Shown here: one piece after another, positions 1 through 57,925 of the stretch
How positions within the stretch are numbered: the stretch's first letter is position 1
Layout: each line of letters opens with the position of its first letter
From: Vicinamibacterales bacterium
GTDB taxonomy: Bacteria; Acidobacteriota; Vicinamibacteria; Vicinamibacterales; UBA2999
Direction of reading: 5' to 3'
Assembly (NCBI GenBank): GCA_030680175.1
Contig: JAUXWO010000129.1
Span: forward strand, 1-57,925
Length of the DNA: 57,925 nucleotides
Program-made: the position numbers and the translations under genes
Notes under the pieces: model-generated
Databases searched by the model: none
What the model was told of the DNA's origin: nothing
What the model saw: the letters and a program-made list of their open reading frames with translations, nothing else

Positions 1-2985
1 GCCGGCGCGCTGGTGGCGCTCGCGGCCTCGGCGTTCGAGCGGCGGCACGGGCAGCGCGCGCGCGAGGCGCGGCAGGCCCGGCGGACGTCCGGGACGGCGT
101 CGCTCGGACGCCTCGTCGCCTGGCATCTGCCCGCCGGCGCGCTGGCGACGCTCGCGCTCGTGGCCTACGAACAGCGGCTGCGCGCGGGACTGCCCGGGCT
201 CGATACGGATGTGCTCCGCTTCTCGCTCCACCCCTGGGATACGGAGCGCGTGCTGCTCGGGCTGAGCCTCGTGATCCTGCATGCGGCGGTCCTCGGCGGG
301 ATGGTGCTGGTGCTCCGTGGGGCGTTGCTCGCGTCGGGGCCCGCGGCCTCGGCCGGCGCGCGGCTGCTGGTGCCCGCGCTCTGGGCCGCCTCCGCCCTGG
401 CCGCCGTGGCCGACCCGGCCACGCGCGCGGCCCTGCCCGTCACGCCGTTTCTGCTCGCCACCGCCTTCGTGATCGCCGCGGCGTGGACGTCGGGCGCCTA
501 TCGGCTGGCGCTCGGCCGCGCCTCGCAGGCGCAGAGGCTCGCCGGCTTCTTCCTGGCCCTGCTGCTGCCGTCCATCGTGATGTACCCGTCGATCGTCGAT
601 GCGGGCGGCCGCGCGCGCCGGCAGATCGTCGAGACGCGCTATGCCGCCGACGTCATCAGCCAGCGCGCCGACCTGCAACTGCATCTCGCCGCGGCCCTCG
701 AGGAGATCGATCGGCTGCCGGCGCTCGACGAGCTCGTCGCGACGGCCGCCCCCGCGGCGGTCGGGCCGCTGTCGACCGATGCGGCCTTCCGCGTCTGGTC
801 GCAGACGACGCTGGCGGACCAGCGGCTGACGTCCTCGATCGAACTCTACGACCCGGGCGGCGCGCTCGTGAGCCGCTTCGCGTTGAATCTGCCGGACACC
901 ACCGGCGGCGGCGGCATCGGGTGGCAGGATGCCACGTGCGCCTGGGAGGTCTTCGAGGAGGTGTCGCCGTTCTTTGCCGACGAGCGCCGGCTCCTCCACG
1001 CGGGACGCCGGTTGTGCCAGGGCCCCACGCCCGGCGCGGGCGATGGCTGGATCGAGGTCCACGTGATGCTCGACTACGGCAACCTGCCCTTCATCACGGC
1101 GCAGAACCCGTACGTCGCGCTCCTCCGTTCCGGCGGCCTGAACGCGGATGACGTGGCGCACGACGACCTCGAGTTCACCGTCTACGGCTGGAGCCGCCGG
1201 CCGTTGTACGTGTCGGGACCGGATGCCTGGCCGCTGACCGAGGACGTCTTCGCCCGGATCTACGCCTCGCGCGATCCCTTCTGGGAGGTGATGACGCGCG
1301 GCGGCACGGCCTACGACGTCTACTTCATGAACGACCGCGGTGCGATCTACGCGCTCGGGTACCCGCGCGCGTCGGCCTTCGGCCAGATCATCGCGATCGC
1401 GGAGCTGACGGTGCTCGTCGGCGCCGGCTTCGTCGGCCTGCTCCTGGGCGGGTTCGTCTGGGGCGCACTCGCGACGCGCACGCCGGTGTCGGGGCGCGCG
1501 CTCCTCCGGGAGATCCGCGCCAGCTTCTACCGCAAGCTCTATCTCGCGTTCGTGCTGGCGGCCGTCGTCCCCGTGCTCGCGTTGGCGGTCGTCACGCGGA
1601 CGTACATCGCCGGCCTGATGCGCGCCGACGTCGAGGGCGAGGCCATCCGCACCGCCGCGGCGGCCAGCCGCGTCGTGGCGGACTTCGCGAGCATCCAGGC
1701 CCGTGGCGCGACCGACGTGCCCGGAGTGGACGATTCCCTCATCGTGTGGCTCAGCCGCGTGGTGGCGCAGGACGTGAACCTGTACGAGGGCGCATCGCTG
1801 CTCGGCTCGAGCGAGCGGAACCTGTTTGCCTCCGGCCTCCTCTCCACGCGCACTCCCGCGGACGTGTACCGGGCGATCGCGCTCGAGGGGCGTCCGGCGT
1901 TCGTCGGGCAGGAATCCGTCGGGCAGTATCAGTACCTCGTGGCCGCCGCGCCCGTGCGGGTGCAGGGCCGCGATGCGATCCTCACGGTGCCGCTGACCCT
2001 GCGCCAGCGGGAGATCGAGCGGCAGATCGACGAACTCGACCGCCGCGTCCTGCTCGCGGCCCTGGTCTTCATCCTCGTGGGGGCGGCGATCGGCTACTCG
2101 ATGGCGGAGCGGATCGCCGACCCGGTCAACCGCCTGATGACGGCCACCAGGCGCATCGCGGCCGGCGACCTCGATCAGCATGTGCTCGCCACGTCGCGCG
2201 ACGAACTGCAGCGGCTCGTGGACGCGTTCAACGGGATGGCGGCGGACCTGCGCCGTCAGCGGCGGGAACTCGAGCGCACGAACCGCCTCGAAGCGTGGGC
2301 CGAGATGGCGCGGCAGGTGGCGCACGACATCAAGAATCCCTTGACGCCCATCCAGCTGAACGCCGAGCATCTCCGGCGCGTGCACCATGACCGGGGACGG
2401 CCGCTCGACCCGGTGCTCGACGAGTGTGTGTCGACCATCCTCACGCAGGTGCGCCTGCTCCGCCAGATCGCCTCGGAGTTCTCGAGCTTCGCGTCGTCAC
2501 CCGAGGCCCGCCCCGTGGAGGCCGAGCTCGGCGCGCTGCTGAGCGAGGTCGTGGAGCCGTACCGCGCGGGCCTGGCGGATCGCATCGCGATCGACCTCCA
2601 GGTGCACACGCCGCTGCCGCCCGTGCGCATCGACCGGACGCTCGTCGGACGCGCGATCACCAACGTCATCGAGAACGCCCTCCATGCCATGCCGGGCGCC
2701 GGCACGTTGACGATTGCGGCGGGTCCGGTGGAGGGCACGATGGTGCCGGTCGTCGTGCGCGACACGGGGATGGGGATGGACGAGGAGGCCGTGGCGCGGC
2801 TGTTCGAGCCCTACTTCTCCACCAAGGCGACAGGCACGGGCCTCGGGCTGACGATCGCACGGCGCAACATCGAGCTGTGTGGCGGCACGATCGGCGTGCA
2901 GAGCGCCCCTGGCGAGGGCACGACCGTGCGTGTGTGCCTGCCGGTCACGGATCGGCGGGCGCCTGCCCCCGCGCCCGCCGCCTGA
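1..2985 (+). CDS. NtrY-like membrane sensor histidine kinase (5' end outside window)
   Basis: The reading frame is open from base 1, so the true start lies upstream. Residues below are counted from the GTG at 13. The N-terminal third has several hydrophobic segments (to about residue 190), then an extracytoplasmic sensing region, membrane segments near 455-480 and 510-535, a second sensing region and a last membrane segment near 680-700. A HAMP linker (about 700-750) leads to the HisKA domain, with the phospho-accepting His771 in VAHDIKNPLTP. The HATPase domain follows, with an N box (NVIENALHAM), G1 (RDTGMGM), F box (PYFSTK) and G2 (GTGLGL). The architecture resembles NtrY, which usually phosphorylates an NtrC-type regulator. 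No response regulator is seen on this side, so the partner should lie upstream. Ligand unknown. Confidence 0.85.
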   Translation, partial: AGALVALAASAFERRHGQRAREARQARRTSGTASLGRLVAWHLPAGALATLALVAYEQRLRAGLPGLDTDVLRFSLHPWDTERVLLGLSLVILHAAVLGGMVLVLRGALLASGPAASAGARLLVPALWAASALAAVADPATRAALPVTPFLLATAFVIAAAWTSGAYRLALGRASQAQRLAGFFLALLLPSIVMYPSIVDAGGRARRQIVETRYAADVISQRADLQLHLAAALEEIDRLPALDELVATAAPAAVGPLSTDAAFRVWSQTTLADQRLTSSIELYDPGGALVSRFALNLPDTTGGGGIGWQDATCAWEVFEEVSPFFADERRLLHAGRRLCQGPTPGAGDGWIEVHVMLDYGNLPFITAQNPYVALLRSGGLNADDVAHDDLEFTVYGWSRRPLYVSGPDAWPLTEDVFARIYASRDPFWEVMTRGGTAYDVYFMNDRGAIYALGYPRASAFGQIIAIAELTVLVGAGFVGLLLGGFVWGALATRTPVSGRALLREIRASFYRKLYLAFVLAAVVPVLALAVVTRTYIAGLMRADVEGEAIRTAAAASRVVADFASIQARGATDVPGVDDSLIVWLSRVVAQDVNLYEGASLLGSSERNLFASGLLSTRTPADVYRAIALEGRPAFVGQESVGQYQYLVAAAPVRVQGRDAILTVPLTLRQREIERQIDELDRRVLLAALVFILVGAAIGYSMAERIADPVNRLMTATRRIAAGDLDQHVLATSRDELQRLVDAFNGMAADLRRQRRELERTNRLEAWAEMARQVAHDIKNPLTPIQLNAEHLRRVHHDRGRPLDPVLDECVSTILTQVRLLRQIASEFSSFASSPEARPVEAELGALLSEVVEPYRAGLADRIAIDLQVHTPLPPVRIDRTLVGRAITNVIENALHAMPGAGTLTIAAGPVEGTMVPVVVRDTGMGMDEEAVARLFEPYFSTKATGTGLGLTIARRNIELCGGTIGVQSAPGEGTTVRVCLPVTDRRAPAPAPAA

Positions 2986-2998
2986 GCCGTGGCGGGCG

Positions 2999-3781
2999 CT
3001 ACTCCCCCGTCGTCCCGGCCGGTTCGTCCGGTGCGCCATCCTTGCGGCGCACGTAGGAGATCACGCCATCGATGATTGGGGAGACGAGATAGAGGTAGGC
3101 CATCACGACGAGGACTCGCTGCGGCTCGGTGACGATCAACGCGATGATCGCCGCCAGGAGCGCCAGCCACTGGTAGCTGCGCCGCGCGCGGAGATCGAAC
3201 GTCTTGAAGCTCTGGAAGCGGAACGCGCTCACCATGAGCAGCGCCACGATGAGCAGCATCGCCATCGCGAGATACGCTTCGGGGCGGCTCTCGAACCCGG
3301 CCGGATAGTAGTACACGGTCGACGCCGGCACCGCCGCCGCCGCCGGGCTGGGCATCCCGACGAAGTAGCGCTTGTCGGCGACCGGCTGGATGTTGAAGCG
3401 CGCCAGGCGCAGCGCGGCGGCCGTCAGGTAGAGGAAGCCCACCGCCCACCCGAGCCGGCCGAGCGGCAGGAGCCCCCACAGAAACACCAGCACCGCCGGC
3501 GCCATGCCGAACGAGATCAGATCGGCCAGCGAGTCGAACTCGACGCCGAACGCACTGGTCGTGCCGGTCATGCGCGCGATGCGGCCGTCGAGCATGTCGA
3601 GCACGATCGCGAAGCCAATGAACGGCGCCGCGGTCAGGAAGTCGCCGCGGATGGCGTAGACCACGCAGGCCCATCCGCAGAACAGGTTGGCGACCGTGAA
3701 GAGGCTCGGCAGCAGGTAGACGCCGCGGCGCAGGCCGCGACGCGTGGGCACGGTGTCGCCGGCGATCGGGACGTCGGTCAC
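2999..3781 (-). CDS. pssA: CDP-diacylglycerol--serine O-phosphatidyltransferase
   Basis: Makes phosphatidylserine from CDP-diacylglycerol and serine in the inner membrane, the first committed step to phosphatidylethanolamine. The 260-residue protein is multi-spanning. It carries the CDP-alcohol phosphotransferase signature D-G-x2-A-R-x8-G-x3-D-x3-D, seen as DGRIARMTG followed by GVEFDSLAD, at about residues 62-84. Its ATG overlaps the stop of psd by four bases (ATGA), so the two enzymes of the pathway are translationally coupled in the order psd-pssA. The gene converges on the sensor kinase with a 13-bp gap. Confidence 0.9.
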   Translation of the reverse strand: MTDVPIAGDTVPTRRGLRRGVYLLPSLFTVANLFCGWACVVYAIRGDFLTAAPFIGFAIVLDMLDGRIARMTGTTSAFGVEFDSLADLISFGMAPAVLVFLWGLLPLGRLGWAVGFLYLTAAALRLARFNIQPVADKRYFVGMPSPAAAAVPASTVYYYPAGFESRPEAYLAMAMLLIVALLMVSAFRFQSFKTFDLRARRSYQWLALLAAIIALIVTEPQRVLVVMAYLYLVSPIIDGVISYVRRKDGAPDEPAGTTGE

Positions 3782-4407
3782 CGGGACTCCAAGACGGCCA
3801 GGATGGTTTCGCCGCCCACCACCCGGTCGCCCGTGGTCACCCGCAGGGTGGCCGTCAGCGGCAGGAAGACGTCCATCCGCGAGCCGAACTTCATCACACC
3901 GAACTTCTGCCCGCGGGTGACGGTGTCACCGGGGGCGATGCGGCAGACGATGCGGCGCGCGAGGACGCCAACGACCTGGCGGAAGACGATCGGGATGCCG
4001 TCGTGATCCAACTCGATCTCCGTTCGCTCATTGATCGCACCAGACTCCCGCCTGTAGGCCGGCAGGAACTTGCCCGGGTGGTAGTCCACCCGGGTGACGC
4101 GGCCCGCGACCGGCGTCCGGTTGACGTGGACGTCCACCGGCGACAGGAAGATCGTGATCTGCTGCCACTCGCCGGGCGGCGCGCCGGGATCGGCCGCGCC
4201 GGCCAGCATCACGCGCCCGTCGGCGGGCGACACGACCAGCCCCGCGTCCGCCGGCACCGTCCGTCCGGGATCGCGAAAGAAGAACAGGAAGAAGGCGGCC
4301 AGCACCACGAGGGGCACCGCACCGGCACGCCCCAGCCACCAGCCGGCGACGAGGGCCAGGCCGAGGGCCACGAGAACGAAAGGCCAACCGGCCCGATCTA
4401 TCAGCAT
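3778..4407 (-). CDS. psd: Phosphatidylserine decarboxylase (short, archaeal-type)
   Basis: Decarboxylates phosphatidylserine to phosphatidylethanolamine with a pyruvoyl cofactor made by self-cleavage. A membrane segment lies near the N-terminus. The cleavage site is the Gly-Ser in KFGSRMDVF, with Ser176 the residue that should become the pyruvoyl group, about 35 residues from the C-terminus as expected. The start at 4407 (MLIDRAGWPF) is chosen because it directly precedes the membrane segment. An upstream in-frame start at 4479 would add 24 residues of unlikely composition. At about 209 residues it matches the short PSD form rather than the 320-residue E. coli type. Coupled to pssA. Confidence 0.85.
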   Translation of the reverse strand: MLIDRAGWPFVLVALGLALVAGWWLGRAGAVPLVVLAAFFLFFFRDPGRTVPADAGLVVSPADGRVMLAGAADPGAPPGEWQQITIFLSPVDVHVNRTPVAGRVTRVDYHPGKFLPAYRRESGAINERTEIELDHDGIPIVFRQVVGVLARRIVCRIAPGDTVTRGQKFGVMKFGSRMDVFLPLTATLRVTTGDRVVGGETILAVLESR

Positions 4408-4521
4408 GTGTGTGAAAGCAATCAAGGGCCGGGCGTGATCGCCCGGGCCGTCACTGACCCGGGCGCCGCGCAACAACACGCCGGGAAGCAGGGGCGAGCA
4501 CCCCGGCCTCGCCGCAATCGA

Positions 4522-4767
4522 TCAGGCCGGCATCGCCGCACCCGAGACACCCCCGCGGTACTGGCGGAGCATGTCTTCCATCCGATCTTTCAGGTGGAGC
4601 TTCTGCTTCTTCAGTGTGACTTCGTTGAGTTGTTCCTCGTCGGAGAGGTAGGGCTTGGAGGAGAGCTCGTCGAGTCGATCTTCGAGCTCGTGGTGCTTTG
4701 CGGCCAGCTGGCGGAACTCGTCGTTGGTCTCGAGCAGCAGGTCCTTGGTGTCCTCTGCATCAGCCAT
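4522..4767 (-). CDS. DUF465 (YdcH/SlyX-like) small coiled-coil protein
   Basis: An 81-residue, strongly charged protein. It has a helical hairpin: FRQLAAKHHELEDRLDELSS, then a short turn, then EEQLNEVTLKKQKLHLKDRM. This pattern (Lx2xHxxLE followed by LKKxKLxLKD) is typical of the DUF465/YdcH family, whose members are small cytoplasmic proteins of unclear function. A strong ribosome binding site (AGGAGG, around 4778) lies a normal distance before the ATG. It stands alone, between psd and rimI. Confidence 0.75.
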   Translation of the reverse strand: MADAEDTKDLLLETNDEFRQLAAKHHELEDRLDELSSKPYLSDEEQLNEVTLKKQKLHLKDRMEDMLRQYRGGVSGAAMPA

Positions 4768-4850
4768 CGTACGCTCGGCCTCCTTCCCGGGTGTCGGCCA
4801 CCCGATGTGGCCGTCCCTAGTTGGCACTCTACCACCGGCCCTCACGGGGT

Positions 4851-5315
4851 TCAAGGCGGAGACGGCTCCGGTTCGCGCCAGAGAATCAACGCATCTTCGA
4901 GCGGGTTGGCGTAGTACTGGCGCCGGAGGCCGGTCTGCCGGAATCCGGCCTGTTCGTAGAGGCGAAGGGCGGCCTCGTTCGAGCGGCGCACCTCGAGCGT
5001 GGCTCTGGGCGCGCCGAGCCGGGTCCCTTCCGCCAGCACATGCCGCAAGAGCGCGGCGCCGAGCCCCTGCCGCCGCCACTCGGGCCGCACCGCGAAGCTG
5101 TTGATGTGGATCTCGTCGACGATGCGCCAGAACGAGCAGTACGCGGCGACCCTGACGCCCGGCGCGCGGGCCAGGAGGATGAAGCAGCGGCCCGGATCCG
5201 CCAGCTCCCGCTCGTAGTCGGCCCGGGACCAGGGATGGTTGAAGCACGCCTCGTCCACCGCCAGCACCCCCTCCAGATCGTCGGCGCCCGAGAGCCGGTC
5301 GAAGGTCCAGGTCAC
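4851..5315 (-). CDS. rimI: Ribosomal-protein-alanine N-acetyltransferase (GNAT)
   Basis: A 154-residue GNAT-fold acetyltransferase. The acetyl-CoA binding motif A is RRQGLGAALL at residues 81-90. The sequence SFWRIVDEIHINSFAV before it and YEQAGFRQTGLRRQYYANP after it are typical of RimI, which acetylates the N-terminal alanine of ribosomal protein S18. It starts with GTG at 5315, overlapping the tsaB stop by four bases (GTGA). The tsaB-rimI pairing is common across bacteria and supports both names. Other GNAT substrates cannot be excluded. Confidence 0.85.
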   Translation of the reverse strand: MTWTFDRLSGADDLEGVLAVDEACFNHPWSRADYERELADPGRCFILLARAPGVRVAAYCSFWRIVDEIHINSFAVRPEWRRQGLGAALLRHVLAEGTRLGAPRATLEVRRSNEAALRLYEQAGFRQTGLRRQYYANPLEDALILWREPEPSPP

Positions 5316-6037
5316 GGCGTCGGGGGGACGAGCTGAGCCCGGCGTTCGCGCTCGAGCTCGACGTCGGGACGCCGGACGTACAGCGGCTGCAACGCATGCG
5401 GCGGTCCGGCCTGTCCGGCGAGCGCGCGGAGGCGCCCGATGTGCGCCAGCGCACCGGCGAGCAGCGGGTGCGCGGGGTGCACGGTGAACCGTCCGCTGGC
5501 GCCGATCAGGTCCGCATGCCGGCGCGCGGCGTCGCCGACGAACACGGTCCCCGCCGGCAGCCAGGCGGCCCAGTCTGCGAGGACCTGCGCGGGTGGCCCC
5601 ACGACGGGGGCCGCGTCGGGGACGGGATCGCGCGTGTCCGGCCCAAAGGTGTACGTCGCGCCGAAGACCTCGCCGCGCGAGGCCTCCATCCAGACCGCCA
5701 TGGAGGCCGCGCCGCCCTCCGGCGCCCGCGCGCTCCAGGCGAGCGCATCGAGGGCCGAGACGCCGATCGCCGGACGGTCCAGGGCCATGGCGAGCCCCTG
5801 GACCACCGCCAGTCCGATGCGGAGGCCGGTGAACGCGCCCGGCCCCGTGGCGACGACGAGCAGGTCGAGGTCCTGGCGGGCGACGCCCGCCTGCGCGAGC
5901 ACCTGCGCGATCTCTGCGGGCAGCCGCTCGGTGTGCGTGCGCGTGCGGTCCCCCTCGAGTTCGGCCAGCAGCCGGGCATCCTCGATGACGGCCACACTGC
6001 CGGCGGGGGTCGTGGTATCGAGGGCCAGGGCGCGCAT
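5312..6037 (-). CDS. tsaB: tRNA N6-threonylcarbamoyladenosine synthesis protein TsaB
   Basis: A 241-residue ASKHA-fold protein that partners TsaD and TsaE in making t6A37 in ANN-decoding tRNAs. The N-terminal MRALALDTTTPAGSVAV and the later VVATGPGAFTGLRIGLAVVQGLA are family hallmarks. The start at 6037 fits the usual TsaB N-terminus; the open frame extends another 27 codons upstream without family similarity. A -10-like TATCCT lies 10 nt before the ATG. The gene is divergent from mutS over an 83-bp spacer and coupled to rimI downstream. Confidence 0.9.
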   Translation of the reverse strand: MRALALDTTTPAGSVAVIEDARLLAELEGDRTRTHTERLPAEIAQVLAQAGVARQDLDLLVVATGPGAFTGLRIGLAVVQGLAMALDRPAIGVSALDALAWSARAPEGGAASMAVWMEASRGEVFGATYTFGPDTRDPVPDAAPVVGPPAQVLADWAAWLPAGTVFVGDAARRHADLIGASGRFTVHPAHPLLAGALAHIGRLRALAGQAGPPHALQPLYVRRPDVELERERRAQLVPPTP

Positions 6038-6120
6038 GGTCGCCCTCAGGATAGCGCGGTATACTCGACCCTGTCGCCCGGCGCCGCCACGGCCCCCCAT
6101 CGACGAGGTCCCAACCACCC

Positions 6121-8790
6121 GTGTCCCGCCCCCTCGAACACGCGCCGCCGCTGCCCGCGGAGGGCGCGACCGTCACGCCGGCCATGCGGCAGTATCTGGA
6201 CGCGAAGCGGGCCCATCCGTCCGCCCTCGTGTTCTTCCGGATGGGCGATTTCTACGAGATGTTCTACGAGGATGCGCTGGTCGCCGCGCGCGCGCTCGAC
6301 CTGACGCTCACCTCGCGATCGAAGGATCCGACCGGCGCCTCGATCCCGATGTGTGGCGTGCCGTTCCACGCGGCGGACGGCTACATCGGCCGGCTCGTGA
6401 GCAAGGGCTACCGCGTCGCGGTCTGCGAGCAGGTCGAGGATCCGAAGAAGGCCAAGGGCGTCGTCAAGCGCGAGGTCGTGCGCGTGGTCTCGCCGGGCAC
6501 GCTGACGGACGCGGCGTATCTGGACGCGCGCGAGCCCGCCTTCCTCATGGCGGTCTCGGGTCTCGATGGCGGCGACGACGCCGTGGTCGGGGCGGCGGTG
6601 CTGGATCTGTCGACCGGCGAGTTCAGCGTGGGCGAGTACCGCGGGCGTGCGGGGCTGCAGGCGCTCGCCGACGACGTCGCGGTGATCCGCCCGCGCGAGA
6701 TCGTCGCGCCGGCCGGCGTGGATGTGCGGGCGGCCATCCCGGGCGTCGCGCAGGCCGAGATTCCGCTCACGGCGCTCGAGGGCTGGCAGTTCGACTACGC
6801 CTCCGCCCGCCAGACGTTGCTCGACCAGCTGCGCGTGCACGGGCTCGAGGGCTTCGGCCTTGACGGCCACGAGCCGGCGGTGGCCGCCTGCGGCGCGCTG
6901 ATCCGCTACCTGCGCGACACGCAGAAGGCCGACCTGCTCCACGTCCGCACGCTGCGCGTCCGCACCTCGGCCGACGCGCTGCTCGTGGATCCGACCACGC
7001 TGAAGCACCTGGAGGTGGTGGAGTCGGTGAGCGGCGGGCGCGCCGGGTCGCTGCTCCACGAGATCGACCGGACCTCCACGGCCATGGGCGGCCGGCTGCT
7101 GCGCGCGTGGCTCCTGCGTCCGCTCGTCTCGCTCGAGGCGATTCGCGAGCGGCTGGATGCGGTCGAGGAGTTCGCGTTCCGGACGACCGAGCGCGGCAAG
7201 CTGCGCGACACGCTCCGTACCGTGCAGGACCTGGAGCGCCTGGCCTCGCGCGTGGCGCTCTCGACGGCGGGCCCGCGCGACCTCGTGGCGCTCAAGCAGT
7301 CGCTGGCCGCGGCGCCGCGCGTGAAGATGCTCCTCGCCGAGTGCGAGGCGCCGCTCGTGCGCAGCCTCCTGGCGTCGCTCGACGAGCTGGCCGACGTGCG
7401 CGGATGGATCGAGCAGGCCGTCGTCGACGAGCCGCCGGCCCTGGCCCGCGACGGCGGCAGCCTCCGTGACGGCGTCGACGCCGAGCTGGATGACCTGCGC
7501 CACATCAGCCGGTCCGGCAAGCAGCTCATCGCCGAGATGGAGGAGGCCGAGCGGGCGCGCACCGGCATCGCGTCCCTGAAGGTGCGCTTCAACCGCGTCT
7601 TCGGGTACTACATCGAGATCTCGAAGGCCAACCTCCACCTCGTGCCCGACGACTACCTGCGCAAGCAGACGATTGCCGGCGGCGAGCGTTTCATCACGCC
7701 CGCCCTGAAGGACTACGAGGAGAAGGTGCTCGGCGCCGACGAGCGGATCCTCGAGCGCGAACTCACGCTGTTCGAGGCGCTGCGTCAGCGCGTGGCGGCC
7801 GAGTCGTCGCGCGTGCTCGACACGGCGCGCGCCATCGCCTCCCTCGACGTCCTGGCGGGGCTCGCGGAGACGGCCGCCGTGGCCAACTTCACCAAGCCGC
7901 ATGTCCACGAGGGCGACGAGCTCGTCGCGAGCGACGTGCGCCATCCGGTCGTGGAGCGGCTGGCCGGCGGCGCGTTCGTCCCGAACGACGTGTCCCTCGA
8001 CGGCACGGCGCGCCAGCTGGTGATCCTGACGGGCCCCAACATGGGCGGCAAGTCCACCTACCTGCGGCAGGTGGCCCTGCTCTCGCTGCTCGCGCAGTCG
8101 GGATCGTTCGTGCCGGCGCGCGAGGCCAAGCTGAGCCTGGTGGACCGCATCTACGCCCGCGTCGGCGCCTCCGACAACATCGCGCGCGGCCAGTCGACCT
8201 TCATGGTCGAGATGCAGGAGACGGCGCACATCCTGAACGGCGCGACCTCGCGCAGCCTCGTCGTGCTCGACGAGATCGGCCGCGGCACGGCCACCTTCGA
8301 TGGCCTGAGCATCGCCTGGGCCGTGGCCGAACACCTGGCGACGAGCGCGGTCGCGCGGCCGAAGACGCTCTTCGCCACGCACTATCACGAGCTCACGGAC
8401 CTGGCCGACGGCGTCGAGGGCGTGGTCAACCATCACGTCGCCGCGCGCGAGTGGCAGGACGACATCATCTTCCTGCACAAGATCCTGCCCGGCCGCTCCG
8501 ACCGCAGCTACGGCATCCAGGTCGCGCGGCTCGCCGGCCTGCCGCCCTCGGTCATCGCGCGGGCGCGCGCGATTCTGGGCGCGCTCGAGACCGACGAGCT
8601 GTCGCGGGGCGGGCGGCCGGCCCTGAGCGGCGCCCCGGCCGCCGCGCCACAGCAGCAGCTCGGGCTCTTCCAGACCGTCGTCGACGACCGCTTCCGTGAC
8701 CGGCTGCGGGCGCTCGACATCGATCAGACCACCCCGCTCGAGGCCCTGCGGCTGCTCGCCGAACTGCGGCGGGAGGCCACGGAGGAATGA
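6121..8790 (+). CDS. mutS: DNA mismatch repair ATPase MutS
   Basis: An 889-residue mismatch recognition protein of full length. The mismatch-reading Phe-x-Glu motif sits in RMGDFYEMFYEDA near residue 45. The connector, core/lever and clamp domains follow. The ATPase has Walker A GPNMGGKS from about residue 638, the signature DEIGRGTATFDG (Walker B region) and the ATHYHEL segment. The C-terminal tail carries a helical segment, as in MutS1. The start is GTG at 6121, with a GAGG sequence about 15 nt before it. A -10-like TATACT lies at about 6060. No mutL lies in the window. Its stop overlaps the next ORF by four bases. Confidence 0.96.
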   Translation: MSRPLEHAPPLPAEGATVTPAMRQYLDAKRAHPSALVFFRMGDFYEMFYEDALVAARALDLTLTSRSKDPTGASIPMCGVPFHAADGYIGRLVSKGYRVAVCEQVEDPKKAKGVVKREVVRVVSPGTLTDAAYLDAREPAFLMAVSGLDGGDDAVVGAAVLDLSTGEFSVGEYRGRAGLQALADDVAVIRPREIVAPAGVDVRAAIPGVAQAEIPLTALEGWQFDYASARQTLLDQLRVHGLEGFGLDGHEPAVAACGALIRYLRDTQKADLLHVRTLRVRTSADALLVDPTTLKHLEVVESVSGGRAGSLLHEIDRTSTAMGGRLLRAWLLRPLVSLEAIRERLDAVEEFAFRTTERGKLRDTLRTVQDLERLASRVALSTAGPRDLVALKQSLAAAPRVKMLLAECEAPLVRSLLASLDELADVRGWIEQAVVDEPPALARDGGSLRDGVDAELDDLRHISRSGKQLIAEMEEAERARTGIASLKVRFNRVFGYYIEISKANLHLVPDDYLRKQTIAGGERFITPALKDYEEKVLGADERILERELTLFEALRQRVAAESSRVLDTARAIASLDVLAGLAETAAVANFTKPHVHEGDELVASDVRHPVVERLAGGAFVPNDVSLDGTARQLVILTGPNMGGKSTYLRQVALLSLLAQSGSFVPAREAKLSLVDRIYARVGASDNIARGQSTFMVEMQETAHILNGATSRSLVVLDEIGRGTATFDGLSIAWAVAEHLATSAVARPKTLFATHYHELTDLADGVEGVVNHHVAAREWQDDIIFLHKILPGRSDRSYGIQVARLAGLPPSVIARARAILGALETDELSRGGRPALSGAPAAAPQQQLGLFQTVVDDRFRDRLRALDIDQTTPLEALRLLAELRREATEE

Positions 8791-10319
8791 CGCGCGCTCG
8801 CGTGGGCCGCGCGCTGACGCTGGCCGCCGCGCTCGCGGCCGCGGCGGCGTGTGCCGGCGCCCCGGCGACCGACCCGGCGTACATCACCGTCGCCGTGCCA
8901 AGCTCCCCGAACAGCTTCGACCCGCGCGTCGGCACCGACGAGGTGTCGCAGCGCGTCTACCAGCTGGTCTACGACAACCTCTTCAACCTCGACGATCGCC
9001 TCCGCGTCTCGCCGGGGCTCGCGACCGGGTGGGAGACGCCCGACGATCGCACCTACGTCGTGCACCTGCGCGACGGCGTGACGTTCCACGACGGCCAGGC
9101 CTTCGACGCCGACGATGTGGTCTACACGTTCGGGAGCCTGATTGACCCCGAGTTCCTGTCGGCGCGCAAGGGCGCCTACCGCATGCTCGAGCGCGTGGAG
9201 GCGCTCGATGCGCGCACGGTGCGCTTCACGCTGAGCGAGCCGTTCGGTTCCTTCCCCATCAACCTCGTGCTGCCGATCGTCCCCGACGGCGCGGGCGCCG
9301 GACTGCGCGACACCCCCGTGGGGACCGGGCCGTACCGGTTCGTGCGCTATGCCGTCGACGACCGGCTCGAGCTCGCGCGGTTCGACGGCTACTGGCAGGG
9401 CGCCGCCCGCAACGCCGGCCTGGTGCTGAAGGTCGTCCCCGACGACATCATGCGCGGACTCGAGCTGCGCAAGGGCACCGTGGACCTGGTCATCAACGAC
9501 CTGGCCCCCGACATCGTGTTCCAGCTCGAGGAGGACGACGCCCTGCAGGTCGTGCACTCCCCCGGGACCGACTACGCGTATGTCGGCTTCAACCTGCGGG
9601 ACCCGCTGCTGGCCGACGTGCGCGTGCGCCAGGCCATCGGCTATGCGATCGACCGCGACGCCATCGTGGCGCATCTGCGCCGCGGGCTGGCCCGGCCGGC
9701 CGCCGGCATCCTCCCCGACATCTCGTGGGCCTTCGAGCCCGCGGTGTTCCAGTTCACCTACGACCCGGCGCGCGCGCGGCAGCTGCTCGACGAGGCGGGC
9801 TATCCCGACCCGGACGGCGACGGGCCAGCGCCCCGCCTCCACCTGACGCTGAAGGTGTCGACCAACGAGTTCATCCGGCTGCAGGCGGCCGTCATCCAGC
9901 AGGATCTGCGCGCGGTGGGCATCGAACTGGACGTGCGCTCGTACGAATTCGCCACGCTCTACGCGGACGTCCTGCGCGGGCAGTTCCAGCTCTTCACGCT
10001 GCAGTGGGTGGGCGTCTCCGACCCCGACATGCTGCGCCGGGTGTTCCACTCCAGCCAGATGCCGCCGACCGGGTTCAATCGCGGGCACTACCGCAACCCC
10101 GAGGTGGACCAGCTGATCGACCGCGCCACCGTGGCCACCGACGATGCGACCCGTCGCGAGGCGTATGGCGCGGCGCAGCGGCTGATCGCCGAGGAGGCGC
10201 CCTACATCAGCCTCTGGTACAAGACGAACGTCGCGGTCGCGCAGCCCGGGATCGAGGGACTGCGCCTGTCGCCGTCCGCGGACTTCAGCGCCCTTCGTCA
10301 CGTGAGCCGCGCGCGCTGA
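8787..10319 (+). CDS. Peptide/nickel-type ABC transporter substrate-binding lipoprotein (SBP family 5)
   Basis: A 510-residue extracytoplasmic solute-binding protein of the OppA/DppA family. The N-terminus is a lipoprotein signal peptide ending in an AAAC lipobox, so it should be membrane-anchored. The family pattern begins at FDPRVGTDEVSQRVYQLVYDNLF and continues through VHLRDGVTFHDGQAFDADDVVYTF and DTPVGTGPYRF. Its ATG overlaps the mutS stop (ATGA), so it is translationally coupled to a DNA repair gene, which is odd. No permease or ATPase genes lie nearby, so it is an orphan that must borrow a transporter or act as a sensor or chaperone. Ligand unknown. Confidence 0.88.
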   Translation: MTRARVGRALTLAAALAAAAACAGAPATDPAYITVAVPSSPNSFDPRVGTDEVSQRVYQLVYDNLFNLDDRLRVSPGLATGWETPDDRTYVVHLRDGVTFHDGQAFDADDVVYTFGSLIDPEFLSARKGAYRMLERVEALDARTVRFTLSEPFGSFPINLVLPIVPDGAGAGLRDTPVGTGPYRFVRYAVDDRLELARFDGYWQGAARNAGLVLKVVPDDIMRGLELRKGTVDLVINDLAPDIVFQLEEDDALQVVHSPGTDYAYVGFNLRDPLLADVRVRQAIGYAIDRDAIVAHLRRGLARPAAGILPDISWAFEPAVFQFTYDPARARQLLDEAGYPDPDGDGPAPRLHLTLKVSTNEFIRLQAAVIQQDLRAVGIELDVRSYEFATLYADVLRGQFQLFTLQWVGVSDPDMLRRVFHSSQMPPTGFNRGHYRNPEVDQLIDRATVATDDATRREAYGAAQRLIAEEAPYISLWYKTNVAVAQPGIEGLRLSPSADFSALRHVSRAR

Positions 10320-10337
10320 GCGGCCGCGGCGCTGCGG

Positions 10338-10343
10338 TACAAT
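10338..10343 (+). promoter_or_regulatory. Candidate -10 element (TACAAT) for a leaderless transcript
   Basis: TACAAT ends 7 nt before the GTG at 10351. Transcription would begin at or near that codon. No good -35 hexamer is seen. The hexamer overlaps an ATG at 10342, which would therefore not be in the mRNA. Confidence 0.5.
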
Positions 10344-10350
10344 GTCGCGC

Positions 10351-11424
10351 GTGGCGAAATCCTCCCGGTTCCTGAAGGCGCCCGTACAGCCGTTCGAGGT
10401 GCGCGCCGGCGCCACCGCCGAGGACGTGCTGGAACGGATGGAGCGCATCTCCTTTCAGGGCCGCACGCTGGCCACGGCACAGCGGGTCTGGCAGCGCATG
10501 CTGGGCGACCGGTGCCTGATCTTCCTCGGGCTGGCGGGCGCGCTGAGCGCGGGCGGGCTCCGGCTCGCCGTGGCGCACCTGATTCACACGCGCGCGGTCG
10601 ACTGCCTCGTCTCGACCGGCGCCAATCTGTATCACGATCTCCACGAGACGCGGGGGCGGCACCACTTCATCGGATCGCCCGCCGCCGATGACGGCGCGCT
10701 GGCGGCCGAACGGATCGACCGCGTCTACGACACGTTCGCCAGCGAGGACGAGTTCGCCGACAACGACGAGTGGATCGCGCAGTTCGCCCTGACGCTCGAG
10801 GCCCGGCCGCACACGACGCGCGAGTTCCTCTACCGGCTCGGCGAGCGGCTCTGGACGGAGACCGGCGGCGACGGCATCCTGACGGCGGCCTTCCGCGCCG
10901 GGATTCCGATCTACTGTCCGGCGATCGCCGACTCCTCCATCGGCATGGGCCTGGCGCAGGCGCGGCATCACGACCCGGCCGCCGGGCACATCGACACGAT
11001 CGGCGACGTGATCGAGTCCACGAACCTGGTCATCGCCCATCCGCAGACGGCGTCGGTCGTCTTCGGCGGCGGTACGCCGAAGAACTTCATCAACCAGGCG
11101 GCGGTCGAGGCGGAGTACTTCTGTCCCGACGTCAAGGGCCATCGGTATGCGATCCAGATCGTGACCGACGTGCCGTTCTATGGCGGCGCCTCGGGCTCGA
11201 CGCTCGAAGAGGCCGAGAGCTGGGGCAAGCTGGCCGCGGATGCGGCGCGCGTCAGCGTCCGTGCCGATGCCACGCTCGCCGTCCCCCTGCTGCTGACGGC
11301 CCTCAGCGGCAGCGCTGCCGATCTCCTCGCCACGCGTGTCCTGCCTGCCTTCTCCCAGGACGGCGGCACGCTGCGGATCAACGACGCCCCTGTGTCCACT
11401 TCACGATTTGCGAGTTCCCAATGA
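10351..11424 (+). CDS. Deoxyhypusine synthase-like protein (probable NAD-dependent polyamine aminobutyl transferase)
   Basis: About 357 residues, the length of eukaryotic/archaeal deoxyhypusine synthase. The catalytic lysine that forms the covalent enzyme-aminobutyl imine is present in EAESWGKLA (residue 293 from this start), followed by the conserved VRADATLAVPLL. The NAD-binding segments are recognisable: STGANLYHD, GDVIESTN and FGGGTPKNFIN. The usual KHH of true deoxyhypusine synthases reads PKNF here. Bacteria lack eIF5A, so the protein substrate is missing. Its ATG-coupled neighbour is an agmatinase-type enzyme, which suggests a polyamine role such as making homospermidine from putrescine (inference). 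GTG 10351 is preferred because the -10-like box covers the ATG at 10342; that ATG is the alternative start. Confidence 0.8.
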   Translation: MAKSSRFLKAPVQPFEVRAGATAEDVLERMERISFQGRTLATAQRVWQRMLGDRCLIFLGLAGALSAGGLRLAVAHLIHTRAVDCLVSTGANLYHDLHETRGRHHFIGSPAADDGALAAERIDRVYDTFASEDEFADNDEWIAQFALTLEARPHTTREFLYRLGERLWTETGGDGILTAAFRAGIPIYCPAIADSSIGMGLAQARHHDPAAGHIDTIGDVIESTNLVIAHPQTASVVFGGGTPKNFINQAAVEAEYFCPDVKGHRYAIQIVTDVPFYGGASGSTLEEAESWGKLAADAARVSVRADATLAVPLLLTALSGSAADLLATRVLPAFSQDGGTLRINDAPVSTSRFASSQ

Positions 11425-12320
11425 GCCTGCCGTTTGAGTACGACCACACCGCGCCCCTCCAGTTCCTTGGCAGCCGTCCCGTCGCGCCGTCGTTCGACGA
11501 TGCGCGCGTGATCGTGCTGCCGGTGCCGCTCGAGCGGTCCACCTCGTATGTGCCGGGCACGCGGTTCGGTCCGCGCGAGATCCTGCTGGCCTCGGCCCAG
11601 GTGGAGCTGTTCGACGAGGAGCATGGGGTGGACGTGCATCCCGTGGGGGTCTACACGCTGCCCGAGATGGAGTTTCACGATGGCGATCTCGGCGCCTGCG
11701 TCGCGCGCATTCGCAAGGTCGTGAGCGAGATCGTCGAACGCGGGAAGCTCCCGATCGTCCTCGGCGGCGAGCACTCGATCACGCCCGCCGTCGTCGGGGC
11801 CGTGGCGCCGGCGTTCCCGAAGCTCTCGGTGCTCCAGATCGACGCGCACAGCGACCTCCGGCAGCAGTACCAGGGCAGCCCGCACAGCCACGCCTGCGCC
11901 ATGGCCCGGTCGCTGGAGTTCGCCCCGGCGGTGCAGGTCGGCATTCGCGCGATGTCGGAAGAGGAGCGCGCCTCCCTGCCGGGCCTGCAGACGCGCGTGT
12001 TCTACGACTGGAACATGCGGGAGGACCCCGCCTGGATGGACGCCGTGGTCGACGCGCTCGACGAGCAGGTCTACATCACGGTGGACGTGGACGGCATGGA
12101 TCCCGCGATCATGCCGGCCACGGGGACGCCCGAGCCTGGCGGGCTCACGTGGCCGGAGATGCTCGGGTTGATGCGCCGCGTGTTCGCGCGGCGCACCGTG
12201 GTGGGATGGGACGTCGTGGAGCTGAGCCCGAACGGGACGCACGCCCCGAACTTCCTCTGCGCGCGCCTGATCTACAAGATGCTGGGCTACAAGTTCGCGC
12301 GCGAGTTCACGACACCGTGA
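11421..12320 (+). CDS. speB: Agmatinase / ureohydrolase family enzyme
   Basis: A 299-residue ureohydrolase that should split a guanidino substrate into urea and an amine, classically agmatine to putrescine. All dimanganese ligands are present: His118 (GGEHS), Asp141, His143 and Asp145 (DAHSD), and Asp222 and Asp224 (DVDGMDP). The conserved TGTPEPGG loop also fits. The ATG overlaps the stop of the deoxyhypusine-synthase-like gene by four bases, so the two are made together. An alternative substrate is N1-aminopropylagmatine, used by some SpeB homologues. The last 14 bp overlap the convergent TPR gene. Confidence 0.88.
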   Translation: MSLPFEYDHTAPLQFLGSRPVAPSFDDARVIVLPVPLERSTSYVPGTRFGPREILLASAQVELFDEEHGVDVHPVGVYTLPEMEFHDGDLGACVARIRKVVSEIVERGKLPIVLGGEHSITPAVVGAVAPAFPKLSVLQIDAHSDLRQQYQGSPHSHACAMARSLEFAPAVQVGIRAMSEEERASLPGLQTRVFYDWNMREDPAWMDAVVDALDEQVYITVDVDGMDPAIMPATGTPEPGGLTWPEMLGLMRRVFARRTVVGWDVVELSPNGTHAPNFLCARLIYKMLGYKFAREFTTP

Positions 12321-13047
12321 TCTGGTCGAGCGCCGCGCGCGCGGCCGGTGCAAACGGCGACTCGGCATGCTGCTCGACGATCGTCGTGAGCGTCGTGCGG
12401 GCGTCGTCGAGCCGGCCGGCCAGCTGGTAGACGCGGGCGAGTTCCATCAGGAGGCCCTCGGCCGGCAGCTGCGCATCCGGGGTGCCGACGAGCGAGGTGT
12501 AGACCGCGATCGCCTCGTCGTACTGGCCCGCCTGCACGTGCGCCTCGGCCTTCCCGAGCCGCGCGGTCCGCGCCATCAGATCGCGTCCCGACATCAGCTG
12601 ATCGTAGTGGGCGATGGCCTCGTCGTGGCGCCCGAGGCTGACGAGCACGCCGGCCGCATGGAACCGGGCCGTGCGCGCGGCGTTGGTGCCGGGAAACGCG
12701 TCCGCGGTCTCGAGGAACTGCGGCAGCGCCGCTTCGAGCCGCGCGCGGTCGCTCGGGAACGTGCCCGGCATCTGCCCCGTCATCGTCGGCTGGTCGGGCG
12801 TGCTCGAGGGTGCGGGCGGCATCACGCGCGATTCGTAGGTGACCATCGCCGCGGCGAGGCGCGCGCGCGCGTCGTTCTCGATGGACGCCTGCCACGCGAC
12901 GTAGCCCGCAACGCCCGCGATGAGCAGCACGACGGCGATGGCCGCGATGGCCAGCGCCTTCGCGTTGGTGCCAAACCAGACCTGCGCGCGCGCCAGCACC
13001 AGGGCCAGATCGTTCTCCTTCAGATGATGCCGTTCAGACGTCTTCAT
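12307..13047 (-). CDS. Membrane-anchored tetratricopeptide protein (YfgM-like)
   Basis: A 246-residue protein with a short cytoplasmic N-terminus, one membrane helix (about residues 33-52, ALAIAAIAVVLLIAGVAGYV) and a periplasmic helical-repeat domain. TPR-like repeats are visible around FPGTNAARTARFHAAGVLVSLGRHDEAIAHYDQL and the following two units. The arrangement matches YfgM/BamD-like tetratricopeptide proteins that work near the Sec translocon or outer-membrane assembly, but no specific partner is evident. A good ribosome binding site (AGGAGAGG) precedes the ATG. It converges on speB with a 14-bp overlap and lies just downstream of the tRNA-Arg gene. Confidence 0.7.
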   Translation of the reverse strand: MKTSERHHLKENDLALVLARAQVWFGTNAKALAIAAIAVVLLIAGVAGYVAWQASIENDARARLAAAMVTYESRVMPPAPSSTPDQPTMTGQMPGTFPSDRARLEAALPQFLETADAFPGTNAARTARFHAAGVLVSLGRHDEAIAHYDQLMSGRDLMARTARLGKAEAHVQAGQYDEAIAVYTSLVGTPDAQLPAEGLLMELARVYQLAGRLDDARTTLTTIVEQHAESPFAPAARAALDQITVS

Positions 13048-13116
13048 GCCTCTCCTCTGTCGCCATTGCCTGTCCGCGTCACGTGCCCGTGGCCACCGCC
13101 GCGAGGGCTCCTGGCC

Positions 13117-13150
13117 CCTTCGCTCGCTAACTCTCCCAGGCGAGCGAAGG
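13117..13150 (-). terminator. Hairpin just downstream of tRNA-Arg
   Basis: A perfect 11-bp inverted repeat (13117-13127 and 13140-13150, core TTCGCTCGC/GCGAGCGAA) with a 12-nt loop begins one base after the encoded CCA end of the tRNA. There is no U-run, so it is a terminator-like or processing hairpin rather than a classical intrinsic terminator. Confidence 0.5.
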
Positions 13151-13151
13151 C

Positions 13152-13227
13152 TGGTGCGCCCGGCAAGAATTGAACTTGCGACCCCCCGCTTAGGAGGCGG
13201 GTGCTCTATCCCCTGAGCTACGGGCGC
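13152..13227 (-). tRNA. tRNA-Arg (anticodon CCU)
   Basis: A 76-nt cloverleaf on the minus strand. It has a 7-bp acceptor stem (GCGCCCG/CGGGCGC), a D arm with GCTC/GAGC, an anticodon stem CCCGC/GCGGG with loop CTCCTAA (anticodon CCT in DNA, reading AGG), and a T arm GCAAG/CTTGC with loop TTCAATT. The discriminator is A and the 3' CCA is encoded. It sits 43 bp downstream of apt on the same strand. Confidence 0.97.
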
Positions 13228-13270
13228 GGAACACTTGAGTTTATGCCAGTTTGCCCCGGATGTCGCCGGG

Positions 13271-13789
13271 TCAGTCGTACTGCAGGACCGAGAAGACCTG
13301 CTCCCCGTCCAGCCGGGCCCGTCCCTTGAGGAAATTCAACTCGATCAGGAAGGCGATCGAGACCAGGTTTCCCCCGAGCGAGCGCACGAGGTTCGTCGCG
13401 GCGCGGGCCGTCCCGCCCGTCGCGAGCACGTCGTCGATGAGCAGCACGCGCTGCCCCGGCCGGATGGCGTCGTGGTGCACCTGCAACGCGTCGGTGCCGT
13501 ACTCGAGCGCATACGACTCGGTGATCGTCGCCGAGGGCAGCTTGCCGGGCTTGCGCACGGGCACGAACCCGGCGCCGAGCCGGTCGGCCACGGCCGCCGC
13601 CAGGATGAACCCCCGGCTCTCGATGCCGACGACGCGCGCGACCTGCTGATCGCGATACGGCTGCACGAGGGCATCGACCGTGTCGCGGAACCCCTCGGCA
13701 TCGCCGAGCAGCGTCGTGATGTCGTAGAACAGGATGCCCGGCTTCGGGAAGTCGGGCACGGAGCGAATCTTGGACTTCAGGTAATCCAT
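13271..13789 (-). CDS. apt: Adenine phosphoribosyltransferase
   Basis: A 172-residue purine salvage enzyme that converts adenine and PRPP to AMP in the cytosol. The PRPP-binding motif VLLIDDVLATGGTA is intact. The N-terminal LKSKIRSVPDFPKPGILFYDITTLL and the ESRGFILAAAVADRLGAGFVPVRKPGKLP segment are diagnostic of Apt. Length is normal. It lies 45 bp downstream of the acylphosphatase gene on the same strand and probably shares its transcript. Confidence 0.95.
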   Translation of the reverse strand: MDYLKSKIRSVPDFPKPGILFYDITTLLGDAEGFRDTVDALVQPYRDQQVARVVGIESRGFILAAAVADRLGAGFVPVRKPGKLPSATITESYALEYGTDALQVHHDAIRPGQRVLLIDDVLATGGTARAATNLVRSLGGNLVSIAFLIELNFLKGRARLDGEQVFSVLQYD

Positions 13790-13834
13790 CGGCAGCAGGG
13801 CCTCGATGCGGTCGTCACGCGCCGGCGCGGACCG

Positions 13835-14107
13835 TCACGCAATCAGAAAGCCGGGGCCGCACGCCCCCGGCGTCAGGGTCTCGACGAGCACGTCGGTCAC
13901 GCGGGCGTGTGACGGCCCGCGGCGGATGGCGCGTTCGAACCGGAGCAGGGCGCCGGCGTCGCCCTCCCCCATCACCTCGACGCGCCCGTCATCCAGGTTG
14001 CGCGCGTGGCCGTGAATCCCCTCGAGGGCCGCCGCGTCCCGCGCGAACATCCGGAAGCCCACGCCCTGCACTCGCCCACTCACCAGGAACCGCCGCGCGA
14101 TCCGCAT
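13835..14107 (-). CDS. acyP: Acylphosphatase
   Basis: A 90-residue enzyme that hydrolyses carboxyl-phosphate bonds such as acetyl phosphate. The signature GRVQGVGFR contains the phosphate-binding Arg19, and HARNLDDGRVEV contains the catalytic Asn37. Length and fold order are standard. The start at 14107 is supported by the family N-terminus and by a TACAAT -10-like box 7 nt upstream, which suggests a leaderless mRNA. A physiological role is rarely clear for these enzymes. Confidence 0.9.
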   Translation of the reverse strand: MRIARRFLVSGRVQGVGFRMFARDAAALEGIHGHARNLDDGRVEVMGEGDAGALLRFERAIRRGPSHARVTDVLVETLTPGACGPGFLIA

Positions 14108-14114
14108 CGCGGCA

Positions 14115-14120
14115 ATTGTA
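14115..14120 (-). promoter_or_regulatory. Candidate -10 element (TACAAT) for a leaderless transcript
   Basis: TACAAT on the minus strand, 7 nt before the acylphosphatase ATG (14107). There is no Shine-Dalgarno sequence between them and no clear -35. Confidence 0.5.
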
Positions 14121-14138
14121 GCGCAGGCCCCCACCGCC

Positions 14139-15170
14139 TTACGCGTCCGGCTGCCGCGACATCCAGCCCAGGATCACGAGGCCGGCGCCGTTCCAGCAGA
14201 AGATGCGCAGCCGGCGCACGAGGGCGAGCGCCACGCCGACGGTCGGATCGAACTGCAGCGCCCGCGCGACCAGCGCCGCACCGGCCTCGTCCACCCCGAG
14301 GCGGAACGGCACGAACTTGAACAGCACCGTGACGAGCCGCCCGGCCGTCTCGAGCACGAACGCGTCCACCAGCGTGGCCTCGGACGCGCCAGGCAGCAGG
14401 CGGAGGACCAGGTAGACCTCGGCGATGGCGGCCACGTGGAAGACCACCTGCCAGCCCGCCACCCGTGCGATGCGGCCCGCCGGCCACTGCAGCAGCGCGT
14501 AGAAGCGGTGCTCCACCTCGCGGAGGAAGTCGGGCGAGCGCTTCGCGCGGCCGGTGACCCGTGCGGCCACCTCGGCGAGGCGCGACAGGACCGCGGGGCG
14601 CCGCCGGGCGACGAGGAACGCGACGACCAGGCTGGCCAGCGCAAGGACGACGAGTCCCTGGCCGGCCAGGGCGAGATTGGGGGGCACGGCGGCGCGCCGG
14701 AAGAACACGATCGCGCCGACGGCGATCATCAGCAGGACCGATGTCGTGTAGAACACGTTGTCGGTGGCCACCGAGGACAGGCCCGTCGCCGTCGAGAGGC
14801 GGCGGCGCACGAGCAGCACCTTCGCGGGCTCGGAGGCGAGGAGTCCGAGCGGCGTCACATTGCCCAGCGCGTCCGCCGCGAGCACGGCGCCGAAGGTGTG
14901 GCGGAAGCCGAGCGGCGCCGTCTCGGCGTCACCGGCGACGGGCGCGGCACAGGCCATCCACGACCGCGTCCGCGCGGCGAATCGGAGGCCGCCGAGCGCC
15001 ACGATCGCCAGGAACCACCACCCGAGGCTGGCCAGGCCCTCGCGCACGCTGTCCCACCCCACCTGACGCACGGTGAGGACAAGCAGGAGCAGGCCGATGA
15101 CAGCCAGCGCCAGGTTGAGCGGAGAGACGCGCCAGCGCGGGGCGGCTGACGATGAGGGGACCGACGACAC
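14139..15170 (-). CDS. Lysylphosphatidylglycerol synthase transmembrane-domain (flippase-like) protein
   Basis: A 343-residue polytopic membrane protein with about eight hydrophobic segments. The conserved pieces of the LPG_synthase_TM/UPF0104 superfamily are visible: LRFAARTRSWMAC, DALGNVTPLGLLASEPAKVLLVRRR and the later VLFKFVPFRLGVDEAGAALVA. The catalytic lysyl-transferase domain of MprF is absent, so the protein is more likely a lipid flippase or transporter than an aminoacyl-lipid synthase. It starts with GTG at 15170, with TATACT 8 nt upstream. Substrate unknown. Confidence 0.7.
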   Translation of the reverse strand: MSSVPSSSAAPRWRVSPLNLALAVIGLLLLVLTVRQVGWDSVREGLASLGWWFLAIVALGGLRFAARTRSWMACAAPVAGDAETAPLGFRHTFGAVLAADALGNVTPLGLLASEPAKVLLVRRRLSTATGLSSVATDNVFYTTSVLLMIAVGAIVFFRRAAVPPNLALAGQGLVVLALASLVVAFLVARRRPAVLSRLAEVAARVTGRAKRSPDFLREVEHRFYALLQWPAGRIARVAGWQVVFHVAAIAEVYLVLRLLPGASEATLVDAFVLETAGRLVTVLFKFVPFRLGVDEAGAALVARALQFDPTVGVALALVRRLRIFCWNGAGLVILGWMSRQPDA

Positions 15171-15178
15171 GACTCGTC

Positions 15179-15184
15179 AGTATA
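15179..15184 (-). promoter_or_regulatory. Candidate -10 element (TATACT) for a leaderless transcript
   Basis: TATACT on the minus strand, 8 nt before the GTG at 15170. It is insulated from upstream transcription by the terminator at 15253-15286. Confidence 0.5.
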
Positions 15185-15252
15185 GATCCCGCCGCCAGGA
15201 TCCCGCCGGGGAGGGCCGGGATTCGCCGCCCAAGGCGGACGGCCTGCCGGGC

Positions 15253-15286
15253 AAAAAAATGCCGGTCGAGCGCACACTCGACCGGC
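15253..15286 (-). terminator. Rho-independent terminator (minus strand)
   Basis: A perfect 10-bp inverted repeat (15261-15270 and 15277-15286, GCCGGTCGAG/CTCGACCGGC) with a 6-nt loop is followed on the minus strand by a run of seven T. It should end the kinase-TPR/exported-protein transcript, 324 bp beyond the last stop codon. Confidence 0.8.
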
Positions 15287-15558
15287 GAGGGGGATGGAGG
15301 TCGTGGCGGCTCAGGCGCGGCGCCTGGTCCGTGGTCGAAATCCTGTGGTTGCGAAGCGCCGGGGCGACCCAGTCATACGCGTGGGGCGCGGCACCGGCTA
15401 TCGCAACACCAGACACCAATGCGAGGTTCGTGCCACCGGGTGGACCAGGAAAATCAAGGGATTCCATCCACGGGCTAGTGGCCACATGGCGATTTCGCGT
15501 CGTTCTGGTGTCGATTACCCGGCTGAGTGTGGCGGCGGGGCTACATTGGCGAGGTCGG
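15287..15558. other. Gene-free stretch between hairpin and terminator
   Basis: No gene is recognisable on either strand. An open minus-strand frame (15177-15563, 128 codons) has no signal peptide, no ribosome binding site and no familiar motif. The composition is less GC-rich than the surroundings. Because it lies between the last stop codon of a minus-strand operon and a true terminator, it would be transcribed as a long 3' untranslated region and could hold a small RNA or a decayed gene. Confidence 0.4.
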
Positions 15559-15592
15559 CACACTCACCCCGCCAGGTGGCGGGGTGAGTGTG
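15559..15592 (-). other. Perfect 15-bp hairpin downstream of the exported protein gene
   Basis: Arms 15559-15573 and 15578-15592 are exact reverse complements around the tetraloop AGGT (core CACTCACCCC). It begins 17 bp beyond the stop codon at 15610. There is no T-run on either side, so it is not a standard terminator. It could protect the 3' end of the mRNA. Confidence 0.6.
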
Positions 15593-15609
15593 GAGGGTCG
15601 CGCCGGGGC

Positions 15610-16032
15610 TCAGGACTCGATCTCGAGCTCCGGGTCGAGCACGATCGTCCCGAGTGTGATGGAGAACTTGTACAGCCCGCGCCGGCCAGCGCTCACGCGG
15701 TACACGCGACGCTCGCCGGGAACGAGCACCACCGGTGCGGCGACTGGCTTTCCGCTCATCAGGAAGTCGTCGAGCGCGAGCCGATCGCCGGCGCCGACGC
15801 CACAGCTGGCCGGGACCGTTCCCGTGAGTGTCAGGACGATGGTGTCCTGGGGACGGGCGCTGAGACGGTAGTTGGGCGGCGCCAGGTCGGTGGTCAGCGA
15901 GCAGGGGCTCCCTGCTTCGACGGTCACCGCAATGGTGAACTCGCGGGGCGCCTGGGCGAGGGCCACGCCGAGTGAAGTCGACACGAGGACGGCCGCGAGG
16001 GCGAGGGCGAGGACGTGCCGGGATGGTGTCAT
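15610..16032 (-). CDS. Exported protein of unknown function
   Basis: A 140-residue protein with a clear Sec signal peptide (LALALAAVLVSTSLGVALAQA, cleavage after about residue 26). The mature part appears to be all beta strand, with two cysteines (in GSPCSL and PASCGV) that could form a disulfide. It ends in a Glu-rich tail. No family is recognised. An AGGAGA ribosome binding site precedes the ATG. It starts 23 bp after the kinase-TPR stop on the same strand, so the two are probably co-transcribed and it may act with that receptor (inference). Confidence 0.6.
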   Translation of the reverse strand: MTPSRHVLALALAAVLVSTSLGVALAQAPREFTIAVTVEAGSPCSLTTDLAPPNYRLSARPQDTIVLTLTGTVPASCGVGAGDRLALDDFLMSGKPVAAPVVLVPGERRVYRVSAGRRGLYKFSITLGTIVLDPELEIES

Positions 16033-16055
16033 TGGGGAATCTCCTGTCGGTCTGC

Positions 16056-18632
16056 CTACTTCTGCCGCTGCACGAGCGCCTGGAACGCCGGGCGCGCGCG
16101 CAGCGACGCCAGGTCGTCGTCTTCGTTCACGAGGGTGACCGAGTAACCGGCCTCGACCGCGGCCTCGAGCGATCGCAGCGCGTCATCGTCCTTGCCACCG
16201 AGCGCCAGGACCACGGCGGCGCGGAACAGCACGGCGCCGTCCCCCGGCCGCAGCGCCACCGCCTCGGCGGCGTGCTGCTCGGCGGCGGCGGCGCGTCCAA
16301 GCTTGGCTTCATAGACGGCCAGGCGCGACACATTCTGTGCATCGGTCGGATTGACCTTCAGCTCCGCTTCCGTCAACTGCACCGCGCGCTCGTAGGCCGC
16401 ACGGGCCTCGTCGCGCCGCCCGAGTCGCGCGTAGGCGTCGCCGAGATTGCGGTGCGTGATGGCGCGGGTGGGCGCCAGGCTGATGGCCTGGCGATAGGCG
16501 TCCGCGGCCTCCGAATACCGGCCCTCCATATAGAGGATGCTGCCGATGTTGGAAAAGGCCGGGGCATACGGGCTGCGCGTGACCGACGCGCGGTAGTTCC
16601 GCAGGGCGTTCGCGAAATCGCCGGTGGTCTGGTACAGCGTGCCGAGCTGCTGGTAGCCCCGGGCGCTTTCGGGCGCGAGCTCCGTCACGCGCCGGAACGC
16701 GGCTTCCGCCTCCGGATACCGATGCGCGGCGAGCAGCGCCACGCCCAGTTGGGTGTAGTTCTCGACGTAGCCGGGGCGGAGCGCAATGGCCTTGTCGAAC
16801 TCGACGATCGCTTCGTCGATCCGGTCCTGTCCCGCCAGCATGATGCCCAGCAGTCGAGGGGCGTCCACGTGATTGGGCCGGAGCGCCTGCACACGCCGCA
16901 ACTCCTCGACGGCCTCGCTGATGCGGCCGCTGCCGTGATAGATGACCGCCAGCGAGTAGCGCGCCTGCGGCTCCTCGGGGGCAAGACGAACGGCGGCGAG
17001 CGCCGCCTGAATGGCCAGTTCAGTCCACTCCGAGTTCCGCGTCTGCGCATACAAGGCCCAGTACGCCTCTCCAAGCCCGGCGTGCGCGAGGGCCAGCCGG
17101 CCATCGACGGCGATCGCCTGCTCGAAGGCCTCGATGGCGCGTTCGACGTTGCCGGGGAGGTCCCGTCGATCGAGCAGGATGCGTCCCTGCCAGTACTCGG
17201 CGAGCGCCGTGGCGTCAGGCGAGGCACCACCAGGCACCTCCGGGGCGGCGCCGTCGGTTCTGATGCGCAGGGCGGCGCCGATGCCCGCGGCCATGCGGCG
17301 CTGGAGGTCGAACAGATCGCCGGTGCGTCCCTCGAAGCGCTCCCCCCACAGCACCTGCCCCGAGGCGTGCACGAGCTGCAGGTTGACGCCCAGTCGATCG
17401 CCTTCCTGCTGGACGCTGCCGCGCACCAGGTACGCCACCCCGAGGGCGCGCGCCAGCGAGGGCGTGCCGTCGGCAGTGAGCGAGGTCAGGCTCACCTCCG
17501 CGCGCGACACGACCGCGAGCGTGGGCAGCATGGCGAGGCTCGTGCTGATCGTCTCGGCGACGCCGACGCCCACGTAGTCGCGACTCGCGTCCCCGCTCAG
17601 GTTCTGCAGCGCAAGGACGGCCACGGCCGTGGGCCCTCCTCCTGACGGCACGGCGTCCGGCGCCCATCCGCGCCAGGCGACGGCGCCGATCAGCATCGAC
17701 GCCGCGGCTACGGCAGCCAGCAGGAGTCCGCGCCCCGCAGCCCGGCGAGGCGCGGCGACGTGTCCCTCCGGCGGGGCGCCGCCTTGCGTCGCGACCGTGC
17801 CCAGAGCCTGAAGCGCCGCCGCCATGTCGCGGGCCGTCTGGAACCGCTCGAGGGGGTCCCGCGCCATGGCCTTGCCGACCAGCGCAGAGACCTCGGCAGG
17901 GACCCCGGCGTTGATGGCGGCGGCGGAGGGCGGCGGTGCGGACAACGCGGCGAGGATGCGCTTGAACGGCTCGGCGTCCTCGAACGCCGGACGCCCCGTG
18001 AGCAGTTCGAACAGCACCGCGCCCACGCCGTAGATGTCGGCGCGCGCATCGACGTGCCCCCCGGTCAGCTGCTCGGGCGCGCTGTACCCCGGCGTGCCCA
18101 CCATCTGGCCGGCAAAGGTGAAGCTCATGGCCGTCGCCGCGGCGTGCCGCTCGGTCTCGTCCACCTGCTGGACGCGCGCGATGCCGAAGTCGAGCACCTT
18201 GACCCGGCCGCCGGGTGTCAGCACGAGATTGCCCGGCTTGAGGTCGCGGTGGACGACGCCCTGCGCGTGCGCCACGACGAGCGCGTCGATCAGCTGGCCG
18301 GCAATCGCCAACGCCTCGCCGCACGGGAGCGGCCCGCGTGCGACCCGATCGGCCACGCTCTCGCCCTCGACGAACTCCATCACGATGAACGCGCGGTGCT
18401 CGAATTCGAGGACGTCGTAGATGGCGGCGATGTTGGGGTGGTTCAGGCCCGCGGCGGCCCGTGCCTCATGCAGCAGCCGGGCCCGGGCCTCCGAGGCCTC
18501 TGCAAGGCCGGCCGTGAGGCTCTTGAGGGCGACGCGCCGCCCGAGCCGCGTGTCCTCGGCGAGCAGCACCTCGCCCATGCCCCCGGCACCCAGCCTGGCG
18601 ATGAGTCGATAGGGGCCGATCGACTCTGTCAT
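16056..18632 (-). CDS. Serine/threonine protein kinase with FlgO/TolB-like and TPR domains
   Basis: About 858 residues. The N-terminal Hanks-type kinase is complete: glycine loop GAGGMGEV, ATP lysine Lys37 (RRVALK), catalytic loop HRDLKPGN with Asp130, metal-binding Asp148 (DFG) and SAPEQL. A membrane helix near 315-335 leads to a periplasmic domain beginning TAVAVLALQNLSGDASRDY, the FlgO/TolB-N-like module common in such receptors. About eight TPR repeats fill the rest, from roughly residue 470 to the end. The start at 18632 (MTESIGPYRL) has GAGG upstream. An in-frame start at 18737 would lie inside the tRNA-Pro terminator. Signal and targets are unknown. Confidence 0.85.
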   Translation of the reverse strand: MTESIGPYRLIARLGAGGMGEVLLAEDTRLGRRVALKSLTAGLAEASEARARLLHEARAAAGLNHPNIAAIYDVLEFEHRAFIVMEFVEGESVADRVARGPLPCGEALAIAGQLIDALVVAHAQGVVHRDLKPGNLVLTPGGRVKVLDFGIARVQQVDETERHAAATAMSFTFAGQMVGTPGYSAPEQLTGGHVDARADIYGVGAVLFELLTGRPAFEDAEPFKRILAALSAPPPSAAAINAGVPAEVSALVGKAMARDPLERFQTARDMAAALQALGTVATQGGAPPEGHVAAPRRAAGRGLLLAAVAAASMLIGAVAWRGWAPDAVPSGGGPTAVAVLALQNLSGDASRDYVGVGVAETISTSLAMLPTLAVVSRAEVSLTSLTADGTPSLARALGVAYLVRGSVQQEGDRLGVNLQLVHASGQVLWGERFEGRTGDLFDLQRRMAAGIGAALRIRTDGAAPEVPGGASPDATALAEYWQGRILLDRRDLPGNVERAIEAFEQAIAVDGRLALAHAGLGEAYWALYAQTRNSEWTELAIQAALAAVRLAPEEPQARYSLAVIYHGSGRISEAVEELRRVQALRPNHVDAPRLLGIMLAGQDRIDEAIVEFDKAIALRPGYVENYTQLGVALLAAHRYPEAEAAFRRVTELAPESARGYQQLGTLYQTTGDFANALRNYRASVTRSPYAPAFSNIGSILYMEGRYSEAADAYRQAISLAPTRAITHRNLGDAYARLGRRDEARAAYERAVQLTEAELKVNPTDAQNVSRLAVYEAKLGRAAAAEQHAAEAVALRPGDGAVLFRAAVVLALGGKDDDALRSLEAAVEAGYSVTLVNEDDDLASLRARPAFQALVQRQK

Positions 18633-18735
18633 CAGCGGCACCTCGGGAACCGAAGGGCGATCCGGCTGAGCATACAGAGCCAACTCATCGGGGTCAATGA
18701 GCGAAAAAGGGGGGCACGCGGTGCGGGTCGCGGCC

Positions 18736-18765
18736 AAAAGAAAAAGGCGCCCTCTGCAGGCGCCT
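18736..18765 (-). terminator. Rho-independent terminator of tRNA-Pro
   Basis: Stem AGGCGCC/GGCGCCT (18745-18751 and 18759-18765) with a 7-nt loop, followed on the minus strand by TTTTTCTTTT. It is 50 bp beyond the tRNA 3' end and separates the tRNA from the kinase gene. Confidence 0.85.
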
Positions 18766-18817
18766 GTTCTCTTCTGCGACCCCTGGCCGCCACTTCTGTG
18801 CCGGCAAGGAGGAAAGT

Positions 18818-18894
<77 letters not shown>

Positions 18895-18905
18895 ACAACC
18901 TGATG

Positions 18906-18935
18906 ATTCTACTCCGAGTCCCGCACGGGTGCCAA
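18906..18935 (-). promoter_or_regulatory. Promoter of tRNA-Pro
   Basis: On the minus strand, a -35 TTGGCA (18930-18935) and a -10 TAGAAT (18906-18911) are separated by 18 nt. Transcription would begin about four bases before the tRNA 5' end. Confidence 0.7.
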
Positions 18936-18956
18936 GCAGAACTTGGCCGTCCTTGC

Positions 18957-19067
18957 CTAGTGGAGTGTATCGACTGAAGAGGTACTACCAGCGCCTCTGC
19001 CCAGCCGCGATTCTGCGGGCCGCCCAGCGGGCGGCCCGGTAGTCGATCGTCAACGACACCCCACTAG
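18957..19067. repeat. Imperfect long inverted repeat with an inner GC hairpin
   Basis: The ends 18957-18975 and 19041-19067 pair over CTAGTGGRGTGT and ATCGACT, with an 8-nt insertion in the right arm. Inside lies a perfect 9-bp hairpin (GGGCCGCCC/GGGCGGCCC, 19017-19037). The right arm contains the surE stop codon. It could be a short mobile-element remnant or a structured 3' end for surE. Confidence 0.5.
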
Positions 19068-19825
19068 TCGGCGGTGGTCCGGAGCTCCGCGGCCAGCGTT
19101 TCGACGATCATCAGCGCGTCGTACGCCGTCATGTCGGGCTGAATCGGCGTGACCGACACGTAGCCGGCCATCACGGCCTCGTAGTCAGACTTGCCGCCGT
19201 TGATCTCCCAGTCGTTCAGGCCTTCCTCGATCCAGTAGTAGAGGCCGCCCCGGGGATCCGTCCGGCTGTCGATCTTCGTCACGTGGTTCCGCTTCGCCTG
19301 CACCGTCGCCCGCAGGCCCTTCGGGACGCCCGTCGGGACGTTCAGGTTGAGCAGCGTCCGCGGCGGCAGGCCCTGCCGCAGGACCGACTCGGCGACGGCG
19401 GCCGCGGCGCGGGCCGCCTCCGTGAAGTCGAACACGGCCTCGCGCTTGAGCGAGACGGCGATCGATGGCACCCCAAGAAGGATGCCCTCGAGCGCGCCCG
19501 ACACCGTACCGGAGTACGTCACGTCGTCGCCCAGGTTCCAGCCCTTGTTGATGCCGGAGACCACCAGCGCCGGCGGGTGGTCGCGCATGATCACGTCGAC
19601 GCCCAGATTCACACAGTCGGTCGGCGTGCCATCGACCGCGTAGATGCCGGTGCCGTGCGTTTCAATCCGGAGCGGCCGGCGCAGCGTCAACGCGTGGCCG
19701 ATGGCGCTCGCCTCCTGGTGCGGCGCCACGATGGTGACCTGTCCGAGCGGCGCGAGCGCCGCCGCCAGGACACGAATCCCCTCGGAGTGCACCCCATCGT
19801 CATTGGTTACAAGAATGCGTGTCAT
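19064..19825 (-). CDS. surE: 5'/3'-nucleotidase SurE
   Basis: A 253-residue metal-dependent phosphatase acting on nucleoside monophosphates, linked to stationary-phase survival. The N-terminal ILVTNDDGVHSEGI holds the metal-binding Asp-Asp pair, and VSGINKGWNLGDDVTYSGTVSGALEG is the second conserved block. Length is normal. A -10-like TATGAT lies 11 nt before the ATG with only GGGGA between, so the leader is very short. It is divergent from the first ADOP permease. In many bacteria surE sits with pcm or truD; here it stands alone. Confidence 0.94.
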   Translation of the reverse strand: MTRILVTNDDGVHSEGIRVLAAALAPLGQVTIVAPHQEASAIGHALTLRRPLRIETHGTGIYAVDGTPTDCVNLGVDVIMRDHPPALVVSGINKGWNLGDDVTYSGTVSGALEGILLGVPSIAVSLKREAVFDFTEAARAAAAVAESVLRQGLPPRTLLNLNVPTGVPKGLRATVQAKRNHVTKIDSRTDPRGGLYYWIEEGLNDWEINGGKSDYEAVMAGYVSVTPIQPDMTAYDALMIVETLAAELRTTAD

Positions 19826-19898
19826 AGGAATCCCCGATCATAGCATCTGAGGCGCCTTTGGCACCTTTGGCGCCGGGCGTCCGTATATCCCTGATGAC

Positions 19899-22364
19899 AT
19901 GCACAGCCTCTGGCTCGACTTCCGCTACGCCCTGCGCCGGCTGACGGCCAGCCCCGGGTTCACCGCCGCCGCCCTCATCACGCTGGCCCTCGGGATCGGC
20001 GCCAACACCGCCATCTTCACGGTGGTCAACGCCGTCATGCTGCGGCCGCTGCCGGTCGATCGCCCGGAGAACCTCGTCGAGGTCTACACGACGGATGCCG
20101 GCGGCACCCCCGCCACCTCCTCGTACCCGGACTACCTGGACTATCGGGACCAGGCGACGGGCCTCGGCGGGCGCGTCACCGCGTTCAACGCCACCCTGCT
20201 GACCCGCTCGGAGAACGGCCGGTCGGAGCTGCTGTTCGGCGAGGCGGTGAGCGGCAACTTCTTCGACGTGCTCGGCCTGCGGCCCACCCTTGGCCGGACG
20301 TTCGGCCCCGACGATGACCAGCCGGGCCGGCCGCATGTGGCGCTCCTCGGCCACGGCATGTGGCAGCGGCGCTTCGGCGGCGACCCCACGATCGTGGGGC
20401 GCGACCTCACCATCAGCGGCCAGCCCGTCACCGTCATCGGCGTCATGCCGGAGCGCTACAAGGGCAGCATCGTGGGCCTCGAGGCGGATCTCTGGATTCC
20501 CATGCACACGGACTTCGCCTTCTCGCCGTCCCGGTCGCTGCGAACGGAGCGCGGCAGCCGATCGCTGTTTCTCCGCGCGCGCCTCGCCGACGGCCAGTCG
20601 ATCGCCGAGGCGCAGGCGGAACTCGATGTCGTGGCCGCGCGGCTCGCGGCCGAGCATGCGGCGACCAACCAGAACCGCAAGGTGCATCTCGTCGCGTCGA
20701 ACGACGTTCGCATTCATCCCGAGGTCGACAAGGTGCTGGCCCCGGTGGCGGCGCTCCTCATGGTGGTGCCGGGGCTCGTGTTGCTGATTGCCTGTGCGAA
20801 CGTCGCCAACCTCCTGCTGGCGCGCGCCTCGGGCCGGACGCGCGAGGTGGCGGTGCGTCTGGCCATCGGCGCCAGCCGGCGGCGGCTCGTGCAGCAGCTG
20901 CTCACCGAGAGCGTCACGCTCTCGGTCGCGGGCGGCGTGCTGGGCCTGGGCCTGGCCTACGTTCTGATGCGCCTGGCCGCCGGCTGGCGGCCCGAGGGCC
21001 TGCCGGTGCCGTTGACGCTCGATCTCTCGATGGACCCGCGCGTGTTCGCCTTCGCCTTCGGCCTCGCGGTGGCGACCGGCGTGATCTTCGGCCTCGCGCC
21101 CGCCCTGCAGGCCACGCGCCCCGATCTCGTGCCGGCGCTCAAGGACGAAGGCGGCGCCGGCCTGCGTGCGCACCGGCGCTTCGGCCTCCGCAATGTGCTG
21201 GTGGTCGTGCAGGTCGCCGTGTCCCTGGTCCTCCTCGCGGCCGCGGGCCTCTTCGTCCGCAGCCTGCAGCAGGCGCAGCTGATCGACCCCGGGTTCGAAT
21301 CCGTGCGCGCGGTGGTGCTCTCCCCCATCCTGAGCCTGACCGAGCCGGATCCCGCCGTGCGGCACGCGCTCACCCTGCAGATCAAAGAGCGGCTCTCCGC
21401 GCTGCCGGGGGTGGAGCGCGTGGCGCTGGCGGACCGTGCCCCGCTCGGCGCATCGGTGCAGACGTCGAACCTGCTCCCCGAGGGGGTGGACCCGGACGCC
21501 GACGGCCGCGGCGTGGATATCGACGCGGGGACGATCGGCCCCGGCTACTTCGCGGTGATGTCCGTGCCGATCGTGGCCGGCCGCGACTTCAACGACGGCG
21601 ACACCCTCGAGGCGCCGCGCGTGGCCATCGTCAGCGACGCGTTCGCGCGCCGGTTCTGGCCCGACCAGAACCCGATCGGCCGCCTCGTGCGGATGCCGGT
21701 CCGTGCCGGCGTCGAGCCCGTGCCCCCGTTCGAGGTCGTGGGCGTGGCGCGTGACACCAAAGTGCGCACGCTCGGCGAGGCGCCGCGCCCGTACTTCTAT
21801 CGCGCCTCGACGCAGCAGCCCAACAGCGACCCGGGCTTCATCATCCGCACGGCCGGCGCGCCCGAGGGCGTCGTGGAGCCGGCGCGGCAGGCCGTGCTGG
21901 ACGTGGCCCCCGATGCCGCCATCATGGAGCTGCAGACGATGCGCCAGCACCTGGGGCTGATGCTGACCCCGCCGCGGATGGCCGCGGCCCTGCTCGGGGT
22001 GAGCGGCCTGCTCGCGCTGCTGCTGGCCGCGGTGGGCCTCTATGCGGTGGTGGCCTACTCCGTTGCGCGGCGCACGAAGGAGATTGGCATTCGGGTGGCG
22101 CTCGGCGCCACGCGCGGCGCCGTCGTCTGGCTGGTGGTGCGCGAGGGCATGGCGCTCGTGCTGGTGGGGATCACGCTCGGGGTGACGGCGGCGTTCGCGG
22201 TGGCCCAGCCCCTGTCAGGGTATCTCTACGGCGCGCGGCCGGTGGAGCCGCTGACGTTCGCCGCCGTGGCCTCGGTGCTGGCCGGCGTGGCGCTCGTCGC
22301 GAACTACCTGCCGGCACGCCGCGCCGTGCGCGTGGATCCGCTCCGCGCAATCCGCTACGAGTAG
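19899..22364 (+). CDS. ADOP-type ABC transporter permease (MacB/FtsX superfamily)
   Basis: An 821-residue duplicated permease. The first MacB_PCD-FtsX half begins LDFRYALRRLTASPGFTAAALITLALGIGANTAIFTVVN. The FtsX core LLIACANVANLLLARASGRTREVAVRLAIGASR is repeated in the second half as YSVARRTKEIGIRVALGATRGAVVWLVVREG. The C-terminal signature NYLPARRAVRVDPLRAIRYE is typical. There is no ATPase gene nearby, as expected for ADOP proteins. It could work with an ATPase made elsewhere. A TATATC hexamer lies 9 nt before the ATG. Cargo unknown. Confidence 0.88.
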   Translation: MHSLWLDFRYALRRLTASPGFTAAALITLALGIGANTAIFTVVNAVMLRPLPVDRPENLVEVYTTDAGGTPATSSYPDYLDYRDQATGLGGRVTAFNATLLTRSENGRSELLFGEAVSGNFFDVLGLRPTLGRTFGPDDDQPGRPHVALLGHGMWQRRFGGDPTIVGRDLTISGQPVTVIGVMPERYKGSIVGLEADLWIPMHTDFAFSPSRSLRTERGSRSLFLRARLADGQSIAEAQAELDVVAARLAAEHAATNQNRKVHLVASNDVRIHPEVDKVLAPVAALLMVVPGLVLLIACANVANLLLARASGRTREVAVRLAIGASRRRLVQQLLTESVTLSVAGGVLGLGLAYVLMRLAAGWRPEGLPVPLTLDLSMDPRVFAFAFGLAVATGVIFGLAPALQATRPDLVPALKDEGGAGLRAHRRFGLRNVLVVVQVAVSLVLLAAAGLFVRSLQQAQLIDPGFESVRAVVLSPILSLTEPDPAVRHALTLQIKERLSALPGVERVALADRAPLGASVQTSNLLPEGVDPDADGRGVDIDAGTIGPGYFAVMSVPIVAGRDFNDGDTLEAPRVAIVSDAFARRFWPDQNPIGRLVRMPVRAGVEPVPPFEVVGVARDTKVRTLGEAPRPYFYRASTQQPNSDPGFIIRTAGAPEGVVEPARQAVLDVAPDAAIMELQTMRQHLGLMLTPPRMAAALLGVSGLLALLLAAVGLYAVVAYSVARRTKEIGIRVALGATRGAVVWLVVREGMALVLVGITLGVTAAFAVAQPLSGYLYGARPVEPLTFAAVASVLAGVALVANYLPARRAVRVDPLRAIRYE

Positions 22365-22422
22365 CGCGCGGCGCGTCCCGCCTGTCACGCGGCGGTGGCA
22401 GGCGGGCGTCCGGCGCGCGACG

Positions 22423-22809
22423 TCACGGCACGTAGGCAATGCAGTCGATCTCGACGCGCAGCCCTTCTCCCGGCAGCCCGGCCGCCTGAATCGTGGTGCG
22501 CGCCGGGCGATGGTCGCCGAACATCCGCGCGTAGACCTCGTTCATCTGCGCGAACTCCTTCATATCGATCAGGAACACGCCGCAGCGCAGCACGTGCTGC
22601 AGGCTCGACCCGGCCGCCTCGAGGATCGCCTGAAGGTTCTTCAGGCACTGCTCGGTCTGCGCGGCGGCATCGGCGCCGGCGAGCTGCCCGGTGGCCGGGT
22701 CGGTGGCGCCCTGGCCCGAGACGAAGATCAGACGCTCGAACCCCATGCCGGGCGAATAGGGGCCGACGGGCTTCGGAAGATTGCTGGCGTGGACGGGACG
22801 ATGGCTCAT
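22423..22809 (-). CDS. ridA: RidA family enamine/imine deaminase
   Basis: A 128-residue YjgF/YER057c/UK114 protein. RidA enzymes hydrolyse reactive 2-aminoacrylate and related imines made by PLP enzymes. The diagnostic arginine lies in RPARTTIQAAGLPGEGLRVEID, and the N-terminal PKPVGPYSPGM and FVSGQGATDPATG are conserved. A GAGGAG ribosome binding site precedes the ATG. A TACAAT -10-like box (22864-22869) lies about 55 nt before the start. It is divergent from truA. Confidence 0.9.
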   Translation of the reverse strand: MSHRPVHASNLPKPVGPYSPGMGFERLIFVSGQGATDPATGQLAGADAAAQTEQCLKNLQAILEAAGSSLQHVLRCGVFLIDMKEFAQMNEVYARMFGDHRPARTTIQAAGLPGEGLRVEIDCIAYVP

Positions 22810-22883
22810 CGGTGCAGGCTCCTCGGGAGGCGTGCCGCGGACGACGGTGCGCGGCCGGCCGCTATTGTAGCCGCTCGCCCAAG

Positions 22884-22889
22884 TATGAT
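22884..22889 (+). promoter_or_regulatory. Candidate -10 element (TATGAT) for a leaderless transcript
   Basis: TATGAT ends 6 nt before the GTG start of truA at 22896. No Shine-Dalgarno sequence fits between them. Confidence 0.5.
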
Positions 22890-22895
22890 CATCCC

Positions 22896-23711
22896 GTGCC
22901 CCGATTCAAGCTCACCATCGAATACGCCGGCACCCGCTACAGCGGGTGGCAGAAACAGAAGAACGCACGGACGGTCCAGGGTGAACTGGAGCGCGCGATC
23001 GCCGGGGCGATTGGCCGGGCGCCGGTCGACTTCCAGGGGTCGGGACGCACCGACGCGGGGGTGCACGCGCTGGCGCAGGTCGCGCACCTCGAGATCGACG
23101 TGAACCTCCCGCCCGCCACGATGCGCGCCCGGATCAACGACAGCCTGCCGGCCGACATCAACGTGCTGCAGATGGTGAAGGCGCCCCACCGCTTTCACGC
23201 GCGGCATGCGGCCGTGATGCGCAGCTACGTCTACCAGATCGCGCGCCGGCGCACGGCGTTCGCCAAGCCGTACGTGTGGTGGGTCAAGGACCCGCTCGAT
23301 GTGGCCCGCATGCAGCAGGCCGCGGCGGCGTTTGCCGGGATGCAGGACTTCCGCGCGTTCAGCGATGACGATCCCGACGAGAAGTCCACGAAGGTGCTCG
23401 TCGAGGAGGTGCAGGTCGTCGAGGCGGGCGACCTGGTGCTCGTGCGGGTGGCCGGATCGCACTTCCTGTGGAAGATGGTGCGGCGGATGGTGGGCGTGCT
23501 CGTCGAGATCGGCAAGGGCGGCCTGCCGCCGGAGGCGATCGCCGGCCTGCTGGCGGGCGACTCCGACGTGCCGGCCCGTCTGACGGCGCCGGCGTCGGGG
23601 CTCTTCCTCGAGCGGGTGTGCTACGAGGGCGACCCGTGGCCGGTGCCGGTCGCGCCGGCGGTGCCGGTCGGCCTCGGGCCGGCGGCTCCCTCCGCCGCCG
23701 GCCGTCGGTAG
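22896..23711 (+). CDS. truA: tRNA pseudouridine(38-40) synthase TruA
   Basis: A 271-residue enzyme that isomerises U38-U40 in the anticodon stem-loop of tRNAs. The catalytic Asp53 is in GSGRTDAGVHALAQVAH. The N-terminal FKLTIEYAGTRYSGWQKQ and the C-terminal SHFLWKMVRRMVGVLVEIG segments are diagnostic. The start is the GTG at 22896; the longer open frame upstream has no family similarity. The C-terminal 25 residues are Pro/Ala-rich beyond the family core. It converges on the cytochrome gene with a 10-bp gap. Confidence 0.93.
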   Translation: MPRFKLTIEYAGTRYSGWQKQKNARTVQGELERAIAGAIGRAPVDFQGSGRTDAGVHALAQVAHLEIDVNLPPATMRARINDSLPADINVLQMVKAPHRFHARHAAVMRSYVYQIARRRTAFAKPYVWWVKDPLDVARMQQAAAAFAGMQDFRAFSDDDPDEKSTKVLVEEVQVVEAGDLVLVRVAGSHFLWKMVRRMVGVLVEIGKGGLPPEAIAGLLAGDSDVPARLTAPASGLFLERVCYEGDPWPVPVAPAVPVGLGPAAPSAAGRR

Positions 23712-23721
23712 TCGCGCGGGG

Positions 23722-24477
23722 CTACTGGTTCGCCAGCGTCACCATCAGCGCCTCGGCCCGCGTCCGCGCGGTGTTGAGGCGTTCGCGCAGGTTCGTGAAG
23801 ATGAACTCGTGCCCGGCCTGCGCGGCTTCGATCAGCGGGACCTCCGCCTGCTGCCACTGGGTCTCGAGCGCGGTCCGTCGCGCCGGGTCCTTCACGCGCC
23901 GGATGAGGCTGCGCGCCTCGTCGAGGGTGGCGCGCACCTCCCGGACCCCGGTCATCAGGATGCCCGCGTCGGTCGCGCGCTCGGGACGCGGCTGCGCCGA
24001 CCGAGGCCCGTGACACGTCGCGCAGGCATTCTGCAGCGCGCGCGGCGAGAGCAGATTGGCGCCCACTTCCCCATGGCACGTCGAGCACGTGGGCACGGCG
24101 TTGTTGCCGGCCTTCAGCAACTCGAAGTGATGGCTCTTCTGGAACGCGACGAACGGCCCCGTGTGACACGTGCCGCACGTGGCCGGCAGGTTCGCCGGGT
24201 GCACGGGGCTCGCCGGGTTGCGTGAGTTCAGCATGCCCTGGTGCGCCTGGAACCGCTCGAACGTCGTGGCGTCTCCGCCGTGGCACTTCTCACAGCCGAC
24301 GTTGGCCCGCTGGTGCGGGGAGTGATCCCAGTCGCTCAGGTGGCGCGAGGCGAAGGCCGACCAGTTGACGGTCGGCGACTCGGCGTTCGCGAGATGGCAG
24401 TCGGCACAGCGGCTCGTCTGTGCCGCGGCGGGCGTGGCCAGAGCCACGACAAAGAGAGCGAGTACGAGGCGCATCAT
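23722..24477 (-). CDS. Periplasmic pentaheme c-type cytochrome
   Basis: A 251-residue secreted protein with a signal peptide (LVLALFVVALATPAAAQ). Five CxxCH haem-binding motifs are present: CADCH, CEKCH, CGTCH, CSTCH and CATCH. Extra histidines (SPHQ, KSHHFELL) could be the distal ligands. The C-terminal 90 residues lack haem and form a helical domain with many charged residues. It resembles cytochrome c3/NapC-like electron carriers, but no catalytic partner gene is nearby, so donor and acceptor are unknown. The second Met (24474) is an equally good start. Confidence 0.82.
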   Translation of the reverse strand: MMRLVLALFVVALATPAAAQTSRCADCHLANAESPTVNWSAFASRHLSDWDHSPHQRANVGCEKCHGGDATTFERFQAHQGMLNSRNPASPVHPANLPATCGTCHTGPFVAFQKSHHFELLKAGNNAVPTCSTCHGEVGANLLSPRALQNACATCHGPRSAQPRPERATDAGILMTGVREVRATLDEARSLIRRVKDPARRTALETQWQQAEVPLIEAAQAGHEFIFTNLRERLNTARTRAEALMVTLANQ

Positions 24478-24556
24478 GATGGCCCAGTATGCAAGGCGGA
24501 CGCCACGGCGTCAATCGCCATTCAGCCGCACGGAGGGCGCCGACCTGCGCGATCGA

Positions 24557-24766
24557 TCAGGCCGCGGCGCTTCCGGCGCCGAGGTTCCGGCACCCGGCGT
24601 CCGGCAGGGCCGGCGCGACACGCGCCGCACACGACGGGCACGAGGCGCGGTACGGCGCCCACCGGCGGATGCCGTTCGCGCGCAGCCAGGCCCGGCGGGA
24701 GGCACAGGCCTCGCAGGCCTGGCGGACGGCGACCGGACGGGGGCGGAACCAGATGCGTAACGTCAT
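24557..24766 (-). CDS. Small cysteine-rich protein, possible zinc ribbon
   Basis: A 69-residue frame with two CxxC pairs (CEAC and CPSC) about 25 residues apart, plus a fifth Cys near the end. The spacing would suit a zinc-ribbon or knuckle. The N-terminal half is Arg-rich (WFRPRPVAVRQ). It is divergent from the WYL regulator and could be real, but no family is recognised and the composition is close to that of a shadow frame. Confidence 0.35.
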   Translation of the reverse strand: MTLRIWFRPRPVAVRQACEACASRRAWLRANGIRRWAPYRASCPSCAARVAPALPDAGCRNLGAGSAAA

Positions 24767-24829
24767 GTCCCGAGCGTAACGGGGCGCCGTGACAGATGAG
24801 GTCCCGAGCGGGTACGCTACGGCGCATCC

Positions 24830-25840
24830 ATGCCCAAGGTCGAACGACACGGCGAGATCGTCCGCCAGTGGCGGCTCCTGGTGGCGCTCGAGTCGGCGTC
24901 GCGGGGGCTGACCCTCGCCGAGCTGCGCGAGGCGGCCACGGACGCGGTCACCGATCGCACCATCCGCCGCGACATCGAGGCGCTCACGCAGGCCGGCTTC
25001 CCCATCGAGACGGCACGGCGCGATCAGAAGACGCGCTTCTCGCTCAATCGTGACGCGTTCCGCGGCGTGGCGGCCGCCGGCTTCACGCTGCCGGAGCTCT
25101 GCGCGCTCTACTTCAGCCGCAGCCTGCTCACCGCGCTCGGCGGAACGCCCTTCCACGACAGCCTCGACAGCGCCTTCGAGAAGCTTGCCGACGCGCTGCC
25201 GCCGGCGCTCTGGGCGTTCGTGGACCGGCTGCCGCAGGCGCTCGCGGCCAAGGGCCACCTGGGCCAGGCGTCGGCGCATCCGGTGAGCCAGGATCTCGTG
25301 GCCACGCTCGTCGGTGCGGCGCTCGACCGGCGGCGCCTCGACATGCGCTATCACTCCTTTTCGAGCGGGCGCGAGAAGGACTACCTCGTCGAGCCGCATC
25401 GGCTGGCCTGGGCCCATGGCGCGCTCTACCTGTTTGCGTTCGTGCCGGAGTACGGCGAGATGCGGACCTTCGCGGTGGCGCGCATCGTGTCGGCCGTGGC
25501 CCGCACGGAGTCGTTCACGTCGGAGGTCGGCAGCGACGAGGTGTTCCCCCAGAGCCTCGGGGCGTTCTCCGGGGCGTCCGAGCACGTCGAGATCGACTTC
25601 GCCCCCGCGGCCGCCCGGTACATCCGCGAGCGGGCGTGGCACCCGAGCCAGGTGCTGATCGAGCGACCGGACGGCGGCGTCCGCCTGCAGCTGACCGTGT
25701 CGGTGGACCCGGCGTTGCGCGCCTGGGTCCTCGGCTTCGGCCCGGACGCCCGCGTTCGCCGGCCGGAGCGCCTCGCCGCGCTCGTGCGCGACGCCGCCGC
25801 CGCCACGCTCGACACCTACGCGAGCGTGGAATCCCGCTAG
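24830..25840 (+). CDS. WYL-domain transcriptional regulator (DeoR-like HTH)
   Basis: A 336-residue regulator. The N-terminal winged helix-turn-helix (about residues 7-60) has LVALESASRGLTLAELREAA and TIRRDIEALTQAGFPIE. The WYL domain, around residues 160-235, contains ALDRRRLDMRYHSFSSGREKDYLVEP and ALYLFAFVPEYGEMRTFAVARI, followed by the WCX C-terminal region. WYL proteins often sense nucleotides or single-stranded nucleic acid in DNA-damage or phage-defence settings. No defence genes lie nearby. A TACGCT hexamer lies 11 nt before the ATG. Confidence 0.87.
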   Translation: MPKVERHGEIVRQWRLLVALESASRGLTLAELREAATDAVTDRTIRRDIEALTQAGFPIETARRDQKTRFSLNRDAFRGVAAAGFTLPELCALYFSRSLLTALGGTPFHDSLDSAFEKLADALPPALWAFVDRLPQALAAKGHLGQASAHPVSQDLVATLVGAALDRRRLDMRYHSFSSGREKDYLVEPHRLAWAHGALYLFAFVPEYGEMRTFAVARIVSAVARTESFTSEVGSDEVFPQSLGAFSGASEHVEIDFAPAAARYIRERAWHPSQVLIERPDGGVRLQLTVSVDPALRAWVLGFGPDARVRRPERLAALVRDAAAATLDTYASVESR

Positions 25841-25889
25841 CCCCCGCATGTCGTTGATACGGACGTCCGAACCGCTGAAGCCGTTGCCT

Positions 25890-26002
25890 ATCCGCAGATG
25901 ACGCGGATGACGCAGATGCACCGGGATTAGTCGTGACGCATGTGGTCCCGCGCGGCAGCCGCGGCACCGCACCCTCTGCGTCATCCGCGTCATCGGCGGA
26001 TG
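25890..26002. repeat. Palindromic intergenic repeat, copy A1
   Basis: Arms 25890-25917 and 25975-26002 are near-perfect reverse complements. Each is made of 9-nt steps of the type GCRGATGAC. The inner part has a small CCGCG/CGCGG stem. It lies between the WYL gene and the hspR promoter. Copies A2 and A3 share the end sequence. Confidence 0.8.
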
Positions 26003-26033
26003 CCCCCCACGTACTCGTGGCTCAGCTGTGCAC

Positions 26034-26077
26034 ATTGACTCGCTTCGTATCAAGGCCTATACTTGACGCATGTCAAG
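26034..26077 (+). promoter_or_regulatory. hspR promoter with two HspR-type (HAIR-like) inverted repeats
   Basis: A near-consensus sigma-70-type promoter: -35 TTGACT (26035-26040), 17-nt spacer, -10 TATACT (26058-26063). Overlying the -35 is ATTGACT-N7-TATCAAG (26034-26054), matching the HAIR consensus CTTGAGT-N7-ACTCAAG at 10 of 14 positions with the exact 7-nt spacing. Overlying the -10 and start region is a perfect repeat CTTGAC-N4-GTCAAG (26062-26077). Binding by HspR would block RNA polymerase. Confidence 0.75.
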
Positions 26078-26086
26078 GAGCCTGGC

Positions 26087-26431
26087 GTGGCCGACGACCT
26101 GATCTTCATCTCGATGGCGGCGCGGATGCTCGGCATGCACCCGCAGACGCTGCGCAAGTACGAGCGGCTCGGGCTGGTACGGCCCACGCGCACGATCGGC
26201 AGCATGCGGCTGTACTCGCGCGACGAGCTCGCGCGCCTGCGCTTCATCAAGTACCTGGTCGAGGACGTGGGCGTGAACCTCGCGGGCGTGCAGCAGCTGC
26301 TGGAGATCGGCCAGGTGATGCGGCGGATCCAGCCGCTCATGGACGAGTCCCTGCTGGCCCGCGGCGACACGCGCCGCCGGCTCCTCCGCGAGATGTCGCG
26401 GCTCAATGCCATGCTCGGAATTGACGCGTGA
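26087..26431 (+). CDS. hspR: MerR-family heat-shock repressor HspR
   Basis: A 114-residue MerR-like protein with the HTH near the N-terminus (IFISMAARMLGMHPQTLRKYERLGLVRP) and the wing SMRLYSRDELARLRFIKYL, then a coiled-coil segment. The HspR-typical VEDVGVNLAGVQQLLEI is present. It starts with GTG at 26087 behind a strong AAGGAG six bases upstream. A TTG at 26063 is rejected because it lies in the -10 box. HspR represses chaperone genes, usually with DnaK as corepressor. Its stop overlaps a possible GTG start of cbpA, and clpB and ftsH follow. Confidence 0.85.
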   Translation: MADDLIFISMAARMLGMHPQTLRKYERLGLVRPTRTIGSMRLYSRDELARLRFIKYLVEDVGVNLAGVQQLLEIGQVMRRIQPLMDESLLARGDTRRRLLREMSRLNAMLGIDA

Positions 26432-26439
26432 GGCCGGCC

Positions 26440-27447
26440 GTGGACTTCAAGGACTACTACGCGACGCTCGGGGTGGCCAAGACGGCCACCGACAAGGAGA
26501 TCAAGCAGGCCTATCGCAAGCTGGCCCGCAAGTATCACCCCGACGTGAACCCGGGCGACCAGGCCGCCGAGCTGAAGTTCAAGGAGCTGAACGAAGCCAA
26601 CGAGGTGCTGGCCGACCCGGAGAAGCGGCGGAAGTACGACGAGCTCGGCTCGAACTGGCGGCTCTACGAGCAGGCCCAGCAGGGCGGCCCCGCAGGTCCC
26701 GGCGCCGGGGGCGGCACCTGGACGTACGACTTCGGCGGCGGCTTCCGGCCGATGAGCGAGGACGAAGCCCACGGGATGTTCGAGGGCGACGACAGCCCGT
26801 TCTCGGACTTCTTCCGCACCTTTTTCTCTGGCGGAGGCGGCCCGGAACCCGGGGGCGGCCCGAGGCGGGCCCGCGCGGGACGGCAGCCGCGCCCCGCCCG
26901 CGGGCGGGATCTCGAACACGCGGTGGAGCTCTCGCTCGAGGACATCGCGCAGGGTGTGACGCAACGCTTCTCGGTGAATCAAGGAGGGGTGGCGCGCAGT
27001 GTCGAGGTGCGCATCCCCGCCGGCGTCACCGAAGGGTCGCGCGTGCGCGTGGCCGGCGAGGGCGAACGCGGCGGGGGCAGCGCGCCAAGCGGCGACCTGT
27101 TCCTGCGCGTCCACCTCAAGCCGCACCCGCGCTTCGAGCGCAAGGGCCGCGACCTGCACACCCGCGTGCGTGTGCCGGTGACGACGGCGGTGCTCGGCGG
27201 CGAAGTCGACGTGCCGACGCTGGCCGGCAAGCCCCTGCGCCTGAAGGTGCCGGCCGGCACGCAGAACGGCCAGGTCTTCCGGCTGCGCGGACACGGGCTC
27301 CCCGCCGTCGGCGCCTCAGGCGACCGCGGCGACATCTACGCGGCGGTGGAGGCGCAGGTGCCCGCGACGCTGACCGCCGAGGAGCGGACGCATTACGAGG
27401 CGCTCAGGGCGCTCGCCGGCGCGACGCCTCCGGTCGACAAGGCATGA
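26440..27447 (+). CDS. cbpA: DnaJ/CbpA-like co-chaperone
   Basis: About 335 residues. The J domain (1-70) has the essential HPD at residues 33-35 (KYHPDVNP). A Gly/Phe-rich linker follows (about 85-150, e.g. TYDFGGGF and [11 protein letters not shown]), then two beta-barrel client-binding domains and the C-terminal dimerisation region. The zinc-finger Cys motifs of classical DnaJ are absent, so this is the type II, CbpA-like form. It stimulates DnaK ATPase and passes unfolded clients to it. GTG 26440 is chosen for the family start [11 protein letters not shown] and a GAGG six bases upstream. GTG 26428, overlapping the hspR stop, is the alternative. Confidence 0.88.
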
Positions 27448-27537
27448 CGGGCGGCACGGGCCGCTCGCGACGCACGGGAAGTTCGGGCAAGGCGGGATAG
27501 ACGGGCAAGACGGGCAAGACGGGAAGCGCGGGAAGGA
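27448..27537 (+). repeat. 9-nt tandem repeat filling the cbpA-clpB spacer
   Basis: Ten consecutive 9-nt units, nearly all beginning CGGG and best preserved as CGGGCAAGA (27102-type units at 27502-27519), run from the base after the cbpA stop to 8 bp before the clpB ATG. The last units supply the purine-rich GGGAAGGA that can act as the clpB ribosome binding site. Confidence 0.75.
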
Positions 27538-27544
27538 CGTCATC

Positions 27545-30181
<2,637 letters not shown>

Positions 30182-30199
30182 CCAGACAAGGACCTTGAT

Positions 30200-32089
30200 T
30201 TGACGAGCCCGACCATTCCGCCCCGTGGTCCAAAGGACAGCCGCCCGACGCCGCCGCGGCCGACGGCGGTCTGGTATGTGCTGGGCGCGATGCTGTTCAT
30301 CGCGCTGATGCAGGCGATGTTCCTCGCGCCCACGGGGCGGTCCATCCCCTACAGCGAGTTCAAGAGCATGGTCCGCACCGGCCAGATCGCCGAGGTCACC
30401 GTCGGGGAGACGGTGATCCGCGGCGTCCTGAAGCGAGCCGACGGTAACCCGGCGTTCACGACCTCGCGCATCGACGATCCGAAGCTGATCGAGGACCTCG
30501 AGGCGCAGAACGTGCGCTACACGGGCGAGGCCAGCGCACGCTGGCTGTCGGAGATCCTCGGCTGGGTCGTGCCGATGCTCCTCATCATCGGCTTCTGGAT
30601 GTTCTTCCTTCGCCGGATGGGCGGCGCCGAGGGCGGCGTCATGTCATTTGCGAAGAGCAAGGCCAAGATCTACGCCGAAGACGACGTGAAGGTGAGCTTC
30701 GCGGATGTGGCGGGGGTGGACGAGGCCGAGGATGAGCTGCGCGAGATCGTGGAGTTCCTGAAGAACCCCGGCAAGTACACCACGCTGGGCGGGCGCATCC
30801 CGAAGGGCGTGCTGCTCGTCGGCCCTCCCGGCACGGGCAAGACGCTGCTCGCGCGGGCCGTGGACGGCGAGGCCAAGGTGCCGTTCTTCAGCCTGAGCGG
30901 GTCGGAGTTCGTCGAGATGTTCGTCGGCGTCGGCGCCGCCCGCGTCCGCGATCTCTTCAAGCAGGCCGAGGCCAAGGCCCCCTGCATCGTCTTCATCGAT
31001 GAGCTGGACGCGCTCGGCAAGGTGCGCGGCCACGGCCCGATGGGGAGCCACGAGGAGCGCGAGCAGACGCTGAACCAGCTGCTCGCCGAGATGGACGGCT
31101 TCGATACGCGGAAGGCCGTGATTATCATGGCCGCCACCAATCGTCCCGAGGTGCTCGACCCTGCCCTGCTCCGCCCGGGCCGCTTCGACCGCCAGGTGCT
31201 CGTCGACAAGCCCGACGTGAACGGGCGCGAGGCCGTGCTCTCGATCCATGTGAAGAACGTCAAGCTCGGCCCCGACGTGCAGCTCCGCACGCTGGCCGCG
31301 CGGACGGCCGGGTTCGCGGGCGCGGACCTGGCGAACCTCGTGAACGAGGCCGCGCTGCTTGCCGCGCGTCGCGACAAGAAGGCCGTGGACATGGCGGACT
31401 TCGAGGAGGCCATCGACCGGCTGATTGCCGGCCTCGAGAAGAAGCGTGTGATGAGCACGAAGGAGCGCGAGATCGTCGCGTATCACGAGTCCGGCCACGC
31501 GATCGTGGCGTCCATCCTGCCGGGCACGGATCCCGTCCACAAGATCTCGATCGTGCAACGGGGCTTCGGCGCGCTCGGCTACACGATGCAGCTCCCGCTC
31601 GAGGACCGCTACCTGCTCCAGGAACTGGACCTCCATCACCAGCTCGCCATCCTCCTCGCCGGCCGGGCCGCGGAGGAGATCGCGCTCGGGAAGATCTCGA
31701 CCGGCGCGCAGAACGACCTGATGCGCGCCAGCGACATCGCGCGTTCCATGGTGGCTGAATGGGGCATGAGCGAGAAGGTGGGCCCGGTGAGCCACGACGC
31801 GGGACGGACCAGCCGCTTCCTCGACACGGGCATGCCCGCCCAGCGCGGCGCCTACAGCGAGGAGACGGCCCGCACCATCGACGAGGAGACCAAGCGCATC
31901 GTGAGCGCGGCGCAGACCGAGGCGCGGCGGATCCTCACCGACGAGCGCGACCTGCTCGAGCGCGTCACGCGGCGGCTGCTCGAGAAGGAAGTGATGGACG
32001 GCGACGACCTGCGCGAGATGATGGGCATCGTCGTGCCCGACGCGCCGCCGGCGGCGGACGAGGGACCGAGCCCCGAGCCGGTCGCGTAG
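30200..32089 (+). CDS. ftsH: ATP-dependent zinc metalloprotease FtsH
   Basis: A 629-residue membrane AAA protease that degrades misfolded membrane and regulatory proteins. Two N-terminal membrane helices (about 24-44 and 117-137) flank the periplasmic FtsH extracellular domain. The AAA module has Walker A GPPGTGKT from residue 208, Walker [13 protein letters not shown] and the SRH ([21 protein letters not shown]). The zinc site His429-Glu-x-x-His433 is in YHESGHAIV. The start is TTG at 30200 with AAGGA seven bases upstream; the first in-frame ATG would fall within the first membrane helix. It ends the hspR-cbpA-clpB operon. Confidence 0.95.
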
Positions 32090-32115
32090 CCCTGCGGCCG
32101 GCGTGGTCACAGGTT

Positions 32116-32354
32116 CATCCACGGATTACGCGGATTACGCGGAACGATCCTGCGTTGAGAGAGAAACTGCGCGTCCCGCGGCCAGCCAACGGCCGGCCGG
32201 CGTGCGGGCGAAGCGGTGGAGGCGTGAGTCGCTGGGACGTCGACCGGACTCACGCCTCCGCCGCTTCGTCCGCGCGCCAGGCAGCTGGTCTCCGACCAGC
32301 CGCCGCGGGACGCCCAGCGGATTGAATCCGTGTCCTCTGCGTCATCTGCGGATG
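32116..32354. repeat. Palindromic intergenic repeat, copy A2 (long form)
   Basis: Outer arms 32116-32142 and 32325-32354 match the ends of A1 and A3. Within lies a 30-bp inverted repeat (32201-32230 and 32247-32276, 27 of 30 paired) and a perfect GCTGGTC/GACCAGC hairpin (32284-32300). The whole element is nested palindromes. About 75 bp of the right half is nearly identical to A3, and the match runs on to a shared TGAACGGAAC. Confidence 0.85.
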
Positions 32355-32604
32355 ACCTGAACGGAACGCAGGATCGACATCCAGACAACCTCATCAGCTT
32401 GGACACCAGAATCGTTGCGCAGGGCCAAGGACGCGGTGTGCACAACGGAACAGCGACAGGCCGCGCCGATCGCACACAGTGGGAGCGGCGGCGGGTCCCG
32501 GCTCTGAGACGTGCCAGGTCGGTGGACACCATCGGAGCCCTGGGGACGGCGTGGGCTGCTCCGGGGCGCCCCCGCCAATTCATCGCACTGAAAAGGAGGA
32601 GGCC
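32355..32604. other. Intergenic stretch without a gene
   Basis: No gene, tRNA or clear promoter is seen between repeat A2 and the small membrane protein gene. The only evident signal is the strong ribosome binding site (AAAAGGAGGAGG) at its right end. Confidence 0.5.
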
Positions 32605-32793
32605 ATGCCGCTCGTTGAGATCGTTGTTGTCCTGATCGTCGTCGGCGTCCTGCTCTGGCTGGTGAACACCTATATCCCGATGGCCGGGTCGATCAAGTCC
32701 ATCCTGAATGCGGTCGTCGTGATCGCCGTGGTGATCTGGCTCCTCGGCGTCTTCGGCATCCTGCCGGCCGTCCGCAACTTCCGCGTCGGATGA
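32605..32793 (+). CDS. Thivi_2564-like small membrane protein
   Basis: A 62-residue protein with two membrane helices: IVVVLIVVGVLLWLVNTYI at residues 5-23 and ILNAVVVIAVVIWLLGVFGI at about 33-52. They are joined by the polar loop PMAGSIKS. The sequence strongly resembles a conserved family of tiny inner-membrane proteins of unknown function (Thivi_2564 type). An exceptionally good Shine-Dalgarno (AGGAGG) lies at the right distance, which implies strong translation. It stands alone between repeat A2 and a convergent ADOP permease. Confidence 0.8.
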   Translation: MPLVEIVVVLIVVGVLLWLVNTYIPMAGSIKSILNAVVVIAVVIWLLGVFGILPAVRNFRVG

Positions 32794-32832
32794 CACCCGG
32801 CGATGGCCGGCTGCCCGGAACGATGAGGTGGA

Positions 32833-35250
32833 TCACTCCTGCCGCAGGGCCACCATCGGGTCGATGCCGGCCGCGCGCCGTGCCGGCAGGTACGTGGCGA
32901 GGAACGCGATCGCCCCGAGCAGCAGCGCCACCACGGCGTAGGTCGTCACGTCGATCGGTGTGACCTCGAAGAGCAGCGCGCTCATGAAGCGCGAGAGGCC
33001 TGCCGCCGCCACCAGCCCGACGGCCATGCCGGCCAGCACCGGCGCCATGCCGTGCCACACCATCAGCCGCACCGTCTGGCCGCGCGGCGCGCCAAGCGCC
33101 ATGCGGATGCCGATCTCGCGCGTGCGCTGCCGCACCGCGAAGAGCACCACGGCCGAGATCCCCACCGCCGACAGCAGCACCGCCAGCGCCGCGAAGCTCG
33201 CCAGCAGGGTCGTGAAGAGCCGCGGACGCGCGACCGCGCCCGACACGACGGCGTCGAGCGCGACGAAATCGCTGATGGCCAGGCCGGCATCCGTCTCCCG
33301 CACGGCATGCGCCACCGCGCCAGCCAGGCGCATGGGATCCCCAGACGTCCGCAGCACGAACGTCATGGCGCGGCGCGGGATCTGCTGGAGCGGCACGTAC
33401 ACGGTGGGGGTGGGGGCCGTCTCGAGCGCACGCTGGTGGACGTCGCCGACGATGCCCACGATCGTGGCGTCGACGCCCGCAAAGCCCAGCCGCTGCCCGA
33501 GCGCGTCTTCGCCGGCAAACAGGCTCCGCGCCAGCGTGTCGTTCACCACGATCGACAACGGCCCGCCCTCGCGGTCGTCGTCCGACACCGCGCGGCCCCT
33601 GATCAGCGGCACCCCAAGCGCGCGGAAGAGATCCGGGGTCACCTGCAGCATGTCGACGACCGGGCGTTCGGCCTCGGGCACGTCCGGCCTGCCGGAGACC
33701 TGCACGCGCAGCTGCTCACCCGTGCCGCGCATCGGCAGATTGCGAATCGAGCCGGCCGCGCTCACGCCGGGCAGCACGCGGAACCGCGCCAGCAGTTCAT
33801 CGTGAAGGCCCAGGTACTCGGCGCGCTCGGCGTAGCGCGTCGACGGCATGGTCATCGTCACGGCCAGCGTGTCTTCCGTCCTGAAGCCGGGGTCCACGTT
33901 GTGGAGCGTCCAGAGGCTGCGCAGCAGCAGGCCCGCGCCGACGAGCAGCACGAGCGCAATCGCCACTTCCGCGGCCACGAGCGTGCCGCGCGCGCCAAGC
34001 CGGGAACTGCCCCGGTCCCCGCCGCCCTCGCGAATCTGCTGCGACACCTCCGCGCGCGTCGCCGCCAGGGCCGGGAACACGCCGAAGATGCCGACGGTGA
34101 GGACGGACACCGCACACGCGAACGCCATCGCGCGCGCATCCGGCGTGACGTCGGCGGCCCGCGGGATCAGGCCCGCGCTGCCGGCCACGAGCGCATCGAC
34201 GCCCCAGATCGCCAGCAGCCAGCCGCCCGCGCCGGCCAGCAGCGCCAGCGCCAGCGACTCGGCCAAAAGCAGCGCGACGATGCGGGCGCGGCTGGCGCCG
34301 AGGGCGGCCCGCACGGCGATCTCGCGCTTGCGCCCGACGCCGCGCGCGAGCAGCAGGTTCGCCACATTGACGCACGCGATCAGCAGCACGAACCCGACCG
34401 CGCCGAACAAGACGAGCAGCGCCGTCTCGACGTGGCCCACCACCGCCTGCCGCAGCGGCTGCGCCGCCGCGCCCTCGAGGCCGGCGTTTGACTCAGGGTG
34501 CTCCCCCGCCAGCGCCGCCGCGATGCTCGACAGCTCATCGGCCGCCTGCGCGGCGGTGATGCCGGGTGCGAGCCGGCCGATGGCGTTCAGGAACCGGACG
34601 AACCGCAGGTGCTGGGGGATCGAGTCGGCCGGGATCGTCGAGAGCAGCGCGTAGGCTTCGATCTCCGGCCTCGGAAACCCGAACCCCTCGGGCATGATGC
34701 CGACGATGCGGAACAGCTGGTCCGAGAGCATGACGCTGCGATCGAGAATCGCGGGGTCGCCGCCGAAGTGCCGCATCCACGCGGCGTGGCTGAGCACGGC
34801 CACGCGGGCCGCCGCGTCCTCTTCTTCCTGCCGGAACACGCGTCCGATCACCGGCTCGACACCGAGCGTCGGCAGCACGTCCCACGACACGTGGGCGGTC
34901 GCCAGCTCGCGCGCACCCGACTCGTCCTGCAGCACCAGCGCCGACGGCAGCGTCGAATAGACGCCCATCCGGCTGACGGTGCGCGTGCGCGCGGACCAGT
35001 CGCGGAAGTCGGGGACCGACAACGTGCCGCGGTCGATGCCGCGCTGCGGATACGCCGAGTACAGCAGCGCGAGGCGGTCGGGGTCGGGATACGGCAGCGG
35101 GCGCAGCAGCACCCCGTTCACCACGGTGAACAGCACCGTCGTCGCCGCGATCCCCAGCGCGAGCGTCACCGCGGCGGCGGCCGTGAACCCGGGGGCGCGG
35201 CTCAAGGTTCGCAGTCCGTAGCGCAGGTCCTGCAAGACAGCGTGCAGCAT
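32833..35250 (-). CDS. ADOP-type ABC transporter permease (MacB/FtsX superfamily)
   Basis: An 805-residue duplicated permease. The N-terminus LQDLRYGLRTLSRAPGFTAAAAVTLALGIAATTVLFTVVNGVLLRPLPYP is the standard ADOP opening. The first FtsX core is LLIACVNVANLLLARGVGRKREIAVRAALGASR, repeated later as FAVRQRTREIGIRMALGAPRGQTVRLMVWHG. It ends with TYLPARRAAGIDPMVALRQE. The start at 35250 is preceded by GGGAG; an in-frame start at 35316 adds 22 unrelated residues. No ATPase partner is present. It converges on the small membrane protein gene. Confidence 0.87.
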   Translation of the reverse strand: MLHAVLQDLRYGLRTLSRAPGFTAAAAVTLALGIAATTVLFTVVNGVLLRPLPYPDPDRLALLYSAYPQRGIDRGTLSVPDFRDWSARTRTVSRMGVYSTLPSALVLQDESGARELATAHVSWDVLPTLGVEPVIGRVFRQEEEDAAARVAVLSHAAWMRHFGGDPAILDRSVMLSDQLFRIVGIMPEGFGFPRPEIEAYALLSTIPADSIPQHLRFVRFLNAIGRLAPGITAAQAADELSSIAAALAGEHPESNAGLEGAAAQPLRQAVVGHVETALLVLFGAVGFVLLIACVNVANLLLARGVGRKREIAVRAALGASRARIVALLLAESLALALLAGAGGWLLAIWGVDALVAGSAGLIPRAADVTPDARAMAFACAVSVLTVGIFGVFPALAATRAEVSQQIREGGGDRGSSRLGARGTLVAAEVAIALVLLVGAGLLLRSLWTLHNVDPGFRTEDTLAVTMTMPSTRYAERAEYLGLHDELLARFRVLPGVSAAGSIRNLPMRGTGEQLRVQVSGRPDVPEAERPVVDMLQVTPDLFRALGVPLIRGRAVSDDDREGGPLSIVVNDTLARSLFAGEDALGQRLGFAGVDATIVGIVGDVHQRALETAPTPTVYVPLQQIPRRAMTFVLRTSGDPMRLAGAVAHAVRETDAGLAISDFVALDAVVSGAVARPRLFTTLLASFAALAVLLSAVGISAVVLFAVRQRTREIGIRMALGAPRGQTVRLMVWHGMAPVLAGMAVGLVAAAGLSRFMSALLFEVTPIDVTTYAVVALLLGAIAFLATYLPARRAAGIDPMVALRQE

Positions 35251-35427
35251 CTCGTTCTCCCTCACGGACGCCCCGTCGGAGGTGGCGCCAGGCAGCAGCG
35301 GAAATGCACGACGCATGCCGCCTCCGGGTCATCCGCGAACCGCGCAGGCAGCGTCCCCCCTGACGACGCGGCACCGGCGGGTGTCCGCTCGCGGGACGTG
35401 GGGTCCGGGAGCGGACGCTGACAGGGC

Positions 35428-35581
35428 CATCCGCAGATGGCGCAGATGACGCAGATCGGACTGGGCCGCTGTGCGTTCTGAGTGAGAGACGCACCGTCCC
35501 GCGCCCGGCGGCTGGTCTCGGACCAGCCGCCGCGGGACGCTCGCCGGACTGAATCCGCGTCATCGGCGTAATCCGCGGATG
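35428..35581. repeat. Palindromic intergenic repeat, copy A3
   Basis: Outer arms 35428-35456 and 35551-35581 match A1 and A2. The middle folds as GTCCCGCG...GCGGCTGGTC-TCG-GACCAGCCGC...CGCGGGAC, a nearly continuous long hairpin. It lacks the extra 30-bp stem of A2. It lies between the divergent ADOP and padR genes. Confidence 0.85.
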
Positions 35582-35603
35582 CCCTCTGAACGGAACTTCC
35601 GGC

Positions 35604-35641
35604 TTGCCGCCGTCGTCTTCCTGATTTAGCCTGCATTGCAG
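35604..35641 (+). promoter_or_regulatory. Candidate padR promoter and operator
   Basis: TTGCCG (35604-35609), a 17-nt spacer and TAGCCT (35627-35632) form a plausible promoter. The palindrome CTGCA-T-TGCAG (35631-35641) overlaps the start region two bases before the ATG and could be the autoregulatory PadR site. Confidence 0.45.
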
Positions 35642-35643
35642 AC

Positions 35644-35976
35644 ATGAAGCCCACTCCGTATCTCGGTGAGTTCGAATACGCCGTCCTGCTGGCCATCCTC
35701 CACGTCGAGACCGACGCCTATGCGGTGCCGGTGCGCGAGGTGCTCGAAGGGCGCACGGGGCGGCCGGTCGCGCGCGGCGCGCTGTACACCGCGCTCGAAC
35801 GGCTCGAGACCAAAGGCTGCGTCCGCTCACGGATGGGCGACCCCACGCCCGAGCGCGGCGGCCGTGCCCGGCGCTACTTCTCGGTCACGCCGCTCGGCAT
35901 GCGCGCCCTCAAAGCCACGCATGCGGCGCTGGCCAGCCTGTCGAAGGGGCTCGAGGCCCTGCTGGAGCAACCATGA
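35644..35976 (+). CDS. PadR-family transcriptional regulator
   Basis: A 110-residue winged-helix regulator. The pattern LGEFEYAVLLAILHVETDAYAVPVREVLEGRTGRPVARGALYTALERLETKGCVRSRMG and the wing RGGRARRYFSVTPLGMRAL are characteristic of the small PadR type found beside ADOP permeases. It lacks the long C-terminal dimerisation arm of PadR-s1. Its stop codon overlaps the start of the permease by four bases (ATGA), so the regulator and permease are coupled. It probably represses its own operon. Inducer unknown. Confidence 0.9.
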   Translation: MKPTPYLGEFEYAVLLAILHVETDAYAVPVREVLEGRTGRPVARGALYTALERLETKGCVRSRMGDPTPERGGRARRYFSVTPLGMRALKATHAALASLSKGLEALLEQP

Positions 35977-38654
35977 ACGCCCCGCCGCCCTTCGCCGAAC
36001 GCCTCATCCGCGCCGCCATCCGCGATGCCGAGTGGCGTGAGGCCGTGACGGGCGACCTCCGCGAGGAGTTCTCCGCGCTCGCCGCCCGGCATGGCGCCAC
36101 CATCGCCCGTCGCTGGTACTGGCGGCAGGCGGTGGCCCTCGCCCTGCGCTTCGCCGCCGGCCGCCTTCGGCCGGGTGCCGTCCGCACACGGCGATGGGAG
36201 ATCGTCGAGGCCGAGGAGTCGCGCGGCTGGTTCAGCGGCCTCCGCCAGGACGTCACCTACGCCGCCCGCACGCTGCGCCAGCGCCCGGCGCTCACTGGGG
36301 CCATGCTGGTCGCCCTGAGCCTCGGCCTCGCGGCCAACGCCACGATCTTCACCCTCGCGGATGCGATCGTGCTGCGGCCCCATCGCCTGCCCGGCGTCGA
36401 CCGCGCCGTGATGGTGACCTCCTCGGGCCGCCACGAACTCGAGGGCACGTCGACGGTCGCGCCGGCGGACTTCCTCGACTGGCAGGCGCAGGCCACGGCG
36501 TTCGAGCGCCTCGCCGCCGTCGAGGCCTACGGCGAGGTGACAATCACCGGAGACGGGGAACCGCTCGCCGTGCCCGTCGGCCTCGTCACGCCGGAGTTCC
36601 TGTCGGTGCTGCAGGTCTCCCCCACGCTCGGCCGCGACTTCCTCGCCGCCGAGGGGGTGCCTGGCGGACCCCGTGTCGTCATCCTCAGCGACATGCTGTG
36701 GCGCGTGCGCTACCAGTCGGACCCCGGCATCATCGGCCGGTCGCTCCTCATCGACGGCGCGCCCGCGGTCGTGATCGGCGTCGCGCCGCCGCGCTTCAGC
36801 ATCCCGATGGGATCGCGGCTCTGGATGCCCTTCCGATTCGACGAGACGATGGTGCGCCAGCGCGAGCGCGGATGGCTGATGGTGATGGGCCGGCTGGCCG
36901 AGGGCGTCACGATCGCACGCGCGGACGCCGAGATGCAGACGCTCGTCGAGGCGCAGCGGCGCGCCTACCCCGAGACCAACGCCAACCGTGTCGTGTCGGT
37001 GCTCACCTTCAATCGCGGCATGGGCGATCCCGGCGCGGCCAACTTCGTCGCGGTCTGGCAGGCCGCGGCGCTGCTGCTCCTCCTGCTGGGCAGCGCCAAC
37101 GTCGGCAACCTGCTGCTGGCGCGCGGGGCCGAACGGCAGCAGGAGCTGGCGATGCGCATGGCGCTCGGCGCGAGCCGCTGGCGCGTGCTGCGGCAACTGA
37201 TCATCGAGGGCGGGCTGCTGGCCGCCCTCGCGGCGCTGCTGTCCGTGCCGCTCGCGATGGCCGGGATCGCCGCCTCGCGCACGGCGATTCCCGAGAGCAT
37301 CCAGCGCTACGTGCCCGGCTGGGACCACCTGTACCTGCAGCCCCGCCCCCTGCTGGTCATGGCCGCCCTCGCCGTGGCGGCGACGATGCTGTTCGCGCTG
37401 GCGCCGGCCGTGCAGGCCATCCGCACCGAGGTACTGGAGTCGCTGCGCCAGGGCACGCGCACCGCGACGGCGGGCCGAGGACGCCAGTGGCTCCGTGCGG
37501 CCTTCGCGACGACGCAGATCGCCCTGGCGCTGGCGCTCCTGACGGCCGCGGTCCTCAGCGTCGGCGCCGCCCGGCGCGCGGTCTCCGACTCGCTCGGGTT
37601 CGAGCCCGCCCGTGTGATGACCGCCCGCCTCACGCTGCCCGAGACGGCGTACGCGGAACCCGAGGCGCGCCGGCAGTTCGCGGACCGCGTCCTGACCTCG
37701 CTCGCCGGCGTCCCCGCGATCACCGACGCGGCCGTCAGCAACACGATCCCCTACGCCGGGTTCGGCCAGAGCCGGCCGTTCTGGCCGGAGGGCGTGGCGC
37801 TCGAGACCGCCGAGGTACGCCAGGTGGACTACCGGCGCATCACGCCCGGCTACTTCGCGACGATGGGGCTTCCGCTGAGGAGCGGCCGGCTGCTCACGGA
37901 GGCGGACCACGAGACGAGCGCGCCCGTGGCGGTCGTCAGCGAGATGCTGGCCGAGCGGTACTGGCCCGGCGCCGACCCGCTGGGCCAGCGCTTCCGTCTC
38001 GATCCCGACGGCCCGCCGTTCACCGTCGTGGGCGTCGTCGGCGACGTCATGCAGGACTGGTTCATGCGCCAGGTCTCGCCGACGGTGTATCGATCGCTCC
38101 GGGCCGACCCGCCCACGACGCTGTTCGTCGTGGCCCGCACCCCTGGCCACCCGCTCGATCTGGCCGGCGCGCTGCGCACGGCGATCAACGCCGGGGACCC
38201 GCAGCAGCCCATCACGCGGCTCCAGACCTACGACACCGTGATCGCCGACAAGACCGCCGGCATCCGCTTCGCGGCCTCCACTCTGACGACGATGGGTGTG
38301 ATGGCGCTCTTCCTGGCGGTGATGGGGATCTACAGCGTGATGTCGTACCTGGCGAGCCGGCGCACGCAGGAGATCGGCGTGCGCATGGCGCTCGGCGCGA
38401 CCGCCGGCGATGTCGTGCGGCTCGCACTCAGGCAGGCGGTGCCGATCACGGCCGGCGGCACGGCCATCGGCCTGGTGCTGGCGCTCGCGGTCGGCAAGAC
38501 GATGGAGTCGGTGATGTTCGGGATCGTCAGCGGGAGTGTGGCGACGACGCTCGGGGTGGCGCTCGTGCTGGCAAGCGCGGCGTTCGTCGCGAGCTACCTC
38601 CCCGCTCGCCGGGCCGCCAGGCTGGACCCGACGACGGCGCTCAAGGCTGGGTAG
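35973..38654 (+). CDS. ADOP-type ABC transporter permease with N-terminal prefix domain
   Basis: An 893-residue permease. Residues 1-85 are a helical prefix domain (FAERLIRAAIRDAEWREAVTGDLREEF) found in ADOP proteins encoded behind padR. The permease proper begins LRQDVTYAARTLRQRPALTGAMLVALSLGLAANATIFTLAD. The paired FtsX cores are LGSANVGNLLLARGAERQQELAMRMALGASR and YLASRRTQEIGVRMALGATAGDVVRLALRQA. The C-terminus is SYLPARRAARLDPTTALKAG, with the TAG stop lying inside the heptamer repeat that follows. It is translated with padR. No ATPase gene is adjacent. Confidence 0.88.
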   Translation: MNAPPPFAERLIRAAIRDAEWREAVTGDLREEFSALAARHGATIARRWYWRQAVALALRFAAGRLRPGAVRTRRWEIVEAEESRGWFSGLRQDVTYAARTLRQRPALTGAMLVALSLGLAANATIFTLADAIVLRPHRLPGVDRAVMVTSSGRHELEGTSTVAPADFLDWQAQATAFERLAAVEAYGEVTITGDGEPLAVPVGLVTPEFLSVLQVSPTLGRDFLAAEGVPGGPRVVILSDMLWRVRYQSDPGIIGRSLLIDGAPAVVIGVAPPRFSIPMGSRLWMPFRFDETMVRQRERGWLMVMGRLAEGVTIARADAEMQTLVEAQRRAYPETNANRVVSVLTFNRGMGDPGAANFVAVWQAAALLLLLLGSANVGNLLLARGAERQQELAMRMALGASRWRVLRQLIIEGGLLAALAALLSVPLAMAGIAASRTAIPESIQRYVPGWDHLYLQPRPLLVMAALAVAATMLFALAPAVQAIRTEVLESLRQGTRTATAGRGRQWLRAAFATTQIALALALLTAAVLSVGAARRAVSDSLGFEPARVMTARLTLPETAYAEPEARRQFADRVLTSLAGVPAITDAAVSNTIPYAGFGQSRPFWPEGVALETAEVRQVDYRRITPGYFATMGLPLRSGRLLTEADHETSAPVAVVSEMLAERYWPGADPLGQRFRLDPDGPPFTVVGVVGDVMQDWFMRQVSPTVYRSLRADPPTTLFVVARTPGHPLDLAGALRTAINAGDPQQPITRLQTYDTVIADKTAGIRFAASTLTTMGVMALFLAVMGIYSVMSYLASRRTQEIGVRMALGATAGDVVRLALRQAVPITAGGTAIGLVLALAVGKTMESVMFGIVSGSVATTLGVALVLASAAFVASYLPARRAARLDPTTALKAG

Positions 38655-38718
38655 TGGGTAGTGGGTAGTAGGTGGTGGGTAGTAGGTGGTGGGTAGTGGG
38701 TCGTAGGTAGTGGGTCGT
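38649..38718 (+). repeat. Heptanucleotide tandem repeat (RGGTMGT)10
   Basis: Ten 7-nt units (mostly GGGTAGT, with AGGTGGT, GGGTCGT and AGGTAGT variants) begin in the last sense codon of the ADOP permease and run to 9 bp before the end of the convergent CDGSH gene. The permease TAG stop is part of the first unit. It resembles the short tandemly repeated repetitive (STRR) heptamers of cyanobacteria. Confidence 0.9.
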
Positions 38719-38727
38719 GCCGGGGGG

Positions 38728-38952
38728 CTACTCGGCGGGGGGCGCGTTGGGGCCTGGCGCGGCCTCGTCGGCCTTGAAGTCGCACAGCTTGTGGCTGGCG
38801 TCGCAGAACGGGCGTCGCTTCGACTGGCCGCAGCGGCAGAGCGCGAACGGCGTGCGCCCCAGCACGTACTCGTGGCCGTCCCAGTCGACGAGCCGGACAT
38901 CCTCGCCCTCGACCAGGAACGACCCGTTCCTCCGCACCTTGATGGTGACCAT
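38728..38952 (-). CDS. CDGSH iron-sulfur domain protein
   Basis: A 74-residue protein that should bind a 2Fe-2S cluster through three Cys and one His. The motif reads CRCGQSKRRPFCDASH, with Ala in place of the Gly of CDGSH, a common bacterial variation. The N-terminal part (VRRNGSFLVEGEDVRLVDWDGHEY) is the usual short beta region. Such proteins are redox-active or transfer clusters; a specific partner is not evident. The gene is bounded on both sides by heptamer tandem repeats. Confidence 0.88.
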   Translation of the reverse strand: MVTIKVRRNGSFLVEGEDVRLVDWDGHEYVLGRTPFALCRCGQSKRRPFCDASHKLCDFKADEAAPGPNAPPAE

Positions 38953-38953
38953 C

Positions 38954-38981
38954 GTTCGCAGTTCGCGGTTCGCTATTCGCT
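38954..38981. repeat. Second heptanucleotide tandem repeat (RTTCGCN)4
   Basis: Four 7-nt units, GTTCGCA, GTTCGCG, GTTCGCT and ATTCGCT, lie directly upstream of the CDGSH start codon, where a ribosome binding site would be expected. Confidence 0.75.
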
Positions 38982-39055
38982 GGCAGCCCGGCAGGTGTCG
39001 GCATTCTGCATTTCGCAGTGTGCCTTCGCGCGGCGCCCGTCCGGCCCGCGCGCCG

Positions 39056-40432
39056 CTAGCCCATCTTCTGCATCGCCGACAGGAAGTCCGCGTTCGACTT
39101 CGTCTTCCCCATCTTGTCGAGCAGCAGCTCCATGGCTTCGACGGCTGACAGCGGCGTGAGGACCTTGCGAAGGACCCAGATGCGGTTGAGGTCGTCGCGC
39201 GGGATGAGCAGCTCTTCCTTGCGCGTGCCGCTGCGCTGGATGTCGATGGCCGGGAACACGCGCTTGTCGACCAGCTTGCGGTCGAGCAGGATCTCCATGT
39301 TGCCCGTGCCCTTGAACTCCTCGAAGATCACGTCGTCCATGCGCGAGCCGGTATCGACGAGCGCCGTGGCGATGATCGTGAGCGAGCCGCCCTCTTCGAT
39401 GTTGCGGGCGGCGCCGAAGAAGCGCTTCGGCTTCTGGAGGGCGTTGCTGTCGAGACCGCCCGAGAGCACCTTGCCGGACGAGGGGATCACCGTGTTGTAG
39501 GCGCGCGCGAGGCGCGTCACCGAATCGAGCAGGATAACGACGTCCTTCTTGTGCTCGACGAGGCGCTTGGCCTTCTCGATCACCATCTCCGCGACCTGGA
39601 CGTGGCGCTGCGCGGGCTCGTCGAACGTGGACGAGACGACCTCGCCGTCGACCGAGCGCTGCATGTCGGTCACCTCTTCCGGCCGCTCGTCGATGAGCAG
39701 CACGATCAGGTAGACCTCGGGATGATTGGTGGTGATCGACTGCGCGATGTTCTGCAGCAGCATCGTCTTGCCGGTGCGCGGCGGCGCGACGATCAGGCCG
39801 CGCTGGCCCTTGCCGATCGGCGTCATCAGGTCCATGACGCGGCCGGAGAGGTTGTCGCTGCCGGTCTCGAGCTTGAGGCGTTCCTGCGGGTAGAGCGGCG
39901 TGAGGTTCTCGAAGAACAGCTTCTCGCGCGCGACCTCCGGCCCTTCGAAGTTCACCGCCTCGACCTTGATCAGGGCGAAGTAGCGCTCCCCTTCCTTGGG
40001 CGCGCGAATCTGCCCCGAGACCGTGTCGCCGGTCTGCAGGTCGAACTTGCGAATCGGGGAGGGGGAGACGTAGATGTCGTCGGGACCGGGCAGGTAGTTG
40101 TAGTCGGGGGCGCGGAGGAAGCCGAAGCCGTCCGGCAGCACCTCGAGCACGCCTTCCGAGAAGATGAACCCGCTCAGCTCGGTCTGCGCCTTCAGGATCT
40201 GGAAGATCAGCTCCTGCTTGCGCATCCCGGTCGCGCCCGGGACGTTGAGATCCTTGGCCACCTGCGTGAGGTGCTGGATGCTCATCTCCTTGAGCTCGCT
40301 GATGTTCAGCCCGGGCTTGCGGCCCTCGGGCATCTGGGGCATCTCTTCGCCCTGCACATCGGGCTGCGGGGGGGCCTGACGGCCGCCTGAGCCGCGCGCG
40401 TGCGAACCGTGTCGCTTGTGACTACTCGCCAT
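39056..40432 (-). CDS. rho: Transcription termination factor Rho
   Basis: A 458-residue RNA-dependent hexameric helicase. A short charged N-terminal extension ([17 protein letters not shown]) precedes the Rho_N domain ([19 protein letters not shown]). The RNA-binding cold-shock-like domain holds [24 protein letters not shown]. The ATPase has Walker A in [13 protein letters not shown] and the Q and R loops ([18 protein letters not shown]). The start at 40432 is chosen because the upstream in-frame sequence is in the promoter leader. The promoter at 40527-40555 gives an 88-nt leader, long enough for the autoregulation known for rho in other bacteria. Confidence 0.97.
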
Positions 40433-40526
40433 GAAATTTCTGCGCTGACGTGTCTGGGGTGGAAGACGGCGCGGCGTGGATCCGCGCGAGCGAACGACCG
40501 TGGGAAGGGAACCGGATTCGCAGGCA

Positions 40527-40555
40527 AGTATAGAGGGGCGCCGCGATGATGTCAA
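40527..40555 (-). promoter_or_regulatory. Near-consensus promoter of rho
   Basis: On the minus strand, TTGACA (40550-40555), a 17-nt spacer and TATACT (40527-40532). Transcription should start near 40520. This is the best match to the sigma-70 consensus in the window. Confidence 0.85.
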
Positions 40556-40601
40556 GGACGAGGGGCTCCGCATCGCGGAGCGAGGCGCCCGCCGGCGCGG
40601 C

Positions 40602-40970
40602 TCAGAAGTCCGACGGCCGCCGCCCCAGTCCGACGATGCTGCAGGCCTCGATGGGACGCAGCCCGAGCGCCTCGGCGCGTGCGCGAAGGGCCGGGGACTC
40701 GGCGCCGGGATTCAGCCACACCTCCCCCACGCCGCGGTCCGCGATGCCGTCGAGCAACGTGAGGCCGACGTCCGGCGGCACGTAGACCGTGGCCATGTCG
40801 ATCGTCCCGGGGGCCTCCGCGACCGAGGCGTAGGCGCGATGCCCTTCGATCTCGGCATGGGACGGCGTGATGGGGAGAACGGTGTAGCCGGCCTCGGCGA
40901 AGGCGCGGACCGCCTTGTTCCCGAACTTGCGCCGATCCGGGGAGGCGCCAATCACGGCGACGACGGGCAT
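40602..40970 (-). CDS. CoA-binding domain protein
   Basis: A 122-residue Rossmann-fold protein of the CoA_binding_2 type. The nucleotide-binding start [22 protein letters not shown] and the [30 protein letters not shown] segment are family features. It corresponds to the isolated CoA-binding domain of acyl-CoA synthetases, and its own function is uncertain. The start at 40970 has TATACT 6 nt upstream, which points to a leaderless mRNA. It is divergent from the glycosyltransferase gene. Confidence 0.85.
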
Positions 40971-40976
40971 GCCGCG

Positions 40977-40982
40977 AGTATA
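40977..40982 (-). promoter_or_regulatory. Candidate -10 element (TATACT) for a leaderless transcript
   Basis: TATACT on the minus strand, 6 nt before the ATG of the CoA-binding protein gene. No -35 is evident. Confidence 0.55.
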
Positions 40983-41029
40983 GCGCGGCGCCGGTGGATC
41001 TGGCGGGGTGCAGACCCGCGGATTGCCGC

Positions 41030-41035
41030 TACAAT
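41030..41035 (+). promoter_or_regulatory. Candidate -10 element (TACAAT)
   Basis: TACAAT lies 9 nt before the GTG of the glycosyltransferase gene at 41045, leaving room for a leader of at most a few bases. Confidence 0.45.
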
Positions 41036-41044
41036 CCATGGATC

Positions 41045-42712
41045 GTGCGCGCCTCCCTGGTCCCCGTCGTGCTGCTGGCTGCCCTGACGTTTTTCGCCGG
41101 GCTGGGCCGGGGTGCGATCACCGACTCCGACGAGGCCTTCTACGCGGAAGCCGCGCGCGAAATGGTCGAGTCCGGCGACTGGGTCACGCCGTACTACAAC
41201 TACGAGCCCCGCTTCCAGAAGCCGGTCCTCTACTACTGGCTCACGGCCGGCGCGTATGCCGTGGCGGGCACCAGTGAAGCGGCCGCACGGTTCTGGGCGG
41301 CGATGGCCGGGCTCGGCCTGGCGCTGCTGACGGCCGTGGCCGCCCGCCGCTGGTATGACGAGTCGACGGGCCTGCTCGCCGGGGCGATTGCGGCGACGAG
41401 CTTCGGCTATTTCGCGCTCGGCCGCATGGCCCTGCCGGACCTGCCGCTCGCCTTCTTCATCACGCTGGCGATCTGGGCGGCCTTCGTCGCCACGCTCGAG
41501 CGCGAGGACCGTCCCAGCCGCTGGGTGCTGCTCTCCGCGCTCGGGGTCGGGCTCGGCTTCCTGATGAAGGGCCCGCTCGGCCTCATCATCCCGGTGATGG
41601 TGGTCGTGCCGATGCTGCTCATCGAGCGGCGCTCGCTGAACCTCACCGGCCGCGACGTGCTCACCGGCGCCGCCGTCTTCGCGGTGGTGGCGCTGCCGTG
41701 GTATCTCGTCATGTGGTACGTCCACGGGACGGCGTACCTCGAGAGCTTCTTCCTCGCCGACAACTTCGAGCGCTTCGCCACCGACCGCTTCAACGACCCG
41801 CGCCCCTGGTGGTTCTATCTGCCGATCGCCGCCGGCGGGCTGCTGCCCTGGTCGCCACACCTGCTGCTCTGGGTCGGGCCGATGCTCGGCGCGCTCACCC
41901 GCCGGCGCGACGTGGGCGCCATTGAAACGCGGCTCGTCTTCTGGGCCGTCGTGCCCCTGATCTTCTTCACGCTGTCGGTCGGCAAGCAGCCGCGCTACAT
42001 CCTGCCGATCCTGCCGCCGCTGGCGATCCTCCTGGCCGCGACGATCACCGAGCGGACCCGGACGTGGCGCGGCGTGGGGGGCGGGGCGTTCCAGCCGCGC
42101 CGCAGCGGCGGGCTCGTGTTCACGTGCCTGCTGAGCGGCGCCCTGCTCGTGACGCTGGCCGGGCTGCTCTACCGCGCGCAGCCGCTCTTCATCAACGTGC
42201 CGCCGATCTTCACCTGGGTGGCCGTCGGCGTGGTGGGCGTCTCGGGGCTGCTGGTGATGGCGGTGTCGGCCTCGCCCGCGTGGCGCGCGGCGCCGTGGGT
42301 GCTGGCGCTGGCGGCGGCGCTCTCCTTCCCCGCCGCGCAGTGGGGCGCCCTGTCGGCGCCCGGCGAGGAGCCGGTGCAGCAGATGGCGCGCCTGGTGCGC
42401 GCGCATCGCACCGGGGCGGAGGTCGCCGGGTCCTATCAGGTCTTCGTCCGGAACCTGGTGTTCTACACCGGCGTGCGGCAGGTCGATCTGATCAACGAGG
42501 AGCAGCTGCGGGGGTTCGTCGGCAGCCCCGACCGCGTGCTGGTCGTGCTGCCCGAGCACGCGCTCGACGCCTTCGAAGCCGCCGGCGGGCCACGGCTGAT
42601 CCGGCTCGGCGATGTCCGCTACTTCAACGAAGCCGGCCTGCGCCTGCGCACCCTGCTCTGGCCCGATCCCGAACGCGACATCACACGGGTGGTGCTCGCG
42701 GCCAACCGATAG
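41045..42712 (+). CDS. ArnT/PMT-family membrane glycosyltransferase (GT39/83-like)
   Basis: About 555 residues with roughly twelve hydrophobic segments. The first extracytoplasmic loop has the acidic motif ITDSDEAFYAEAAREM, which holds the catalytic Asp of PMT_2-type enzymes, followed by YYNYEPRFQKPVLYYWL. These enzymes move a sugar from a polyprenyl-phosphate donor to lipid A, protein or another lipid on the outer face of the inner membrane. The C-terminal 130 residues form a periplasmic domain. GTG 41045 is chosen because it begins the first membrane helix and follows the -10-like box. Acceptor unknown. Confidence 0.82.
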   Translation: MRASLVPVVLLAALTFFAGLGRGAITDSDEAFYAEAAREMVESGDWVTPYYNYEPRFQKPVLYYWLTAGAYAVAGTSEAAARFWAAMAGLGLALLTAVAARRWYDESTGLLAGAIAATSFGYFALGRMALPDLPLAFFITLAIWAAFVATLEREDRPSRWVLLSALGVGLGFLMKGPLGLIIPVMVVVPMLLIERRSLNLTGRDVLTGAAVFAVVALPWYLVMWYVHGTAYLESFFLADNFERFATDRFNDPRPWWFYLPIAAGGLLPWSPHLLLWVGPMLGALTRRRDVGAIETRLVFWAVVPLIFFTLSVGKQPRYILPILPPLAILLAATITERTRTWRGVGGGAFQPRRSGGLVFTCLLSGALLVTLAGLLYRAQPLFINVPPIFTWVAVGVVGVSGLLVMAVSASPAWRAAPWVLALAAALSFPAAQWGALSAPGEEPVQQMARLVRAHRTGAEVAGSYQVFVRNLVFYTGVRQVDLINEEQLRGFVGSPDRVLVVLPEHALDAFEAAGGPRLIRLGDVRYFNEAGLRLRTLLWPDPERDITRVVLAANR

Positions 42713-42745
42713 TCGACGGGCGGGGACGAATCATCTGATGACCTT

Positions 42746-42829
42746 GTGATGTGGTGATGTGGTGATCTGATGTGGTGTTCTGAGATCTCAGGATCTATCT
42801 CCTGATCTCAGGATCTATCTCCTGATCTC
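42746..42829. repeat. Tandem repeats: GTGATGTG-type octamers and a 20-nt unit
   Basis: Three 8-nt units (42746-42769) are followed by two exact 20-nt units (42784-42803 and 42804-42823, beginning GATCTCAGGATC) and a 6-nt partial third. The region is far more AT-rich than its surroundings. The 20-nt units encode the last 11 residues and the stop codon of the FAD oxidase. Confidence 0.9.
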
Positions 42830-44219
42830 GGCTGTCGACCTCCCACATCTTCCCCGGGTTCAGGATGCCGTGCGGGTCGAAGGCCGCCTTCACGCGGGCC
42901 ATCAGGGCCATCACGTCGGGGGACAGCTCGAGGCCCAGGTAGGGCGCCTTGGCGAAGCCGATGCCGTGCTCGCCGCTGATCGATCCTTCGAGCGCCACGA
43001 CGCCGGCGAACAGCTCCTGCTCGGCGAGATGCGCGCGCGCCATCTCATCGTCGTTGGCGGGATCCACCATCAGGTTGACGTGGATGTTGCCGTCGCCGGC
43101 GTGGCCAAAGCACGGGATGAGCAGGTCGTGCCGGGCGCGCACGGCCGCGACGAGCGCGAAGAGCTCGGGGACGCGGCCCCGGGGCACGACCAGGTCGTGA
43201 TTGATCTTGCGGGGAGCGAGCGCGCGGAGGGCGAATGAGAGCGCGCGCCGCGCTTCCCAGAGGGCCTCACGCTCGGCCTCGTCGCGCGCGCGCCGGACCT
43301 CGGTGGCCCCGGCCGCGTGACAGGCCGAGGCGACGCGCGTGATCTCCTCCTCAACGCCGCCCGGGAAACCGTCGACCTCCGCGATCACGAGGGCGCCGGT
43401 GCCGGCGGGCACCACCGGCCGGTCGAGATACGCCTCGACGGCGCCGAGCGAGACCGCGTCGATGATCTCGATGGTGGCCGGTACGACCCGCGCGGCCAGC
43501 AGTCGCGAGACGGCGTCCACCGCCTCGTCAATCCCCGGAAAGGCGGCGCTCAGCGTGGCCTGCACCGCGGGCTTCGGCACGAGCCGCAGCGTCAGCTCCG
43601 TCAGGATCGCGAGGGTGCCCTCCGATCCGACGAGCAGCTGCGTCAGGTCGTACCCGACGACGTTCTTCACCGTCTTCGAGCCGGTGCGGATGATCTCGCC
43701 GGTCGGCAGGACCGCCTCGAGCGCGAGCACGTAGCGCCGCGTCGTCCCGTACTTCACGGCGCGGGGGCCGCCGGCGTTCTCGGCGACGTTCCCGCCGAGC
43801 GCCGACTGCTTCAGGCTGGCGGGGTCGGGGGGATAGAACAGGCCGCGCGCCTCGACCTCGCGCTGCAGGTCGCCGGTGATGACGTTGGCCTGCACGACGG
43901 CGAGCTGGTTGCCCTCGTCGATCTCGAGGATGCGGTTGAAGCGCTCCATGGAGACGAGGATCCCGCCGCGGACGGGCACCGCGCCTCCGGTGTACCCCGT
44001 GCCGGCCCCGCGCACGGTGAGCGGGACGCGGTGGGTGTGGCAGAGGGCGGCAATCCGCGCCACCTCCGCGGCCGTCTCCGGCAGCAGCACGAGGTCGGCC
44101 GGGTGGCCGCGCATGAGCGCGTCGGTGCCGTAGCGCGCGCAGCTCCCGGCATCGGCGCGCGCCCACGCCTCGCCCACCACGGCGACGAACTGGACGCCGA
44201 GCGCAGGGTCCAGGGACAC
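42795..44219 (-). CDS. FAD-linked oxidase, glycolate/D-lactate dehydrogenase type (GlcD-like)
   Basis: A 474-residue flavoenzyme of the VAO/PCMH family. The FAD-binding domain contains VPLTVRGAGTGYTGGAVPVRGGILVSMERFN and DPASLKQSALGGNVAENAGGPRAVKYGTTRRY. The C-terminal FAD-oxidase domain has the metal-binding HAGDGNIHVNLM and SISGEHGIGFAKAPYL. It probably oxidises glycolate or D-lactate to the 2-oxo acid. GlcE/GlcF subunits are absent here. The start is GTG at 44219, nine bases after the aminotransferase stop. The last 11 residues (RDQEIDPEIRR) are encoded by the 20-nt tandem repeat and extend past the usual C-terminus. Confidence 0.88.
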   Translation of the reverse strand: MSLDPALGVQFVAVVGEAWARADAGSCARYGTDALMRGHPADLVLLPETAAEVARIAALCHTHRVPLTVRGAGTGYTGGAVPVRGGILVSMERFNRILEIDEGNQLAVVQANVITGDLQREVEARGLFYPPDPASLKQSALGGNVAENAGGPRAVKYGTTRRYVLALEAVLPTGEIIRTGSKTVKNVVGYDLTQLLVGSEGTLAILTELTLRLVPKPAVQATLSAAFPGIDEAVDAVSRLLAARVVPATIEIIDAVSLGAVEAYLDRPVVPAGTGALVIAEVDGFPGGVEEEITRVASACHAAGATEVRRARDEAEREALWEARRALSFALRALAPRKINHDLVVPRGRVPELFALVAAVRARHDLLIPCFGHAGDGNIHVNLMVDPANDDEMARAHLAEQELFAGVVALEGSISGEHGIGFAKAPYLGLELSPDVMALMARVKAAFDPHGILNPGKMWEVDSRDQEIDPEIRR

Positions 44220-44228
44220 GGCGCCCGT

Positions 44229-45431
44229 CTATCCGCGCGCGGCCGCGGCGCGCGCGCGCGTGTGGACGAACTCGTGGATGCGCGTGACGCCCTCGCGGAG
44301 CTGCTCGCGCGACGTGGCGTACGAGAGGCGGAAGTAGCCGGGCGCGTCGAAGCCCTCCCCCGCCGTCAGCGCCACGTGCGCCTCCTGCAGCAACGCCTCG
44401 GCGAACTCGGCCGTCGTGCGCAGCCCGCAGGCCGCGACGGCCTCGGCGGCGTACGGGAACAGGTAGAACGCGCCGCGCGGCTTGACGCACTCGAAGCGCG
44501 GGTCCTCGAGCAGCCACTCCCACACGAGGTCCCGCCGCACGCGGTACTCCTCGAGCATGGCGGTGACGCCATCCTGCGGCCCGGTGAGCGCCGCAACGGC
44601 CGCCTTCTGCGCAATCGACGAGACGTTCGACGTCGAGTGCCCCTGGAGCGCGTTGCACGCGGCGATCACCGCCTTGGGACCGACGGCCCAGCCGCACCGC
44701 CACCCGGTCATCGCGTACGCCTTGGACGTCGCGCCGCAGAGGATCGCACGATCGCGCAGGCGCTCCGACAGGATGCGCGGCAGGTTGTGCGGCACCGGGT
44801 CGTAGATCAGCTTCTCGTACGTCAGGTCCGCGATCACCCAGATGCCCGCGCGGGCCGCCGCGTCGGCGATGGCCGTCATCGCCTCTTCCGTGATCAGCGC
44901 CCCCGTCGGATTGCAGGGCGAGTTGATGATGATGGCCTTCGTGCGCGGCGTGATCGCGTGGATGATCGGGTCCGCATGGATCGTGAAGCCGTCCTCGCGG
45001 TGCGCGGGCACGATCACCGGCGTGCCGCCGGCCAGCTTGATCTGATCCGGAATCGACGGCCAGAACGGCCCGTGCGTGATCACCTCATCGCCATCGTCAC
45101 AGAGCACCATGGCGAGGTTGTAGAGGGCCTGCTTGCCGCCGGCCGTGGCGATCACCTCATCGGCGGCGTACGACACGCCGTAGTCCTCGCGGTAGCGGCC
45201 CGCGATCGCCTCCCGCAGCTCCAGGATGCCGGCCGAGGGCGTGTACTTCGTGAAGTGGGCATCGATGGCCGCATGCGCGGCCACGTTGACGTGCTCCGGC
45301 GTGCCGAAATCGGGTTCGCCCGCGCCGAGATCGACGACGTCGATGCCCTGGCGGCGGAGTTTGTCGGCCTCGGCCGTAACCTTGAGCGTGGGTGACGGGA
45401 CGATACGGCCCATCCGTTGAGCGAAGTTCAT
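44229..45431 (-). CDS. aspC: Class I/II pyridoxal-phosphate aminotransferase (aspartate aminotransferase type)
   Basis: A 400-residue cytosolic transaminase, probably aspartate:2-oxoglutarate. The PLP lysine is in CGATSKAYAMTGWRCGW, the cofactor-binding Asn in NSPCNPTGALI, and the C-terminal carboxylate-binding Arg in YFRLSYATS. The N-terminal GAGEPDFGTPEHV matches the type Ib aspartate aminotransferases of thermophiles and many soil bacteria. Its ATG overlaps the coaD stop (ATGA). Substrate range (aspartate, prephenate or another) cannot be fixed from sequence. Confidence 0.9.
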   Translation of the reverse strand: MNFAQRMGRIVPSPTLKVTAEADKLRRQGIDVVDLGAGEPDFGTPEHVNVAAHAAIDAHFTKYTPSAGILELREAIAGRYREDYGVSYAADEVIATAGGKQALYNLAMVLCDDGDEVITHGPFWPSIPDQIKLAGGTPVIVPAHREDGFTIHADPIIHAITPRTKAIIINSPCNPTGALITEEAMTAIADAAARAGIWVIADLTYEKLIYDPVPHNLPRILSERLRDRAILCGATSKAYAMTGWRCGWAVGPKAVIAACNALQGHSTSNVSSIAQKAAVAALTGPQDGVTAMLEEYRVRRDLVWEWLLEDPRFECVKPRGAFYLFPYAAEAVAACGLRTTAEFAEALLQEAHVALTAGEGFDAPGYFRLSYATSREQLREGVTRIHEFVHTRARAAAARG

Positions 45432-45970
45432 GCCTGTCGTGTCTCCGGCCCGCCCGTCAGGCTGGCCTGCTTCTTCCGCAACTCGTCCTCGACCAGGGGC
45501 GGCACCATGCCGCCCACGGACCCGCCGAGCATGAACACTTCCTTGATCAGCCGCGAGCTGATGTAGGTGTACTGCTCGCCCGGCATCATGAACACGGTCT
45601 CGAGCTGCGGGGCGAGCCGCCGGTTCATGAGGGCCATCTGAAACTCGTACTCGAAGTCGGACACGGCACGCAAGCCGCGCACGATCGCGTGGGCGCCCTT
45701 CCGCCGCGCGTAATCCACCAGCAGGCCGCCGAAGGTATCGACTTCGACCTTCGGGTTGCCGCGGAAGGCCGCGCGGAGAATCGCCACGCGCTCGTCCACG
45801 CTGAAGAGCGGCCGCTTCTCGATGTTGACGAGCACGGCGACGACGATCCGGTCGAACAACCGCGCGCCGCGCTCGATGATGTCCACATGGCCGTTGGTCA
45901 GCGGGTCGAACGACCCGGGGTACACGGCCATGCGTCCTGTGGCGGTCGGCTCAGCCTGGCTGCTGCTCAT
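45428..45970 (-). CDS. coaD: Phosphopantetheine adenylyltransferase
   Basis: Catalyses the penultimate step of CoA synthesis, joining ATP and 4'-phosphopantetheine. The nucleotidyltransferase motif YPGSFDPLTNGH and the C-terminal YISSRLIKEV are both present, as is RGLRAVSDFEYEFQMALMNR. At 180 residues it is slightly longer than usual, because the ATG at 45970 overlaps rsmD by 20 bp. An ATG at 45931 would give the common length and leave a 19-bp gap. The rsmD-coaD order is widespread. Confidence 0.94.
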   Translation of the reverse strand: MSSSQAEPTATGRMAVYPGSFDPLTNGHVDIIERGARLFDRIVVAVLVNIEKRPLFSVDERVAILRAAFRGNPKVEVDTFGGLLVDYARRKGAHAIVRGLRAVSDFEYEFQMALMNRRLAPQLETVFMMPGEQYTYISSRLIKEVFMLGGSVGGMVPPLVEDELRKKQASLTGGPETRQA

Positions 45971-46529
45971 GGTCCTGGCGCTCCCCTTCTTCAGGGTGGA
46001 ACAGACTCAACGCGCTGTCACCGGCGCGGACGGTGCGCACGCGGCGCGCGCCGGCCACCGCGGCCGGCACCTCGCGCCGCCACGCGTGTTCGAGGATCAC
46101 CACGCCGCCGGGCGCGAGTTGCTGCACGGCCTGCTCGACAATCGTGACCAGATCCGGGAGATCGTACGGCGGGTCCAGCACCACGAGGTCGAAGGGACCG
46201 CCGGCGATCGGCGCGCCGAGCGCCGTCTCCGCGGAGGCGTGCTGAATAGCATAGCGCCCTCCGGCGCCGCAGCGCTCGACATTCTCGCGGATGAGGGCCG
46301 CGGCCCGGCGGTCGCGTTCCACGAACACGGCGAGTCGCGCGCCGCGGCTGATCGCCTCGAGCCCGACCGCGCCGGTGCCGGCGTACACGTCGAGCACGGC
46401 CGCGTCCGGCACGCGCGCGGCGATCACGTTGAAGAGCGTCTCGCGCAACCGGTCGGAGGTGGGCCGCAGCCCCTCCCACGTCGGCGCCTTCAGCGCTCGC
46501 CCCTTGAACTCCCCCCCGATAATCCGCAT
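45951..46529 (-). CDS. rsmD: 16S rRNA (guanine966-N2)-methyltransferase RsmD
   Basis: A 192-residue Rossmann-fold methyltransferase that modifies G966 of 16S rRNA. The N-terminal MRIIGGEFKGRALKAP, the SAM-binding VLDVYAGTGAVGLEAISRGA and the catalytic LDPPYD motif are diagnostic. The C-terminal 15 residues are acidic and Gln-rich beyond the family core and overlap coaD. It is the first gene of rsmD-coaD-aspC-FAD oxidase and lies downstream of repeat B. Confidence 0.94.
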   Translation of the reverse strand: MRIIGGEFKGRALKAPTWEGLRPTSDRLRETLFNVIAARVPDAAVLDVYAGTGAVGLEAISRGARLAVFVERDRRAAALIRENVERCGAGGRYAIQHASAETALGAPIAGGPFDLVVLDPPYDLPDLVTIVEQAVQQLAPGGVVILEHAWRREVPAAVAGARRVRTVRAGDSALSLFHPEEGERQDHEQQPG

Positions 46530-46562
46530 CGCTCATTCACCATCGCACACAGAACAGATCAC

Positions 46563-46681
46563 GTACAAACACGAAGGACACGAAGACGTACGGAGGACAA
46601 TCCTCTCCAGGAGGAACTCCAAAGGCAGGGACCGTTCATCCTTATGCCCCTTCGTGGCCTTCGCGTCCTTCGTGTTTGTAC
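46563..46681. repeat. Palindromic intergenic repeat B
   Basis: Arms 46563-46585 and 46659-46681 pair at 22 of 23 positions (ends GTACAAACACGAAGGAC). Each arm is built from ACGAAGG-like steps. An inner TCCT/AGGA hairpin is present. The layout matches repeats A1-A3 but the sequence is unrelated. It lies between recG and rsmD. Confidence 0.85.
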
Positions 46682-46695
46682 GGAATCGCCCTCTC

Positions 46696-48813
46696 TCAGC
46701 CCACGGCGATCAGACCGAACTGGCGCTGCCAGACCTGCTGGACGTAGTCGCGCACCGGCGCCGGGAGCGCGTGGTCGTCGACGCGGCGCCGGGCTTCGTT
46801 GTAGGCAAGTTCGAGCAGATCGGCGTCGCGCGTCAGGTCGCCGGCGCGCAGCTGCGGCAGGCCGGACTGGCGGGTGCCGAAGAAGTCGCCGGGCCCGCGC
46901 AGCTGCAGGTCGCGCTCCGCGATCACGAAGCCGTCGTTGGTCTCGGCCATCGCCTTCAGGCGCTCGCGCGCCTCCTCGGACCACGGCGCCTGGTAGACGA
47001 GGACACAGGTCGAGGCATGCGCGCCGCGCCCCACGCGTCCGCGCAGCTGATGCAACTGCGAGAGCCCGAAGCGCTCGGCGTGCTCGACGATCATCAACGT
47101 CGCGTTCGGCACGTCCACGCCGACCTCGACGACGGTCGTCGAGACGAGGACGTGAATGGACCCGGCCGCGAACGCCTGCATCACCGCGGCCTTCTCGTCG
47201 CCCTTCATCCGCCCGTGGAGCAGCGCCACCGTCAGGTCGGGGAACACCGCCGTGGCCAGGTGCTCCGCCATGGCCGTGGCCGCCTTGAGATCCACCTTCT
47301 CCGACTCCTCGACGAGCGGGTAGATGACATACGCCTGCCGGCCTTCGGCCACGGCCGCGCGCACGAGCGCGTACACCTCGTCGCGCCGCGAGTCGGGCGT
47401 GACACGCGTGTGCACGGGCCGGCGTCCCGGCGGCAGGCCCCGAATCACGGAGACCTCCATGTCGCCGCACTCGGTCAGCGCGAGCGTCCGGGGGATCGGC
47501 GTCGCCGTCATCACCAGCACGTCGGGATGCAGCCCCTTGGCGGCCAGCGTGGCGCGCTGGATGACGCCGAACCGGTGCTGTTCGTCGATGACGGCCAGGG
47601 CGAGCGCCTGGAACTGGACGGCCTCCTGGACGAGCGCGTGCGTGCCCACGACGAGGTGGACGTCGCCGCGCTCGATCTCGGCCATCAGCGGCCGGCGGGC
47701 GGCCTTGCTCACACGGCCGGTCAGCAGCGCGACCTTGAATCGCGTGCCCGACAGCCACCGCGCGATCGTCCGGTAGTGCTGCTCGGCGAGGATCTCGGTG
47801 GGCGCCATGAAGGCCGCCTGGAAGCCGTTCTCCATCGCCACGAGCGCCGCCAGCAGCGCCACGATCGTCTTGCCGGCGCCGACATCGCCCTGCAGCAGAC
47901 GCTGCATCGGCCACTCGCGCTGCATGTCGGCGACGATCTCCGCGAGCGCGCCCTTCTGCCCGTCGGTGAGCTTGAACGGCAGCACGGCCCGGGCGGCCGC
48001 GCGCACGCGGTCGTCCACGCGGCACACCAGGCCCTTGCGCACCGCGGCGTTCTGCTGCCGCCGAAGCGCCAGGCCCGCCTGGAAGACGAAGAAGTCCTCG
48101 AAGATCACGCGCCGCTGCGCCGGCGTGCGGAAGCGGTTCAGGTCGGATTCCGACGTGCCGGCGTCGGGGAAGTGCGTCTGCGCAAGCGCGGTGCGGCGTG
48201 ACGGCCATCCTTCGCGCACCGTGAGGTCGGCCGGGACCGGATCGAACAGCGCCGCGGGCAACAGCTCCAGCGCCTGGTGCACGAAGCGCCGCTGCATGTT
48301 CGTCGTCACGCTGCCCGTGCGTTCGTAGACCGGCACGATCCGTCCGGTGTGCAGCGTCGCGGGCATCGCGTCGGCCGCGTCCGCGTCCGTGGCCGCCGGG
48401 AGGATCTCGAACTCGGGGTCCGTGATCTGCAGGCCGCGCGTGCCCCAGATCTCGGCCCGGCCGAAGATGACGATCTGCTGGTGGGGCCGGATGACGTCGC
48501 GCAGGAAGGCCTGGTTCGGCCACACCACCTGCACCTGGCCGCTGGCGTCCTGCACGAGCGCGCTGAAGAGCTTGAAGCCGGGGCGCCGGGTGGCCGCGAG
48601 CCCGGCGCTCAGCACCTCGCCGGCGACGGCGGCCATCTGTCCCGGCTTGACGGAGGCAATGGGCTGCAGCCGGCTGCGATCCTCGTAGCGGCGCGGGAAG
48701 CGGAAGAGCAGATCCTCGACCGTGTGCAGGCCGGCCTTCCGCAGGTCCGCCGCCTTGCGCGGGCCCACGCCCTTCAGGAACTGGAGCGGGGTCTGAAGCG
48801 GCGCCGTGTCCAT
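46696..48813 (-). CDS. recG: ATP-dependent DNA helicase RecG
   Basis: A 705-residue branch-migration helicase that rescues stalled forks. The N-terminal LQFLKGVGPRKAADLRKAG and the wedge (OB) domain with QVVWPNQAFLRDVI are family features. The helicase core has Walker A GDVGAGKT, the DEQH box VIDEQHRFGV, motif III TATPIPRTLAL and motif VI QLRGRVGRG. The C-terminal LRGPGDFFGTRQSGLP is also conserved. The start at 48813 follows the exported-protein stop by 4 bp, so the two genes are co-transcribed. Confidence 0.96.
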   Translation of the reverse strand: MDTAPLQTPLQFLKGVGPRKAADLRKAGLHTVEDLLFRFPRRYEDRSRLQPIASVKPGQMAAVAGEVLSAGLAATRRPGFKLFSALVQDASGQVQVVWPNQAFLRDVIRPHQQIVIFGRAEIWGTRGLQITDPEFEILPAATDADAADAMPATLHTGRIVPVYERTGSVTTNMQRRFVHQALELLPAALFDPVPADLTVREGWPSRRTALAQTHFPDAGTSESDLNRFRTPAQRRVIFEDFFVFQAGLALRRQQNAAVRKGLVCRVDDRVRAAARAVLPFKLTDGQKGALAEIVADMQREWPMQRLLQGDVGAGKTIVALLAALVAMENGFQAAFMAPTEILAEQHYRTIARWLSGTRFKVALLTGRVSKAARRPLMAEIERGDVHLVVGTHALVQEAVQFQALALAVIDEQHRFGVIQRATLAAKGLHPDVLVMTATPIPRTLALTECGDMEVSVIRGLPPGRRPVHTRVTPDSRRDEVYALVRAAVAEGRQAYVIYPLVEESEKVDLKAATAMAEHLATAVFPDLTVALLHGRMKGDEKAAVMQAFAAGSIHVLVSTTVVEVGVDVPNATLMIVEHAERFGLSQLHQLRGRVGRGAHASTCVLVYQAPWSEEARERLKAMAETNDGFVIAERDLQLRGPGDFFGTRQSGLPQLRAGDLTRDADLLELAYNEARRRVDDHALPAPVRDYVQQVWQRQFGLIAVG

Positions 48814-48817
48814 CCCA

Positions 48818-49399
48818 CTACTGCACGACGACGGCCTGGCCGCGCGCGATCTCGATCCGGTCGATGCGGGCAGGCAGCGCGAACGGTTCGTCGAGCCGCA
48901 CGCCGCGCGGGGCCTCGTCCGATCGCGTGTAGAAGGACACGATCTCCTGCAGCAGCATGGGCGGCATCGCCACCCCCCCCACTTCGGTGCGTTCGAGCTG
49001 CAGCCGCGCCAGCCCACCGCGCGTGTCGATCGTGCCGATCGCCACCACGGGCAGCCGCCCGCTGAGATACGCCAGCGGGTCGAACCAGCCGCCGCTGCTG
49101 CCCCCGCGCACGACATCGAGGTCCACGATGGCCGCCGCCGAGAGCCGCCCCGCGCCGAGCAGGGCCACGGTCGGGCGCGTGACGCTCGGCGGAAGGTGCT
49201 CGGTGGCGCCGAGCGAGAGGTAGGAGTTGACCTCGGACTCCGTGAAGGTCGTCCGCCGCGGTGCCGCCTCCTCGTCCTCGGCGTGGACGAGCACCTGCAC
49301 CACCTTCTGCGTGAAGCGATCCGCAGGCGCCTGCGCGTCCACGCCCCCGCCCACCACGACGCCGAACGCTGCGATCGCGAGGCTCATCTTGATGGTCAT
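48818..49399 (-). CDS. Exported protein of unknown function
   Basis: A 193-residue protein with a signal peptide (MSLAIAAFGVVVGGGVDAQA). The mature region has an FTESEVNSYLSL segment early and alternating beta strands later (SAAAIVDLDVV, RLPVVAIGTIDT). The layout resembles lipid-binding or assembly proteins of the LmeA/AsmA kind that begin with a Glu-rich FTxxExNxYL helix, but this is only a resemblance. It sits directly upstream of recG with a 4-bp gap, and 90 bp downstream of the sigma operon. Confidence 0.6.
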   Translation of the reverse strand: MTIKMSLAIAAFGVVVGGGVDAQAPADRFTQKVVQVLVHAEDEEAAPRRTTFTESEVNSYLSLGATEHLPPSVTRPTVALLGAGRLSAAAIVDLDVVRGGSSGGWFDPLAYLSGRLPVVAIGTIDTRGGLARLQLERTEVGGVAMPPMLLQEIVSFYTRSDEAPRGVRLDEPFALPARIDRIEIARGQAVVVQ

Positions 49400-49489
49400 G
49401 GTGGAGGCTCCCGGCTCATTGTACGACGGCCCGCGCGCCGACGCGGACCAGAGACAGACAGCGAAATCTGGGATGGGCCGGGCGGCGCG

Positions 49490-50041
49490 TCAGAAGCGGG
49501 AGCCCGGGGGGCGGCCGCCGCCCTGCCGGGCGCGCGTGATCAGCTCCAGCTTGCGGCGTTCGAGCTGCTCCTCGAGCACGCGGAAGCGCGCGCGCTGTGC
49601 CACATCGAGCACCTCGTCAAGAGCCCGATAGGCCTGCCGCAACTCACCGGCCTGCCGGGACTCGAACTCGCTGAGTTCGTCGAGGCGCGCGGCAAGCAGG
49701 CCCTCGTCAGCGGGCCCGCGCTGGGGGTTCGAGAGGCGTGCCAGCTCGCCGAAAATCCGATTGCGCTCGCCGAGCGCCCGGCGGCGCACCATCTGCAGCC
49801 CACGCAGCCGCGCCGTGAACGGCTCGACCTGCTCCGGCGCGAGATCGAGGCGCTGCCGCGCCTGGCGCAGCACGAGATCGTCGAAGACGCGCTGCACCTC
49901 CCCGGGCGGCATCTCGCCCTGCGGCTGTGGACGCCCCTGCGGCGGCCGTCCCGGCGGCTGCGCCGCCGCGGGCCACGCAGGCAGCAGGCACATCACCACC
50001 AGCAGCCAGCCGCTCCGCCGCAAGACCGCGCGTGGGGTCAC
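49490..50041 (-). CDS. Periplasmic LTXXQ/Spy-like or metal-sensor-like protein
   Basis: A 183-residue exported protein. The N-terminal membrane-type signal (SGWLLVVMCLLPAWPAAAQ) is followed by a Pro/Gln-rich linker. A long helical domain then begins with LRQARQRLDLAPEQVEPFTARLRGLQ and ends with VAQRARFRVLEEQLERRKLELI. The pattern L-x-Q/E-x-x repeated along helices recalls the Spy/CpxP/CnrX superfamily. It starts with GTG overlapping the anti-sigma stop by four bases (GTGA). In CnrX-type systems such a protein tunes the anti-sigma factor, so a sensor role is inferred. Confidence 0.7.
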   Translation of the reverse strand: MTPRAVLRRSGWLLVVMCLLPAWPAAAQPPGRPPQGRPQPQGEMPPGEVQRVFDDLVLRQARQRLDLAPEQVEPFTARLRGLQMVRRRALGERNRIFGELARLSNPQRGPADEGLLAARLDELSEFESRQAGELRQAYRALDEVLDVAQRARFRVLEEQLERRKLELITRARQGGGRPPGSRF

Positions 50042-50613
50042 GGGTGCGCCACCCCGGCTTCGTCCTCGATCAGCCGCTGCAAGGTCGCGAACTCCTCGCG
50101 TGAGAGGCCCGCCACCAGCCGCTCGCTCACGCCGGGGCGCACATCGATGCCCGTGCCGGCGAACGCATCGACCTCCGACAGGTCGAGGGCGGCCAGCACC
50201 TCGACAAGGGCGGGCCAGGCGTCGGACTCGTCGTCCACCGCCGCGTCGGTCACCACCGCCACCGGCGCGCCCCAGCCCCCCCGCTCGGCCACGCGGTCCA
50301 CGGAGACGGCCAGCGCGAAGACCAGCACCGCCAGGCCGGCGATGGGCACCAGCACGGGCGGCGCCAGCCAGGAGAGCCAGCCCCACCCCGGCGACGGCTC
50401 CGCCTCGATCGCCGACGACAGCCGCGTCGAGAAGCGGGCCCACTCCCCCTCGGAGGGCTCCGGCACCCCGGCGCCGCGCGCCGCGTCGAGCGGCATCGCG
50501 AGCCGCGCCGCCTCCTCGCGGCAGAGATCGCACGTCTCGAGGTGCGCGGCCCGGCCGGGCGCGAGTGCCCCGTCGAGCAGGTCCACGAGTTCGTCAGGCC
50601 TGAGGTGCGTCAT
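50038..50613 (-). CDS. Anti-sigma factor with zinc-binding domain
   Basis: A 191-residue membrane protein. The N-terminal zinc-finger anti-sigma (ZAS-like) motif is His-x3-Cys-x2-Cys in HLETCDLCREE. A single membrane helix lies near residues 90-112 (LVPIAGLAVLVFALAVSV). The periplasmic tail is acidic and contains VSERLVAGLSREEFATLQRLIEDE. It should hold the cognate sigma factor at the membrane. Its ATG overlaps the sigma stop (ATGA), and its own stop overlaps the LTXXQ-like gene, so three proteins are made in fixed proportion. Confidence 0.82.
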   Translation of the reverse strand: MTHLRPDELVDLLDGALAPGRAAHLETCDLCREEAARLAMPLDAARGAGVPEPSEGEWARFSTRLSSAIEAEPSPGWGWLSWLAPPVLVPIAGLAVLVFALAVSVDRVAERGGWGAPVAVVTDAAVDDESDAWPALVEVLAALDLSEVDAFAGTGIDVRPGVSERLVAGLSREEFATLQRLIEDEAGVAHP

Positions 50614-51251
50614 GGCTGTTCACCCAACAGGCGGCGCAGGTTCCCCAGCGCGTGGAAGAAATTGGCCTTCACGGCCCCGACGGTGTTCCCGAGCACCTGC
50701 GCGATCTCCTCGTGCGGCATGTCCTGGTAGACACGCAGCAGGAGCGTCGCGCGCTGCTTCGGCGGCAGCTGCGCGATGGCGGCACGCACGCGGGCGGCCC
50801 GCTCGTCGCGCACCAGGTCGCCGTGCGGGTCGCGCGCGCCCGGGTCGACGAACTGCCGGTCGTCGATCGGCTCGGTCGGCAGCCGCTTGAGCGCCACGCG
50901 GTTCAGGCAGACATTGACCGCGATGCGGTGCAGCCACGTCGAAAGCGCCGCCTGCCCGCGGAACTTCGCCAGACCGCGCCACGCGCGCACGAACGTCTCC
51001 TGCGTGAGGTCGGCGGCATCCTCGGGCTGGTTCACGAAGCGATAGCAGAGCTGGTAGACCACCCGCCGGTGTCGCTCCACGATTTCGTCGAACGCCTCAC
51101 GGCGCCCGTCCAGCGTCGCGGCCACGAGCGCCGCATCGTCGAGGTCGGCCAGCCGGGGGATCGGGGCGTCGCTGCTCTTGACGGTGCGGCTCACCGGGAC
51201 TCCGACGGGGGCCCAGGTGCCCGGCCAGTTGCTGGTTCGTTCCGCTGCCAT
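50610..51251 (-). CDS. ECF (group 4) RNA polymerase sigma factor
   Basis: A 213-residue sigma factor with only regions 2 and 4. Region 2 is FDEIVERHRRVVYQLCYRFVNQPEDAADLTQETFVRAWRGLAKF, and region 4 is AIAQLPPKQRATLLLRVYQDMPHEEIAQVLGNTVGAVKANFFHALGNL. The N-terminal 45 residues are unconserved, so the start at 51251 is uncertain; a later GTG or one at 51344 is possible. It is the first gene of the sigma/anti-sigma/sensor operon. ECF sigmas of this form answer to cell-envelope or oxidative stress, but the signal here is unknown. Confidence 0.9.
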   Translation of the reverse strand: MAAERTSNWPGTWAPVGVPVSRTVKSSDAPIPRLADLDDAALVAATLDGRREAFDEIVERHRRVVYQLCYRFVNQPEDAADLTQETFVRAWRGLAKFRGQAALSTWLHRIAVNVCLNRVALKRLPTEPIDDRQFVDPGARDPHGDLVRDERAARVRAAIAQLPPKQRATLLLRVYQDMPHEEIAQVLGNTVGAVKANFFHALGNLRRLLGEQP

Positions 51252-51373
51252 ATGGTCCGCGCCCCTCGCCTGATCCGATACGCGTGCATGCGGTGGCGTC
51301 CCTGCTGGTGTGCCCTGCCAGGCATTCGGCCCGTACACGCTCAACGGGTTTGACCGGCCTCGGTGGCCGCAGG

Positions 51374-52324
51374 TTACGTCGGCGCACCGGTCGTCCGCAA
51401 CAGGGCGTCCACCTCTGCCGGAGTGGGCAGATGGCCGCGGGCGCCCAGCCCCTGACAGCCGAGGGCCGCCACGGCGTTGGCCCGGCGAAGCACCGCCTCA
51501 ACCGACGCCGCCCCGCCCAGCCAGCCGGCGATGAACCCGGCGCGGAAGAGGTCCCCGGCCCCGGTCGTGTCGACGATCGGCACCGGGAAGGCCGGCGTGC
51601 GTACCTCTCGCCCACCGATCCGGGCCAGGCTTCCCCCCGGACCGAGCGTGGTGCAGACCATCGCCGCCCCCGTGGCCGTCTCGAGCGTCGCCAGCGCACG
51701 GCCGAGGCCGGTTTCCCCGGTGAACGCCTCGGGAAACGCCTCGGCCGTCACGATCACATCCATGACGCGCAGCAGGTCCTCGAGGCCGGGACGAGGTTGC
51801 TCCACGTCGATAATCGTCCGCACATCAGCATGCCGGGCGCGAGTGGCCACCTCGACGGCGGCAGCCCCGAAGTCGTCCACCAGCAGCACGCGCGCCGAGG
51901 CGAGAATCGCCTCCGGCACGTCGCCCGACTCGAGAGCCAGGCCCGGGTCCTGCTCCCAGAGCACCGTCCGGTCGCCGCTCCGCTCGTCGACGATGACGAT
52001 GGCCGACCGGCTGGCGGCGCCCTCGACGCGGACGACATGCGTGCAGTTCACGCCGGTGCGTTCGAGGCTCGCGATGCCGGCGGCCCCGGCCTCGTCGGCG
52101 CCGAAGCGGCCGATGTACGCCGTGCGCCACCCGAGTGTGGCGAGGGCGGCGGCGGCGGAGGCCACCTGCCCGCCTGGCTGGTGCGACAGCCCACGCAACC
52201 GGACCTTCCCCCCCGGCTCCGGGAAGGCCGGGGCCAAGGCGACGAGGTCGAGGCTGTTCTCGCCGACGGCGACGACGTCGATGGCGCGGCTGGTTGCCGT
52301 GGCGGGCGTGAGCGGGAGGCGCAC
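51374..52324 (-). CDS. PfkB-family carbohydrate/nucleoside kinase
   Basis: A 316-residue ribokinase-fold kinase. The two PfkB signatures are present: HQPGGQVASAAAALATLGWRTAYIGRFG near residue 50 and DTTGAGDLFRAGFIAG with the catalytic Asp near residue 260. The N-terminal IDVVAVGENSLDLVAL is typical. Substrate cannot be assigned. GTG 52324 is chosen: a TATCAT -10-like box lies 6 nt upstream, so the mRNA may lack a leader. It is divergent from lexA across 95 bp, so LexA could affect both. Confidence 0.85.
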   Translation of the reverse strand: MRLPLTPATATSRAIDVVAVGENSLDLVALAPAFPEPGGKVRLRGLSHQPGGQVASAAAALATLGWRTAYIGRFGADEAGAAGIASLERTGVNCTHVVRVEGAASRSAIVIVDERSGDRTVLWEQDPGLALESGDVPEAILASARVLLVDDFGAAAVEVATRARHADVRTIIDVEQPRPGLEDLLRVMDVIVTAEAFPEAFTGETGLGRALATLETATGAAMVCTTLGPGGSLARIGGREVRTPAFPVPIVDTTGAGDLFRAGFIAGWLGGAASVEAVLRRANAVAALGCQGLGARGHLPTPAEVDALLRTTGAPT

Positions 52325-52330
52325 CGGCGG

Positions 52331-52336
52331 ATGATA
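52331..52336 (-). promoter_or_regulatory. Candidate -10 element (TATCAT) for a leaderless transcript
   Basis: TATCAT on the minus strand, 6 nt before the GTG of the PfkB-type kinase gene. Confidence 0.5.
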
Positions 52337-52342
52337 GCAGCC

Positions 52343-52381
52343 TTGACTTTCGCCTTTCCTTTGTTTACGATTCGCGAAGTC
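52343..52381 (+). promoter_or_regulatory. lexA promoter and candidate LexA operator
   Basis: TTGACT (52343-52348), a 17-nt spacer and TACGAT (52366-52371) form the promoter. An inverted repeat GACTTTCGC (52345-52353) / GCGAAGTC (52374-52381) brackets the -35 to +1 region, and the 8-bp palindrome TTCGCGAA (52371-52378) lies at the start site. Either could be the autoregulatory LexA site. It does not match the E. coli or Bacillus SOS boxes. Confidence 0.6.
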
Positions 52382-52419
52382 GGGGCTTTGGCCGTTTGTT
52401 CGCCCCACCGGAGGAGACC

Positions 52420-53028
52420 GTGCAACCGCTCACCAAACGCCAGCGCGAAATTCTGGATTACCTGAACGAGTTCATCCAGCAGCATGGCTACGCCCCGAGC
52501 CTCGAGGAGATCGGCAAGCGCTTCGGCCTTTCCTCGCTGGCCACCGTGCACAAGCACCTGAGCAACCTGCAGGAGAAGGGGTTCATCAAGCGCTCGTGGA
52601 ACCGCAGCCGGTCGGTGGAGCTGCTGCCGGGACGCGCCGGGGGCCGCACCGTCGAAGTGCCGCTGCTTGGCTACGTCGCCGCCGGCATGCCCATCGAGGC
52701 GGTCGCGACCACGGAGACCATCGCCGTGCCCGAGTCGCTGCTCGGGAACCGGCGCGACACCTACGTGCTGCGCGTGCGAGGCGATTCGATGATCGACGAA
52801 CAGATCCGCGATGGCGACTGGGTCATCATCGAGGACCGCAAGACCGCCGACAACGGCGAGATGGTGATTGCGCTGCTCGCCGGCGCCGACGTCACGTTGA
52901 AGAAGTTCTACCGCGAGAACGGCCGCGTGCGCCTCCAGCCGGCCAACGCCACGATGCAGCCGATCATGGCGGATCCGAACGACGTCCAGATCCAGGGCGT
53001 GGTCGTCGGGGTGATGCGGCGGTACTGA
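52420..53028 (+). CDS. lexA: SOS-response transcriptional repressor LexA
   Basis: A 202-residue repressor. The N-terminal winged helix has LTKRQREILDYLNEFIQQHGYAPSLEEIGKRFGLSSLATVHKHL. The self-cleavage Ala-Gly bond is in YVAAGMPIEA. The catalytic dyad is Ser123 (RGDSMID) and Lys161 (VTLKK). RecA-DNA filaments should trigger cleavage on DNA damage. The start is GTG 52420 behind GGAGGAG five bases upstream; the upstream in-frame codons have no family match. No recA is present, but mutS, recG and nth are in the window. Confidence 0.95.
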   Translation: MQPLTKRQREILDYLNEFIQQHGYAPSLEEIGKRFGLSSLATVHKHLSNLQEKGFIKRSWNRSRSVELLPGRAGGRTVEVPLLGYVAAGMPIEAVATTETIAVPESLLGNRRDTYVLRVRGDSMIDEQIRDGDWVIIEDRKTADNGEMVIALLAGADVTLKKFYRENGRVRLQPANATMQPIMADPNDVQIQGVVVGVMRRY

Positions 53029-53034
53029 TACACT
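53029..53034 (+). promoter_or_regulatory. Candidate -10 element (TACACT) for a leaderless transcript
   Basis: TACACT directly follows the lexA stop codon and lies 7 nt before the ATG of the DUF3467 gene. Confidence 0.45.
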
Positions 53035-53041
53035 CGGCTCC

Positions 53042-53377
53042 ATGGCCGACCGCAAGCAGATTAACTTCACCATCGTCCCCGGGGACGAGACGCCCGCCGA
53101 GGGCCGGACCTACGCGAACTTCTGCGCGGTGGCCCACACGCCGTTCGACTTCACGCTCACCTTCTGTGAGGTGCCGCCGCTGTCGGAGAAGGAGATCCGC
53201 GAGGCCGAGCAGGACCACACGGTGCATGCGCCCGTGCGCGCCAAGCTCGTGTTGCCGGTCCAGTTCATTCCGACCTTGATCGCGGCGCTCCAGGAGAACC
53301 TGGAGGTCTTCACGGAGTCGCACTCCGGGCCGGTGCCTCCCCCGCGCGCGCCCCGGAAGGGGGGGCCGGTCCACTAG
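53042..53377 (+). CDS. DUF3467 family protein
   Basis: A 111-residue protein with the DUF3467 pattern: YANFCAVAHTPFDFTLTFCEV early and a hydrophobic LVLPVQFIPTLIAALQENLEVFTE helix later. A low-complexity Pro/Arg/Gly tail follows. The family is small, cytoplasmic and without known function. It starts 13 bp after lexA and could be read from that transcript or from its own -10-like TACACT box. It is followed by nth with a 9-bp gap. Confidence 0.8.
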   Translation: MADRKQINFTIVPGDETPAEGRTYANFCAVAHTPFDFTLTFCEVPPLSEKEIREAEQDHTVHAPVRAKLVLPVQFIPTLIAALQENLEVFTESHSGPVPPPRAPRKGGPVH

Positions 53378-53386
53378 CCGCGCGTC

Positions 53387-54073
53387 ATGACTCCGACTGA
53401 CGTGCTCGACGCGCTCGAGACCCACCACCCGAACGCCGACACCGAACTGCACTTCCGCAACGCCTTCGAACTGCTCGTCGCCACCGTGCTCTCTGCGCAG
53501 TCGACGGACGCGCGCGTGAACGAGGTGACGCCGGCGCTCTTCGCACGGTATCCCGATCCGAAGGCCCTGGCCCGCGCCGACCTCGCGGAGCTCGAGACGC
53601 AGATCCATTCGACGGGCTTCTTCCGGCAGAAGGCGCGCGCGCTCGTCGGGCTCGCCACCGAACTCCTGGAGACGCACCACGGCACGGTGCCCGCCGACAT
53701 GGACGCGCTCGTTGCGCTGCCGGGCGTCGGCCGCAAGACGGCGAACGTCGTGCTGGGCCACGCCCTCGGCGTGCCGGGCCTGCCGGTCGATCGCCACGTG
53801 CTGCGCGTCGCCAACCGCCTGGGACTCGTCACCTCCGACGATCCGGTGAAGGTGGAGCACGCCCTCGGCGCGCTGTTCCCGCCCGAGCGCTGGACGCGCG
53901 CCTCCGATGCGCTCATCCTTCACGGCCGGCGCATCTGCAAACCGAAGCCGCTGTGCGACCGGTGCCTGGCGCGCCCGGGCTGCCACTACTACGTCTCGGG
54001 CGGCGCGGTGATCAAGGCGGGACGCGGCGCGCAGAAGGCCTCGAAGACGCCGAAGGCCCGCGCACGCCGATGA
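53387..54073 (+). CDS. nth: Endonuclease III (DNA glycosylase/AP lyase)
   Basis: A 228-residue base-excision enzyme that removes oxidised pyrimidines. The helix-hairpin-helix is LPGVGRKTANVVLG with the catalytic Lys, and the catalytic Asp is in VDRHVLRVANRLG. A 4Fe-4S loop is present (CKPKPLCDRCLARPGC), but the first gap is C-x5-C rather than the usual C-x6-C. The C-terminal 20 residues are Lys/Arg-rich. Its stop overlaps the zincin gene by four bases (ATGA). Confidence 0.93.
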   Translation: MTPTDVLDALETHHPNADTELHFRNAFELLVATVLSAQSTDARVNEVTPALFARYPDPKALARADLAELETQIHSTGFFRQKARALVGLATELLETHHGTVPADMDALVALPGVGRKTANVVLGHALGVPGLPVDRHVLRVANRLGLVTSDDPVKVEHALGALFPPERWTRASDALILHGRRICKPKPLCDRCLARPGCHYYVSGGAVIKAGRGAQKASKTPKARARR

Positions 54074-54507
54074 CGCGCGATGACTTCGAGGCGTTGGTGC
54101 GCGAGGCGATCGATACGATCCCGCGCCGCTTCGCGCGCCACATCCGCAACGTCGCGATCGTCATCGAGGACGAGCCGTCGCCGGAGCTGCTCGAGGAGAT
54201 GGAGATCACGCCACCGGACAGCCTGCTCGGCCTGTACCAGGGCACCCCGCTTCCCGAGCGGCGGTGGGATCACGGCAACGCACTGCCCGACAAGATCAGC
54301 CTCTACCAGTTGCCAATCGAGGACGAGTGCGATGGCGACGAGGACGAGATCGTCGTGGCCATCGGCGAGACGCTGATCCATGAACTCGGCCACTACTTCG
54401 GCATGAGCGAAGAGGAGATCATGGAGGTCGAGGATCGGTACTGGCGCGGCGAGCCGGATCCTGCCGACGTCGAACCGGGCGAGCCCGACGGCGGAGCCGG
54501 CCGGTGA
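54070..54507 (+). CDS. Minimal zincin metallopeptidase-like protein (PF06262 type)
   Basis: A 145-residue protein with a single HExxH zinc motif, IHELGHYFGMSEEEI, near residue 105. The N-terminal FEALVREAIDTIPRRF and PDSLLGLYQGTPL segments match the small 'metallopeptidase family' proteins. These resemble the catalytic core of metzincins. Activity and substrate are not established. It is coupled to nth upstream and to rsmA downstream by 4-bp overlaps, which suggests a stable housekeeping operon. Confidence 0.87.
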   Translation: MTRDDFEALVREAIDTIPRRFARHIRNVAIVIEDEPSPELLEEMEITPPDSLLGLYQGTPLPERRWDHGNALPDKISLYQLPIEDECDGDEDEIVVAIGETLIHELGHYFGMSEEEIMEVEDRYWRGEPDPADVEPGEPDGGAGR

Positions 54508-55325
54508 GGGCACGCAAGCGCTTCGGCCAGCACTTCCTCGAGCCCGCGTGGGTGGCCAAGCTGGTCACCGCCATCGATGCCCGGCCCGACGAGGCCGTGC
54601 TGGAGATCGGCCCGGGCCGTGGCGCCATCACGCTGCCGCTCGCCTCCCGCGCAGGGCGGCTCCTCGCCATCGAGATCGATCGTGACCTGGCCGCAGCGCT
54701 CGAGGCGCGCGCCCTCCCCCGGGTCACCGTCGTCACCGGCGACTTCCTCGACCTGGACATCCCGGCGGTCGTGGAGACGTGGCTCGGCGCCCCGCTGGGC
54801 CCCGAGAGCGCCGTGCGCGTCGTGGGCAACCTGCCGTACAACGTCTCGTCGCCGATCCTGTTCCGGCTGCTCGAGCTGGCGGCGACGACCGGTGGCTTGC
54901 GCGACGCGGTGCTGATGCTCCAGGCCGAGGTCGCGGACCGGCTCATCGCCGCGGTCGGGACGGCGGAGTATGGGGTGCTGACGATCCTGACCGGGCTCGG
55001 CGCCGAGACCGAACGGCTCCTCGCCCTCCCGCCAGGCGCCTTCCGCCCCGCCCCCAAGGTGCGCTCCGCGGTCGTCCGGCTGCGCTTCCGGCCACCGCCG
55101 GTCCCCATCGCCGATCCGGCGCTGCTCGTCGCGATGGTCCGGTCGATGTTCACACAACGACGCAAGACGCTGCTGAACGCGCTCAAGCCGTTTGCCGCGG
55201 ATCTCGGCTGTGAGACGTCGGAGGCCCTCTCAAATGCGGGCATCGCCCCTATTCGAAGGCCTGAAACGCTCCAGCTTGTTGAAATTGCTAGACTTGCAGA
55301 TACTTTTGCGGCGGTTCGCCGCTGA
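54504..55325 (+). CDS. rsmA: 16S rRNA (adenine1518-N6/adenine1519-N6)-dimethyltransferase
   Basis: A 273-residue KsgA enzyme that dimethylates two adenines near the 3' end of 16S rRNA during 30S assembly. The opening RKRFGQHFLEPAWVAKL, the SAM loop VLEIGPGRGAITLPLA and the catalytic NLPYNVSSPILFRLL are all present. Start is GTG 54504 overlapping the zincin stop. The last 60 bp are noticeably AT-rich (GTTGAAATTGCTAG-like), perhaps because they carry promoter signals for the RNase J gene. Confidence 0.95.
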   Translation: MRARKRFGQHFLEPAWVAKLVTAIDARPDEAVLEIGPGRGAITLPLASRAGRLLAIEIDRDLAAALEARALPRVTVVTGDFLDLDIPAVVETWLGAPLGPESAVRVVGNLPYNVSSPILFRLLELAATTGGLRDAVLMLQAEVADRLIAAVGTAEYGVLTILTGLGAETERLLALPPGAFRPAPKVRSAVVRLRFRPPPVPIADPALLVAMVRSMFTQRRKTLLNALKPFAADLGCETSEALSNAGIAPIRRPETLQLVEIARLADTFAAVRR

Positions 55326-55333
55326 AGCTGTGC

Positions 55334-55424
55334 TATAGTTTCGCCCTAAACCTGCCCGCTTTTTCTCAGGCTCTCCCAGCAGCCTGAAAGTCGCCGGCCG
55401 TGTGTGAGACGCCCCATTGGCGTC
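55334..55424 (+). promoter_or_regulatory. RNase J promoter and structured 5' leader
   Basis: An extended -10 (TGCTATAGT, hexamer 55334-55339) precedes a leader of about 130 nt. Two hairpins are seen: TCAGGCT/AGCCTGA (55366-55372 and 55381-55387) and GACGCC/GGCGTC (55408-55413 and 55419-55424). Confidence 0.5.
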
Positions 55425-55475
55425 CCGGTCGACGATGCCGTATTGCCCTGCTCGCCCGAGCACGGCGGGACGGCG

Positions 55476-57212
55476 ATGACAGAGATCACCAGGCCCGTTC
55501 GCCTGGCTGGGATTCGTATGACTGATTCGGCGCCGCACCAGCCCGTGGCTGGCGCGCCCGCGGTAGAGATCGTGGCCCTCGGGGGCTTCGACGAGTTCGG
55601 CCTGCACATGCTGGCCGTCTCGTGTGGGGAGACCACCATCCTCATCGACGCCGGGTCGATGTTCCCCGACGACGATCTCCCGGGCGTGGATTTGATCGTG
55701 CCGGACCTGTCGTATCTGGAGGAGCGCCGCGGCCAGGTGAAGGCGCTGGTGCTCACACACGGACACGAGGACCACGTCGGCGCGGTGCCGTACGTCGTCC
55801 CCCACGTGGACGGCCCGGTGTACGGCACGGCCCTGACGGTGGCGTTCGTCGCGCGCAAGCTCGAGGAGCACGAGGTCGAGGCGCGCTTCGAGACGGTGCG
55901 CCCGCGCGACGTCGTGGAGATCGGCCCGTTCCGCGTCGAGTTCCTGCGCGTCACGCACAGCATGCCCGACTGCGTGGCGGTCGCGATCCACACGCCGGCC
56001 GGCGTGATCCTGCACACCGGGGATTTCAAGATCGACCAGACGCCGCCCGATGGCGAGCTGTTCGACCTGCACCGCTTCGCGGAGCTCGGCGCGCGCGGGG
56101 TGCTGGCGCTGCTCTCCGACAGCACGAACGTCGATCGCCCGGGCGTCACCGGCGCCGAGGTGAGCGTGCGTACGGGCTTCGAGGAGATCCTCGGCAGCAC
56201 CGAGGGCAAGGTGATCGTCGGCGCGTTCGCCTCGAGCCTCTACCGCATGCAGGTCGTGCTCGACGTGGCGGTCGAGTTCGAGCGCAAGGTGGCGTTCATC
56301 GGCCGCGGCATGATCGAGAACTCGCTGCTGGCACAACGGCTGGGCCACCTGCGGATCCCCACCGGCACCGTCATTCGCGACGTGGACGTGGCCAGCTTCC
56401 CGGCGCAGGATGTGCTCTGCCTGGCGACCGGATCCCAGGGCGAGGCGAACGCGGCGCTCTCACGGATCGCGATCGACGACCACCGCCACGTGAAGATCAC
56501 GCCGGGCGACACGGTCGTGCTCTCCGCCCGCGCGATCCCCGGCAACGAGAAGGCCATCGGCCGCGTGATCAACCACATCGCCCGGCGCGGTGTGGACGTG
56601 ATCACCGACGCGACGCACCACATCCACGTCTCCGGCCACGGCAGCGCCGAGGAGCTGAAGCTGGTGCTCTCGCTCGTGCGTCCGCGGTTCTTCATCCCGG
56701 TCCACGGCGAGTACCGGCAGCGGGCGCGCCACGCGCGGCTGGCCGGCGAGGTGCTGGGCGGCGGCGCGATGCCGGTCACGGTGCTCACGCCCGAGAACGG
56801 CGAGGTCGTGCGGTTCGACGAGCACGGCGCCACCGTCACCGGGCTCGTCACCACGGGCCGGGTGCTGATCGACGGCACGCGGGTCGGTGAGGTGGGCGAC
56901 ATGGTGCTGCGCGACCGCCGGCACCTCGCCTCGGACGGCGTGCTGGTGCCGGTCGTGGCCATCAACCGGCAGACGGGCGCCATCGAAGGCGTCCCCGAGG
57001 TGATTGCGCGCGGCTTCGTCACGGCGCCGGAACCGGAGGCCGTCCTGACCGAAGGCGCCGCCCTCATCGCCGCGGTGATCGAGGGCGCGAGCATCGAAGA
57101 GCGGACGGACCCGGGACTGATCAAGGAGAAGATTCGCGTCGAATTGCGGCGGTTCTTCAAGAAGCGCACCGGCCGGCGGCCCATGGTGCTGCCGGTGGTG
57201 CTGGAGATCTAG
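55476..57212 (+). CDS. rnj: Ribonuclease J
   Basis: About 578 residues, a metallo-beta-lactamase/beta-CASP nuclease with 5'-3' exo- and endo-activity in mRNA decay and rRNA maturation. The zinc-binding motif HGHEDHVGA and the later THSMPDCVAVAI and LHTGDFKID are conserved, as are the beta-CASP blocks GNEKAIGRVINHIARRG and VHGEYRQRARHARLA. The start is uncertain: ATG 55476, ATG 55518 (closest to the family N-terminus) and GTG 55404 (inside a leader hairpin) are all in frame. It has its own promoter after rsmA, and FtsK starts at its stop codon. Confidence 0.93.
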   Translation: MTEITRPVRLAGIRMTDSAPHQPVAGAPAVEIVALGGFDEFGLHMLAVSCGETTILIDAGSMFPDDDLPGVDLIVPDLSYLEERRGQVKALVLTHGHEDHVGAVPYVVPHVDGPVYGTALTVAFVARKLEEHEVEARFETVRPRDVVEIGPFRVEFLRVTHSMPDCVAVAIHTPAGVILHTGDFKIDQTPPDGELFDLHRFAELGARGVLALLSDSTNVDRPGVTGAEVSVRTGFEEILGSTEGKVIVGAFASSLYRMQVVLDVAVEFERKVAFIGRGMIENSLLAQRLGHLRIPTGTVIRDVDVASFPAQDVLCLATGSQGEANAALSRIAIDDHRHVKITPGDTVVLSARAIPGNEKAIGRVINHIARRGVDVITDATHHIHVSGHGSAEELKLVLSLVRPRFFIPVHGEYRQRARHARLAGEVLGGGAMPVTVLTPENGEVVRFDEHGATVTGLVTTGRVLIDGTRVGEVGDMVLRDRRHLASDGVLVPVVAINRQTGAIEGVPEVIARGFVTAPEPEAVLTEGAALIAAVIEGASIEERTDPGLIKEKIRVELRRFFKKRTGRRPMVLPVVLEI

Positions 57213-57925
57213 TGGTGGCAGGACCTGGTTCGACGTTATCGCGGCGCCTCAGCGAGGTCGTGGGCGTGGCGTTCTTCGCCACGGCGCTCATCTGGCTGAT
57301 CGCCCTGGTGAGCTACGACCCGCATGATCCCGTCTGGTTCTTCAGCACCGGGCTGCACGAGGTGCCGGTCAACTTCGTCGGCCGCATCGGCGCGTTCGCC
57401 GCCGAGCTGTCGTACCAGGTGCTCGGCTACGGCGCCTATCTGCTGCCGGCCATGCTCGTCGTGGCGGGCTGGCACTACTTCTGGTGCGCGCCGATCGACG
57501 CGGTCTACACGAAGCTGACCGGCTCGGCGCTGCTGGTCGGCTGCACGAGCACGTTCATGAGCCTGGTGCTCGGCCGCGTCGATGTCGGGCAGCGCCCGTT
57601 CCGCGCCGGGGGCTACACCGGCGAGTTCTTCGCCGGCTGGATGGGCGAGTACCTCGGCGCGAGCGGCTCCGTCATCGTCATCCTGACTCTGCTCTTCGTC
57701 GCGGTGGTGCTCGCGACGCAGTTCTCGTTCGGGCGGCTGTTCGGCGCGCTCTTCGCCGGGCTGGGACACGCGGTGAGCCGCGCCCGCACGGCGGCCATCG
57801 ACTGGGTCCAGGAGCGTCGCAAGGCCCGGCAGCGCCGTGACGTGATCGCCAAGCACACCAAGCGCGGCACCGCGTCGCCCGAGGCGCTCAAGGCCGCGGA
57901 GCGGCCGGCTCCGACACCACCGGTC
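57212..57925 (+). CDS. ftsK: DNA translocase FtsK, N-terminal membrane domain (3' end outside window)
   Basis: The frame opens with GTG at 57212, sharing one base with the RNase J stop, and runs past the right edge with no stop, giving 238 residues. Four membrane helices are visible (FFATALIWLIALV, YGAYLLPAMLVVAGWHYF, ALLVGCTSTFMSLVLG and VIVILTLLFVAVVLATQF), followed by a basic linker (ERRKARQRRDVIAKHTKR). This is the FtsK 4TM region that anchors the motor at the division septum. The ATPase and gamma domains must lie outside the window. Confidence 0.87.
   Translation, partial: MVAGPGSTLSRRLSEVVGVAFFATALIWLIALVSYDPHDPVWFFSTGLHEVPVNFVGRIGAFAAELSYQVLGYGAYLLPAMLVVAGWHYFWCAPIDAVYTKLTGSALLVGCTSTFMSLVLGRVDVGQRPFRAGGYTGEFFAGWMGEYLGASGSVIVILTLLFVAVVLATQFSFGRLFGALFAGLGHAVSRARTAAIDWVQERRKARQRRDVIAKHTKRGTASPEALKAAERPAPTPPV

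Follow-up and report, generated by a model that had tools for sequence, protein, structure and literature searches.

The DNA analysed here, referred to as the window, is a stretch of 57,925 nucleotides from a Vicinamibacterales bacterium, which we presume to be a soil organism. Within it, two adjacent genes encode a protein of the deoxyhypusine synthase (DHS) family and a SpeB-like protein of 299 amino acids (Table 1). The open reading frame of the former covers 10342-11424 from an ATG at 10342, with an in-frame GTG at 10351 as an alternative start; the frame is intact and specifies 357-360 amino acids, depending on the start. The later start is mildly favoured by the N-termini of orthologs (M..KSRFL..P), the starts of which were themselves partly picked by a simple rule. 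As a first-pass annotation of the sequence had pointed out, the stop codon of the DHS-like gene overlaps the start of a complete ureohydrolase gene. No promoter or terminator was found in a scan of positions 10100-12700. The names of two flanking genes (mutS-like and substrate-binding-protein-like) rest on the sequence and should be taken as presumptive. Since relatives of 62-72% identity have the same kind of neighbour in other genomes, the pairing is not a matter of chance.

Table 1. Features in and around the gene pair, in window coordinates.
Feature	Position	Strand	Basis
mutS-like gene (presumptive name; context, slot marker)	6121..8790	+	ORF; relative upstream in 15 of the best 20 loci of at least 585
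Substrate-binding-protein-like gene (presumptive name; upstream context, outside the pathway claim)	8787..10319	+	ORF; relative in 9 of the best 20 loci of at least 585
DHS-family gene (window clade, putatively speY-like)	10351..11424	+	PF01916, 5.5e-81; K296, W294, E290; ortholog N-termini
ATGA stop/start overlap (TGA of the DHS-like gene with ATG of the speB-like gene)	11421..11424	+	Sequence
speB-like agmatinase gene	11421..12320	+	PF00491, 1.2e-65; TIGR01230, 229.6 bits against a cut-off of 174.3; three motifs
TPR protein gene (far flank of the slot)	12307..13047	-	TPR families; relative follows in 16 of the best 20 loci of at least 585

The DHS-like protein matched the Pfam family DS (PF01916) with 272.4 bits (cut-off 27) over positions 2-286 of the 288 in the profile. 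In an NCBIfam scan, it fell below the cut-offs of all seven DHS-family equivalogs. The top match was NF002006 (PRK00805), a bacterial 'deoxyhypusine synthase', yet the score of 331 bits was below the cut-off of 434; the values for deoxyhypusine synthase (TIGR00321), CdmS (NF002699) and SpeY (NF001980) were 262 against 304.25, 253.5 against 500 and 199.3 against 450, respectively. Human DHS modifies a translation factor; to our knowledge, eIF5A is absent from bacteria. A protein substrate of the kind implied by the name of NF002006 is unlikely for the window protein, and this name, which the nearest NCBI family bears despite the absence of the substrate protein from bacteria, may be misleading for members of this sort.

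When mapped through a PDB alignment, K329, W327 and E323 of human DHS are conserved as K296, W294 and E290 (360-residue numbering), and the glycine-rich segment is also conserved. The imine-forming lysine that the first-pass annotation saw in the SWGK motif is thus borne out. In contrast, human D243, D316, N292 and H288 are replaced by M202, A283, Q252 and N248. According to the available text of PMC7226451, these residues of the human enzyme function in spermidine binding or proton transfer, H288 being the general base. The previously noted replacement of the usual KHH by PKNF was likewise confirmed, the segment reading GGGTPKNF in place of GGGVVKHH. We considered PKNF as a possible mark of new chemistry and rejected it. 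In an alignment of 126 rows (97 from clade B, three of them duplicating others from the same records, 9 SpeY-type, 7 NF002699-type, 5 clade D, 6 clade C and 2 others; clades are described below), Asn occupies the H288 column in 111 of the 124 rows belonging to the five clades: 90/97 in B, 9/9 in SpeY-type, 7/7 in NF002699-type, 5/5 in D and 0/6 in C, where all six have Asp. The departure from the human motif is therefore ordinary among the bacterial homologues compared.

The SpeB-like protein matched the Arginase family (PF00491) with 222 bits (cut-off 22) and exceeded the cut-off of the agmatinase equivalog. It contains GGEHS, DAHSD and DVDGMDP at residues 115, 141 and 222, which we take to be the metal-binding motifs, and its nearest solved ureohydrolase is 3pzl.

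The host genome (4.98 Mb in 143 contigs) contains one other DHS-family match, a paralogue on contig C72 that is 31.8% identical to the window protein and is SpeY-type, with an NF001980 score of 428.8 against 450. Three ureohydrolases are encoded: an arginase (C11), the window SpeB and a second agmatinase (C34; TIGR01230, 192.8 against 174.3) that is unlinked to the window. Two proteins belong to PF02784, one of them a biosynthetic arginine decarboxylase, SpeA (769.6 against 624.1), and the other nearest to solved diaminopimelate decarboxylases. The search for speA and speE elsewhere in the genome that the first-pass annotation had proposed therefore located speA, unlinked to the window pair. 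The search for speE gave a different outcome: there are three large proteins with a Spermine_synth domain, two of which are fused MFS/spermidine synthase-like proteins scoring 82.9 and 68.3, far below the speE cut-off of 249.55; in the third (L014), comparison with solved structures indicated a fusion of TPR repeats with a spermidine-synthase-like domain. Searches of the host genome found no AAT-fold ODC and no agmatine deiminase AguA. Nor was there a match over the cut-off of Sacchrp_dh_NADP, which we chose as the domain presumed to mark HSS and carboxyspermidine dehydrogenase; the best score was just under it (24.5 against 25.1). One SpeD-like gene is present (TIGR03330, 83.1 against 75.65). 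It lies on G000:C62 (L010, 5620-10036), directly before genes for an exosortase-like protein, a family-less protein and a methyltransferase, and speA is located about 10 kb beyond this group.

Given SpeA and the agmatinases in this inventory, the host is predicted to be able to make putrescine from arginine via agmatine, and the two DHS paralogues are the best candidates for forming a triamine from it. The SpeD-like gene may also support a route to spermidine. The C72 paralogue, speA and the C34 agmatinase constitute, at the gene level, a second complete putative route, so that the window pair looks redundant. The first-pass annotation had named a separate complete pathway, with the window pair silent, as grounds for abandoning its proposal; of these, the separate pathway is present as genes.

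To place the window protein in its phylum, 149 Acidobacteriota genomes with a completeness of 90% or more were surveyed. A DHS-family match was found in 123, and in 121 it exceeded the cut-off. A tree of 46 proteins resolved five groups, namely clade B (with the window protein), a SpeY-type clade (with the C72 paralogue), an NF002699-type clade, and clades C and D; the labels rest on NCBIfam scores, and the deep joins are unsure owing to long branches. One clade-B relative (L017/L054) attained the NF002006 cut-off (434.4 against 434). By tblastn, SpeB adjoins the DHS gene in 8 and SpeA in 9 of 17 clade-B loci including the window, with either or both in 15. The equivalent figures for SpeA or SpeB were 0/9 for SpeY-type loci, 0/5 for clade D, 0/4 for NF002699-type loci of Acidobacteriota and 1/6 for clade C. 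Six further SpeA-linked loci were probed, one of which had SpeB as well.

Directly 3' of speA, a number of Acidobacteriota carry a subclade of DHS paralogues (L059, L060, L066-L069, L083, L084, L092-L097) in which SWGK and/or PKNF are altered: L059 has TWGR, L084 NWSR and L068 NWNK, and L093-L096 lack GGGxPKNF. The frames matched are about 330-360 codons long, 3 of the 15 listed contain one internal stop, and another DHS-family match is present in 10 of 11 genomes (G009, G057, G046, G101, G085, G093, G133, G125, G035, G141 and G109). This subclade may represent a conserved pseudoenzyme or a regulatory subunit. Because many SpeA-linked copies have an altered SWGK or PKNF, they say little about substrate. 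For the same reason we set aside a tally of AguA versus adjacent SpeB across the sampled Acidobacteriota genomes, which had looked supportive: SWGK is altered in 7 of the 8 SpeA-linked clade-B copies from AguA-bearing genomes, and our argument therefore rests on the best 20 loci described next. The survey also revealed a very divergent DHS-family clade (L085-L090, scoring about 120-155 bits against PF01916) that retains the catalytic Lys in 6/6 but has Asp at the H288 column; one measured member was 24% identical to the window protein, and in the one scanned every NCBIfam score was below 100.

A scan of public genome collections yielded at least 585 confirmed relatives, of which the best 80 were analysed as the nearest, rather than a random, sample. 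The best 20 (L114-L133; 62-72% identity; Acidobacteriota by record title), three of which had already appeared in the phylum survey as G078, G103 and G038, were probed by tblastn with 20 protein sequences. The DHS gene was followed by speB in 16 of these 20 and by aguA plus aguB in the other 4; no locus had both and none had neither. Among the 16 speB-type loci, speB was on the same strand at 0-12 nt from the DHS gene in 14, the matches abutting at zero gap in four, like the window, and being separated by 6-12 nt in 10 more; the remaining two had gaps of 57 and 153 nt, where a match seems shortened. The aguA and aguB genes were on the opposite strand in L124, L125 and L130. In L133 they were on the same strand with aguB first, and the DHS and aguA matches were split by a broken frame. 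Pfam identified AguA (PF04371, 367-369 bits) in the three loci scanned (L124, L125 and L130) and AguB as a carbon-nitrogen hydrolase (CN_hydrolase) in the two scanned (L125 and L133). Relatives of the mutS-like and TPR genes, present in 15 and 16 of these best 20 of at least 585, flank all four aguAB-type loci; three speB-type loci (L114, L115 and L119) had no TPR match in more than 1 kb of downstream sequence. On the tree, the aguAB label requires two changes, forced by well supported branches. The DHS proteins of L124, L125 and L130 retain K, W, N and A67.

The other 60 of the best 80 loci, examined as loci rather than for genomic paralogues, come by record title from Nitrospirae, deltaproteobacteria, Zixibacteria, Eisenbacteria, Latescibacterota, Chloroflexi, archaea, other Acidobacteriota and others. 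In 45 of them speB adjoins the DHS gene. Decarboxylase matches comprised pyruvoyl arginine decarboxylase in 41 (Pfam-confirmed as PvlArgDC in two of two loci scanned), SpeD in 4, all weak (33-43% over short stretches), and SpeA in 2; eight loci had neither speB nor any decarboxylase match. Among these relatives the DHS gene is constant, and the decarboxylase and the agmatine module vary. In L137, Ala replaces the catalytic Lys within a speA-dhs-speB run.

These results point to a model in which the DHS-family enzyme is probably a SpeY-like homospermidine synthase that is supplied with putrescine by SpeB. The window pair would form an operon responsible for the final two steps of homospermidine synthesis. 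SpeA, encoded elsewhere in the genome, would provide agmatine, from which the window SpeB would remove urea to give putrescine. The DHS-family enzyme would then oxidise putrescine with bound NAD, retain the aminobutyl group in imine linkage to K296, pass it to a second putrescine and reduce the product to sym-homospermidine. Co-transcription, substrates, product and mechanism are all inferred by analogy with the biochemistry of SpeY and DHS. The strongest evidence for this reading is the exchange of speB for aguA/aguB in one slot: putrescine is the shared product of SpeB and of AguA plus AguB, which argues against homocoupling of agmatine. The exchange beside close orthologs thus serves as a natural test of substrate, favouring putrescine over agmatine, and it assists in telling SpeY-like from CdmS-like reactions within the DHS family. 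A route from SpeB-derived putrescine to homospermidine had been offered in the first-pass annotation, and of its proposals this predicted activity is the one best supported by context and pocket residues. The annotation did not mention the C72 paralogue, the CdmS-type alternative or the published speY-speB clusters.

A different possibility is that the window enzyme divides labour with the SpeY-type paralogue, either as a partner subunit in a mixed oligomer or by using another acceptor; with homospermidine, for example, the product would be a tetraamine. Both DHS types, judged from profile pattern, occur in 19 of the 20 genomes of the slot analysis (best 20 of at least 585), and trypanosomatid DHS with its regulatory paralogue offers a precedent (6dft_B, one of our structure matches, is presumably that enzyme). 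The speA-linked subclade, with altered catalytic motifs but long frames, points in the same direction. However, the window enzyme keeps the K, W and E residues and the glycine-rich segment and so need not be a helper, and 40 of the 60 more distant loci (within the best 80 of at least 585) hold a DHS gene, speB and an arginine-decarboxylase-like gene of one of the three kinds together. We consider such a division distinctly unlikely. As a claim in its own right, it is unlikely that the window enzyme, rather than being a spare homospermidine synthase, produces an additional polyamine (a tetraamine through aminobutyl transfer to homospermidine, or a guanidino-polyamine) or assembles with the SpeY-type paralogue into an obligate mixed oligomer; if true, two different DHS-family enzymes would operate in parallel in most genomes of the closest relatives. 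The co-occurrence of two such genes in one genome poses a testable question in polyamine biology.

The alternative of agmatine coupling is modelled on CdmS, the caldomycin synthase of Thermus. Here the DHS homologue would join two agmatines to give caldomycin, and SpeB would strip both guanidino groups to yield homospermidine. The available text of PMC10981699 reports this route for Thermus CdmS with its ureohydrolase. CdmS resembles the window protein in its DHS fold and catalytic Lys, in having a ureohydrolase partner and in having lost the two spermidine-anchoring Asp residues (Phe204 and Leu286 in CdmS, according to the same text). The speA-dhs-speB order of some loci would also fit, and E135 and D142 of the window protein lie at the positions expected for CdmS E136 and D143. 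The latter do not discriminate, since both residues are also found in a Sphingomonas enzyme of the NF002699-type clade. The gene next to that enzyme bears the annotation 'type III PLP-dependent enzyme' and is likely to encode an ODC, and an NF002699-type pocket may therefore serve putrescine too; by the same token, pocket type is no proof of substrate.

With this caveat, the pocket residues lean to the SpeY clade. We compared 22 diagnostic columns that are invariant inside the SpeY-type clade and inside the NF002699-type clade and differ between them; the window protein has the SpeY residue in 10, the CdmS residue in 5 (194, 203, 255, 286 and 288, some of them near the pocket) and neither in 7. 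At the six diagnostic columns on a pocket list of our own, drawn up after the alignment table had been seen, the window protein is SpeY-type in all (A67, Y97, M202, Q252, G282 and D309). In CdmS, Ser67 binds the guanidino group (PMC10981699, available text). The corresponding column, matched by position, is Ser in 7/7 NF002699-type proteins, whereas it is Ala in the window protein and in 92 of the 97 clade-B rows; the Phe204 column is Met in the window protein.

The exchange in the slot also bears on agmatine coupling, because a product formed as in CdmS would need a ureohydrolase afterwards. In G149 and G150, the genomes of L124 and L125, the sole ureohydrolase found was an arginase, with 64 and 66% identity, respectively, to the host RocF; in G151 an arginase was accompanied by an agmatinase-like fragment at the end of a contig, and in G152 there were two other ureohydrolase matches, all four genomes being of unstated completeness. 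AguA, or an arginase, may act on caldomycin; the available text of PMC10981699 describes very weak activity of the Thermus arginase TtARG towards this compound. Together with an NF002699 score at about half of the cut-off, these findings make agmatine coupling at the window locus quite improbable.

Two further proposals of the first-pass annotation, both of them highly improbable, fared poorly. Deoxyhypusine-like transfer onto a bacterial protein would agree with the fold family and the catalytic Lys shared with DHS, but N248, M202 and A283 stand in place of the general-base His and the two spermidine-anchoring Asp, the TIGR00321 score is below the cut-off and the gene context is one of polyamine synthesis. 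The idea that SpeB acts on N1-aminopropylagmatine while the DHS homologue does something else could draw on the SpeD-like gene and the three proteins with a spermidine-synthase-like domain; it conflicts with the speE scores of the two typed proteins, the fusion of the third domain to TPR repeats, the exosortase-like and methyltransferase neighbours of the SpeD-like gene, and the ability of aguA/aguB to take the place of speB in the slot.

Several known systems come close to the window pair. SpeY of Anabaena, reportedly the subject of Burnat 2018, and of other organisms has the DHS fold, the catalytic Lys, PKNF and the six pocket columns in common with the window protein. It differs in that the window protein falls in a separate clade of the 46-protein tree and below the NF001980 cut-off, and in that none of nine SpeY-type loci examined has speA or speB beside the DHS gene, unlike the window. 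The available text of PMC10407285 describes speD_A, speB and speY clustered together in several phyla, with a fused aguA-aguB in one cluster, and that of PMC9992855 describes speY of Pelagibacterales with an agmatinase or AguA/AguB homologues. As far as these texts go, the published clusters bring together an arginine decarboxylase, an agmatine-to-putrescine module and a DHS homologue, with speB and aguAB as alternatives, as here; they differ in that speA is unlinked to the window pair and that the exchange was seen here in one slot among close orthologs. In view of these clusters, the kind of speY-speB pathway is already known, and the window pair is a new example of it. A literature search, mostly outside subscription papers, found no report or assay of the clade in Acidobacteria.

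Finally, a viral scan (IMG/VR) gave DHS-family matches on 23 contigs. On 16 of these 23 phage contigs, the DHS homologue was accompanied by matches to a SpeB-like ureohydrolase and a SpeD-like decarboxylase, so that phage contigs carry what is by gene content a whole putative arginine-to-homospermidine cassette. Examples are L254 (2956-5031; Pfam-confirmed), L261, L285 (9294-10971, with the SpeD-like match just upstream) and others; L265 is the same contig as L285, with the SpeB match split. BLASTP found no SpeY homologue in viruses or phages according to the available text of PMC9992855, and our literature search found no other report of phage homospermidine-type cassettes. The L254 protein had no match in 50,697 phage records. 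The L254 cassette adjoins an endolysin gene, and L285 also encodes a clamp, a clamp loader, a DNA polymerase and a UvsX-like recombinase of phage families. The ten proteins around L281 gave a single PHROG match, to a family listed in PHROG as of unknown function. Of five phage DHS proteins compared, four could be assigned to the NF002699-type clade on identity and pocket, and L273 to clade D on identity.
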